A stretch of 64,000 nt of DNA from Apostichopus japonicus (lineage: Eukaryota > Echinodermata > Holothuroidea > Aspidochirotida > Stichopodidae): NCBI RefSeq assembly GCF_037975245.1, contig NC_092575.1:17325810-17389809 (forward strand), written 5' to 3'. The notes under the pieces were generated by a model, which did no database searches, was not told where the DNA came from, and was given only the letters and a program-made list of their open reading frames with translations. Positions 1 through 64,000 of this stretch are shown in pieces; position 1 is the stretch's first letter, and the number at the start of each line of letters is the position of its first letter. The position numbers were made by a program, and so were the translations under genes.

Positions 1-332
1 AAGCTTTTGCGATTTTGGCGCTGTAACATATCTCTGCTTCTTACATACAAAACGTGCGCGTCGCGGAGTGAACGCGCACGCCTGTACGCCCCACACGTTT
101 TTATAACATGATTTGTCACAGCGCGTTCGTATACACTTTATGAAGCCAATTAACGCATGTAAAGACAAAACGATCCGCGACGAAGTTCTTTAGAAGCAAC
201 ACAACATGGTAATGCACTGACTTAGCACGTAAACTTAATATAGACACGGAGCCCAGGTTAGGCTACCACTGTTGCCTACGTAACAACATGTCGGCATTAG
301 CCAAATCATGAGTGGATTCTCCTTTTAGGCAT

Positions 333-334
<2 letters not shown>

Positions 335-388
<54 letters not shown>
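335..388. repeat. (TA)n microsatellite
   Basis: Uninterrupted TA dinucleotide run of about 26 units. It produces a spurious Ile-Tyr-rich open frame on the minus strand. Confidence 0.97.
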
Positions 389-390
<2 letters not shown>

Positions 391-810
391 CACCGGGCCA
401 AGGTTGCTCCTTGTTACTCCTCTGCATGTGACCTATACTACATGCAAAAGTAATTAAACAATACCTTCCGTATACATCCACCAAAGCTCCAACAAGCGAT
501 TGTTCTTCTTTCATCCCTTTTTCATAAATGGATGCATGCATATATATATACGTTCCACAACTTCAGTCAATGAGTGCATGTTTCTCAAATTTAAGAACAT
601 GATTATCCGCAAACCGATATTTCCTTTAAATTCGAGTTAATTCAAGAAAGATGTAGGCTACACGTATTCACTCGAAAAAAATTAGTGGCAAGCGTACAAT
701 ATATCCACTGTTGATTAATTATCAAGATATCGACTTATGGTGGCTAGTGAAAACAAACACGAGGAAACCTCTTTGGTGGGAAGGTAATCTGCCCTAACTT
801 ATATCCAATG

Positions 811-824
811 CCCCCCCCCCCCCC
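811..824. repeat. Poly-C tract
   Basis: Fourteen consecutive C residues; a simple homopolymer. Similar C or G runs occur at about 6650, 40060, 43620, 47840, 51920 and 62440. Confidence 0.95.
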
Positions 825-2694
825 AGTGTGTGCTGCACCACGATTGCAACCTTCAGTTGCACCCCTTTCCACACATACCTCATACACCAGTATACGTAAT
901 TATCCGCCATATGTTTATACACGGGCGGCCCCTTGATGACTTACGCGTAACTGCCGGTAAGATCCGAGTCGTGAAGCTACTTAATTATTTCTTCCATTTT
1001 GGCATACCATATTATGTCTGCCTAGAGAATGCTTTTTTTTAAAAAAAATTAAAGTTCTTCCTTTTTGCGTAACATGTCGCAGAAAAAAAGCAGTGTTTAC
1101 TTACATGTTCTTCAATACACGTATTGTTGCTTACGAGAGAATCCACACAGTGTAGTGCATGTCAACAGTAGCTCATTCAGTAGGCCTATATAGTAAAGTA
1201 TCAACAAACATATTTTCATTGCGTCATAAAAGTGTAGTGCGTCATTTGCATAAATCGGGCGCCTTGTATGAGACACCTATGCCCTTGCATCATTGTATAT
1301 GAGTATGATATATATGTATATATTTCATTGCATGAAGCTTTACCACGCAGTTGTATATATATCTGCGCGTAAGGTTAGTCTATACATGTAAGTTTTATAT
1401 TTTATATGCGTTCATGGCAGTTACAGGATGGGGCGTTGATAAGGCGTTGTATTGGTAAATGTGTGTTTCAAAATATTGTCGCCACGGTGATTGTATCATA
1501 ACATACAATCATATATAGTTACGTAATATGTGGTTGTAATGTGCCGTATTTATGTGTATATATGTGGTCCTACGATAGAGAGACGTCTTTAACCAAATGA
1601 CTGACGGCGAAAGTTGAGGGGAGAAGGGGGGGGGGCTAATTATTGAGGGGGAGGTGAGGGGTATTCCGGAATATATGTCTTTCAAAGTATCATATGTGGC
1701 CTGCAAATTACTATACATGGTCACCCGCTTTCTTAATGATAGATATAAATAATTCCCGATAAAATTAAGATAACATAGTTCTCAAGTTGGCATTCGTAAG
1801 AAAACGAGATTATTATCTGAATATGGGAATTAGGATTAGATTAAATGTTATTAGGAAATTAAATAGAGGAATCAAAATCTAGTCCGTCGATTTGATGACA
1901 TATACGATTATGAAAAATTTTCTTTTTTGATTGCGGACTGCAATAGAAGGGAACTTCATGATGAAGTTAGCTGGTTATTATATGCATATCCTTCTTATAA
2001 GTTGACGTATGTGTATCGGAATGGCTGAGAGGGTCAAGTCCAATATGACAGAGAAAAGTGTTCTTCCAACTTATAGTTCCTTCCGTTATCTTGTTTTCTG
2101 TTTCTCCTAGAAGTTGAAACATTTCGAATACTTTGCCTTTTATACTTACTTTTGAAATTCCGTGTCATCTCATACTGACGGGGCAGGAACCTCTGCAGAT
2201 ATAATGGTTATAGACATGCCTGTCGGGCGAAAACGTTTGCCTGCAGCTGCCTTATACGCGTTGCCCGCGGCGGGTGACGTTTTGCACTGTCATATGTGAT
2301 ACGATAAACAACCCTGCAACTTGTATATAGTGGATTTTCTATCTATATAGTATCTGTCCTATGCCTTACTGATGTAGTTTACAAATAATTCGTTCAATTG
2401 CTCTTTGTAATGTGTGTTATTTGTAGTCTGGATACCTGTACTGTATACGTACTGACTTACTGGTAATTTCCTTATTATGCCTAATGCTCACCTTGTCTTG
2501 TATGTTACTGTGTAAACTACCTTTATCAGGTCATAAGTATCTAGTTATTGTACATGACTACACATTGGTGATAATAAACATAGTTGCAGTAGCGTTCAGC
2601 GTGTGCACATGCTCCTTTCGCTTCCCACGCGGTCCCTTAAAGATCCGCTTTATTGGCTGCAATTTATAGCCCGTTATAGGTAGGAAAGCTCTGT

Positions 2695-2942
2695 GATTAC
2701 GTAATCGACATGCCACGGTCGTAAATCGACATCAGGCTGTACAATTAGTCTATACATAGCTTCTTAACACCATTGGGCTCTTTGTGTAAACATTGTGTGG
2801 AAATATGCTCATGTCAACAGTTTAGTTAATCATACAGCGTTCACACAAATACCCTCATACAAGACAAAATATGTGACAAGCGTTGCAGACTTATTTGTAA
2901 AAAGAGGTCATTTTACGACCAAGGCAGGTCGATTACGTAATC
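2695..2942. mobile_element. MITE-like element with about 32-bp terminal inverted repeats
   Basis: Bases 2695-2726 and 2911-2942 are reverse complements with about three mismatches; each ends in the palindrome GATTACGTAATC. The roughly 250-bp unit has no credible coding capacity, as expected for a non-autonomous DNA transposon. No clear target-site duplication was identified, so the outer limits are approximate. Confidence 0.6.
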
Positions 2943-4114
2943 TCAAGAAACTTGTTCATGATACAGCAGACCTTTAAAGTTGTCCACAATGGCTTGCCAT
3001 AGCGCATGGTTGCACGGCGACTGAGGTCACATGGTGTACACAATATAGCCGCTGAAGCGCTAAGCTTTCCTATTCTGTTTCACTTATGCGCGATCGATTT
3101 TACGTGCAAAAGCACTGTAGATAATACCAAAGACAATGAATACACCTTCGGAAGGTAAATAATCTTTGATAATACCTGATTTGTGTAATGGATAATGGTT
3201 TCACTTGCAATAACTTTTTTTCAATTTTTTCAATCAAATGTTGTACTAGCAGTAACACAGACGATAGGACTAACAACAAGGTTCAGTAATATTAATCGAA
3301 AACAATTGATTAATCATGCGCGATCAGCCCTACAACAAGTCTGCCAGATCATTCATAAACTAACCCCTTAGGCCTTAGTCCTTACTGTTAATGTTAAGTT
3401 GAATGTAACTTTCTATGGTCTGAGCTAGGCTCGGACCTACTGTACTGTAGGCTAGTGGAGGACTCTCATTTGTTAGCCTAACAAGTAACAGACTTAGGAA
3501 CTTAGACCAGAACATACTCGCAAGTAAACGTAGGCCTTGGTACAGTATCACAGGTCACATTGTATGCCTTTGCTAGAATTAAGCCCAATAACAATATTAC
3601 TAGGCCTATACTGCCAGATTAGTGTTAGTCTGCCCAATCTGCGAAACAAGATTTCATTATCAACTGCAATACGTATGACTAGCTTATGTATGAATTTCAT
3701 TCTTATTTGGTCCCTAGCTACATACATGATCAACATTTTAATATTTGTCAGTTCGTTAATTGCAAGTTAATAAGAATCTGACTGGACTGGGGCCCCATTT
3801 GAGAATGCATGGGGAAGGTATTCTTTTCCCCAGGGTGGTAATAGAGCTGACCCCAGATGCAACCATATCTGAGAACGGGTGGTGGAGCAACATCGAAGGA
3901 AAGAACATTATGAACGCCCCCCAAAAGGTCAAAATATTTGTTCCTAAAATCAATTAGCTATTTATGGCCTTAAGACAGGTGCCAGATCTTGAGTAGTGTG
4001 AGCCCTGAGCATTCACACTACAAATCTAGATTGCCCTTGGCAGGGTTGGATATTTCCAAGAAGTATTCATATTTCCCAGCCGGGCGGGAAATATTCTGGA
4101 ATACTATTTTGGCC

Positions 4115-4386
4115 GTGGCTATTCTTACGACTAGTCGTAACAATAATTTATAAACTATTCTTACGACATCGGCGAATTCATGCGAATTCAAAGTTAATAA
4201 AGCAACTGCGCATGTTGTAGGGGTAACCCTAACTCTAACCCTCAATCCAACCCTAACCCTAAACCTAACCCTAACGGGAAATTATTGTTTCTCCTGGTCG
4301 TAAAAATAGTACTCCTAGTCGTAAAAATAGCAACTGCGCATGCGCAAAAGGGAATTATTGTTACGACTAGTCGTAAGAATAGCCAC
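4115..4386. mobile_element. Small element with perfect 34-bp terminal inverted repeats
   Basis: Bases 4115-4148 and 4353-4386 are exact reverse complements over 34 bp. Each copy includes the 16-bp palindrome TTACGACTAGTCGTAA. The interior contains telomere-like repeats and two copies of a GCAACTGCGCATG motif. A direct repeat of TACTATTTTGG lies just outside each end (about 4102 and 4391), possibly an imperfect target-site duplication. There is no coding capacity; a MITE or similar foldback element is likely. Confidence 0.75.
4223..4275. repeat. Interstitial telomere-like CCCTAA repeats
   Basis: Degenerate run of CCCTAA/CTCTAA/ATCCAA units, the complement of the metazoan TTAGGG telomere repeat. 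It lies inside the 34-bp inverted-repeat element. Confidence 0.85.
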
Positions 4387-5196
4387 TTTGTACTATTTTG
4401 GACATTACAGTTACTAACTTACTACTGTACCAGGTAATATTGGTGAACACAAAATCATGTGAAAAACAACTAGTGAGGAATAATTACAGTGATTTGCATG
4501 AAATAGTGACTGATGAGGTTCATCTAATTATTCATCTTTTTATAATAAAAGTTCCTGCCAGCCTGCTCTGCACCTATTGAGCAAGATCTCCAACTTTGGG
4601 ACAATACAAACTAAACTACAGAACATGGTCTGCAAAAAGCTACAAAAGTGGTAATGTGCTGCAGAATTTTGAGAGGAGCAATGGACATTGTCTGGTACTA
4701 AACTTGCCTCTAGTACTTTTTTTAGTACTGCAACATATCTTTCCAGACTGTGAACAATCCATGTTCCATGTTGCATAATCTACAGCATTGACTAGGGTAA
4801 TTCTAGTTTTGTACAAACAAGTTGGAGGGAACATTGTCCAATTTTAATGGAAACATGTCATGCTCAGTATTGTGTTTACTGCATTATACTTACTGTACAA
4901 GCTAAATTACCTCTCTTTTTGTGTGTCATTTGCTGGGTGATGTGGTTGTTTAATTTGCTGACATATAACACATTTTTAATGAATAAACAAGTTGACAAAA
5001 TTAAAACTTTTCTGTTGTTGAATACTGATTTCCCAGTGTTTTCCAACTGTGGATAATATTTCCCGGATGATAAATACCGTGTGGTATTTCAAGCACCGGT
5101 ATTTGCAGGGTCAGGATGTGTATTCAACCAATCAAGCAACCTACGTGAAGCTTTTCTATCTTCTCATCAGTATTATAATCAACCATGTAAGCTAAG

Positions 5197-8100
5197 ATGA
5201 TGACGACTACTCAAGATTCCAGTATTCAGTGTGAGAGATCTGCCTCTGACCTGAGCCACACCTCGTCATCTCAGCAAAATCAGTCCACCGAGAGTAAGCT
5301 GACGAGGAGACGACAATTGAAGGTGATTGATTACCCCCTTTAGATTTTATAAGGGAATCTAATAAAATAAAATAACCTGGCAAACTGGGGAGAAGAATTG
5401 AACATACATTTTCTGACCAATGTGACTATTTTATGATATGTTTTGAAAGTGGCAGAAGAAATACTTAAAACTGCATTCCACTCAAACTAGTTGAGTGCTT
5501 TGGCGATCATGTTTTATAGGTTATCCTAGATTTTTATAAGGTAGGATTAAATTAACATAGGGTGTGGCCCTTGGGTTGTTATAGCGGACTTGCAATTTGT
5601 GGATTGTTCTTACCTGTAGAGTATCCTCCCAATTCAAACAAATTAAAATTGTAGACATCAATGGTGCATTCTGAGGAATTTTTAGACCACATACTTTTGT
5701 GTGATGTTGAATATAAGGGTGTACACCCTCCATCCATCCACCCTCCCCTCCAATCCACCCCTGGGATATGCACCTGACCTAAGGCAACCTGGAGAGAAGG
5801 ATTGACAATACAATATCTGACCAATGTTACTATTTTATGTTTAGTTAAATTGCAAGTGCAGAAGAAATACTCTCAACTTAAAACTGCATTCCACTTAAAC
5901 TAGTTGAGCATAGCATGGTGCCTTATTTTATATGAATTAAGTTACATTCTATGCAAAACATTTGTCTTTGGTAAAGATCATAGGCCTATTGCTTTGGGAG
6001 GTGTATTTTTTCTTCTTTCACAAAGGCTTAAAATACTACTAATAGTATCTTTCAATTACTATCATCCTGCAGCTTTCCTTTTTCTCATTTTAGGTAATTT
6101 TAATTATTTCATTTCTTTCTACAGCCATCTCACATCTCTACCAGTCAAGACTATCAGCGGCCTACATCTTCTAAAAGTACTCCATCACGTAGAGTCCACA
6201 AGAAATTTCCAAGTTAGTGCTACGACTGCTATCAAGTTGGATATTTCAAGAAGAAAGAATATCTCTTGAGATATCAAATGGAAAACTTTTAAGCTTTGAA
6301 AATAATATATTTTCCGCACTGTAAACATGAGTGGATGTGACTATTGACAAAGGATTCTTTGTTCCAAGTGAATTTTACTAGAAATGAAATTGCCTAGTAA
6401 TTTCTGTAAGGAGTGATAATAGTACGTAGATAAGTTAAAAATCATCAGTATCCATATCGTCACATACCGTTGCAACTTGGTTTTGTTAGATCAGATTTTA
6501 ATTTGATAGGATACCAGGACTGTATACATGATAAGTTTATCCATGCTAACCAATACTGCTTGTAAAGTTTGTCATGTGATCTGATATTCTGTCATAAATT
6601 TGACCCGAGTCAACGATTCAGTACACAAATTCAATTTTTTTTTTTTTGGGGGGGGGAGGATATTTATTCTTTTATTATCATTCCATCATGTGTCCAAACA
6701 ATGTACAGTTCATAATAACATATACTTTATGGCCATTAGTCAATATTATCCCCAACAACCAGTAAATCATTAAACTTCAAATAAAGATTTCCAGTTATGC
6801 CATCTGATATCAAAAGCATTTTGCTTACAATTAGTTTGATACATAAACTTTTCTTTTAGATAAAAATTCTTTAAATCAATTTTACCATTGCTAAAGGAAG
6901 GTTTCTCTTTTTTAACCTTACATTTGAAAACACAAAATTTCAGAACCAGAAGGATGTTATTAAACACAATTTATCAACAGATGGATCTACGGAGAGTCTG
7001 TCATCGTCTACCTCCTCGTCCTCTCACAACGACCCGAGATCCGTCTCTCGCATCACTTGCCAACTGTCCAAGGATTATCCGGGCTATTTTGAATATCTCA
7101 GACCATCGTCCGTCTTCAGAAAGCCGTTGCGGAGATCCTTGAGTCTTCCCGATGGATTTAAGGATAGCTACAAATTGCAGCACCCAGAGCTGACAGAGGG
7201 CGACAGAGAGTATTTACGACACAAGGCAGCCGTCTACAGTATGAGCAATATGAAGAAAGGTGCCGAGTGGAGGTTTCGCCAGGCTATACAACATCAAATA
7301 GACACAGGTAAGAAAAGTTGTAACTCAGTACGAAAAAACTATGTTACATAGAATGAATTGGCTGAAGTATGCAGATTTTTACTAACGTATCTATCATTCG
7401 GTTTATACGTGTGTGAAGTTTTTGAATTTTTTTGGAAGTTTTGTTGATTCCTTATTTTCATAATTTATGAGTTTCTTTGGAAAATTTATACTGGAATAAC
7501 ATGAAATTGGGCATAGGATGAAAGACGGGTCCTCATGAGGCATTATTTTCTAACATAGTAACCTGTTTTACAATTCTAATCTTACTTTGCATGGGAAGGG
7601 CCTTATCATTTTGAGAAGAAAACACCCTCCTAACATATTCAAAATCAACTCTGCTCTCTTATTTTCTGCCGGTTTATTAAGTTTGTTGTCTGTAAACAGA
7701 AAGTACATTTTAATGAAATTCATGTTATTGATGCATTTACTATAAAAGCTGTACCCCTCTTATCTTCTTCAACTTTTTTTTCATAGGTTTCCACACAAAA
7801 GCTGAATGCAAAAAATACTTAGATTATCTTGACAGTCCCAGGAAGAGACAGTTTGGGACGGACCCAAGGGTCTGGAGGAATCCACCGAAAATGCCTCCGA
7901 GACCACTGCACTTCCATCGGAGGAGTGCTACAGTGCCATCCGGCTTTGAGAGAAGCCAAAGTGCAAAGGAACGAAGGGAAGGTAACAATTGAAGTAACTA
8001 ATAAGGAGCGGGGGGGGGGGGATGCTTGCATTCCACTGGGGTTGGATGAATGTATGATCAGTGGATGTGTGTACGGTCAGTGGATGCATGTACAGTCAGT

Positions 8101-8708
8101 GGACTCGTGTGTACTTTCAGTGGATGCATGTACGGTCAGTAGACGTGTGCATGGTCAGGGGGCACGTATGGCATCAACGGGCGCGTGTACGGTCAATGGA
8201 TGCGTGTACTGTCAATGGGCTTCCTTTCAATACTCTCTGTATAAGTAAAAAAAGTGTCGAAACCTAGATGATGCCTTGGAAATTTTTTATAAAATATTTT
8301 CAGGATGCCAGAAAAAAAATCTTTTTTTTTTTATCAGAAAAGACATTATTTTGTACTAGTATCTTAGCAACTCTAGCTTTCTGACAGTGTTAAAAGCCAG
8401 CAATCCTATGCAACCATTTCTTTGTTTAGATTATGTGCTGTTGGATTGAGGAAGTTTCTCAGTATTTTTTTTTAATATTATTTTTGCTTTCTGGATTTGT
8501 GGAGGAATTCTGGTTACAATATTTGAATAATTGTTTTTCATTAATTCATATTTTCACAAATATTCCAGATTTTAGTCCTGCTTCTTCAAGACGAGGTTCA
8601 AATTCGAGCACTCTGCCGGCCTCCTGGAAAGATTCTGCTCTCTATTACGACCCAGAAACGAAAAGAACCATCGCAGGAAGAAGAAAACCAGATCCAAAAG
8701 TGAAGTAG
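5197..8708 (+). CDS. FAM216A: FAM216-like protein (probable FAM216A orthologue), 5 exons, 291 aa
   Basis: Reconstructed exons: 5197-5322, 6125-6212, 6981-7307, 7787-7981, 8569-8708; all junctions have GT-AG ends and the phases agree. The N-terminal about 110 residues are Ser/Thr/Gln-rich and probably disordered. Residues about 137-145 read LQHPELTEG followed by a basic helical stretch, which I recognise as the FAM216 family core. The rest is basic and low in complexity, with no signal peptide or membrane segment. The human protein is of similar length and of unknown function. The call is strengthened by the neighbour: VPS29 follows in opposite orientation, as for human FAM216A. The exon 2 donor (gttagt) and exon 3 acceptor were chosen because they keep frame. 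An upstream exon or alternative start is possible: the initiator region has two adjacent ATGs, and the first is used here. Confidence 0.68.
5378..5909. repeat. Direct repeat pair in intron 1 of the FAM216-like gene
   Basis: About 115 bp at 5378-5498 recurs in diverged form at 5790-5909, with shared segments such as GCAGAAGAAATACT and AAACTGCATTCCACT. It is non-coding and probably a dispersed repeat or local duplication. Confidence 0.7.
8048..8220. repeat. Short minisatellite in intron 4 of the FAM216-like gene
   Basis: Roughly 18-24-bp imperfect units built on GTGGATGCATGTACGGTCA, repeated about eight times just after the exon 4 donor. Confidence 0.8.
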
Positions 8709-8916
8709 AGCTTAAACTATATTGATATCATTCTTCAAGATCCTGAAAGCTATTTATACAGAGTTGTAGTGAGTCATTTGATTGTAAAGTCAAGTTGATG
8801 CATATTCCAGGGATTTTCCTGTTTCCTATATTACCTCCAAACTTACATTACCTTGAATGAGTCACTTTCACACTTGAAATTTATTGACTGAAATGATGAC
8901 TTGTTACTACACTGGT

Positions 8917-8922
8917 ATTAAA
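8917..8922 (+). terminator. Candidate poly-A signal of the FAM216-like gene
   Basis: An ATTAAA hexamer about 210 bp after the stop codon. It is the common variant signal, but only positional evidence supports its use. Confidence 0.3.
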
Positions 8923-9044
8923 GATATGTTTTTTTTTTAGTTTCCAGTAAAATTGTTCAGGGTATGGTTTACAAATGACAGAGCATTCTGCTACATTTCT
9001 GGTAAGACAATATTTGTATTTCTTTATTAGTCTTCAGAGGTGTG

Positions 9045-10065
9045 TCTCTTGAAGATCAGGAAGCTAACAGGCTTGGTGATCCCCTTGCCTCGATTCATTG
9101 GGGATATTGAGGATCAGGAAGCTAACAGGCTTAGTGATTCCCTTGCCAAGATTCATTGGGTATATTGAGGATCAGAAAGCTAACAGGCTTAGTGATCCCT
9201 TTCTCGTTTCATTGAGAATATGGAGGATCAGGAAGCTAACAGGCTTGGTGATCCCTTTCTCATGTTTCATTGAGAATATGGAGGATCAGAAAGCTAACAG
9301 GCTTGGTGATCCCCTTGCCTTGATTCATTGGGAATATTGAGAATCAGGAAGCCAACAGGCTTAGTGATTCCCTTGCCAAGATTCATTGGGGATATTGAGG
9401 ATCAGGAAGCTAATAGGCTTAGTGATTCCCTTGCCAAGATTCATTGGGGATATTGAGGATCAGGAAGCTAACAGGCTTAGTGATTCCCTTGCCAAGATTC
9501 ATTGGGTATATTGAGGATCAGATAGCTAACAGGCTTAGTGATCCCTTTCTCATGTTTCATTGAGAATATGGAGGATCAGAAAGCTAACAGGCTTGGTGAT
9601 CCCCTTGCCTTGATTCATTGGGAATATTGAGAATCAGGAAGCCAACAGGCTTAGTGATTCCCTTGCCAAGATTAACTGGGAATATTGAGGATCAGGAAGC
9701 TAATAGGCTTAGTGATTCCCTTGCCATGATCCATTGGGAATGTTAAGGATCAGAAAGCTAACAGGCTTGGTGATCCCCTTGTCTTGATTCATTGGAGATA
9801 TTGAGGATCAGAAAGCTAACAGGATTAGTGATCTCCTTGCCTTGTTTCATTGGGGATTATTGAGGATCAGAAAGCTAACAGGCTTAGTGATTCCCTTGCC
9901 TTGTTTCATTGGGTATATTGAGAACCAGAAAGCTAACAGGCTTAGTGATCCTCTTGCCTTGATTCATTGGGTATATTGAGAACCAGAAATCTAACAGTAT
10001 TAGTGATTCCCTCGCCTTGATTCATTGGAATTATTGAGGATCAGAAAGCCAGCAAACTCAGAAAT
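9045..10065. repeat. 58-bp minisatellite
   Basis: About 17 tandem copies of a roughly 58-bp unit carrying GAAGCTAACAGGCTTAGTGA and a GATTCATTGGG block. Units fall into variant classes (TTGCCAAG, TTGCCTTG and shorter TTTCTCATG types). It lies about 340 bp beyond the FAM216-like stop codon. Open frames across it are repeat artefacts. Confidence 0.95.
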
Positions 10066-13000
10066 TTCTTGTATGAACCCCTTTGAAGTTGTATTATACT
10101 TTAAAACTGGTATAAAAAGTAAGAAAATTTTTCTAGGAGTGCAGTTAATAATTGTAAGAATATCATTTCATTGAATTCTCAGTGATTCTTAAATTCCATT
10201 GCCAATTAAAGCAATAAACTGTTATATTTTTATTTGGGCAGTAGTGTATAGGATCGCAGTCATGCCAGCATCTGACATAGTCTTCCTTTACTTTTACAAT
10301 CTTTTCACACCATGTATGGTAGAAATATCTGTGCACATACAAAAAATAATTGATCTACCTAAACTGGTGTATTTTAAGCAAGTACCAAGCAAAATACTGT
10401 TTTGGAAATTTTGGCTTCTGTGTTTTGTTGAAAAGTTCTACTGGCAATGCATCATCCAATGATGTTTAAAAGGCATTTCATAAAACAGTAGGATGTGTTT
10501 TACTCACATTAAGATGTAACTTCTGTGAATATACCTACTAATACTTAACAGGTTTTCTAATTTCTTCAACTACTGGGTGAATGGACACTAGCAGATGATA
10601 AAAACTATATCTTTAACTTTGATGTGAAATGTTCATAATCTGTAGCAATTTTTGTAAAGTTAGAAGTCTTCCTCAACTGTTACAAATAGTTTATTTTTTC
10701 TATGAACGTCTGACAAATACAAAAAGAAAAAATTTAAGTGAAAATCGTTGCTTGCTTTTTGTTCTTTTTTTCTTTGAGTGATTTTATTGTCATTCCTTTT
10801 GTTACATAGGTAAATCATGATTATAAAGAGTTTACATGCATTATATGGACAAAGGAGTAAGAATGGTGCTTCTTCAGATGTGGTAGGAGTTAATGACTGT
10901 TTAACAATATTTCTCAGTTTCAGTGACATCATAGTAAACATCGTTGTGGTAATTTCCATTTCAACTTTGAACAAACTTTATTTCACTCCATGTTTAATTG
11001 TTTTTGTGACTTTTTTGAACTGCTCTCTACCAATAGTAACACTTCGCACACCATTCAACTGAAAGAAACTGACCAAAATCTATTGCATTGTTTTACAAAC
11101 AAATCATTCAGTTCTTTCCATGATAAGGAAATGATCCAACTGAATCAAGAAATTCAACTCCCAAAAAACGAACCAATTTGTTTCAAGTTATTTTGTAGGT
11201 ATCTTAGTTGGATGGTGTTACCTTCAAGCACTTTCTTGCACCTTGTATATTTTTTCGTTTTTTCAAATTTCAGAAAGTTTCCAAAAGGATGTATTTACAC
11301 CATATAAGACTGCGATAGATCAAACTGAGTCTACTCCAACAAATGAGTTCACAACGAGTGAGTGAACACTTTTGTGCCAGAGACAATTCTGGATAACACT
11401 TGAAATTCTCGCTCAAAAGAGAAAGTCGGAACTGTTCAACATTGAACTGTTGACTAGACAAGACTACAATGCTAATGGATTTTAGTATTGAATGGTTTAG
11501 AAAATTTACCAAGATCAACTCAAAAATCTGGTTAAAGCATATTAAAACAAATTGCTTAAAGGTGAAAAAACAAGATTTAAGGTCCTCTTAATTCTTCAAT
11601 GACTTAAACAATAAACAGCCATTGTATGATACAGTTTGTATGATACCCACAGGTAACAGAGCCAATATCACATTACAAGGATATTGACAAAATCCAATCT
11701 GCTTTAATAAGTCAAACAATTTTACATCGCCAGGCAACCTCTAAATTCTTCTAATTGCATGGAACTCTGACAAATTCTGTTAGACAGACTTTATATTTAC
11801 CATCATCATTTTCATGTAACACCCATGAAGAGATTATAAAAAAAAAATTGACATTGAAATTATGAATATAGACTACACATTACACAAGAAACTGAAGAAT
11901 ATTAAAATTAGGGGAAGCCTATACTCTGATGACCATTCAGTGGCAGATTGGGATAAAAGAAAGACCGCTATTATGTACAGACCTAGTCAGCAATTTCTCT
12001 TCAGAATATCTGCGTATTTTGATGTCTTTTGAAAACAATATTCAAAAGGGTTTCAACTTCTCAAAATTCCTGTTGAAATGGCAATCAGCAGGTCAATTAA
12101 TTTATACATAACTAGCACATAAATTGGAACATGAATGTATATATGTATGTATAATTCTTCAACAAGTTGGACCTTTCTAAGAGCGTAATGACTAACAACA
12201 TCTTCAAACTCGCCATTCTTTAGCTCCAGAAACTAATACGTTTCTGTTATGACTGCTTGCTGTGCATCCAGAAACTAATACGTTTCTGTTATGACTGTTT
12301 GTTGTGCATCACCAGGCAGTAGTTCTATGTACAAGACATTGTATATTGCTAGCTATACAGTAGACAACTAATCATTCACCCTTTAAAATTTGTGACAGAA
12401 AATACAAAATGGTTACATCTTTTGCCAGTTCATACTTTCAAGAAAGCAGCGGGTTGAACCTGTAATGTAAATATCTCTCACCGTCAGAATGCTGGACAGG
12501 ATCTATCATGCAACTTTGTTGCATGATTGCAGCAATAGGTGGTGAAAATCTTGTAGTCAAAGCAAAAACATTAACAATTTAGTTTTACACTTCCCAATTG
12601 TTCATAGAAGCATTCATTTAAAATGTGTATCTAGCCTAGCCTAATTTGTCTATTACATACAGGGCTAAAGTTAAACATTTTCATACACTGTTAAGCCTTA
12701 GGGTACATACCGACTAACAGACCCATTTGTGAACTAACGGGGTAACTTTAGATATTTCAAAGAACACTACATTTGTGTCTTGAGTGAAGATGGTGGGATG
12801 TGGATTGAACAATGGTTTGAAATGAAATTGAACCAGCTACTTTATCATTTATGTTAGATTTGTAAATAGATATGAGATATTTGACAAAAACAAAGTACCT
12901 TGCACCCAGGAGAATGAAACCCAACTCTTCTGGTCTTAGGGGTATGGAGAAGAGGGCAGGGCAAGACTTTGCTGTTCTGCCTTTGATGTACATTTTGTAT

Positions 13001-13224
13001 CAGTTACCTCTTGCCCATCCCATCACCCTCCCACTCCCCCATAACTCCCCCTTATCCCTCTGCCCCTATTGCAGGTACACTACCCCTCATTACTCATTCA
13101 CTTTACCATTCCTTCATTCTCAGGCAACAGAAAATATAAACATCAGCGAGGGTCTCGCATCCACTTTGTTTTCTCTGTCACATATCTATTTTAAAGACTT
13201 CTGATTGTCCTGTTACAATGTTAT
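10066..13224. other. Intergenic / VPS29 3' region, no further gene seen
   Basis: AT-rich sequence between the FAM216-like gene and the VPS29 stop codon. Part must be VPS29 3' UTR on the minus strand, but no poly-A signal can be assigned with confidence. Apart from a 42-bp tandem duplication at 12226-12309, no structured repeat or coding signal was recognised. Confidence 0.5.
12226..12309. repeat. 42-bp tandem duplication
   Basis: Two nearly identical 42-bp copies beginning CCAGAAACTAATACGTTTCT, differing at two or three positions. Confidence 0.85.
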
Positions 13225-16126
13225 TTAATTCTTCTTATATTCTATTCTCTCTACTTTGACTTCATTTCCAATGAGCTGGTAAACATACGTAACCACGATA
13301 GATGCTTGGATGTCCATCAAGACGAAAGAAGGGATAACAGATCTGAAAGCAAAAACAGAGAGAAAGAATCAGTCGTGGAAGAAAATCACAAACATCAGAA
13401 CCATCAGTATCATGTCAACAGTTATATTGTACCTCAAAAGAAACTTGTGTTTTTGCCTCTTTTTCATAAAGGTAATATTGCACAGACCGCAAAATTTGGA
13501 GTTTACGGTTAGACAGTAGAAGAAAAAGGCACTGAAAAGTTTCTGCCAGTAGACGAAAAGAACTTGTCGATTATTAAACAATCTTCAGTCAACGAATCGG
13601 CATGGTTTCTGTGCCTGACCTAGGCCCTGTAGTACTGCTTTATTATCAGCAAATATTATTAGGCTGCTCTCGAAAGCCTACAGGTACAGTAACTTATGTG
13701 TGTTGTAAAGCAGGACAATGCCAGGGAGAACTTGTTAAGCACTGTCATATTTTTAGTATTAAATTAAATTGGCTCAAATTTGAAATACTAGGGCTGCTGT
13801 GACTCCAGCATGGAAACGCCATTAATGGCCCAACTCGACTTAAAGCAGCTTTTCAAGTGATGTTTACAATTTGTACTGAGAAATTTCATACTGAAGGGCC
13901 CATGTATTATGATGCAGGTCGTTAGCTTGATTAATAAAGTTTCATTTAACGTAATGAGTAAAAGGACTTTCTTATATTATTATTGTATAATCATTGTTAT
14001 ATTGTTCTACGATAGAGAGCTTAATTTGTTGCCACAAATTGTAAGACTTCTCATCAGCTGAATTAAACTTACGTGTCGAGTGGATTAAAAGCCCCCGTGG
14101 CAGATCCAGGGTTAATGTAAAACTTGCCCTCGTGTTCAAATGCTTCAAACTTGTGGGTGTGGCCCGAGATTAATATGTCGACGTCAAGTTGCCTCTGAAC
14201 CATAGCGAGGCTTTCGACGTCGCCCCAAGGAATGATTTGATGGCCATGGCAGATACCTATCCGGAACTGTCCAACTGTCACAACCTTTTGTTCTGGATAA
14301 GCTATGTTCTACAGACAAGAGAAAAACACTTATAAGTGTGATACAATTCACAACTTGTACAATGCACTGTACATAATCTACTCTAGACATAATCTACAGT
14401 TGAAGTATTTGAAATTGAAAATATAGTCAACTCTGGAAATACAAAGAAATACAAACTAAGTCATGATGAAAACGCTAAGTCAGTTGTTGTGGAATCTACT
14501 GTATGTCTATGTCTGAAATTACTTTAATCAAAAGTCATCAAATCTGCCATAAAAATTTACTAAAAATTAAATTAAGCCAAAATTAAGTACTGCCAAAAGG
14601 TTTTGACCTAAATTATTTCTCTCAGTCTTCGAGGAGAAAGGTAATTAGTCCATTAAATGTTTTAATGATACAACTGCTATGGTTGGCTGTAAAGAGGAGC
14701 ATATATAGGAGATAAGTGAGCAGACAATTAGTTTTTCTAGCACACTTCAGGATTGTACTTGTAACATTTGAGAGTGATAACCATGGTGCCTTGCATACTG
14801 TGATACTGAGGGTCACATCAAGTCTTCACGGAGTATACAGTGATTGGAAGAGCAAAAACATACTTTAAGGTCAACTTAATAATTCATTTGAGAAGACAAT
14901 AGTGCATCTATAGATCTTGCAAATTAACTTACCTCATCAAAGTCTCCCCTGACTATGTGTACATCACTGGCGAGAGTTTTCAAGTAGTCATGAGACTCTT
15001 TTGTGCAGAGGTTACCGGTACATAATATGTGTTGAATTTTACCCGGAACTAAGAGATTCTTGAACTTTGCAGGTAAACCACTTTGTCTGTGGGGTACATG
15101 GAGATCACCTAAAACAAGGACAAGCTGTCAGGAGGAAATGTAGACAATGTTATGATAACTTACATGAAATAAATCTAATAAGAATAAAGCATGGCATTTT
15201 CTTCATCAAAATGGCAGATGTGTGTGTGTGTAGGGAGGAGTGGGAAGGGTGGGGGTGATACGACTGAAATGACTATTGTTCATATATTGGCTGTTAAACT
15301 ATTAATGTCATGGATGGCTGGGAAATTAAGACTGGGGTTTGGTGCACTAGCTTTAAGTGGAAGGTAGCTGATCTACATATCATCATCTTTCTTCTGTAAG
15401 GTTACTGAAATAGTAGCCTAATAGAATTACTGCCTGGGAACTAAATGTAGCAGGGTACCTTTTATAGTATACCTTTTCAATATTCAGACCAGGTTTTGCA
15501 ATAATGATTTTAACTTTTTTTTTTATGTTTCTTTTTTTTACTTGCAACATTTGTATCAAAACAACTTAGTATCTGTACCTCATCTGACGTATGAGCAAAA
15601 CAAGGTGACAGTAGTATGCATACCACTCTTTTAAATTCAATGGGTCATAATACTTAATAAGTACTGAAATGGTGCAATAATTAGCAAAGACACTTCTAAC
15701 GAAATCTGCAGTTTCATCAACTATTTGGATTAATTTTTGTTAACAAATAGCAAATGCTAAATATGTAAGAATTACAGGAATATATTACACAGTAGCATTT
15801 GCCAGTTCAGTCTTATGGGCCATAATCGAAGCCATCGTGCTACGCTGTTACAGTGATAGTACTAGCCCGGGCCTAGGAATACTACAACTTATACTGTACA
15901 GCTTACATTAAAAGAACAACACATTTGCAATATATACTGTAGTGTAGCAACATCACGTAGCGTAACTGGTACAAATGATACAAGAATCAACGGGAACTGA
16001 CTGATGTAGCCTATATGTCAAAATATAAACATTGGTTCTCAAACTTCTCAATAAACCAAAGATGACAAGATTTTCTCTACATGAGAAACGAGCAACATAT
16101 TTTGTTTATTAGCAAGAACTTACCAT
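13225..16126 (-). CDS. VPS29: VPS29, retromer complex subunit (complete, 4 exons, 182 aa)
   Basis: Coding exons in transcript order: 16126-16124 (ATG only), 15124-14933, 14308-14073, 13342-13225, all with GT-AG junctions. The product is 182 aa, the same length as human VPS29. Recognisable blocks are GDLHVPHR near the N terminus, [34 protein letters not shown] and [11 protein letters not shown], and the tail ends in IEYKKN. VPS29 has a metallophosphoesterase fold that serves as a scaffold: it binds VPS35 in the retromer, which recycles cargo from endosomes to the Golgi or plasma membrane. The metal-site-like GD, GN and GHTH motifs are present. Exon 1 supplies only the start codon, consistent with the vertebrate gene, where an alternative exon can insert residues directly after Met1. 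The gene is head-to-head with RAD9. Confidence 0.97.
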
Positions 16127-16768
16127 CTTTATGTCAGAAAAAGCCGATGCAACATTCACAGAGGTCAGTTTTCGTGATAGGTAGGCGTTCACGTTATAAT
16201 TAAACAGTTAGCCTTTTTAGTAATCATATGACTAGGCCTACGTCGTAAGATAGAAAATGAGGATAAATGATTTTGTTCCCACTATTGAGATAGCAATGAC
16301 AGTGATCACAGAGTGATTTAAATATTAGTTACACTATTGAGGATTGATTTACCAATTTTTATCTTTATTGGTACTCAAAATAAGCATAAAAAGGAAACAA
16401 AATTACATGATTATTAGACACCTGACATCTGACATAGGATGTACACTTCCGGAAGTGGATCATACGCGCCACTATCAAAATGTGCACGCATAAACTCTAC
16501 ATAGTAGCCACAGCGTATACGTCTGTTTCATGTTGCATGTGTCTACATTACGTACTTGTAGTGCTCTTGGCCGGTGCTAGTTCTAGTTAAGAAGAACCCT
16601 GCGCGCTTGGCACAAGCCATTAAATAATAAAACCTGTGACTGTGAGTAAACTCTAACAAACTAAGTTACTGGATTTTAAGAAGAGAGGAGAACCAACCCA
16701 TTGGTAGACCTTAGTTTTACTAACCATTTTTTTATCAGGTTTCATGATGTTAAACGTTGCAGAAGAAA
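16127..16768. promoter_or_regulatory. Shared VPS29/RAD9 bidirectional promoter region
   Basis: Only about 640 bp separate the divergent VPS29 and RAD9 start codons. Both first coding exons are tiny (3 and 34 bp of CDS), so the 5' UTRs and transcription start sites must lie in this interval or very close to it. It contains a palindromic ETS motif and no obvious TATA box at a supportable position. Human VPS29 and RAD9B are also arranged head-to-head. Confidence 0.75.
16445..16456. promoter_or_regulatory. Palindromic ETS-type site ACTTCCGGAAGT
   Basis: A perfect 12-bp palindrome combining two overlapping CCGGAAGT ETS/GABP cores, about halfway between the two start codons. ETS-family sites are typical of TATA-less bidirectional housekeeping promoters. 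Confidence 0.7.
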
Positions 16769-19700
16769 ATGAAATGCTTGATCCCCGGGAGTAATTTGAA
16801 AGGTAACTAACGACGTTACTAAGTAAGTTTATAAAAATACTTACTCCTGACTAGGCCTAGTCTAGGCTACGTGACTAAAACAGTAAGTTATTGGCAAACG
16901 ACAAATGTAGGACTTTAACTTTGCCAAGTAAATGGAGCTCAACTACTATTTCTATGCAAACTATTCTAAGTCGTAGCCAAGGCTTGTCATAGCCTTAAAA
17001 GTTGTTTTGCCTAGAAAAGTTGTGTTAGCATGCAGTGCAACTACAAAGTGCAGGACCACTAAAAATGAAATGAAAGATCAAGGCAAAGCCTACCCTAGAT
17101 ACATGGATTTTCAACATTAGCCTGATGTTGTTATTGTGATGCCCCGAACGTCAGGGTAGGATTTTGTTAGATTATATTTTTCACTTGGCCATCTATCCCA
17201 AACTGACCAAACTAGAGCTCAAATGAATATTTGTGCGTATACTGTACTTGCTAGGCCTACAACTACAAGAGAACCAGTCTACCAGAAATGTTTAAGAGCT
17301 CTGCATCTTCCAGGCAGCTTTCCCCCACTAGGGCTCTGACTCTGAGATACATTTTCCATGGCATTTTTTGAGTTAAGCTTATTTTGCCATGTATTTTTGT
17401 TTTCTACAAATGAGTGTGTAGCCAGGGCGGCATCCCAATTAACAAAAAACTTGTGAGGGCACACTATGAACATTGCAAATACTATGACATTATTTTTGTT
17501 TCACTACAAGAATGGTCAATAATCCTTTCTGTGTATATTACAACATTTTGGTATCTAACTGCAATAGCATTTTCACCATTATGAAATGGTACGTATGATA
17601 GAAGCAAAAATTTACTTTGCAGTTAAGAAAATTTGCCAAACTTTCTTTGTACCATATGATTGTTCCTCTGTCTATTTTTTAAAGTGTTTGGGAAAACTGT
17701 CCATGCTCTGTCCAGATTTGGTGATGATATCTACCTTGAGCCGTTGGAAAAAGGTGTAAGTTGATATTTTCTTGTTTTTTATCATTTTTTCCTCAATGAT
17801 ATTATTTACCAGTTAGAGAAAGGTACTAAAATTAAATCAAAATTGCTTAAAGTATGAACTATTTATAATCGACACAATAACAAGCCTTACAACTAATTTA
17901 CATACTGCTTTGATAATGAATGGGTAAGTTGTCCTTTAGTAACCTTCATTTCAAACTGAATGTGAGCACAGAGCACTCCATCTTTCTCCCTTAGTGTAGG
18001 TATACATAGGATGAAAGTCTTTCTTCTTTGATTTTTAATTGTTCTTGGGTTTTTTTTTATGTACCTGATGGTAAATCTGCTAAACACATGAAAATAATCT
18101 GTGTATAACTATTATGGATTCTTTGTCCCTCAAATAGTTTCAAGAATTTATTTTCATTTTCACCACATGTTGTCGCCCAAATGCATTTGGTTCACTATCT
18201 CAAAGCAAATGATTTAAAAAACTTTCTAAAAAAGGGGAAACAATTATTGCACAGTATCTTTTAAGGTCAATCACATTGACAATTGAAATAAATCAAGCCT
18301 CCTTTCGCTAAGAGTAATGACTGTAGTAACTACAACGGTTTCATTAATTTCTTAACTTGAAAATTATTTCATTTTATTTCATTCTTACAGCTTGCATTAA
18401 AGACGGTCAATTCGTCAAGGTCAGCATTTGCTTATGTCCTGTTCTCGCCAGCATTCTTCATAAAATATCAGAGTCGTTCACCGGGGGATGGGCTCGCCTC
18501 TGGAGACGAGGAGGAGGAATCATTTCGATGCAGGATAACAGCCAAGGTAAATTACTATATAGACAACTATTCAGGAGCAAAGGTGTTGCATGATGAATAT
18601 TTATATTGATAATATTCACTCATTAGCATAATTATTTAGGTTAACTGGCTGAGTTCAGTTTTCAGCCCTTGACTATAGAAAGAAAAATATCACAAATGAG
18701 AACAGGGATCAAAAAGATGTTGTCTATTAACCTCAGTTTGTAAATGATATAGTGGTTTAGATTCCCTGTCCCTTCCAAAGGTAACAAGCTAATAGCATGT
18801 CCATTTCTCATCCACCAATCCTTACTGGGATTCCCTGTCCCTTCCAAAGGTAACAAGATAATAGCATGTCCATTCCTCATCCACCACTCCTTACTAGGAT
18901 TCCCTGTCCCTTCCAAAGGTAACAAGCTAATAGCGTGTCCATTCCTCATCCACCAATCCTTACTGGGATTCCCTGTCCCTTCCAAAGGTAACAAGATAAT
19001 AGCATGTCCATTCCTCATCCACCACTCCTTACTAGGATTCCCTGTCCCTTCCAAAGGTAACAAGCTAATAGCATGTCCATTCCTCATCCACCAATCCTTA
19101 CTGGGATTACCTGTCCCTTCCAAAGGTAACAAGATAATAGCATGTCCATTCCTGATCCACCACTCCTTACTAGGATTCCCTGTCCCTTCCAAAGGTAACA
19201 AGCTAATAGCATGTCCATTCCTCATCCACCACTCCTTACTAGGATTCCCTGTCCCTTCCAAAGGTAACAAGCTAATAGCATGTCCATTCCTGATCCACCA
19301 CTCCTTACTAGGATTCCCTGTCCCTTCCAAAGGTAACAAGCTAATAGCATGTCCATTCCTGATCCACCACTCCTTACTAGGATTCCCTGTCCCTTCCAAA
19401 GGTAACAAGCTAATAGCATGTCCATTTCTCATCCACCAATCCTTACTGGGATTCCCTGTCCCTTCCAAAGGTAACAAGATAATAGCATGTCCATTCCTCA
19501 TCCACCACTCCTTTATTGGATTCCCTGTCCCTTCCAAAGGTAACAAGCTAATAGCATGTCCATTCCTCATCCACCAATCCTTACTGGGATTCCCTGTCCC
19601 TTCCAAAGGTAACAAGATAATAGCATGTCCATTCCTCATCCACCACTCCTTACTAGGATTCCCTGTCCCTTCCAAAGGTAACAAGCTAATAGCATGTCCA

Positions 19701-22700
19701 TTCCTCATCCACCACTCCTTACTAGGATTCCCTGTCCCTTCCAAAGGTAACAAGCTAATAGCATGTCCATTCCTCATCCACCAATCCTTACTGGGATTCC
19801 CTGTCCCTTCCAAAGGTAACAAGATAATAGCATGTCCATTCCTCATCCACCACTCCTTACTAGGATTCCCTGTCCCTTCCAAAGGTAACAAGCTAATAGC
19901 GTGTCCATTCCTCATCCACCACTCCTTTATTGGATTCCCTGCCCCTTCCTAAGGTAACAAGATAATAGCATGTCCATTCCTGATCCACCACTCCTTACTA
20001 GGATTCCCTGTCCCTTCCAAAGGTAACAAGATAATAGCATGTCCATTCCTCATCCACCAATCCTTACTGGGATTCCCTGTCCCTTCCAAAGGTAACAAGA
20101 TAATAGCATGTCCATTCCTCATCCACCAATCCTTACTGGGGTCCCTGTCCCTTCCAAACGTAACAAGGTAAAGGCATGTCCATTCCTCATCCACCAATCC
20201 TTACTGGGATTCCCTGTCCCTTCCAAAGGTAACAAGCTAATAGCATGTCCATTCCTGATCCACCACTCCTTTATTGGATTCCCTGCCCCTTCCTAAGGTA
20301 ACAAGCTAATAGCATGTCCATTCCTGATCCACCACTCCTTTATTGGATTCCCTGTCCCTTCCAAAGGTAACAAGCTAATAGCATGTCCATTCCTCATCCA
20401 CCACTCCTTACCCGGATTCCCTGTCCCTTCCTAAGGTAACAAAGTAATGGCATGTTCTAAAGCGGGGTTTTGCCACATAGTCTCTTTGAGCCCTGGAGAG
20501 TGAAGAAAAGAATTTTTTTGTGTCTAACCTTGCAGTTTTACTTCTATCACCTTTTACAAATATATATGAACATTCTGTGAATATCAAATGTAAAACAAGT
20601 TACCTGTAGAAGTTAAGGTGATTCCAATTATATTGTGGATACAGTGAAATATACTAATCATTGACAATTATATTCATGTTTTCATTTTGTAATTGATGTA
20701 TCTTACAGTTTTTATAACCTTTAATAACTAGATCTTTAAGCAGGTTTCTGAGTTGATTTGCATCAGTTGTATATTGTATTGTAGTTGCTATATTCAATGC
20801 ATACTTCAACCCGATCTGTCCACCTTCTTCTTCTAGTCATGTCTACGAATTTTCAAATCTCCCACCAATCTGGAGAAAAATGTGGACAGATGTTTGATAA
20901 GCTTGGATGCTCAGGAATGTAGACTGATCTTCCAGTTAAACTGTAGACATGGTAAGTCCAGCTAATTTTATATCGGGGTCGTCAAGTTACTATATAAAGC
21001 AAACAGTAACTTTCTAATTTTGTATTCAATGTACACTGTTTTGTGAAATTGTCTGTCAACTATAACATAAACAACTACATATCTAAAATCACTCTCATTC
21101 TATTAATTAATTGTGCTCTATTCTAGTTCTTTTTACCTAATCAGAAGACAGTGAAGTAGATATGTCAGGATTTGGAAATAATTTGTGATGATTTTGAATA
21201 TGTTCACAGGTCGGTAATCAAGTGCCTCCATTCCATCTTGTTTAGAGACTGTGTCAAAAAGACACGTTGCAGCAGCTGTTAAAATCCCACTGCAGTATAG
21301 GCTTAAATAATAATATATAATGATAAATAATAATAATAAACAAACAAAGAACGGAGATTACCTCTGCAGACCAGCAGTGACGATTGTGTGAATTGTGGAG
21401 CGCAACTGATTAAGTCGTATGCAGCCAGGCTTCAGTAAATGCTGTAACCCCTTCACCATCCAACTTTAAAGGGTGTGAAGACTCGCGCAAAAAGTAACGT
21501 CTAATGCCGGTTATCTGACCTAGTTTCGAATGAGGTGTAACAGTAGTGTTAGACACCACCATCGATCCCAGAAAATACACACACAGCTTGCTACTGTCGG
21601 TAATTAGACACTAGTGTACAGTCAGTACATACAGCTGCGGTCAATACCCACAGCACAGTGTGCAAACGATACAGCGATGGACATCTCAGGTCCAGCTAAA
21701 GATAACAAGGTACCACGTTTCATTACTGTCTGCATTTTGTAGCGACACGAACAAAACGTCACTTGCAAGCAATGGAAAGTTTAATTTTTCAGATGGCCGC
21801 ACATGGCGAGTTTTCAATGCCTTTTAGCACATTGCCTTTAAATAGTTAATACACATCTTTCCTAACTTCCCCTTTACCAACAGGCATAACTACATTGCCT
21901 TTAAACAGTTAATACACATCTTTCCTAACTTCCCCTATACATACAGGCATAACTAAGACGTTCAGTCTGACATACCAAGAAACGGAAACATTGCAAGCGG
22001 TCTTTGCCAAGGAATTGAGTCCGAATCACATCATTGCAGATTCAAGGTATGTTATTGCGGAGAAGGAATTGCACAGCTCGATAAGCAGTGTAACTATTAA
22101 TTGGTAGAATTGCAAAGTATGGCACCAATACGCTCTCGTGTATCCTTCTTATATGATACAATCTTCGCTTGATTTGGGAGATGAATGGTTCTGTTCATAT
22201 GATCAGACTTAAAAGCCGCTGGTTCTTTGTTAATAAAAAAAAACCAAAATACATAACTGTAACAGATTATTTCACTTCCTGCAAGCTGGCTTCCTGCTAG
22301 GCCTCTGCAAGGTTTCTCTTGAATGCTTCAAAGCACCTATATCTGAGATGAATGTAAAATGTTCATCAAGCTCGTAACTAGATTTATAAGATCAAACAAT
22401 ATTACATTTTATACCATGCATACATGCATAACAGGCTTCCCCTGGGGATTCAATTTAGGAGGAGGCTTTATCCTTGCAATTCTTGTCCCAAGGTTAGCTT
22501 CACCTGTAATGGATCTGCTATAAAAGGCAGGTTGTCTTACATTAAGTGTAGATATTTGTTTATTTTTCAAAAGTAACAGGATTTCTTGTGATTGTAAAAA
22601 TCTCCTGTGACCCTCAGTGCAACAAAGTCACAAAATATCTTGTACTCACTGTACCATTGTATTGTAAAATGTTTTGTTTCAAAATAAGCCAAAAACAGTT

Positions 22701-25700
22701 TGCATCATATCACTTGCTTAAATTTGTCCTTGTATGTCGAATAAAAATCTTAATCTGATAAAAAAAAATAATGATAGTTCCGCTTAGGTAGTTATATATA
22801 TGATGACAAACTACTGCACGCTTGTCAGATGCCAACAATGGATAACAAACTTTGAGATGTTGTTTATATTTTGGTGAATGATTTTTTTATATCCTAAAGT
22901 TTGGTCAATGCTGCACTCAAACTGCTGTTTGGTTTTGGATAGAAGCAAGTACTTGATGCTGGTCAGCCATTAATTATGTAACATCAATGATCCTTTGCTT
23001 GTGTCATAAATATACTTTCATCTACACATGTACATCCAGTCATGTTAATCTAATTTCTGTTCATTAACTGTACACATAGAATTTCCTTTTGGTTGTTGCT
23101 TGTGTATGCTTGTGACAAGTCTATTCTGAGAAAGATATAAATCATATATGTTTTTATTATGTTTTGGTATAAATGGGTTACAGCTTCCTTTAAATTTCAA
23201 CAGTATGGATAGGTCTAGTTCAAATTATTTCAAAAGTACACCAATAAGACTCAATTATAAATAAGCATGTTTAATCTGAATATTTTTGTGACAATCTATA
23301 AAAACTCGTAAACATTATCCTCCCCTCGCTGTTATCTTCTTCATGTCCTGACAGAGCTCTGGGAATTGTTTCAACGAGTTTCAAACCACAGCAGGAAGAG
23401 GTTACCATGACAGTGAATCCGACCGAGCTGAGCTTCAGAAATTATGTGGAGGATGAAGCAGAACCTGGCAGAGTCACCCACTCGGAACTCAAGCTTCCAC
23501 CTCAGGAGTTTTCAGAGTACAGAATCGGTGTCGATACTGAGGTCACCTTCTGTCTAAAGGAATTCAAGGTGACTATTTCTGCAATGTAGACCAAGGTGCA
23601 ACAGAGGCAGGGAGAAATTGAGCATATGTCCCCCTCCCTCACCCTTTTTATTTTTTTTCTGGTAAGAAGTAACCATCTTCTAATATTTTGGTAATTTAAA
23701 CTGTGCCCCCCTTTTTTCTTTTTTTTTTGAGAGGTGACGTTTTGTTTGAAAATATTTTAAAGAAAAGTTGTATATAAAAAGTACCCTGTTCTTGAAATGA
23801 AGAATATGTTTAATAATACAAAGTGCCATTATGCTGGGGAAAAACAATGAACTTGTGAAATTTGTGGAACGAAATGCACGAGAGAAGTTATGGGAATGTG
23901 GAGGAGTGAGAGGAGGTTGTGGGAATTCACCAAAGACAGGCCTAGAATTGAAGCCTAAAATTTTGGTCAATCTATCTTTTGAAGCGGATTTTTAATGCTG
24001 ATTTAACTTGTTACTTTCTAACCGCATTTCTAGCAATTTTTCCTTTATGACATTTGTTTACATTCATACTCCATTCTTCACCATTTAATGTTATAAACAA
24101 TGTTATGACAGGTTAACGATTTTACAAACATTAGTTAGTTTCCATCAAAATTACCTGCTTCCATGTTCTCCACTTTGCAGGCCATTTTGTCTTTATCGGA
24201 CACCGTTCGATTGCCGCTAAACATTCGTTTCGAGACGACAGGAAAGTAAGTTTTTTGGAATAATATTGTTTTAAATATTTCTTGGGAACAGCAAATCTTT
24301 GAATATAACAAGATTAAAAGCAATCATGGCTATTTCATCCTTGAAGTGTTTGTGAAATGTGCTTGGAAAATTTAAAGGCTTTGTTAGGCCTCTCTGAAAA
24401 GGAATGTTCTTAAATATCATTAGCTTTTATGTTGATCCATTTTGTAAGTCAGGTATCTGTGTAAATCTTTACTACTTGTAACACCCCAGTATTGAGAAGT
24501 GTGCACAATTATGATAGGGATACCAACCACAGATTTGTACAATTTATAGATACATTTGTTCACATTTTCTATGTACATAGTCACATTGCAACACCCAGTA
24601 CACACTCATCATCTGGCAAACATCTATTGTTTGTTCTCGTCTAGCCCTTTCCTCTCCTATCTCTTGTCTTCTCACTGCCCATTGTTCTCTCTAATAAAAC
24701 TTTATCTATATTTAGATATTCCAAATGACTTGTCTTTTCATCTGTCTATTTACTTGTGTCTGGTTCTGTTTTAGTTTATCCCTGCAGATTCCCCTAGGAT
24801 CAAATCACAATGCCTTCTAACTTTTAACAGTTGTTTCCCTCTTTGAAATATCTTTGTAAACTAGAAATTGTTTCTAGAAATTGTTTCTTTTGGTTTCTTT
24901 CTTTCTTCTCTCCATCCCTTGTCTACTAATCCCTTGTCTACTAATCCCCTTACATCTATATCTTTGTGTTCACCATGCTCATTAACCTGTCTGTATTCTG
25001 TGCGTGTTTTTGTCCCTTCTGTTACTGTTACTTGTCATTTAGCCTTTGATGAAGATCCTGCTTGGATCGAAACATCAGGCCAACTTACTTTTACACATAG
25101 AAATTTTTGTATCAGGTTTCACTCACCCTGTTTATCTTCTTAAACTTCCTCCCCTCCACCCATCTCCTCCTAACCCCCCTCCCTAACCTTCATCCTCCCC
25201 CTGTTGTAGATCAATCAAGATGACATGTTTCAACTAATTTGGTTGTGTTTTTTAACTTTTATCTGAAGGCCGATTGTGTTCTCCTTTGAGAGTGAAGGAA
25301 GCCTTGAGGGAACATTTGTTCTTGCTACTCTAGCAGACATTGGAGCCAGCCAATCCTCTCAACAAACTCAACCATCTACATCACAAAGAAAGATATCTGG
25401 GAGATCACATACGTAGGTCATATTATTTGATTTAATTAGTTCAGAAACAAATTCTACATCTATAAATCTGGGAGATCACATACGTAGGTCTTATCGTTTG
25501 AATTAAATAGTTCGGAAACAAATTCTACATCACTTTTTGTTTAACTTTGAAATGCTTTGTAATGAAATGAGAGAACATTTTTGTGATGTGAAAAAACACT
25601 AGCAAGAAATATGAATATTAGCTTCCAGAGTTATGGTAACATTTGTTTTGTTTAAATACGGTATGCGTGAGTTAATTTAAATAATGAGAGAAAAATAGTT

Positions 25701-28700
25701 GTCACCAAAGTTTAGTGAGAGGTCTTGTTCCACCTGTGTCACTATGACAACTATTTGAACCTGATGTTTTGACAATTAAAGCCCTGAAGAAGTTGATATA
25801 TGCAAAACTGTGAAAGATATACTTTAAAGTGTTTTGTTAGGTTGTGAAACAATATGGTCAAATGTTATTTAAGGAACAGTTAATGTTAATGCAAATGAAC
25901 TGCTGCCATTGTCACTTTGACAAAGCTCTATGCATAAAATTGTTCAGAGGTCCTTATCAATGCAACAAAGATGATCCACTGTCTCTCTTTGTTTTCTCTA
26001 ACAGTACCAAACCATCGGCTTCATCTGCAACTACCGGAAGAAAGAGATCCACTAAGCATGCCGACCGTGAAGGGCAGGGAGAGAGGTACGTTACTGGGAG
26101 GAATCACGGCTGTGATGTATTGTGCTCATGTTCTTAAGCAGTTGGTTACATATAACAACTTGACATTACATTCATGAGAACATTACGTTGTCATCACTTT
26201 CAATAGGAGATGTATTTTGTCGTGTAGTGTGCAATGTGTAATAAAGTCAGCTGGAACTGTCAGTGATAAGTTAGACCTAATTAGTAGATATTTGCATCAG
26301 AATGATTTAGAAAATACGCTTCATAGTGTCCAAACAAAGTATAACGTTAGTGTATAAGTGTACTTGGTGACAAGTGTCCAAACAAAGTATAATGTAAGTG
26401 CTTAAGTGTACTTGGTGACAAGTGCAATCTTATCATTCGAGTGATAGCTGCTTCTGTGTTGTGGTTGAACCATTTCTCTGGTGTAAAACGTTTAAAGCTG
26501 TGCTTGCATTCGACAGTGTCGCTTTAAAGGAAGAAACAATAATTATATTAATTATTGACTTGGTTGTGATATATCAAAATATGAGAATCCTCAAAGCTAT
26601 GCACAGAGAAGTTTCATTTGATTCTGTACACTAAATGTGTAATGTGTATAAATGTAGTATATATAGTTTCACACAGTTGCACTCAATTCAGTTTTAATTG
26701 AGCAACCTTTTCTTTCTTCTCTTCTCCACTCTCCATCTTTCCCTATACCCACCTTCCATTCTACACCAACCCTTTCCCTTACCTTTGCCTACCTCAATCC
26801 CCAAATCCCCTCCCTTCCTCTCATGCTGCTGCCTAACACAGACATGCCTTCATAAATTAATATATTACATCTGTTTTTTATTTGGTGAACTATTCAGGGT
26901 GAAAGAATTATATCATACTTGTGTTTACCCTGGAGAACTTGGGTTAAATCATTTTTAGTTAACCTTGTGAAAGTGTAAATGTCTATCAAACCATTTGCTG
27001 TCCTTCATTTTAGGAGCAGACCAATCAAAGAGGATGTTGAATTCCCAGACGAGACAGGCTGGCACCCTCATGGACCTCAAGGTAGGCATTCTTTCATATA
27101 TATATATATATTTTTATGTATACATATATATATAATTTTATCTATATATATATACTCAAAACCGTAATATATAACTATAACTAAGCCATTACTAAGCCAA
27201 TAACTAAACCATTTTTCTCTAAGAAAGTTCTTTCTCAAAAATGTTGTGAGGGTTGTATCTAATTTGGTCAGTAAGTGTAGTGTTATTAAAAAATGAGTTT
27301 GGTGTAGAAAGTGTGGTGATGTTCCATGGCTCTGAATATTCAAAATTTTATCATCTCTATTAGTTTCTTTTCTCTGGTTGAAATAGCTTTTCTTTCTCTT
27401 AATGAAATAGCTTGGTTCATCTGAGCTGCAACGCAGCAATAAACATTGGCCAAATACAGGGAGTTTATTCTCATCTCTCATAAAACTGGGTCATCTCAGG
27501 AGTGATTGTTGGTAGCAAAATTTGAAAACTCTGACACCTTATCCTTTACCACATGTTTCATTTCATCATGCAATGCAGGTAATTTGGGGTACTGTATCCA
27601 GTTCGGTCGTTGTAAAGTCCTTGCGTTTTCTTTTGTTTAAACAGAGAAAGGAAACAATGACCAACCACCGAGGACCTCTGCAGGATCACCAGTCTTCCCT
27701 GTGAACTCTTTTGCCGACAGGTTAAGACTCCCCCCTCAAGACATGTCTGCCCCTCAAGATATTTCTACCCCTCAGGGCAATGGGGTGAAAGAAGCCGTTT
27801 CTGAAGTCAACAGTACCTTCCTGGCTAACTTCATGGGTGATGCTGATCAAGAGGCTGAAGAACATAGACTGAGAACTTCTCCAATCAGAGACAGGGGATC
27901 AGGAGCAAACAGTGATGATGATGATGACGACTTTGACTTTGTGCCAAATACACCTCCGTCCAAGAAGGTATGTGGTTATGCAGAGCTGTGCTAAACTCAG
28001 CCGTGAAGTATAATGTATGCAAAAATGTGTGTATATTATATATTACATAGTAAAATGTATGTGTATATTGTATAGTATAATGTATGCAATAATATATGTA
28101 TATTGCATAATACAATGTATGTGTATATTGTATAGTATAATGTATGCAATAATATGTACATATTGTATAGTATCATGTATGCAATAATATGTGTATATTG
28201 TATAGTATAATGTATGTGTATATTGTATAGTATAATGTATGCAATGATATGTGTATATTTTATAGTATAATGTATGCAATGATATGTGTATAAATATTGT
28301 ATAGTATAATGTATGCAATGATATGTGTATATAGTATCTATAGTACAATGTATGTGTATATTGTATAGTATAATGTATGCAATGATATGTGTTTATTGTC
28401 TAGTATATTGTATGCAATAATATGTGTATATTGTATAGTATAATGTATGCAATATGTGTATATTGTATAGTATAATGTATGCAATATGTGTATATAGTAT
28501 CTATAGTACAATGTATGTGTATATTGTATAGTATAATGTATGCAATGATATGTGTTTATTGTCTAGTATAATGTATGCAATAATATGTGCATATTGTATA
28601 GTATAATGTATGCAATAATATGTGCATATTGTATAGTATACATGCAATAATATGTGCATATTGTCTAGCATAATGTATGCAATAATATGTGTATATTGTA

Positions 28701-29088
28701 TAGTATGAAAGCATTGATAAGACTTGCTACATTTGTAGAGTAAAATGCCTTTGCTGTTATTTTGTTTAGTTTGAGGCGTTTTAAAAATTATTCTAAATTG
28801 TGTGAGTAATATATATTGTTATCATTCATTGTAGTAGTCACTTATGCTCTCAGTACATTACCATACCATTTGAAATTAATTACTTCCAGTGTTTGATTGT
28901 TTATTTGCTTTCTCTTTTGTTTGGTTCATTTTGTTCTTCTCTTCTTTTCTTCTCAGTTCAAGTCAATGTTTTTTGGATCCACTCAGTCCCAAGCGGCTGG
29001 CTCCTCGAGAGATGTTGAAGAGAATGCAGCAGAGCTCTCAAAATCCAGAGTCCTCGCTGCTGACTCTGACTCTGACGATGACGACTAG
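16769..29088 (+). CDS. RAD9: RAD9 checkpoint clamp component (complete, 12 exons, 500 aa)
   Basis: Coding exons: 16769-16802, 17685-17755, 18391-18546, 20837-20951, 21947-22046, 23355-23568, 24181-24245, 25269-25412, 26005-26085, 27014-27081, 27645-27967, 28957-29088. Phases agree throughout and give 500 aa. The start reads [11 protein letters not shown], then [24 protein letters not shown] and [13 protein letters not shown], all diagnostic of the RAD9 PCNA-like fold. FCLKEFK ends near residue 230. The 9-1-1 clamp (RAD9-RAD1-HUS1) loads at damaged or stalled DNA and activates ATR through TopBP1. The tail has a basic GRKRSTK patch (311-317), an acidic run and TPPSKK followed by FKSMFFGS (452-465). 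It ends [12 protein letters not shown], matching the CK2/TopBP1-binding terminus of human RAD9A. The tail is longer than in human RAD9A (391 aa). One gene probably represents the pre-duplication RAD9A/B state; synteny is with RAD9B. Confidence 0.96.
18752..20440. repeat. 69-bp minisatellite in RAD9 intron 3
   Basis: About 24 tandem copies of a 69-bp unit, with blocks GGATTCCCTGTCCCTTCCAA and CATGTCCATTCCTCATCCAC. Because 69 is divisible by three, the minus strand stays open for 417 codons of a 23-residue repeat. Two variants (AAGCTA/CCACTCC and AAGATA/CCAATCC types) often alternate, suggesting a partial 138-bp higher-order dimer. It lies within an intron with no sign of an independent gene. 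Confidence 0.97.
21466..21826. mobile_element. TTAA-flanked MITE, copy 1 (RAD9 intron 4)
   Basis: A 361-bp element, about 93-95% similar by eye to the copy at 36968-37334. The left end reads TTAA followed by AGGGTGTGAAGAC. The right end has the imperfect complement, with its terminal TTAA decayed. A TTAA target duplication fits piggyBac- or Kolobok-type non-autonomous elements. No coding capacity. Confidence 0.85.
21820..21946. repeat. 63-bp tandem duplication carrying the RAD9 exon 5 acceptor
   Basis: Two 63-bp copies, each ending in a polypyrimidine tract and CAG|GCATAACT. The second provides the acceptor for exon 5; the first provides a decoy acceptor after base 21883. Use of the decoy would add 63 nt containing an in-frame TAA. 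Confidence 0.85.
25395..25540. repeat. 71-bp tandem duplication spanning the RAD9 exon 8 donor
   Basis: The end of exon 8 and the start of its intron (ATCTGGGAGATCACATAC|GTAGGT) are repeated 71 bp downstream. The proximal donor after 25412 keeps the reading frame. The distal donor after 25483 would read directly into ACG TAG, a stop. Confidence 0.85.
26325..26420. repeat. 48-bp tandem duplication in RAD9 intron 9
   Basis: Two 48-bp copies starting AGTGTCCAAACAAAGTATAA and ending GTGTACTTGGTGACA, differing at a few positions. Confidence 0.8.
28018..28710. repeat. AT-rich minisatellite in RAD9 intron 11
   Basis: About 690 bp of imperfect 30-36-bp units containing TATTGTATAGTATAATGTAT and GCAATAATATGTG. 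It follows the acidic exon 11 closely. Open frames through it are low-complexity Tyr/Ile/His artefacts. Confidence 0.93.
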
Positions 29089-29811
29089 CTTACCTGTCTT
29101 TCCAACTTGTTACACATTCCTAAACAGCGAATAATCTGTAGAAGATCTCTCTAGTCTCCTCTACTGGCAGCGATATCTTTGATGAACGTCGTCATGATAA
29201 ATTTAAGAACCTCCGGGAAAGAATTTAGGACTTAACAGTTAACTGCATGGCAACTTTGGTGAATTATGATGATAATGAACTACTAAGGCTATGGCTTTGT
29301 TACAAAGTTTGCTTATAAGGGATTTCATTGCTTTTGCAGAGCAATTTTATCCTCTTGAAGATTGATTGCATCGCTAAACCACGCCAGATGAATATTCGTA
29401 TCAGCAATGTTGCCACAAATACTGTAAGACGAGAATTTGTCACAAAGGTATTGAAGATTTTAAACATTTTTCTTGCGTGTCTTGGAAGATATTTCGTTAC
29501 GAAGAGATGTACCTGTCATAATATGAACTTCTGGATTTGAAATCAATTATAAGTCCTTTCCACATAGAACCTGTAAATAATTTTTGGGAAAACTTTTAGA
29601 AAGTGCAGGATGCTAATATTTGAAAGGCATTACATAAAGGGATGATACTACTCCTGTGAGTTTTCTTAATTTTTGGACAGACATCTTGCTACATGTGGAT
29701 CTGGGATTTTCAAAATGACAGAAAATGCCTCAAAGGACTAATGTAAAACTCTATTCAAAATGAGTCTTAATCGGGAAATACTGAGTCATGTACAAATTGC
29801 AACAAAACTGT

Positions 29812-29817
29812 AATAAA
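29812..29817 (+). terminator. Candidate RAD9 poly-A signal AATAAA
   Basis: Canonical AATAAA about 720 bp past the RAD9 stop codon, followed by a T-rich region. The assignment rests on position only. Confidence 0.45.
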
Positions 29818-29948
29818 GGAATGAAAATTAAGACATTGGAAGTGCTGTGCCTGTATCATTTTAACCATAACTACTGTAAATTGTTGGTTCACTGGTTCAG
29901 TATTGAAGTCAAGGTGCAAACATTTTAAATTGTTTTCCTTCTTTTTAG

Positions 29949-30560
29949 CTCATACCAGCATGCTAGTGTGAGCTATTGTTACAGTGCAGCGTCTATCACT
30001 CTATCATTCTATTCGTCAACAATTGGTAAAAACGCTCCCACTCGCACAGTGTTTGATGGAATTTCATGAAACTTGGACACAAGGACCATTGGGTATAGGG
30101 CCATCAGAGATTGTCCGAAATTTGGGGTCAAAAGTCACCTGTGGGCCATAATGGGCCATTTTGTGGAAATACGCAAAATGCTTCTTCTCCTACAGATTCC
30201 ATGGTACAATGTTGAGGGTTTGTCACGATAGTACTATGGAAGTTTTACCTTCAGGGTGTTCATGAATTTGAGATCAAAGATCAACTAGGGGTCTTTTGTG
30301 GCCCGGGCCGCGTCCCTATATTTTCAAATTGCTCCTGTTCGTACAGTGCATGGCCAGTTATAATGAAACTTGGTCACAATGTTCCTCGGGATGAGAGTTA
30401 CGAGGGGTGTTCGGAAAATTGAGGTCAAATGTCATTTAGGGGGTCATCGGGGGTCATTCTTTGTAATATTTTCAAATATCTCAATCTCCTCAAGATTTTG
30501 ATGGATCATATTCAAAGTTGAACTGATGATTGTTGCATTGTGTATGAATAAGGTGATGCC
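29949..30560. repeat. Dispersed repeat with imperfect palindromic start
   Basis: Begins with an imperfect 28-bp palindrome centred on AGCATGCT (AGCTCA at one end, TGAGCT at the other). It continues with segments such as TGAAACTTGGACACAAGG and repeated GGTCAAA/GGTCATT blocks. It resembles the array at 51620-54380 in style. No intact open frame; probably a decayed repeat family. Confidence 0.55.
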
Positions 30561-32637
30561 TAATAATTTTTGGTCAAAAGTTAATTACAATTAATCCCCA
30601 TTGTTTAAAAAAATCTGAGCCTTCACCTTTTGCCAAAGCTCCTTTAATTTGTCTCCCAGTCTCTGCAGTGTTTGTTTACATTTGTGGTTAAGCTCTGCAG
30701 AGGCTGTTAGTGGAATTAAAGCAGGACTGGGAGTTGTTATTAACTGTTGAACTGTAAGCGTGAGAGCCCTATAGCCAATCAGCACTTGCCGATTCTTAGA
30801 AGTCTTTGAGCTTGAGGTATGTAGGCAGCCAGCCAAAATTTTGGCAAGGAGTGCTTCAGGTCTGCTCTGGTAGAGGGGAGAAAGTTTAATAGGGTAGGTC
30901 AGTGGTATTGTTTGAGAGAGTGGGTAAAATAGGATTTAAAGGGGGAAAATAGGAATTATAGCCAGTGGTGTGGCCAGGGTTCTGCTAACGGAGGGGGGGG
31001 GGTTATCCCTCATGGGCCCAAAATTTGTGGAATCTGAAAAATGGCCTGAAATTTGGTGGGCCATAAAGTTTTGTGGGCCCTACATTTTTAAGCTTTAAAA
31101 GGTATGAGCTTCTGCACCATTGGTGCTCTAGTTTTCTGGTGAAATGAGATTTTAAAATGTATTTTTTTTTAAATTATTGATTTATTCACAATCGGCTTCA
31201 AAATGTTTATTTTCTTTCAAAAGAAAAGCCAAAAAGAAGCTATCTATTTGCATATAGCCTGTAGTTAACAAGAAAGCACAAATGCTAAACTGTATTAAGG
31301 CAGACAGAACTTGACAGATGTTTCCCAGGAATGAGAACATGTGAAGAGTATGTGCTGAACAGAGTTGAGATAGAGGTTGATGGTTGTCACAGCAACTCTC
31401 ACTGTAAACAAATCCTGCATGGTTACGGAGCATCCATAGGCAAAGATGTTTCATTTCTCTTGAGCTTCTCACAGAACAGGTTTCTCGGAGGCAGAGAACT
31501 CTTTCTGTGGCTTGAAGAACTCTCGGTACCCCTCGAGATGGGGCTCCACTTTGATGTTTTGTGCATCATTGGGGGAGGAAATAAGAATATTTACAGACAT
31601 GAGCTTTTTCCGCATTTTTCCGCCAATTCACTGTATTACTAAGATCAAGTATGTTGTACACCCTCACTATACATTACTTCAGATTCATGAAGAAAATTGC
31701 TCATGTTACATCATCGAAGTCACAATGCAGTTTTGCATTTTGTCCCGCCCTTTTTTTTCCACTATGTTATACTTACCAGGGAGGGAGTTGCTAGAAGGAG
31801 AAACAATTCCAGTCATTTGTATGATGGACATACATGCATTTTTGACAATAATCTTTTGATATATTTTCTGCAATCATTTAATTCTTTGCATTTGTTTCGG
31901 ATCAGCAAAGTGATGCAGAATAATACATGGAAGTGGCTTTTAAGTCGAAATGTCTGCATTGATGTAATATTGACAATCATTATGATGAAATTGCAACATT
32001 TGTTGAATTTTTGACTCAAATATGAGTAATTAATATCCATGCAGTGAAGTAAATCCTACATATGAACATCTTTTGTTCCAAAATGCTCAAAAGTACACAG
32101 GTGTGTGTATATACTCTTGCTGAGATAATGGAGTAATGCATATGTGGGGTGGGGGTGGGGTGGGGGTGGGAGTTGAAGGAGGTGGTCTGGGAGGAGGTAG
32201 GGGGAGAGGAGAAATGACTTGGAAGTTATTATGCGTTAGTTTGCTCAAAAAATTTCATGGTAATTCTACACCTCTGTACTATGTTGCTGACTGTGATGAG
32301 ATTATTTTGATTGGAACATTTTGTTTCGGGACATGATAAGGATGGTGATTGAGCTAGAGGAAAGTCCTGTCCATGAACAGATTTGGCATGAAAAAGATCC
32401 AGGTTCATGTTCAAAGTATCCACTATTAACCTTAAATATATTAGAAGCAAATGTAATCCTTCTCTAACAACTCTCTGAATCTGAGGAATGATTAATTCAC
32501 TTGCTATGGAATGCTTTGGTCTAAATAAATAAAGTGGATGTATTTTATTGATACATGTATTGAATTTTTTTTAAACATTTTATTGATGAGTTTTCTGCAA
32601 GCTGCTAAACAAGGTAGGATGTATATTGAGGAAAAGA

Positions 32638-32712
32638 AAGCAGTAGTTGGGATTGAACCAGGGACCTTCTGCTGCCAAAACTATTTCTCTACCACTAGAC
32701 CATTAGGTGGGA
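32638..32712 (-). repeat. tRNA-like (SINE-type) relic
   Basis: On the minus strand it reads ATGGTCTAGTGGTAGAGA and then CCCTGGTTCAATCCC, matching Pol III box A and box B spacing for a tRNA-derived SINE. No complete cloverleaf or discriminator end could be formed by eye. A second weaker tRNA-like segment with GGTTCAAGTCC lies at about 32915-32995. Confidence 0.55.
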
Positions 32713-32796
32713 GCTGCTGGGTTCCCTTTTTCAAATATTTAAAGATCCAGTTGTTTGGACTTGCTGCTTTTATAAAACAATTTCTCCACAGAAGGG

Positions 32797-32898
32797 TGCC
32801 GGCGAATTCGCTTGGGAACCTTGTCAGGGGGAGGGGTGCCGGCGAATACCCTTGTCCGCTTGGGAATCTTGTCAGGGGGAGGGGTGCCGGTGAAGTCC
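32797..32898. repeat. GC-rich tandem duplication
   Basis: A GGGTGCCGGCGAA...CTTGTCAGGGGGAG unit appears two and a half times in diverged copies. It accounts for a 152-codon open frame with repeated Pro/Gly segments. Confidence 0.75.
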
Positions 32899-33059
32899 TT
32901 TTGCCAGCGATCACTCACCCTGGACTTGAACCGAGTCGATCAGAAATTTCTAACCGCATACGGAACTACCGATTACATCATTTGGGTTCCCAATGAATAA
33001 ACTTCGTTTCTTACCTTTATACTTCCACCTGCTTCAAAGAACAAAAACAAAATTCTCTG

Positions 33060-33930
33060 GCTGGACTTGAACCATAGACATGCATCCTGTGGGAATTGAA
33101 CCCCTAGACAAGGAGTTTGTCTTGCTCTTCATGTACAGAGCACTAACCACTGCACCACTGTATCTGTTGAGAAATAATGCTTGTTTCTAATATTTAAGGT
33201 TCATAATGGACGGAAACTGGTATAAGAATAGAAAAAAGCAAACTGCCCTCACTGGGGTTTGAACCCTAAACATGGAGTTTGTCTTGCTCTTCATGTACAG
33301 AGCACTAACCACTGTGCCACTGTATCTGTCGAGAAATAATGCTCGTTTCTAATATTTAAGGTTCATAATGGAAGGAAAGAGGTATAAGAATAGATAAAAG
33401 CAAACTGCCCTCACTGGGGTTTGAACCCTAGACATGGAGTTTGTCTTGCTCTTCATGTACAGAGCACTGCGCCACTGTATCTGTCGAGAAATAATGCTCG
33501 TTTCTAATATTTAAGGTTCATAATGGACGGAAAGAGGTATAAGAATAGAAAAAAGCAAACTGCCCTCACTGGGGTTTGAACCCTAAACATGGAGTTTGTC
33601 TTGCTCTTCATGTACAGAGCACTAACCACTGCGCCACTGTATCTGTCGAGAAATAATGCTCGTTTCTAATATTTAAGGTTCATAATGGAAGGAAAGAGGT
33701 ATAAGAATAGCAAAAGCAAACTGCCCTCACTGGGGTTTGAACCCTAGACATGGAAAGTGTCTTGCTCTTCGGGCACAAGCACTAACCACTGCGCCACTGT
33801 ATCTGTTGTGAAGTAATGTTTGTTTCTAATATTTAAAGGTTCATAATAGAAAAAAAGGAAACTGCCTTCACTGGAATTTGAACCCTAGACATTGAGTTTG
33901 TCTCGCTCTTCGGGTACAGCCCACTAACCC
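33060..33930 (-). repeat. Tandem array of about 160-bp tRNA-like units
   Basis: Five to six units of about 145-161 bp. Each carries, on the minus strand, TGGCGCAGTGGTTAGTGCTC (matching box A, TRGYNNARNGG) and about 50 bp later GGGTTCAAACCCC (matching box B). Between units is an AT-rich spacer with GTTTCTAATATTTAAGGTTC. This looks like a tRNA-derived SINE that became tandemly amplified. It does not fold as an ordinary tRNA in my reading, so no tRNA gene is called. Confidence 0.8.
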
Positions 33931-36900
33931 ATGGGCGCAGATCCTGGCGGTTTTTCAAATTTCCGGGGAAAATGGAAACTTGGTCAAAGCTGTCACTGGG
34001 CGTTTGATCAAACCTTGTAAAAGAGGGCGCTCGACGCATCTTGCCAGTGACACGTGATTTCAAACCAGTCAAATCAAACCTTTGTTATTCATAAATGTTT
34101 TCCGGTTTTGAGTTGTTCCTCGGAAGTTGTATGCTAAGCGATAGAAGCGTTCAATGTTTTAATCGTACTTTTTTCTTCCAAAATGGAACGGAGGGTGATA
34201 ACATACTGCCCAATACTGTTGTTTTAACTGGTTGTTGTATATTAATAGTTTTCAACCCCAACCGCGCCGCGAAATGAGCTAAGCAGATTCAGGAAAATTG
34301 CATTGACCATTACTTTAGCAAGTAGGCAATCAAAAGAATTTAGATCATTTAAAAAAAAGTGTTACTCTACCCACTTCGGTAAAGAAAATTGGTTATTTTG
34401 TACCAACACCGTTGGGTAATGATATTTCAATTGTTGTGGAAATGAAAACGCACTAACCAACTCACTCCCTCCCCTTACTAACCTCTTAGCAATTTAATCA
34501 AATTGTGAAAACATGTAAACACGATATCTCACGAAGGAAAGCTTGTACTAATCTCTTATTAAGTTCGTAGTTGTGACACGTTGAGTTCAAGCCCCTTATT
34601 ATTTTTGGTGGAAATCAAAGGTCATTTGGCATCATCAGGGGTCAAATTGTGGTAATCTTGTTACACTTGGCATGTGCATTGATGATATAGAGAATTGTAT
34701 TACTTAACATGCAGGTTAAAGGTCATCTGAGGTCACCAGATGTCAAACACTGAAAACCTTGTAAAACTATATCTCAAGTAGGGAAGCATGGAGATTTTTT
34801 ATAAGTGGCATGCGGTATGTTATATTGAATAGAGAAACTCAATTGTTTTTGTATCTCCTGGTAGAAATCAGGACATTTATATTTAATGTCTATTGCAATG
34901 AATTAAGTAATCGAAACTTCAATGCATTTTTGCATTCTGGTTAATTATTTTTAAGTAGGGTGATAACGACAGGCTAGGCATGTGGCTTCAGTGTGCACAT
35001 TTTGAGTGTGAAAACTTTGCTTTGAGTGCTTTAATAAATTCAAAATTCTTTATAAAATAGGCACCAAAATGTTGTCTTTTAACCTCTAATTTCTCAGAGC
35101 TTCCGGGGGCTTCGACTAATGGGGGCGTTGCTCATGGACCACACCAGTGGCCCGAAGGCAGGCCTATGGACCCCAACCATAACTGTGTTGCATAGCTCTG
35201 ACTGACGCCTTGAGCGTTAATATAATATCACCCACAAAGTTCAGTGATTTTTGTTTTACCCCAGGCTCATCCCTGCATGTAATTAGAGCAAATAAGGAGA
35301 AGTGGACTGATGGAAATCACAATTTGGTGGATGTGTGCCTGGGTATAGCATGTTAGGCGACCACCACTTAGGTTGCATGGGTTCCACTACAGTAAAACAG
35401 CATGTTTTACCCATTATAATGACAAAGTGGCCGGAACCCTCACAGGTTCATACCAATGCAAAAGAAGGCTCAATCACATGATGATGTTATAAGGTCAAAG
35501 GTCACTAAAACTGCAAAACCTTGCCTTTCCCAGAGTGACTGTAAACATCACTCACATGGAGGAAATCTGACATTCCATGGTTGATTATATGCATCAATTA
35601 ACATTAAACAGTCACATGATCAATGGAGGCCAAATAGCTAGGGTTACCATCTTTTTTTCGGTGGAAAAGTTGGTCATTGCATCCTAGGGCATGGGGTCTA
35701 AGGGAAATACTGCAAAATAGCGACATTAACGCTAGTGTTTGTACTTGTTGCAACTAATTAGCACATGTTACAAAGGTTTTCTTGCCAAGCTTGCGGGGAT
35801 AATTATGCAGCCATCAAATGCTTCGGTGTTGAAAACAATTATACCATGCTTTTGAAATAAATGGTCACATTCGTGCCAAAGTTTGGGAGCAACATTGATA
35901 TCTTGAAATTTGTGATTTGGGCTCATCCACTTGGGAGCCAACCAAGTGAATTGGGAACATTGTTATGTTATTTGTGTGCATTTGTTTGTATACAATCTAA
36001 CAGAGAAACAAGACAAAGAACATGTTTCTATTGACAAATTTTTATTTAACACTTCTTGGTTCAACAAGTGAAATAAATCTCTTTCTCATAAACACAAAAC
36101 CAACTTGGTAAGTTTCTTAAAATGAAACTATATAAATATATATATCTTCTCAAGATTCTGCATGAAAGCTTAAACATGTTTTCTCCTACTCGACTCTCTT
36201 CTCTAATTACGCACATCAATCATCCAAACTGAGCACCATTATTTGGGTACTTTAGTGTTTACTTTTATTTCTTTATTTGTTTTCCATTTATTTATGTTTT
36301 ATTTGTCGATACTAATTTGGTCAACGAAATTTGAGTCAATACACCCTCTAAAGCAAAAGAAGCTATAGTCAATGAACAGAATATTTGCAAGTAAAGTTTA
36401 TCACCATACATACACTGCCCCCCCCCCCTCAAAAAAAAAAAAGGAACCCCCATCTACAACAAACTGGACTAGATGTTAACAATAAATACCACCTAGTCCC
36501 ATATACCACCCCCCTTCCCCCACAATTAAAAAACAACATTAAATTAACCATTTTAGAATCCATCGTCATGGTCATGAGAAAATAAGTAAACAAGTATGTT
36601 GGAAATATTTTGAAGGGTATTTGCAATTCACCCAACAAACTATTAACTTGGTTATTAAACTTGTCACGAATATTCACACCTACTTAGTACTTCCCTCCCT
36701 AAATTGTTCTCAGCAGAGGACCAAATCATAATACAGTCCCCTAGGGCAGACTAGGACTACCAGTTTACCATCTCTGAACCAGCGCATTGCTGTGTCTGAG
36801 GTGCTTACCACACCTACTCCCCTCTTGTGTTGAGGTAGATGCTTGGTTCAACCTAGAGGCCAAAAGTGCATCACTTGTTGCAAGGCCCCAGCTCTGCAGG

Positions 36901-36967
36901 TTGAGTCTGTGAGGTAGTAGCAATTTTATGCCCTAGTCTGACCATGACTGTGTCCACGCCACATGAA

Positions 36968-37334
36968 CTTAAAGGGTGTGAAGACTCGCGCAAAAAGAAA
37001 CGTCTAATGCCGGTAATCTGACCTAGTTTCGAATGAGGTGTAACAGAAGTGTTAGACACCATCATCGATCCCAGAAAATACACACACAGCTTGCTACCAT
37101 TGGTAATTAGACACTAGTGTACAGTCAGTACATACAGCTGCTGTCAATACCCACAGCACTGTATAAACGATACAGCGATGGACATCTCAGGTCCAGCTAA
37201 ATATAATAAGGTATCACGTTTCATTACTGTCTGCATTTTGTAGCGACACAAACAAAACGTCACTTGCAAGCAACAGAAAGTTGACTTTTTCTGATGGCCG
37301 CACACGGTTTGGGGCGAGTCTTCAATGCCTTTAA
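36968..37334. mobile_element. TTAA-flanked MITE, copy 2
   Basis: A 367-bp element homologous to 21466-21826 in the same orientation. The ends read TTAA-AGGGTGTGAAGAC and GTCTTCAATGCCT-TTAA, so both TTAA duplications are intact. The inverted ends match at about 10 of 13 positions. Non-coding. Confidence 0.9.
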
Positions 37335-40300
37335 AAGGAAAGATATTGAACAGCCCTCACAAATTGATTCTAGTTCTTTCGTCTCTTAGATTTCTTTGGC
37401 AGGAGGAGGAGAGGAGGGGGAACAAACCTATTATCCAGAGAAAGAAACTTCCTAAATGAAAACCACAGCAATTTAAAGAACACACAGAAACCCAATCAAT
37501 TCTACGAGATTTTGAGAAAAAAAGAATACTTAACAAATGTTACTTCATTAGAAAAAAAAAAAAAGTGTGAAAAAAATCTATGTACATACCTTGTTTACAA
37601 ATAATGTGAAGTTGAAAGGAGCATATTGCTTTCAAAGGTACAAACAGTTGTAAATCTTTTTACTCTAAAAGACACCTACCTCTATAAACAAATTCTTTAT
37701 CATAGCTGTAAATAAAATTCATTTAATTATTTTCACTTTTAATTTTTCTTTCCCAGTACATTCTCACTTCCAGTGGAACTTTCTTTTGTTTTATTAATTT
37801 TTTTTATTTCCGATGGACAGATAACTCCGCACATTTTCAAATTTCAGATAAACGAAATATTCTCCTTTTTCAGACTCAAAGTTCAGACTTTAACTCAAAA
37901 TCATTAAAAAGAGAGCACACTTAGAAGAAAATGGGAGGAGAAGTTACTAAATGAGAATGGACTTAATGTAAAATTAAAAATTATCACCTTCATCTATTGC
38001 TTTAATCTGTTTCTATTGCTCATTATGATAAACAATGAGAATAAACAAGACTAAAAGAAATCTTTGGGTACTGCAAGCAGAGCTGTTGCCTTTTACCAAA
38101 CCGTTGCACTGTATGTACTATGTAAGCTATGTCATCAGTAGCTTAATCCTAACTTTTTATTACATGAACACTAACCAAGCCAGGCAGAAGCATATTTTCA
38201 TCACACCTCAAACAGGAAAAGATTTACATTACTTCACTGAGCTGAGGGGGTCGTGGGAAAGTCTGGATTTTTGGAAAGCTGATCAAGCAACTTTCTGTGT
38301 GTTCAGTATAAATATGCCACTACATACCTTTCGTAATTATAAGAATGAACGAACTTTACAGTACATATTGAATTCTCATTCCATTTTACTAATATTTAAT
38401 CACCATTTTTATTTATTTATTTTTTTCCTTTTTCTTTTCCATATGTGATCCTATGTACTTTGAATATACTGAATGAGTGCTGATTTTCTATATTAAATAC
38501 ACATTTTTTCCCTTCTATTCAGTCCCTCAGCTCCAAGGCGCTAGCCGACCCCAATGAAAATTATCAGATTAGTTTCTGGAGGAGTACAAAAGAGAAGCCT
38601 TGACATTTGGAAAGACCCCAAACGATAATCCTTTTATATTTACCATTGCATAGAAGAAATAACTTCCTTCAAAAAGTTCATATATACATTTAAATCAAAT
38701 TCAGTGCGCTTCTATTTAACTTACCAAAGGTCAAGTATCGCTGTTATCTAGCTACTACTCTAGGTGAAAGGGTAGCAGCTTATTTATGGGCTGATATACA
38801 GAGTTATGGAGAAAGTCAAACTTTATTTAACTAAACTAAATATCCTGTTAGCAGGTTTATCTAGGTATGTCAACATACAAACATCTACAGTGGAAGAGAA
38901 AAGATGCGACCAATTCAGAGCAGAGTCATAATATAGGATTAAATTTACGAAAAAGGAAAAGGGGAAAAAAAATAAGAAGAGAGAGTAGCAGTTGCTACAG
39001 GTTTTGTGCAAAGTTTTAACCGTTACCGGTATGTCAGGCATCTGTCGAAGGCAAGTACACATAAACAATATAAGACCAGTCAACGATCTGGTAGTCTTAT
39101 TACTGTTAAAGTTTTGTCTTTATCTTGATAAACGTTAGGGTGCTCATAGGATGAATGGGAGGACTTACCCTAACTAATGTAGAATTTGTCCCATGAACCA
39201 AGTCAATATGTAATACATTAGAGGACATGAAAACTTTAAGAAGTATACTTTAAAGTGTGTTTGACAAAAAACTGATGAAAACTTGGACTCAGAATTGCTA
39301 TACCCAGAAAACTTCACAATTATGCAAAAGCCACCCTAGACTTAAATCAATGAAGAACGCTTGAAAGTAAGGCGAAGGGCTTGTGCACAGTGGATTTGGC
39401 AGAAAGGGAGTTCACAGGCTGAATGGGTCAAGACTTATATTTCCTTTTCAACATTTGTTATCTTTTTTTAACAATTTCTGAGTCAATCTTCCCGTTTTGT
39501 CCCATGGCCAATTCCTCTAGTACATGTAAAAGTCCATCAATCTCAAAACTTAGAGAACCAGAGAGTTGTCATGGAAACACAACTCCAGACTATAAAACAA
39601 CAATGACAATAGATCCATCACAGTGCCTTAATTAGTGTAATAATCTGAACAATTTTTTTCTTTCTAGCGAACGTCATCCGCAAGTACAAATTCACACACT
39701 CTTCTCATACTGGCTGATGTAATATCAAACATGTGCAGAATAATTTTGCCCTTTAATCCAATTTTAACGCTTCTTAATGTTCTTTACCTGAAATTCTTTA
39801 CCTGAAATTAACTGGCTGCATTGGAGTAAATTTGAAGGTTTCTATACATTTTCATTTGCATCAGGGTGGTTGAAGAAAGGACTGGATAAATCCAAGCTAA
39901 CGTTTAATTTTTCTTTCTTTACATCATTCACTTTTTTTTTGTTAAAGGAAAATAACACATTAATTTTTCAAATGGCATAGAGGCAGAACTGTTATCTGCA
40001 AAAAGAGTTGCACCTTTTCTTCAAATGTGCTTAAATGAGTTTTGGAAGGCAACACAACCCCCCCCCCCCCCCCACCATCCATTTATATATCAAAACTCTG
40101 TTGTGAGATGAATGCAACAAAGTAAGACTACATTTTGTGTTAACATACTTGTGTATCAGTGTGTTAATATACAGAGAGCTGCTTTAACTATTACATCTGC
40201 TGCATTCAAAATCTCTCTGAGGAAAGATAAGATAACAATTACTCCTTCTTGACAAGAGTAAAGGATTTAACCAGCCTAACATATATATGTAATGTAGTAT

Positions 40301-41460
40301 TTGATCAACAAATCAGTTTTTTACTCTACACAATTGCTTGTGTGCAAGGTAGTCTTCTGTTTGTTTGTGTTTTTTTGTTGCTTTTAGTAGAACATTTCTC
40401 TCTTGCAAATAGATTAATTGATGGGATTCACCCTTGAGGTAGAAATAATCCCAGCAGATCTTGTGAAAACACCCAAAGGAAGAAAGTGGGCAGAAGTAAT
40501 GCGAGAGGGGTCGGTACAGTGAGCTGTTATTCATTTTCTTAAGCTATTATGGATTTGGAATAAATAGGTTATGGGAAGACGAGGAAAGAAAGTGTGAGCT
40601 AACCTCCATTATTAATATCTGCTGACTGGCTGGCTGTCCACACTGCAATAGTCTAATATAAATAAATGACTGACAATCTCTGCTGTAGTATTAAATGTGA
40701 ATGCATACTTGGAGGGTGATGTTGCTCCAATAATTTTAATTTTATGTGTTCAATCTTGAAATGTGGCATTGCTTGCAATACTTAAAGTTAAATGTTCAAT
40801 GTTCACACTTGGAAGGTGATGTTGCTGCACATTCACATCTGAGTGCATCTGTGTTCACCTCTCTCAGGATAAACTTTTGGTACACTATTTCAAGTGAAGG
40901 CATCTGTGTCCACACATCATGGTTAAGCTGATACAGTGTGTCGTCATGGGAACAAATCTCCATTCACTGTGTAAAACTGACCAACTCTGATCACAAACCA
41001 TTGAATCTATTGCCAAATTTTCATTCTAGTTCTACAGTTATGCAAAAAGGACAGATTGACTGGGTTTTTTATTTTTGCAAGGACAAAAAGTTGACAGAAA
41101 TTGAAATTCCTTGTTATTAAGGTATCACAAAAAAACTCTGTTCCTACATTTTTTTCCACGGATAGAAACATTCCAGCCATAGTTCGTGCAGACACCGTAA
41201 AGCAACTTCAGTACTATAAATGAAATAAGTAGCCTAACATATTTTCCAACTGCTGAAACATGCAACATCTCTGTACCACCTACAATGACAATCATAATGT
41301 GTATAGTGTACATAAATATGGGATGCAGTTGAAATGAAGGAATTCACTGTGGGATTAACTGGTGAGTGTCTTCTCCTGTAAATTTACTTCTATCCTCTTC
41401 TTCTTCTTCCTCCTCCTCCTCCTCCTCCTCCATCCTCCTACACTAGAATCCCATCAACTG

Positions 41461-42757
41461 CTACGTGTCCTCATCTTCACACTGAACTGCAGACAAAAGC
41501 ACTGTGATGTCATCAGGTTTACCACCTTTATTGAAAAGAAAAGAAAAAACAGAAAAAAGGGCATTATAAATCACCCAACATTCGATGGTGCTAGAGATGA
41601 TACATAAAACTGGCTCTCATCAACATACACGTTTCCCCTCTGAATAAACTTACAGAACTTTGTGGCATGTTGGCATTGCAGGCTCCCATCCCCCACCCCC
41701 ACTCCCCCACCGATTATCCAATTCTTGGTCACCCACCTCCCTCCCAATACCGCGTCTTACTTCTTTTATAATTTCCACCTTCAGAATTCAACCTACAACA
41801 AACTTGTTAACATTTTACATCCAGAAACATCTGGCTGGTTTTCACATTCTGAGACATCTGTTCCGTCAGACAATACATTATTAAAGTTTCCAAAACATTT
41901 CCCCAAAAAACACATTTTCTTACAAAGTACTGACAAGAATGAAATAGAGAAAGAGCCATAGTTGTGTAATCATAGCCTGAAGGTTGTTTCATCCTCTTTG
42001 ATTACAATTGAAGCATGTGGAACGTGAGAGGCATAACCAAACTAGAGATCATGTCCATTTGGCAATTCTAAGTAACATAGACTTGTATGTTGAGCATATA
42101 TGACTAAATGGTACAGCAGGATTTAAAATCTCTGAATATCAATAAGGAATCGGAGAGGAGAGGAATACTATCTGAAAGATTTTTTTTTCATTTTCCACAA
42201 AGGAACAAAAAGAAATTTGAAAAAGAGACCAAACAGCAGGATTGCGAAGCAATCATAGAGATATGAAAGCAATCAATGTTCAGTCAATTAAAGGGGTAAC
42301 TTCAGATAAACTGTAGATTGATGATAGTCATACAGTTGGATAACAATTTTGAGCAAAGTCATAACAAAAGAAATGAATAAAATGTCATTTACCTACATCA
42401 GGTTTACTTTTTTAATATACTCATCTTAAAAATGCATAAAATGGTTATATTGTAACTAACAAAATAAAATATTTCAATTTTCAATATAGTTTGTCTAATA
42501 CCCAGACAGCTGCTAAATATTTTTCAAATGTATTTTGGAGATTTTATTATTACAGACCTAGACCTAGACATCTTTTGTGATTTTGATTCCCTACTTTTTC
42601 CATGAACATGTAGGATTTATCGCATACCTAAGAAATCCATTCCATTTGCCCTTGCATGTTGTGCAAAAGGTGACAAGTGAGTAGGATCATAGGCTAGGTC
42701 CCTGGCACGCTCAGCTATAGAGTTGACAGCTTCTTGTATACTACCCAAAGTTGAGTC
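41461..42757 (-). CDS. PPTC7: PPTC7-like PP2C phosphatase, C-terminal two exons only
   Basis: Exons 42757-42628 and 41525-41461 splice in frame and encode the last 64 residues. The penultimate exon reads SIQEAVNSIAERARDLAYDP then SPFAQHA; the last reads GGKPDDITVLLSAVQ and ends at TAG. Human PPTC7 has the matching segment, including the GxPDDITVLL motif whose Asp binds metal in PP2C enzymes. PPTC7 is a mitochondrial phosphatase linked to coenzyme Q synthesis and restraint of BNIP3/NIX mitophagy. The tail is slightly divergent from the vertebrate SIVAEY type. Upstream exons, including the DGVGGW and GDSG segments, were not found up to 64000; they may lie beyond the window. Confidence 0.88.
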
Positions 42758-45582
42758 CTGAAAGAGAAAAGAAAAGATTTAAGTCAAACGTAAAGAAAAG
42801 AATGCTTTGCCTGGACGATTAGCAGAAATTTGACAAGACTAGAAGAGCAGCCAACAGAAACAGTTAGATGTGCAGAGATAGATTTTTATAACATCAGTAC
42901 ACTGTATTAAATATATATTAGTGTGTGGTGGCATATCTGTACAAGTTAATGCCAATGCACACCAATATATTTATTACAGTGTATTATTGAACATATATTA
43001 GTATGTGTTTTCATATCTGTACAATTTACTGTAATGTCAATACACACTAATATATTTAAAAGTACAGTAACTTATTAAATATGTTTAGTAAGTCCTGTAT
43101 ATTATTAAACATATTAGTGTGTATTGGAATATCTACATAGATATGTTGATATATTATATAGATATTCTTATCCTGTAGCACTACGTGTGAAGAGCGATAT
43201 ATAGCAATAATATAACATTCCCGGAGATACTGAGCACTGATATAACTGGAATGGGAGGCCAATGTACTGTACTCAATAACATCATAACAACTACTGTACA
43301 TTATAGGTAAGAACATCATAACAACTCTAAAGGGTATAAGTGAATGTGTCAAAGGTTCTACTACATCTATGTCAAAATTAAAATAAATAAACCACAGGAA
43401 GAAGATATGATATTATACTTGGAGACTTGGAGGAAACAATTTTCTCAAGAGGTACAAGATTCACCTACTGCACCTTGGTGTGAGGGAGATTTATGGAAAC
43501 AGGTAAAAATTATCTTGTTTACAAATAGGAAACAGATGTATTATACAGTAGGCCTATTTCTGGCCAATATGAAATGTATCTGAGATACCAAATGGTTGAG
43601 GGTCATATGTCATAAAGATGGGGGGGGGGGAAGAGGGGTAGGTGAGAAGCAAGTTGATGTGCTTCATATTGTGTGAATCAGTAACACATTGTCTATGAGG
43701 AAACTATCGTTATCCAACTTCCACAAGTAATTTAACACTTGATCTATACATGGAATTCTATCTAACATGGTTCATATTACTGACAAAAACAGTTGAGATG
43801 TTTTGATACTTCATGTTCAGTCAATCCATTCCATATAATTTCCAACAGGAAATACTTCAACAGAGACAAAATGTCCTCTCAGGATGTTCAGTAAAAAGCC
43901 AAATGACTCATCTCCTTTCAGAACAAGAGACAACTACAATAGGTGATTAATTGTGTTGTTTTCGAAGCAATTATATATGAATGTATCTACAGTATTAGTA
44001 TGAGACAATTGTTGTCCAATTTTGAATTTCCCCCAAAACAACTACGTCCAACGACAACATTTGATATCAGATAAGGAAGTTCTTGACACCGATTCAAAGG
44101 TTAGCAAAGAAATTTTAATTTTTGACCAGGAAATGTTTAGATGTATAGAGTACAACATCCGATGTCAGGATGTGAGAGAGAAATCCAAATTGATCATCTC
44201 CCCCTCAGATCAGGAGATAATGTAATTATGAGTGATACAATAAAACAAAAGGAGATTAATTGCTCTGTTATGCTGCATGACAAGTCAACCTTTCTGCAGC
44301 AAGATGAGTAGACATGTTGTTGCACACATGTTGTTGCATACATAAAATAGAGTGAGCATTCAGTTGTTATGAGGGGACAGGTTAGCAAGAAACTTGATTC
44401 AATTCCTGAATTCTGGAAAGCTTTAGAAAGGAAACCTCAAGTTCTACACAAGTTGGGTGGTAGAACAATACAGCAATGGTTCTAGTCCCACTGTATATTG
44501 ATAGGTCAGAAACATACGCTATTCACAATTTCACAGTAACTGCAGCGTATAGGGCATATCCAGCGTACAGTGAGTGTATTAGTTGAGTTCAGTATAAAGT
44601 GAACTACAGTATGAAAGATAAAACAGACCTGTTCACAGCCTGCTCTCACTCACAACTAATTTTGCTACAATGTTTTTCCTGCCATTGCATGTTGAGTAGC
44701 TTTCAAGCTTGCTAATATGGACATACAGTGAAGAACTACATCATGCGAACAAAGTAAGAGCGGCACGTGAAAAATTAATTTTAAACAGGTTTAAACAGTC
44801 GTCACAGAGAGACGCTCCAAACTAAAAAAACTCCCACGTGTACAAACAAGCCTTCCTAAATCATCTCTCTAATATCTTCCTGTCACATCTTGAGTTTATT
44901 TACTTCAATCCAATCTGACAACTCAAGTGAAGAAACGATATGCTCATCTACAGACAGCGCGTCTCAAACCTCTCGTAAAATCTCAATAAATATTTTGATC
45001 CGTGGGAGTGTTATATTGAAGGCGATATTTGCTCCCATGCGCTGTAAGAAAGAGGAATATTTTATCGACCTTCCAGTCGAAGCCTGTCTTTCAGAGCTAT
45101 TCAGATGTACATATACAGACCAAACCTACTTGAAAATTGTGCATTTAAATAACATACAACCATATCAGTTAAGATGCTGTTACGAGAATATTGCAAAGGA
45201 TGAAAATCAATGGTCACAAAATGCATCGTAGGACTTCAGAACGGTAAATTTGGAAGGACGTGTGTGTTGACCTCATAGAGGGTAACTTGGGTGGGGGGGC
45301 AGTGCAAGAATGTCACCATGTTTGTAGTCTAAGTAGATCAGAGTGTGTATGTTTAAGAAGACTGGTAAGAGAGGAATGAATCACTATGCACCACCGTCAT
45401 TTGTCAGCACGATTTGTTTCCATACTATTAAATCTTCTTTCTTGCTTTTTATTTTCTATTAAATTCCACACAAAATGAACCACAAAAACACACATTTCTG
45501 ATACTAGAAGATGGGCTTTGTTTTTCCTATTATTTTTGTACTGTGTACAAATCAATTCTAAAGACTCATGTTCCATATGGCA

Positions 45583-45640
45583 CAATATGAAGACACAATA
45601 TGAAGACACAATATGAAGACACAATATGAAGACACAATAC
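45583..45640. repeat. 14-bp minisatellite
   Basis: Four copies of a CACAATATGAAGA-type unit immediately preceding the 205-bp array, derived apparently from the CACAATATGATGACAC start of that larger unit. Confidence 0.85.
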
Positions 45641-46640
45641 AAAGCTATCTCGCATCTATTGCCCAATACTACTGTACATCTTGACTCTTGACCGGTCCGG
45701 TAAACTAAGGCTGACCTAGACCAAATATATTCACAGATATCAAAAAGAAGTATGTAATTAATATCAAGAGTCCAAAATGTTGGCACTTGATTAACTGAGC
45801 AGCGGGATACATCTTTCTGTAGGCTGTCACAATATGATGACACAATACAAAGCGGTCTCGCATCTACTGTGCGATACTACTGTACATCTTGACCCTTGAC
45901 CGTTAAACTAAGGCTGACACCTAGACCAAATATATTCACATGTATCAAAAAGAAGTATGTAATTAATATCAAGAGTCCAAAATGTTGGCACTTGATTAAC
46001 TGAGCAGCGGGATACATCTTTCTGTAGGCTGTCACAATATGATGACACAATACAAAGCGGTCTCGCATCTACTGTGCGATACTACTGTACATCTTGACCC
46101 TTGACCGTTAAACTAAGGCTGACACCTAGACCAAATATATTCACAGATATCAAAAAGAAGTATGTAATTAATATCAAGAGTCCAAAATGTTGGCACTTGA
46201 TTAACTGAGCAGCGGGATACATCTTTCTGTAAGATGTCACAATATGATGACACAATACAAAGCGGTCTCACATCTACTGCGCGATACTACATCTTGACTC
46301 TTGACCGTTAAACTAAAGCTGACCTTGACCAAATATATTCAAAGATATCAAAAAGAAGTATGTAATTGATATCAACAGTCCAAAATGTTAACACTTGATT
46401 AACTGAGCAGCAGGATACATCTTTCTGTAGAATGTCACAACTCACAATATGATGACACAATACAAAGCGGTCTCGCATCTACTGCGCGATACTACATCTT
46501 GTTTCTTGACCGTTAAACTAAAGCTGACCTAGACCAAATATATTCACAGATATCAAAAAGAAGTATGTAATTAATATCAAGAGTCCAAAATGTTGGCACT
46601 TGATTAACTGAGCAGCAGGATACATCTTTCTGTATAATGT
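45640..46640. repeat. 205-bp tandem repeat array
   Basis: About five copies of a 198-205-bp unit with landmarks CACAATACAAAGCGGTCTCG, CTTGACCGTTAAACTAA and CACTTGATTAACTGAGCAGC. Successive GTCACAATATGATGACAC landmarks fall at about 45826, 46031, 46236 and 46434. Non-coding satellite. Confidence 0.95.
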
Positions 46641-49600
46641 AGGTTGTTACAGTGACTGATAATCTTGTATGGAGTCGGTCTGTCTCCACAGTCATATCTA
46701 TATCAAGCTCCATGATCGATTGAATTGTTTGCCAGTATGGATGGCTGGATGCTACAATATCAAATTATACTAAAGGCATATCAACAAATTACAAGGCAAA
46801 TTTAATTTTTAAGTTTCATATTTTAATAATATTCATTTTCTGTCACAAGTGAGCTATGATTACGATTGAGCCGTCAAACGGGATGATGTCAACTGATCAC
46901 TTATTAATGTGTCTTATTTCAGTTCGTTGTACTACTGATGTGCTGTATCTAGCAATTTCCCATCGATAGCACCTGAGTAGTACATTTACGCATTGAATCT
47001 ACAATATCTATGCTGGAGCTAAATATTGGAAATGCAAAAGCACTGTACCCGCTATAACCCACTTCTGCGACATCCCTCTTCCATTTTCTCTTCCTTCAGA
47101 CCCGGTAGTGCAATACTGAGGGTGCTGATAATTGGTTGCATGAGTATTACTTAAGTTCTGTCCATACGAGCATGTACTGAAATGACATTTAACTTCACGA
47201 CATTTGTAGTACTGAATTTGTCATTGCTGACCTTGTTGTTGTGGTTGACATTGTTGTTGTTGACGTTGTGGACTTGAACTAAAACGTTGTCGTTCTGACT
47301 TCTTAAGGCACAAAATACAGAAGGATGCATTGTTACGAATGGCCAAGATACTCAAAGATCCTGGCAAGGATAGAGTACACAACTAAGTATCTATACTAAT
47401 TGGTGGTAGAATGAGAAGGAGGTACAGTACTGTAGAGTCACCCATAACTGACCTAGGATGCAGTTGTTGTGGTGAGACAGGTAATGTAAGTCAGGAAGCA
47501 AAGTAAAGCATTGAAGTAAGTTACCAGTTGTTGTAAGCTAGGTAAATAAGACATGATATGAACCAAGATCTGATTAAAAGATCTATGCCATTACTTCCCA
47601 TCTAGAGGCAACAGAGTGGCACTCAGCCCCACTAGTGCTACGGTACAACTTCCATAAACAAGCTGTTTAGAAAATAGTCTAAATGGTAGAGGTAGTAAAA
47701 TAATTTATGAATGGTAATAACCTTCAGAAGTGATGCAGGCATAACAGGTGTAAGCCAACCTTTCATATAACAATATGTTGCATTCATTCATTAGAGCTAG
47801 CTTATTCTGTTAGGTGTTAAAGGTGTGTGAATATACAGTGGGGGGGGGGGGGTGGGGGGTCAAAACGACCATAGGTTACTAACGTAAAGAACTTAACAAA
47901 TCTTACACCTTCAGCGTTAAATCTAAAATTTGAATTGAACAACACAAGGAAGTTTTGCTTAAAGTTATTGGGCATGTGTACTGTACTTTTTAATATCAAG
48001 TAACTTCCTCACAACATCATGCCATGAGAATGCCACATCCCAATGTGTCCATGCTATGTAATTCTTTGCGGTAAGGCATCCATATATAAAAGCGACAAGA
48101 TTGCTGTAAAGTGATCTCTAAAGATTGATCTGAAGCAAACATAATTACTTCAGGAGACTCCTATCAGAAAATATTGAAGGGAAAATGACGTTCTCATTTT
48201 CAGTCTTAATCTTGATTATTTAATAGCAGACAGGAAAGCGATTGGGCTTATAAAGAATGTTGATGATATGGTCTTGTGAAGTAACTAACATGTGCAGGTC
48301 AGGTCTGATAACAGATGAATATAGTTCACAATGCAATCTTGGACTATGTCATCAAATTACTGGTAACATGCAGAGTTTTGTTAAAGGGTCATTCCTGGTA
48401 AGTACAAATAATTTAAATAATAGATGGCGGTGTACAAAATAAAGTGGAGCATGAGAAAAGTCAAATACATGTGGAGCTACTCACAGCAGGTGCATAAGCG
48501 AACTCGTGTAAATATTGTGACATCAGGCCATTTTAGTGAGGGGGAAAGATTTTTTTTTTTTTTTGGGGGGGGCTACATTTTGATGTGTGTATCCTACTTA
48601 ATATCATGTTTCTCTATCTAATCATTACTTTCCATTGGAAAACACTATTCTGCTTTCTGAAATTAAATCTCCTTTAACTATAAAACCTTATAACATCTGT
48701 TCATTCTTCAGCTATAAAAGAGATGCCTGCTCTCTCCACCTCTCTCTCTTGCGGTTGAATTTCAATACCTGATCCTAATTTTAGCTGGGATGAGAATATC
48801 TACTTGACCCAGGCTCGACAACGTCAATTTAGTACTAGCACTAATGCATTCCGTGACACAGCGGGAACCGATGTACTGCAACTTATGTACATGTATATAT
48901 ACCGTGTAAACCGATTATACTGACATAGTCATATATATGGAAACAAATAATATACTGCAAGATTTCATAGAAAGGTCAAAAGTGCACTGAGTGCTAAAAT
49001 GGTACCGATTTGATATGCGATGTACAGTAGATCAGTATGCATACATTAAATGTATGTATCCACAGTATGTTGAGAAGCCACAGCTGGTCAGAGTTTAGGA
49101 ATAAAAAATTAAGAGTAAACGAAGAGTAAATTATGCAAATTTCGTAACCATTCAGATGCCAGTTATTATTAATATTTTTATTACATTGAAATGCACGCTA
49201 TTTCATTCAGAAAATATAAACTTTCCGTTATTCAGATGATGATACTTTTACAAGAAACAAACAAGAAACACGACTTTGTAAGTAAATTTGTACCTTTAAC
49301 TCATAATCTCAAACTTCCATACTGTACTGTCGTCATTTTCCATATCCATTGAAAACATCGATACTTGTACAGTATTTGTAACCCCAGATTTAGATTTATG
49401 AAGTGTAACGGACGTCATTGATTCGGAGCAGAGCTGCTTTCAGAAGGCTCTTCATTTATCCAAGGGGATAAAACCACATTTGTAGTGTCGTAAAAATTCT
49501 CAAATTTTTTATTTTGCGTGGAGAGGACTTGTACTGTAGCATTATATGGAGAGAACTTGTATGTAGCATTATATCCAAGCTTAGAGCATATTTCCTAAAC

Positions 49601-51619
49601 TATAATGGTGCTAGTACTATTTATAGCTAATGCCTTCCATACAGATCTGTATTAACACATTCAACAGTACAGTACAGCAGAGTGCAGTATACTGGGCACT
49701 GTACACTGAGCACTGTATTCTCCAAGGGCCTGTGTACGGTACAATCATTGTCAACTTGGACGTAAATCTGACATATTTTCAATATAAAGTCTGCTCCTAG
49801 TGGCTGTATCAAAGCTTTGAATATATTGATTGATCCGTACTGGGAATAGAGGTAACGTTAATTCTCTTCGCAGCTCCTCTCTTACCACAACACGTACCGT
49901 AAGTTTGAGGTGGTCTGGGTTTGTAATCAGATAGTAATAATTGCAATTATATCTCAAAGTACATCTAAACGTTAGAAAAAGAAAGAAAGTAAGCCAGGCA
50001 GTAAAAATAGAGACAAAAACCACCTACTGTACAGGGAAGATAGCTCCTGTGTAGAAAACTGCTATACCATGCACCTGATACACTTGTATATAGCAACTTG
50101 ACCATTCTGTATATAGCATTTTGCAATAGGATACTGGAAGAGTTATATCCTGACCTACTGTACATAGGAACAAGCAGGTTGTAACCATGGTTATATCCAG
50201 GTTCCAGTAAGACATATGCCAATATACAACTGACACATAAAACAATTTCCAATATTGTTAATTTTTTTTTAAACCGAAAATGTATTTATTTTTAGTACCT
50301 AATAATAATATTTAGTTTTTGATCCTCTATGGCATTTGACCGATATTAATTGTGTACATGTATCTTACCCAGTACAATACAGATGTCACTGCATACATCA
50401 TTCCTCAGTCATATAACAAGGGACCAATCTTTGAAAAACTTTGACAAACAAACAAGAGCTCTTAAAACTCTGACAGGCTCCCAGGCCATAAAGCTTCATA
50501 TTTCAATTTGTAATTGCAATCAGCCATTCTCCGAGGTCTCTTCTAAACTTTTTTTTTCTTTTGTTCTTGGCTGTTTACAGAAATATGATACAGAAAAGAT
50601 CATCTTACAGCTCTGGAAGATTTCTTAATCAAGAATAGCTTTAGTATTTACCAGTAAGTTCACAGGGACTTATATTACTTAAAGCGGTTGTTGAGCTCTG
50701 AAGTTTGACATTTATTTTTAACGGTTAAATTCGCTAGTCTGTTCACAATATGATCGCAATATATCACATAAAGTTAGCATCCCTTGATAGAAGTAAAGTT
50801 TTGGCCTTATTCATTGAAGAAACTTTTAATACAGAAGAATACATAATAAAGACTGAAATGAACTTTTGCCAACCATAACTTGCTAAGTTTAAGTTACAAC
50901 CCCAAAGAAAATCTTAAAGCTTAAGAAATTAATAGAATAATTCTTTAAATTATATTGTTAAAGTTTTTAAGAAAAAAACAACCTTGAAGTAGTTTGAAAA
51001 TCTGCAATGAGAACGTTCACTTCACTGATGGAGATTTATTGACAGCCATTGGATTTCAATGTGCAGACAGAAGATAATCTAACAGAGACTCCTTTAATGC
51101 TACAGCTTAAGAATATTTGTGGGTCATCTCCATTACATGATAATGTGTGGGTGTCTGGTTGATGTCAATGATCTGCATGTTCATGTGCCAAAGATCTCAA
51201 ATGACAACTAATGGAAGCTGGCTGGCCGACTCTGTGACTTCTAAAGAGGTATGAATATACCGAAGCGCTCAGTGTGTCCAGACAATTAAGTGATGCACTC
51301 TAGCACTGTCTTTTAAACAATTAAGACAGAAGGATTTTTGCAATATATTGAAATGGTTGCCATGGAAATATTAACAGCATTTCCATGCATTTATCAACAA
51401 GCTCTTAAGAAAATTTCCTTGTTTTTTGTTGTTTTTGCTAAGTTTCTTGTTTTGGCTTTAATTGTTTTTCACTTTTCAATCTTCCTTCTGCAGTACATTA
51501 ACCAGAATGAAAACACTTCATGGTTCCTTGCTGCTGTTCATTAGTTCCATTCATAGGGAAATTTCTAACAAAGCCCTAATACAACAACAGTAATTTATGC
51601 TCACAAACTTTTGTTGCCA

Positions 51620-54380
51620 AAGTAATGGTAAGCCCTGATATCAATTGCAACACACATCAGTGTGTGAAGACTATCTACCATTATCATCATACCAAGTTTG
51701 ACGAAATTCCGACTAGTAATAGTAGCCAAGTAATTGCAATTTGGAGTATTTCACGTTTGACCCCATGTTCTCATTAATATTCATGAAATGAGCACCAACA
51801 TCAACAGGGATAATCTACTTACTATGGGCCACCCACTCACCAAGTATGGTAATGATTGGTCATTCCCTCGTTGAGTTATTGTGCATACAAACTTTTCATA
51901 ACGAAATAATGCTAGCCCCCCCCCCCCCCCCTTAAAAACATGCATGATATCAATTGCAACACACATCAGTGTGTGGAGACTATCTACCAATATCATCATA
52001 CCAAGTTTGACGAAATTCCAATAAATAGTAGCTAAGTTATTGCAACTTGGGAGTTTTTCACGTTTGACCTGTGACCTCATTAATATTATTTAACTTTGAA
52101 CTCGTATAACTTCGCACACGAAGGTCACATTGGGGTCAACCTATTGACATTTATGATCAGAAGGCACCTTTGACATCTGAAAATAGCATCGAAACTGTAA
52201 AAATCCCCAAAACACGAAACGGTCACCAGAGGTCAAATTGAGGTCAAGGGTCACCCAGATGCGGGTTGACAAATGGATTACATTGAAGCAACTCCCAACC
52301 TTAACGGACAGTTCGTTCTCAAGTTATCACAAAAATACTAGTTTTTTATCATTAATTGACCTTTGGTGACCTCGGATCACATGACCGTTAAGTTTGAAAT
52401 ATTCCCCTATACCATTTGCAACTTGTCCCAAAATATCAACCATGTCACACCTTGGAACTGAGAGTTATTGCATTCAATGTCTGAAAATTAACTTTGACCT
52501 CGTATAACTCCGCACACAAAGGTCACACGGGGGTCAACCCATTGACATTTATGATCAGAAGGTACCTTTGACATCTGAAAATAGCATCGAAACTGTAAAA
52601 ATCCCCAAAACATGAAAAGGTCACCAGAGGTCAAATTGAGGTCAAGGGTCACCCAGATGTGGGTCGACAATTGGATTAAATTGAAGCAACTCCCAACCCT
52701 AACGGACAATTCGTTCTCAAGTTATCGCAAAAATACTAGTTTTTTATCATTAATTGACCTTTGGTGACCTCGGATCACATGACCGTTAAGTTTGAAAATA
52801 TTCCCCTATACCATTTGCAACTTGTCCCAAAATATCAACCATATCACACCTTGGAACTGAGAGTTATTGCATTCGATGTCTGAATATTAACTTTGACCTC
52901 GTATAACTCCGCACACGAAGGTCACACGGGGGTCAACCCATTGACATTTATGATCAGAAGGTACCTTTGACATCTGAAAATAGCATCGAAACTGTAAAAA
53001 TCCCAAAAACATGAAAAGGTCACCAGAGGTCAAATTGAGGTCAAGGGTCACCCAGATGTGGGTCGACAATTGGATTAAATTGGAGCAACTCCCAACCCTA
53101 ACGGACAATTCGTTCTCGAGTTATCGCAAAAATACTAGTTTTTTATCATTAATTGACCTTTGGTGACCTCGGATCACATGACCGTTAAGTTTGAAAATAT
53201 TCCCCTATACCATTTGCAACTTGTCCCAAAATATCAACCGTGTCACACCTTGGAACTGGGAATTATTGCACTAAATGTCTGAAATTTTACTTTGACCTCA
53301 TAAAACTTCACACACAAAGGTCACCTGGGGTAAACCTATTGACATTTTTGATTGGTGAGACGTGAATATAGCATCAAAACTGTAAGAATTCAAACATTTT
53401 TTTCTTTGCCCATTTTCTCACCGAAAATACTAGTTTTTTAACATTAATTGACCTTTGATGACCTCGGATCACATGACCGTTAAGTTTGAAAATATTCCTC
53501 TATACCATTTGCAACTTGTCCCAAAATATCAACCTTGTTACACCTTGGCCCTGGGAGTTATTGCATTAAATGTCTGAAAATTAACTTTGACCTTGTATAA
53601 CTTTACACACAAAGGTCACCCGGGTGTCAACCCATTGACATTTTTGATCGGAAGGTACCTTTGATATCCAAATCTAGCATCAAAACCAAACATTTTCTTT
53701 TTCGCCCGTTTTCTCCCAAACTAAGCACATTTTTTCTAATGTGACCTTTGACCTTTTGACCTTGGTTTCAAATGTAGTTTGATCTGCTGATTCCAAAAAT
53801 CAACACGATAAGTCTGTACAGCCATCCTAACTCTAACCGAAAACTTTGACCCCATATAAGTTCGCACACAAAGGTCACACGGGGGTCAACCTATCCATAT
53901 TTATGATCGGAAGGTACCTTTGACATCTGAAAATAGCATCGAAACTGTAAAAATCCCCAAAACATGAAAAGGTCACCAAAGGTCAAATTGAGGTCAAGGG
54001 TCACCCAGATGTGGGTCGACAATTGGATTACACTGAAGCAACTCCCAACCCTAACGGACAATTCGTTCTCAAGTTATCGCAAAAATACTAGTTTTTTAAC
54101 ATTAATTGACCTTTGGTGACCTCAGATCACATGACCGTTAAGTTTCAAAATATTGCCCTAACCAGTTCACAACTTGTCCCAAAATATCAACCTTGTCGCA
54201 CATTGGCACTGGGAGTTATTGCAGTTTTAGTATTTTGGGTTTTTGGACCATAACTGACCTTTGGTGACCTTTGTGGGCACCAAAAACAATAGGGTTCATC
54301 TACTCACTATGGGCCACCCACCCACCAAGTTTCATCATGATCAGTCAATCCCTTGTTGAGTTATCGTGCATACAAGCTTA
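51620..54380. repeat. About 399-bp satellite array rich in AGGTCA half-sites
   Basis: Near-identical units recur at offset about 399 bp (for example the ACTCCGCACACRAAGGTCAC landmark at 52107, 52505 and 52904), with more diverged copies to 54250 and a leader from 51620. Each unit carries repeated GGTCA motifs, including GAGGTCAAGGGTCA. Open frames of 73 codons repeated at the same spacing are artefacts. Confidence 0.93.
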
Positions 54381-54387
54381 AGCGTCA

Positions 54388-54408
54388 CACACACACACAC
54401 ACACACAT
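54388..54408. repeat. (AC)n microsatellite
   Basis: About ten AC dinucleotides joining the 399-bp array to the following GGGGAC-rich segment. Confidence 0.95.
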
Positions 54409-54596
54409 ACATGTATAGGCTCCCAAATGGGGACAACTGCTCAACACAGGAGAATTGGGGACATGATGATATAACTTTGTACTTCCTACTGCTTGCGTAA
54501 AATAGCTCTTAAATAATATTAAAGGTACCAGCTTAATACTAAAATCTGTTTCTTGTCCATTTTCTATGAATTATTGAACTTGGTTCTACACATACC

Positions 54597-54800
54597 ATGT
54601 GGGGACACACTGTGTCACCTAACTGGGGACTTGGTGTGTCACCTAACTGGGGACTTGGTGTGTCACCTAACTGGGGACTTGGTGTGTCACCTAACTGGGG
54701 ACTTGGTGTGTCACCTAACTGGGGACTTGGTGTGTCACCTAACTGGGGACTTGGTGTGTTAACGAATTGGGGACTTGGTGTGTCAACAAATTGGGGACTT
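54597..54800. repeat. 24-bp minisatellite
   Basis: About eight copies of ACTTGGTGTGTCACCTAACTGGGG, the first six virtually identical and the last ones degenerate. The multiple-of-three period leaves several frames open, giving 8-residue repeats that are not evidence of a gene. Confidence 0.96.
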
Positions 54801-55554
54801 TCATTAACTGGAGAAACCCAGTGTCAACTAATTGGGAACACACTGTATCGACCAACTGGGGGCTCAACTGCAGTGGGGACAAACTTTCCTTGTGTCATGC
54901 AAAAGAAACAACTTGAAACAAACTGTGTAACATGTCAAAGCATCACCACACCAAAATCAAAGGTGACTCAAAAATGGGGCAAATTCTTTGATTCTATGAT
55001 AAAATTCTATTATTGCTATGAAGTAATTTGTTACACCAAAACATCCAATGTCCATTTAACACCTTCTCAACTTTAATATTTACATGGGTGGATTAAGGCA
55101 AGACGGTCCAAGGGTTTATAGTGCATTCATTGAACACATTGAATAGTAAGAAGTAGCAGTATACACACAGTGCATGATGCACAATAAAACTTTATTAACT
55201 GAAACTTTCAACAAAAAAGGTGCATTCTACAGTTTTCAGGAATTCCTAAAACAAAATGTTTTGACTGATTGCTTTTATGTCTGTTGCCTGGTAAAATACA
55301 GTTTGCAGACATTTCCCTATAAGAATAGCATAGTTAAACTGATGCTGTACACTACCAGTATTTGTACTATATATATGCAAATGGAAGTGTGAGTACAGTA
55401 CTTCAATTTCAGTCTAGAAGTGAAACAATTTGATATGAAACATACAGAAGCATTAAAACTGCTTCTCAACAAATAATGCTCAAAAATAATTAAGCTGTGT
55501 ACCCCTACATTAAAGATCCCAACCAAACTGTTTTCTAAAACAGTTCCCATGACA

Positions 55555-56440
55555 GACTAGAAAGACTGTGGCATTTGTTCCTGAGCTCCTTTCTGCATGA
55601 ATGACAACAATTAAATCTGTCTAACAATCAACAAACATGAATTTAACAAACTAGTAATAAAACATTAACCAAGAGCACTAAAACATATTCACTTTTATGC
55701 CAACATCAGGCTAGAACTCAAAAGGCAGTCAACATAGCTACTTAGCAGATTAGAAAAGTCTGTGGCATTTGTTTCTGAGCTCCTTTCTGCAATGCTCGAC
55801 AACAATTAAATCTGTCTAACAATCAACAAACATGAATTTAACAAACTAGTAATAAAACATTAACCAAGAGCACTAAAACATATTCACTTTTATGCCAACA
55901 TCAGGCTAGAACTCAAAAGGCAGTCAACATAGCTACTTAGCAGATTAGAAAGTCTGTGGCATTTGTTCCTGAGCTCCTTTCTGCAATGCTCGACAACAAT
56001 TAAATCTGTCTAACAATCAACAAACATGAATTTAACAAACTAGTAATAAAACATTAACCAAGAGCACTAAAACATATTCACTTTTATGCCAACATCAGGC
56101 TAGAGCTGAAAAGACAGTCAACATGGCTACTTAGCAGATTAGAAAATCTGTGGCATTTGTTCCTGAGCTCCTTTCTGCATGAACGACAACAATTAAATCT
56201 GTCTAACAATCAACAAACATGAATTTAACAAACTAGTAATAAAACATTAACCAAGAGCACTAAAACATATTCACTTTTATGCCAACATCAGGCTAGAGCT
56301 GAAAAGACAGTCAACATAGCTACTTAGCAGATTAGAAAATCTGTGGCATTTGTTCCTGAGCTCTTTATTCCATAAACAACAACAATGAAATCTGCCTAAC
56401 AAGTCAATAAACATGAATTTAACAAACTAGTAATATATGA
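55555..56440. repeat. 194-bp tandem repeat array
   Basis: About 4.5 copies of a 193-195-bp unit with GTGGCATTTGTTCCTGAGCT, AACAAACATGAATTTAACAA and TTTTATGCCAACATCAGGCT. TTAAATCTGTC landmarks fall at about 55611, 55806, 56000 and 56193. It ends just downstream of the SET/recombinase gene. Confidence 0.96.
56364..56369 (-). terminator. Candidate poly-A signal of the SET/recombinase gene
   Basis: AATAAA on the minus strand about 95 bp past the stop codon. It arises where the last 194-bp unit has diverged (CTCTTTATTCC instead of CTCCTTTCTGC). Positional evidence only. Confidence 0.45.
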
Positions 56441-56462
56441 ACACAGTAAAGTTTGACCAATT

Positions 56463-57090
56463 CTAATACCACTTTTTGTTAGCCCTTCCAGAGTGATTTC
56501 TTATGAAGTCTTTAATATTGGTCCACTTCCGTCCATCAAAACAACTGTACTTTTCCATCACCCTATCAATAGCTGTCTTTCCAGGCAATTGGTTTAATGC
56601 TATTTCTCGTCTGAATTCCTTTAAAACTACTCTTTTCTCATCTTCTGTCCATACCCTCCTTTGGTATTTTCTCCCTGAATGGACAACAAATATATACATT
56701 ACTATGTGGTGCTTTTGAAAAATACACCTCAATGTTGCCATGTGATAGTTTACAATATAAAGAAACAAATCACATCAAAATGTTTTGAGGTTGGTCTCCA
56801 GCATAAATTGCAATCTGTCTAGTATACTCCTCATATTTTGTTGTTTAAATAAAACTAGAAAATATTTATTTTAAATGGTTTGTTTTATTTATGAACAATA
56901 TTACCTTTCTTCATACTGGGTGGTTCTTCTCCTTCTGAATTAGTGCTTTCAAAAGTGGTGCCATTAGCTTGATGCAGAGACCCTACACTTTCCATGCTGC
57001 CCTCATCCCTACTTGTGTCCTCCTTCTCCTCTTCCTCCTCCTCCTCATCACTATCATCTGTATCATCAGATGATTCTATGTTGTCAATTT
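56463..57090 (-). other. Exons 9-10: acidic linker and W-rich C-terminal module
   Basis: Exon 9 (57090-56905) is Ser/Glu/Asp-rich with a seven-Glu run, so probably disordered. Exon 10 (56674-56463) encodes a compact 70-residue end with VWTEDEKRVVLKEF, LPGKTAI and GRKWTNIKDFIRNH. The two conserved Trp and helical spacing recall Myb/SANT-like DNA-binding modules attached to recombinase-derived animal proteins. That assignment is by pattern only. Confidence 0.65.
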
Positions 57091-60000
57091 CTGAGGAAAT
57101 AAAATCAATGACTGCTTAGATTTGTAGTACAGACAGCACCACATAAACGTAGCGTAGCAAACACAGGTTAGATAACGACAAGTACCATTCCTTGCATCAA
57201 AGACACACCTTAGCCCACAGAATTACAACTTGATAAACACTTTTTAAAGTATCACCTTAGATGATTACTAATTATTTAAAAAGGCAATTAAATTATTGAT
57301 ATATCAAGTTTTACAGTTCTTTAGCAGGTATACATTCTCCTCACTTCAGTATTTCTAATGTAAACTTTACAAATCAGCTTCAAAAGTCCTATTTGAACTT
57401 TAGCTACTAATTTAACTTATTGTACACTCATTTAAATATTGAACTTCATTGCAAAAACATGAAATAAATTCCTGCTTTTTACCATCATCTTTGTCAACTT
57501 CAATTTGGTCCAAAGACTTTCCTGCCAAGCTTGCTGTTGACCCTTTCTCCAAAGAGAGAAGTAGCTTAGATATTTTTGCCACCTGCAGCGTTGCATCTGG
57601 TAAACGGTAGAACTCTCTGTGAACTCGTACATCATGTCCCATAAACTTAGCCAGCATGTCAAGCTCGTTATCTTTAAGATTAAGGACTTGGCTGATTGTG
57701 GCAACATGCTTCCTCAAGCTTGTGGAACGAAGTTGGGTTGGATTCTTCGCTCCGCAAAGAGTTGCAAACTTTCGAATGCAATCAGCACCCCTAATGTGTG
57801 CATCTGAGTTGGATGTAGCACAAGGAAACAAAAACTTATTGTCAGGGTTGACACCTACTTTCTGCCTGAGGCTAATGAGTAAATCCACAGTGTCTTCCAT
57901 CTGTTTTGTTAGCAGCACTGGTACAGTGTTCCCTTTCTTTCCGATGATTTCAATCCTTGTGAAAGTTTTGCAAAGTTCCCTTTCAAACTTACTGAGGCAC
58001 GCAGAGATGTAATCAGCTTTCTCTGATGAGGCTTTCATGTTGTAATCATCAATAGATACTTTGGAAATTTCTCCTTGCCTTCTTCGGTTGAATAACATAA
58101 TTTGTGTCAGAGTTACCTCATTAAGTACCTTCCAAGAAGCTGCTGGGTCAGACTTTCCATCCTCCAACTTTCTTTTCTCATCATGCCCAATTTTTTTCAG
58201 GAAGTTTGAGAGAGTGCAAATGTCTTCCGTGAGTGGTAGTCTCTTAGGGGCATTCCTCTTGTTTTCAGTCATAGTGCGATGAGCATGACGGGAGACTTCC
58301 TCAGTCCACTTCATTTGGCATAACTCAAAGAAATTGGTTGACTGGTTGACAATCTCCTCATCACCTTGTTTCAACCCTTGTGCCTTGACAAGGAGTGCAC
58401 ACTTCTTAATACTATGTCCAAGCTTCAGTGCTAAACTTGGAACTTTGTACAGATGTGTTTGTGTGTCAAAACCAGCCACATTCCTCGCAGCTGTCACAAC
58501 ATGGTCAAACTTAGCTGGATGTATGAAGTCAGCAAGTTCATTATCTGGCTCATTACTGATAAGTCGTATCTCAATCAGTAGTCTGGCCATCTCTCTTAAC
58601 TTGGTTCGTATGTAATTTTGTTGTTCTTTGTCATGACCAAGCTTTAAGAATTCTTTCTTTGCCAGCTGACAAATCAGACTATCACTCTTCAAACATCGTG
58701 ACACGTCATCACCTTTTAACTTGCTAAAGAGTTCATCAAGCTGCAGGTCTGAATTGTTGAGGCTTGGAAGGAGAAGTTTTCCATTTCTGACTAGTTCTCC
58801 CCTCCTTCTCTTCAGTTTGTTTGAGGAAGCCGGCTCCAAATGACATGTGTGTTTGTAAAGGAACCTCTTCGCATAGTATCCATAACAGGTTGGACAGGGA
58901 ATGAAGTTTGATGGCTCAGTGATTTCATTTGGCCTATACCTGACAATTAACTCTCCTGATCCCTGTTCCAGCACCTTGCAATTTTGTAGGTGATTTCCAA
59001 GATTCCTGATTTTGGTGAGCTTTGCTGCCTTCAGTGTGTGATGATCCTCCTGCATCCAGTCAGCCACTGCAGATTCATTGCAATGGGCTGATCGAAGATG
59101 TCTTGGTAGCTTAGCTTGAGGTATTTCGCAGTAAAAACAAAACTGTCTTTTGTCATATACTCTACAATCCTCATTGCTTGTAGACTTCACGGTAATCTGT
59201 GATGTTCTTTCATGATCGGTCTGCTGCTCATCCACTACCTTAGAGTCATTCTCCTCTGGCAAAGTCAGATTTGGATACAAAACATATGAAATATTTGAAT
59301 CATCAGATGGTGGCACAACATCATCATCTTCATCTTCATCATCACTGTCGTCATTGTCGCTGTCAAGCTCGGAGGCAGAATGATAAGACTGTGTATCTGC
59401 AAATGTAAATCAAGTAAACAGGAGAGTAAAGCTGTCACTTAGTCATGGTGGCAGCAGCAATAAAAGAACTTACTTTGAATGCAGAGTTCTCTGAAAAGAT
59501 GTTAAGGATATAAACAGACACTAATGCATCTACAACTTATATGAGCTGCAACTATTCAACAACGACATAGCCATGCCTACCATATCAAAACATGCTAAAA
59601 TGAGTTAGTGTTTTTACCTTCAGGAACAGAATGTTGCTCAACGAATCGTTGTTGTGGGTCTGTTAACGTCACATCTGGATGCCCGACGCAATTATGCTTT
59701 GATCCAATAACATTGTTAGTTTTGTCTAGCTCTGTTAATATGGAACTGATAGTATCCATAAGATGCTCTGGTTCAGGGAGGGAGTTACATGGAACAGCCT
59801 CTACACAAAGAAAAACAGCGAGAAAAATGAAGCAAAGTAGTTTACTTTCAATACAGAATAATGATGACCTGTAACTAGAGCAAAAACAAGAAATGAAGTA
59901 TTTAGAACAGCTTCTAGAAAAGCAAAAACAATGATTGGATATTGCTGATATCCAAGCTTATTTAAATAGATGTCTTACAACATGAATCTACATACTACTA

Positions 60001-63000
60001 GCTGCAATTTTATACGGGAAACACAGGTAATTTTCTTCACCAATAATGGCATGAGTATATCATTGGACAACAACTATGGTCTCCAGTTATCTAAACATTG
60101 TCAAAATGAGAGACTGACAGCAATGATTTTCACTTGCAAACCATTCCATTGTCTAACTGCAATTTAATCCTTACTTGATGATCATTGTAACATTTCAGCT
60201 TTTTTGCAAAATACAAGTTTTTGCATTAAGTTGATAGAGACTTCATTTGTTAAACAAACCTCACCAGGTTGTCATGTGCACTTATTTAAGAAGCATACTT
60301 ATAGTCAATGCTACATTAGATAAACTCTGCACAACTTTTAAGTTTGTACCTTCTGAAATTGACTTTCCTTCAACAAAGGCTGGTTGTTCCTGTGTTAACA
60401 CGAGATTTGGATGCCCATTACAATCCTCTGATGATCTCATAACATCATAAGTTTTTTCTAGTTCTGCAGATGTCGAGCTACAAGTAGGCATGGGATGTTC
60501 TGAGTCAGTGAGGAAGCTACGTGGAATTACTCCTGCAAGAAGAAATGAGAGGAAAAAGGAGGCAAAATAAGTTTGCTCAATGCAGAATAATATGTGAACA
60601 AACCGCAAACATAGAAGGAAGTCTACCCTCTTACACTTATTTCATTCATCTTGAATCTACATGCAACCATTGACAATTTGACACAAAAATTCAAACTATC
60701 AGCAGTTGAGCAGACATATCGATATGACAACCATGTTCTATAATCATCAAATTATCCATCCACCTTCCCTACTTAATGTGATATATTTAGCTCATTGCAC
60801 TTTTGAAGGTCTCGTCACCAGACTAAATCAGTGGAACAACCTCACTACATTCCAAAAACTTTGCTACTGCATCTCTGAACGTGGTGACTTCTCTACGTTA
60901 ATTACTACAATTTATCAAACACATGAAGTTCATAAGTTTGTACCTTCAGAAACCGAATCTGGCTCACAAACTGCCAGTTGTTCGTCTGTTGACATCAGAT
61001 CTGAATGTCTAACCCAATCTTCCACTGTTTTCATAACATCAATTCTTTTGTCTGGCTCCTTGGATGCTGGACTGCAAGTAGCCATCTGTTCTTCTGTAGC
61101 AGTGTAAGAGTAACATGAAACAGCTTTCACAAAAGCAAAAATATTGTTTACTGCAGTGTATTAAAATGCATTCACTCCTACAATAAATTGTAAAACCATT
61201 CCTGAGATGGTAAACAGATCTTGAAAATGTTTCACATTCTAAATTCCACTCAATTTCAAACTGAAACAATGTCTCAGTCTTTCTCATATTTTAAGTTTGA
61301 ATTTCCCTCATTGTTCGTCACCATAGAAATAATTGTTGCAACACACTTATTATGTGAACATGGCAAGAAAAATAATAAGCCAACATTTTGCTCTTTCCTT
61401 CCTTCTTAGATCCTGACCGTTATATATCCTGCAAATTAGTGCACCTCACTGTAATGTGAGGTCTTACATGAAGTACAATGTGTAGAATTTAATACATCAA
61501 ACATATCACATAGGCCTACAGATAATTATGCCTCCGCAAAAAAAATATAAAGTCAAAAATATAAAGGATCACTATCTGTCAAACATATAAAAAAAATACA
61601 TGATAAGACACTGCTGAAAATACAATGTAATTCTAGTACCTTCAGATGGAGCATTTTCTCCTTCTCGGACACGGCTCTCAAAAGAAACCTGTTGAAGAAG
61701 CAGAACACGTTCTTATTACAAAATATTAGCATTGTAAACTTCAGTAAATAGAAATAGATCAATTATATGGGTGGATTCAAACTTAATCTCCCTTCTCAAG
61801 ACATCTATAAGGCATTACAGTGCCACAGAGCATGCTCAATACAGTTACCCATTCAAGCAGACCCTCTCATAGTATACTCATAGTAAACACAAAATGAATG
61901 CATGAACATTTTTGTAATGAAATTATATGGGTCAAATGACTGGGAAATGTTTAATAACAACTGTGCAAAGAAATTGAGGCTAGAGAGAGTTCCACATAGC
62001 AACCTCAGGGACATAAGTCCTGCACTTAAACACCTGACCTATCTAGCTGAATGAAGGTAGAAAGATTCCTTACTAACCACTCTCTGAAGATTTCAGTGAG
62101 AGCCACAGTACAGTGCCTTCTCTAAAGGCATATAGCCTAGGGATCACAACTTATTTACATTTCATAAATCAACCAAACAGGGTCCCTGAACCCTGTTCTG
62201 GCCTCAGTTCATTTGAAATTGCAACATTTTAAAATTTTATGGAGGAGCTTGATGGTGTTTAAATTCCATATTTTCTAAAAAATGGCACTATCTGATAAGG
62301 TAACTCTGCAATGTTCTTTCCTACAAACAGCCTTACAAGTGAAATGATGATTTTAATAGTTATGCTGGCTGACACATTGGAATGTTGGAAGTTTCTGAAT
62401 GTAAGCTCCTCTCTTGGTAATGGAGGGAGGGAGTTTGGGGGGGGGGGGTAAATTTAAATTGCACACTAACCTCTTTCACCCATGGAAGATTGATGATTCC
62501 ATAGTCATACAGAATTTCAGTGTCTTGCTTTATATCCTTGGTTGCAAAAAGACACAGTACTGGCCTGTTGTTGTAAGTCTTAACGACGATTTTGGAATTT
62601 ATTTCCCCACCTATGCCATGATTAACAAGTCTTCCAAATTTTGGACCTGTTTGCGGTTCAGTGTTTGCATCAACACTAGAAATAAAATGAGAATGGATAA
62701 GAATTGGTAAATCACCTGTTTGTATATCACATTGTAACTAACCAAAGTTGATAGCTACTTTTTTTTAGTTTGTCATTGCAATCACGTACCTGATGCAAGG
62801 AGGGTATTGAAAAATATCGGTGAATGTAAAAATATACATTAATTCTCTGACACTTCAAACTGGACATCCAACATATTGTAATTATTTCTCCACTTTGGCA
62901 TTTTTAGCTTTGTTTCATCTTGAGGAATTGCCTTTACTTAGAGCAAATCAAAAAGCTTACCACCATTTCTTCTCTCTGTACTTAAAAAAGTAACGAAATA

Positions 63001-63441
63001 CGCTTGGTTCTTCTATTTCCCTTTGTTCCCCTTCCTTGGCTGTGATCAGTTCCCCCGAGTAAGTTACCAGAAACCATCCCATTTTGAATGACTGGGAAGT
63101 AAACAGACTCCTTCCTGAAAGAGGCAATGCGTTTTTTTGAAAAGTAATGAAATCCATCACTATTCACTATCACTAATTGATATCACTAATCTCCTGTAGT
63201 AATAACTGCTGCCGAATACTTACCTTAACCACATCTAATAAATTTAACTTGACTGCATCATACCTCAAAACCCAACAATAGTTAAATAAAGAAGGACATT
63301 TACACTTGTAATTCAAATTGAAAATTTAAGTGAAAAAGTACCTTTTGTTGGTGATATCTTGACCAAAAACCCAGGTGGATCTTCCTGCATATATTTATCA
63401 AAACTAGGCCCTGGGCCGTGCCTTGTGCTACGTCTTGACAT
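56463..63441 (-). CDS. KMT5A-like SET domain / tyrosine-recombinase fusion gene, 10 exons, 1121 aa
   Basis: Exons in transcript order: 63441-63342, 63114-62961, 62675-62471, 61688-61640, 61123-60944, 60532-60350, 59800-59618, 59396-57483, 57090-56905, 56674-56463. All have GT-AG ends and join in one frame ending at TAG. Residues about 34-153 are a SET domain: FLVTYSGELITAKE, FGRLVNHG and EILYDYG, then PWVKE as in the KMT5A (SET8) C terminus. Residues 170-351 are three homologous exon-encoded modules. Then come an acidic stretch, two C2H2-like motifs, a tyrosine-recombinase core and a C-terminal W-rich module. SET8 monomethylates histone H4 Lys20; this copy has GRS where SET domains usually have GRG. 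Six consecutive introns (4/5 to 9/10) are phase 1. It may be a domesticated transposon fusion or a mobile gene. Whether one transcript covers all ten exons needs RNA evidence. Confidence 0.75.
57483..59396 (-). other. Exon 8: acidic region, zinc-finger motifs and tyrosine-recombinase core
   Basis: This 1914-nt exon begins with an Asp/Glu/Ser run. C2H2-like motifs follow at protein residues about 438-456 (CFYC...HLRSAH) and 519-537 (CPTC...HTCH), then a basic KLKRRRGEL patch. The recombinase part has RRRQGE (about 789-794), a GKKGNTVPVLL hairpin (about 837), TSLRKHVAT (Arg 913), GHD (His 939) and REFY (Tyr 948). These match the R-K-R-H-Y set of tyrosine recombinases, with Thr or Ser in place of the first His of HxxR. 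Crypton-type elements carry such enzymes. If the final donor is not used, the frame runs on to a stop at 57412. Confidence 0.8.
59618..61123 (-). other. Three tandemly duplicated 60-61-codon exons
   Basis: Exons 5 (61123-60944, 180 nt), 6 (60532-60350, 183 nt) and 7 (59800-59618, 183 nt) are symmetric phase 1-1. They share a pattern: E-x-x-M-x-T near position 13, a D/E-K-x-x-x-V-hydrophobic centre, then HPD/HPN-x-x-L-T and a V-x-E-x-x-S-V/I-x-E-G end. Flanking intron sequence is also similar (for example CAGAATAATATG versus CAGAATAATGATG), showing duplication of exon plus intron. Function unknown. Confidence 0.85.
62471..63114 (-). other. SET domain exons 2-3 of the fusion gene
   Basis: Exon 2 (63114-62961) begins the SET fold with GRSLFTSQSFKMGWFLVTYS and ends KKW plus a split Cys codon. 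Exon 3 (62675-62471) completes CVDANT, the cofactor-binding FGRLVNHG segment and the catalytic-type EILYDYG, then INLPWVKE. KMT5A has equivalent YCVDAT, RLGRLINHS, LLYDYG and HPWLK blocks. The core tyrosines and NH pair are kept, so activity is possible. Confidence 0.85.
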
Positions 63442-64000
63442 AATTTTGTCTGGAATCAAGAAGAAGGTTGATAGTGTCCATTACATATTACCCAGGGAGC
63501 CCAAAAAAGCAGACAGCACAACTTTTTCCAAACTACGTAATTCAGAATGTTTATATAATATATATCAACATTAAAATTTAACGACTAAATTCTAAGGAGA
63601 CTTAATTATCATCTTTACAATTATTAAGTAAGGTGACTGAATCCAACAATGAGCTCATAGCATAACTTGGCCAAGCTACTAAATTTGAAAAGATTATACT
63701 AATTTCATGACTATAACATGATGCATCTAATCTTATGATAACATGTCACACCACAATATTCCCCTTGAAAAGAAAGGAAGGTTCAATTACCTCAGAAGTG
63801 CAATACATTTGCTCCATTCATTTCACATAGCTTCAATTCTAGTATCTGTAACACATATACATGCAGCTATAACTCTTTAAGATTAACTTTTCTATACATG
63901 GGCATCCTCAATATTCAGGTTACATAAAATTGAATAAAAAACAATAGAATGAAAAGTCTGGTCATCGAATACGAAAAAGCACCATGCAGACTGAAAGTCA
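63442..64000. other. Right edge, probable 5' region of the fusion gene
   Basis: No coding exon seen. On the minus strand TTGATTCCAG precedes ACAAAATT and the start ATG, which would suit an acceptor for an upstream 5' UTR exon. The promoter is probably here or beyond the window end. Confidence 0.4.

Follow-up and report, generated by a model that had tools for sequence, protein, structure and literature searches.

The locus described here, a minus-strand gene in a window of 64,000 nucleotides of the Apostichopus japonicus genome (the window being the whole stretch of DNA analysed), raises the question of whether a KMT5A-like SET domain joined to a tyrosine recombinase (YR) is a fusion gene of the host or part of a mobile element. 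The original prediction had proposed ten exons with a continuous frame of 1121 residues. In our model all the exons were found at their predicted places, and the 10 of them join without a frame break between positions 56463 and 63441, with GT at 9/9 donors and AG at 9/9 acceptors of the predicted splicing. The continuity of the frame was thus confirmed, but its length was not, since the boundaries of the present analysis give a predicted protein of 1,111 amino acids plus the stop. The exons, with the evidence for each, are as follows:

63342..63441, minus strand: exon 1, start codon and N-terminus (gene model)
62961..63114, minus strand: exon 2, first part of the SET domain (gene model, PDB and Pfam matches)
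62471..62675, minus strand: exon 3, second part of the SET domain, VDAN...GRLVNHG...LYDYGI (gene model, PDB and Pfam matches)
61640..61688, minus strand: exon 4, linker (gene model)
60944..61093, minus strand: exon 5, repeated linker exon, phase 1 (gene model)
60350..60532, minus strand: exon 6, repeated linker exon, phase 1 (gene model)
59618..59800, minus strand: exon 7, repeated linker exon, phase 1 (gene model)
57483..59396, minus strand: exon 8, acidic stretch, C2H2 and CCHC motifs, YR (gene model, alignment, structure comparisons)
56905..57090, minus strand: exon 9, acidic linker (gene model)
56463..56674, minus strand: exon 10, W-rich C-terminal module (gene model, structure prediction)

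Exons 5-7 belong to one length class, have the same phase and, on visual inspection, resemble three variants of a single linker exon. The N-terminal SET domain of the window copy is recognised by Pfam PF00856 at 57.1 bits (cut-off 22.4), and its nearest PDB sequence is the H4K20 monomethyltransferase KMT5A/SETD8 (E 4.3e-17), an enzyme that accounts for the first 14 of the 33 matched PDB sequences with E values from 4.3e-17 to 2.4e-15. Exon 8 contains a C2H2 motif (C427, C430, H440, H445), a CCHC motif (C508, C511, H523, C525) and the YR active-site residues R780, K827, R902, H928 and Y937. These were compared in an alignment of 26 of 70 YR matches, those read as DNA, made up of 24 fetched loci, the window copy and one further locus; the matches left out were near-identical copies, loci that are decayed or partial, and the three C7/C17 loci belonging to one subfamily. 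R780, K827 and R902 are kept in 26/26 rows and H928 and Y937 in 25/26, with a gap in the other row, and the histidine of the HxxR motif is replaced in every row by Thr (25) or Ser (1). SET rows were obtained from 25 of the same 26 loci, the C2b slice yielding none.

The assignment of the recombinase is supported by its fold and by the invariant R, K, R, H and Y. Pfam gave no integrase match for the YR of the window copy up to an E value of 1, and Phage_integrase is matched by 3 of 20 relatives (a subset of the 26-row alignment), with a best E of 8.6e-5. When PDB sequences were searched with a profile of the YR alignment, two matches resulted, neither of them a recombinase (best E 0.6), and a single scan of viral contigs with this alignment gave 28 pattern matches, of which 0 were confirmed. 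Foldseek of the YR model returned XerH first (E 8.6e-4, the sole match below 0.001), followed by XerD and S. aureus integrase (0.05-0.09). VIA comparison gave Z values of 11.3 against XerH and 8-10 against XerD, Cre, lambda Int and IntI (2a3v), in a range where, up to about 13, helical proteins can give unspecific scores. As recombinases of this class head both comparisons, a YR fold in exon 8 is supported by the model, whose block pLDDT is 53-70 near the active-site end (R902-Y937). The W-rich module matched nothing in Pfam, has 78 matches in the genome and shares 38% identity with the module of another subfamily; its 69-residue model (mean pLDDT 68) has three helices at low confidence, and Foldseek against the PDB gave nothing below E 4.8.

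The pairing of the two enzymes is found throughout the genome. A SET match lies upstream of the YR, on the same strand and within 40 kb, at 70/70 scored YR matches, down to 30% identity, so the arrangement is not due to chance; the count took in all 110, all 147 and 30 of 107 matches of the SET searches. The nearest upstream SET is 763-30,489 bp away (median 3,852), and one of the 70 YR matches has an additional downstream SET match and one a SET match on the opposite strand. A subfamily devoid of SET was considered, as three YR loci had seemed to be SET-free (67/70 paired), and was rejected when one of their upstream regions, once read, was found to hold SET exons and all three loci proved to have the same exon. 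In addition, a single open frame takes in both the YR and the second exon of SET at 5/5 fetched loci of three subfamilies, with frames of 950, 1498, 1256, 1169 and 1429 codons. The predicted fusion of SET, zinc finger, YR and W-rich module is supported.

Distances between SET rows and between YR rows agree over 25 rows (r 0.68, 0/9,999 permutations), and give r 0.12 (1,116/9,999 permutations) in the 18 rows left without near-identical copies and r 0.23 (142/9,999 permutations) with untrimmed SET slices. Congruent histories of the two modules consequently have no support in the 18 non-redundant rows, and the weak congruence may mean that 60 residues are too few or that modules have been swapped.

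Comparison of the window copy with those on C4, C7, C8 and C14 defined a transposable element around the gene, with the following features in the window:

51500..64000, minus strand: transposable element, its 5' (SET-side) end lying beyond the window
51500..51533, minus strand: 3' terminus, with the arm AGCAAGGAACC, a short palindrome and the border ...CATTCTGGTT (copy comparison)
55553..56435, no strand: 194-bp tandem repeat, 4.6 copies, within the element
54611..54800, no strand: 24-bp tandem repeat, 7.9 copies, within the element
52090..53352, no strand: 399-bp tandem repeat, 3.2 copies, within the element

The complete element measures 13,698 bp, its 5' end being located 1,197 bp past the window edge (C15:17391006). 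Its borders are identical and its flanks unrelated in 14/14 end pairs read, and copies occur on many contigs. The terminal base of the left end is the start of 40/41 matches, and the right end is reached by 36/40. There are 11-bp arms near both ends and hairpins at both; the C7-type form of the 3' terminus folds as a hairpin, and the ends read comprise three 5'-end types and two 3'-end types. In a second subfamily, the C8 copy has an altered 3' terminus. A search for the 3' end in the C5 subfamily found none. Identity to the window copy is 99.3% across 9.66 kb for the C4 copy (100% in the YR exon) and 98.8% across 9.04 kb for the C7 copy (99% in the YR exon), and such near-identity suggests recent activity. 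Deletion derivatives with the same ends as the full element were also found, and one of them, on C14, revealed its empty site as an A-run inside a host repeat, which continues uninterrupted across the joint at 40/40 scored places. The six empty host repeats read have A6 (2) or A7 (4), and the insertion lies between AAA and A6, so that 2-3 A are gained and the target shows no further duplication; this result comes from one insertion, the other 13 joined sites being uninformative.

The original prediction had left undecided whether the gene was a host or a mobile one, and the recurrent exact ends, unrelated flanks, deletion derivatives and empty site settle this in favour of the mobile alternative. 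A SETMAR-like host fusion gene, or a host family spread by segmental duplication among incidental repeats, would explain the intact frame of the window copy and its ten exons, which are unusual in a transposon, but the copies on many contigs, their exact common ends and the empty site rule out a single host gene, the unrelated flanks rule out segmental duplication for the window family, and the deletion derivatives also argue against an explanation to which we give almost no credence. It is quite unlikely as well that the element makes SET and YR as two proteins from different transcripts; the SET-YR gap of up to 30 kb in some subfamilies would favour this, but the single open frames of the five loci and the matching exon phases of the window model oppose it. 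Unlikely, though slightly less so, is that another enzyme moves the element, either with a two-base AA duplication or in a Helitron-type manner using the terminal hairpins, and that the YR gene is a passenger. The hairpins at both ends are compatible with such movement, and the insertion joint also fits a short duplication of 2-3 A. Against it, the YR active-site residues are invariant and no second enzyme gene was seen: exon 8 is the sole long ORF of the element, the ORFs listed in it include no reverse transcriptase or second transposase, although a gene split into numerous small exons would escape this inspection, and a Pfam scan of 7 of the other ORFs gave 0/7 matches at E values up to 0.01. 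Since related copies across the genome keep the SET-YR pairing, we consider that the locus represents an unusual kind of transposon and not a single host fusion gene, and that the gene is very probably the only coding unit that can be recognised in a DNA element moved by its YR, with the KMT5A-like SET domain as a fixed N-terminal part of the recombinase.

Whether this SET domain methylates is a separate matter. The window copy retains KGR, YSGEL, VDA, GRLVNH and LYDYG, but KMT5A has an Asp after YDYG, which we take to be Asp338, and this is replaced in 25/25 SET rows, by Ile in the window copy. The KMT5A mutant D338A is described as catalytically inactive in PMC7135998. As this replacement is general and the NH motif is changed to ND in 13/25 copies, methylation by the SET domain of the element appears doubtful from its sequence. 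The prediction of catalytic-type residues in both enzymes is only half right: it holds for the R, K, R, H and Y of the recombinase, but not for the His of its HxxR motif or for the SET Asp after YDYG. Nevertheless, the amino-acid sequence is constrained: between the window copy and a relative of 63% identity, SET exon 3 has 34.1 synonymous changes in 41.8 sites and 40.9 nonsynonymous in 141.2, a pattern much like that of the YR exon (340.1/406.3 and 364.9/1462.7); among near-identical copies the changes are too few for dN/dS to be used. We give close to an even chance that the domain no longer methylates and is kept for binding nucleosomes or partners, or that it methylates something other than H4K20. 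The substitutions, together with the constraint, favour this possibility, and the motifs retained in the window copy oppose it, as does the existence of many active SET enzymes with a residue other than Asp after YDYG.

Among known systems, the elements are best read as a superfamily of YR DNA transposons that is Crypton-like and in which the SET module is constant. The term Crypton-like, used in the original prediction, is appropriate in a broad sense, that of a YR DNA element in which no reverse transcriptase or second transposase was seen, but is not backed by a match to the DUF3504 profile: this CryptonA-derived family is absent among those matched by the 20 YR relatives at E values up to 1, and its 9 matches in the genome (20/20 candidates scored) include none at any YR locus. 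With Cryptons the element would share a YR as mobility enzyme and, to judge from its one empty site, the lack of an ordinary target duplication; no reverse transcriptase was seen in it, and, as in PMC3212892, non-autonomous derivatives outnumber full copies and the element occurs in an echinoderm. It differs from CryptonA/I/F/S by its SET domain, two zinc motifs, W-rich C-terminal module and introns, by its 13.7 kb length and by its ends, which have 11-bp arms and hairpins. In that paper, animal Cryptons are described as having no C-terminal domain and no terminal repeats found (Kojima and Jurka 2011, PMC3212892), which for CryptonA contrasts with the W-rich module located C-terminal to the YR here, and the main text there contains 0 mentions of a SET domain or methyltransferase. 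With respect to the DIRS/Ngaro YR retrotransposons, no reverse transcriptase was seen in the ORF list of the element, from which small exons could escape; with respect to Helitrons and their Rep/helicase protein, it has no long ORF except exon 8.

SETMAR, described in PMC6326780 and PMC8327481 as a primate host gene joining SET to the Hsmar1 mariner transposase, likewise fuses a SET domain to a DNA-transposon enzyme. The difference from SETMAR that had been anticipated was upheld, as structure comparisons indicate a YR and not a mariner transposase, and here it is mobile elements, of many subfamilies, that bear the SET fusion. Some retrotransposons encode DNA cytosine methyltransferases (PMC5890265) and are thus also mobile elements with an acquired chromatin-modifying enzyme, whereas the present case combines a YR DNA element with a domain of protein-lysine-methyltransferase type. 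With the integron IntI/attC system (PMC2727003) the element shares the YR fold and hairpin-capable recombination sites with changing arms; that system is bacterial, and a role for folded single strands in the present element would be hypothetical. Among the literature matches listed there was no comparable SET-YR element and no account of an attC-like hairpin logic for eukaryotic YR elements.

In the mechanism that we propose, the YR would bind the 11-bp arms near both ends, excise the element as a circle and, in the manner suggested for Cryptons, use an AA core to recombine this circle into A-runs, and the zinc motifs and W-rich module would help to locate the DNA. More tentatively, the SET domain might allow the recombination complex to make contact with chromatin, or to mark it, at the donor or target, on histone H4 or another lysine substrate, and could in this way tie movement to chromatin or cell-cycle state or to escape from silencing. 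A bolder and rather improbable extension is that these elements form a separate animal YR transposon superfamily in which a chromatin-engaging SET domain is obligatory and ancient, and whose ends would be at least partly recognised as folded hairpins, with arms that change yet keep pairing and are exchangeable between subfamilies, as in attC.

Elements of this kind might, as a guess, lie behind some of the genes predicted as 'KMT5A-like' in animals. If the proposed explanation is true, a whole transposon family, and not one domesticated gene, would carry a protein-lysine-methyltransferase-type domain inside its own recombinase, and the reading or writing of chromatin marks by a DNA transposon to time or target its movement would become testable.

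Rebuilding the gene from the window reproduced the predicted ten-exon structure with consensus splice sites, with GT at the start and AG at the end of all nine introns. The continuous frame of the original prediction also held, but its length of 1,121 residues did not, as the rebuilt model encodes 1,111 residues followed by a stop codon. The N-terminal part matched the Pfam SET profile over the whole profile length (57.1 bits; cut-off 22.4), and query residues 22-144 matched KMT5A/SETD8 (best E 4.3e-17). Exons 5, 6 and 7 (150, 183 and 183 bases) are each of phase 1 and, compared by eye, look like three versions of a single linker exon. Exon 8 encodes an acidic stretch, a C2H2 motif (kept in 24 of 26 aligned copies, with gaps in the other two), a CCHC motif (kept in 26/26) and the tyrosine recombinase (YR). 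Exon 10 encodes the W-rich module of ~70 residues, for which the Pfam search gave zero matches and the PDB search none that was significant.

The window copy of the YR matched no Pfam integrase family at E up to 1, and 3 of 20 relatives matched Phage_integrase (best E 8.6e-5). A structure model built from 20 aligned relatives (mean pLDDT 73.5, pTM 0.46) had pLDDT mostly >80 in mid-protein; in the last 80 residues, where R902, H928 and Y937 all lie, it was ~53-70 ahead of the tail. Foldseek placed XerH at the top (E 8.6e-4, the sole match <0.001), followed by XerD (0.05), one S. aureus integrase (0.09) and topoisomerase IB (0.2), with unrelated proteins below. In a second structure comparison XerH scored Z 11.3, and XerD, Cre, lambda Int and IntI scored 8-10; such values can be unspecific for helical proteins. 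R780, K827 and R902 do not vary across the 26 rows of the alignment; H928 and Y937 occur in 25, the remaining row having a gap, and the HxxR histidine position holds Thr in 25 and Ser in one; the catalytic roles of these positions are presumed by comparison with Cre.

The window belongs to contig 15 (C15) of a 671.6-Mb assembly, in which the YR exon found at least 70 matches, from 100% down to 30% identity, a lower bound given that 69 of 248 candidates were scored. Each of the 70 has, on its own strand, a SET match no more than 40 kb upstream, the nearest lying 763-30,489 bp away (median 3,852), while an additional SET match downstream and one on the other strand were each found for 1/70; these counts used all rows of two SET searches and 30 of the 107 rows of a third. 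Independent subfamilies are fewer than 70, because a single locus accounts for two of the rows and many rows are near-identical copies; merging YR distances <0.15 reduced the 25 rows with both modules read to 18. Sixty of 140 SET matches were not near any scored YR match, and these are taken to be putative host SET genes or elements with an unscored YR. On C3, C16, C15, C6 and C4 (three subfamilies), a single uninterrupted frame of 950, 1429, 1498, 1256 and 1169 codons, respectively, holds both the second SET exon and the YR; these five loci were picked since the searches had given the same long frame for both modules, and all five agreed when fetched. The fusion is therefore independent of splice prediction.

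The YR at C17:20144155 (one stop) is the sole one with a same-strand downstream SET too, at C17:20136208, 7.8 kb away, probably a neighbouring or broken element. At C19:16117845 and 16135553, a SET near the family C2a (dN 0.28) accompanies a YR distant from it (dN 0.76), which would be either module swapping or two adjacent elements. Two SET exons ~3.1-3.4 kb apart, with no scored YR nearby, occur at C14:10622669 and 10625818 and in further pairs on C14, C4 and C19; in the DNA around the first of these pairs (L065), an ORF at 8693-8998 resembles window 53891-54073 by eye, and a non-coding repeat seems to be common to this group and the window element. A SET-bearing unit occurs three times on C13 (9229189, 9269216 and 9309243), each copy exactly 40,027 bp from the next. 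Separately, COX1 from the mitochondrial contig was translated with genetic codes 2, 5, 9 and 14; under 9 and 14 the Asn, Ile and Ser residues fell at positions that look conserved, which points to an echinoderm host, although flatworms use this code too. Contig 29:14745-31219 carries a second, broken-up set of COX1 matches, which might be a mitochondrial copy in the nucleus or a misassembled one.

Comparison with copies on C4, C7, C8 and C14 delimited an element of 13,698 bp:

Left end of the element: window 51500
Right end of the element: 65197 in window numbering, 1,197 bp past the window

The terminal base was the match start in 40/41 cases at the left (best 40 of 577 candidates scored) and was reached by 36/40 matches at the right (best 40 of 1,406). 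Multiple copies with shared boundaries, for which the original prediction had proposed a genome search, were found: the borders were the same (left AACCAGAATG, right AGCAAGGAACCAAAAA) in all 14 end pairs examined, of which ten belong to a short form, the flanks were unrelated, and no target duplication was seen at these 14. The short form, which is abundant and measures ~2.3-3.0 kb, has both element ends, and the sole one fully read fuses window 51497-54411 (99.8% identical) to the final 90 bp. The copies on C8 (1.02 Mb) and C14 (0.34 Mb) are deletion derivatives, since window 57402-63408 is missing from them. A second subfamily (C8:7746267 to about 7765556; C19:453430-470245) is ~17-19 kb long, with long tandem arrays (about 210 and 316 bp, judged from match spacing) near both ends, and its 3' end recurs at 40/40 scored places (best 40 of 1,405 candidates).

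In gene direction, the 5' end consists of TTTTT and then a hairpin, its arms starting with GGTT and ending in AACC, and the 3' end of one more arm copy, a small hairpin and terminal CTGGTT. Three 5' types occur among the ends read: GGTTCCTTGCT[GA]AAAGCAAAGGAACC in the window, C7, C8, C14, C21 and C5 copies; 13-bp perfect arms in the window-family copy on C4, at C17 (19.1 Mb) and in the second-family copy on C8 (7.7 Mb); and GGTTTCGATGAAATCGTAACC in the second-family copies on C19 and C8 (31.7 Mb). Against 200 dinucleotide shuffles each, one end per 5' type folded better than the shuffle mean (z -4.6, -6.9 and -3.1; 0, 0 and 3 shuffles at least as good), as did two 3' ends (z -2.4 and -3.4; 5 and 0 at least as good). 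These hairpins are predicted, and the palindromes may be no more than binding sites in double-stranded DNA. Ends seem to have been exchanged between families, because the last 65 bases are identical in the C4 window-family and C8 second-family copies even though YR identity between these families is 47%.

To find empty sites, the flanks of the 14 insertions were joined, the genome was searched and the best 40 places were scored. All 40 run across the joint of the C14 deletion derivative at 97-98% identity; the other 13 joints had no scored match and are uninformative, because only these best 40 were scored. Six of the 40 were read, giving GG-A6-CTATAC in two and GG-A7-CTATAC in four, and at the C14 insertion GG-AAA precedes the element and A6-CTATAC follows it, so the target was an A-run and the net gain two or three A. 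Such a joint would fit YR recombination through a short A core; movement by another enzyme, with a two-base duplication, would fit it equally well. The host repeat with this empty site is found at intervals of 168-204 kb close to the start of C20 (for example at 247001, 435186, 638337, 841899, 1010393, 1209792 and 1386524), and close to the ends of C19, C4 and C11 its copies lie 173-372 kb apart, as though a long subtelomeric unit were marked by it.

We file the element as a new variant among YR DNA transposons, with a mechanism that would be Crypton-like, and not as CryptonA. Animal Cryptons, as the main text of Kojima and Jurka 2011 (PMC3212892) presents them, lack both a C-terminal domain and terminal repeats, and the terms "SET domain" and "methyltransferase" are absent from that text. 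No SET-YR element was found among the open papers listed; one may be described in Repbase or subscription journals, which lay outside this scope.

Over 9 kb, identity to the window is 99.3% for the C4 copy and 98.8% for the C7 copy, and both have open YR frames, so the element probably moved recently. Against its 63% relative, the window is close to saturation at synonymous sites, while 29% of nonsynonymous sites in SET and 25% in YR have changed, so that in this pair the SET part is about as constrained as the recombinase. The window SET retains KGR, YSGEL, VDA, GRLVNH and LYDYG, and NH is replaced by ND in 13 of 25 rows. The residue after YDYG is Ile in the window and Asp in 0/25 rows; in KMT5A we take the Asp at this position to be Asp338. 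The D338A mutant is described as catalytically inactive in a passage of PMC7135998. The chances that the SET part methylates at all look about evenly balanced, and the role that we favour for it would be engaging chromatin during recombination.
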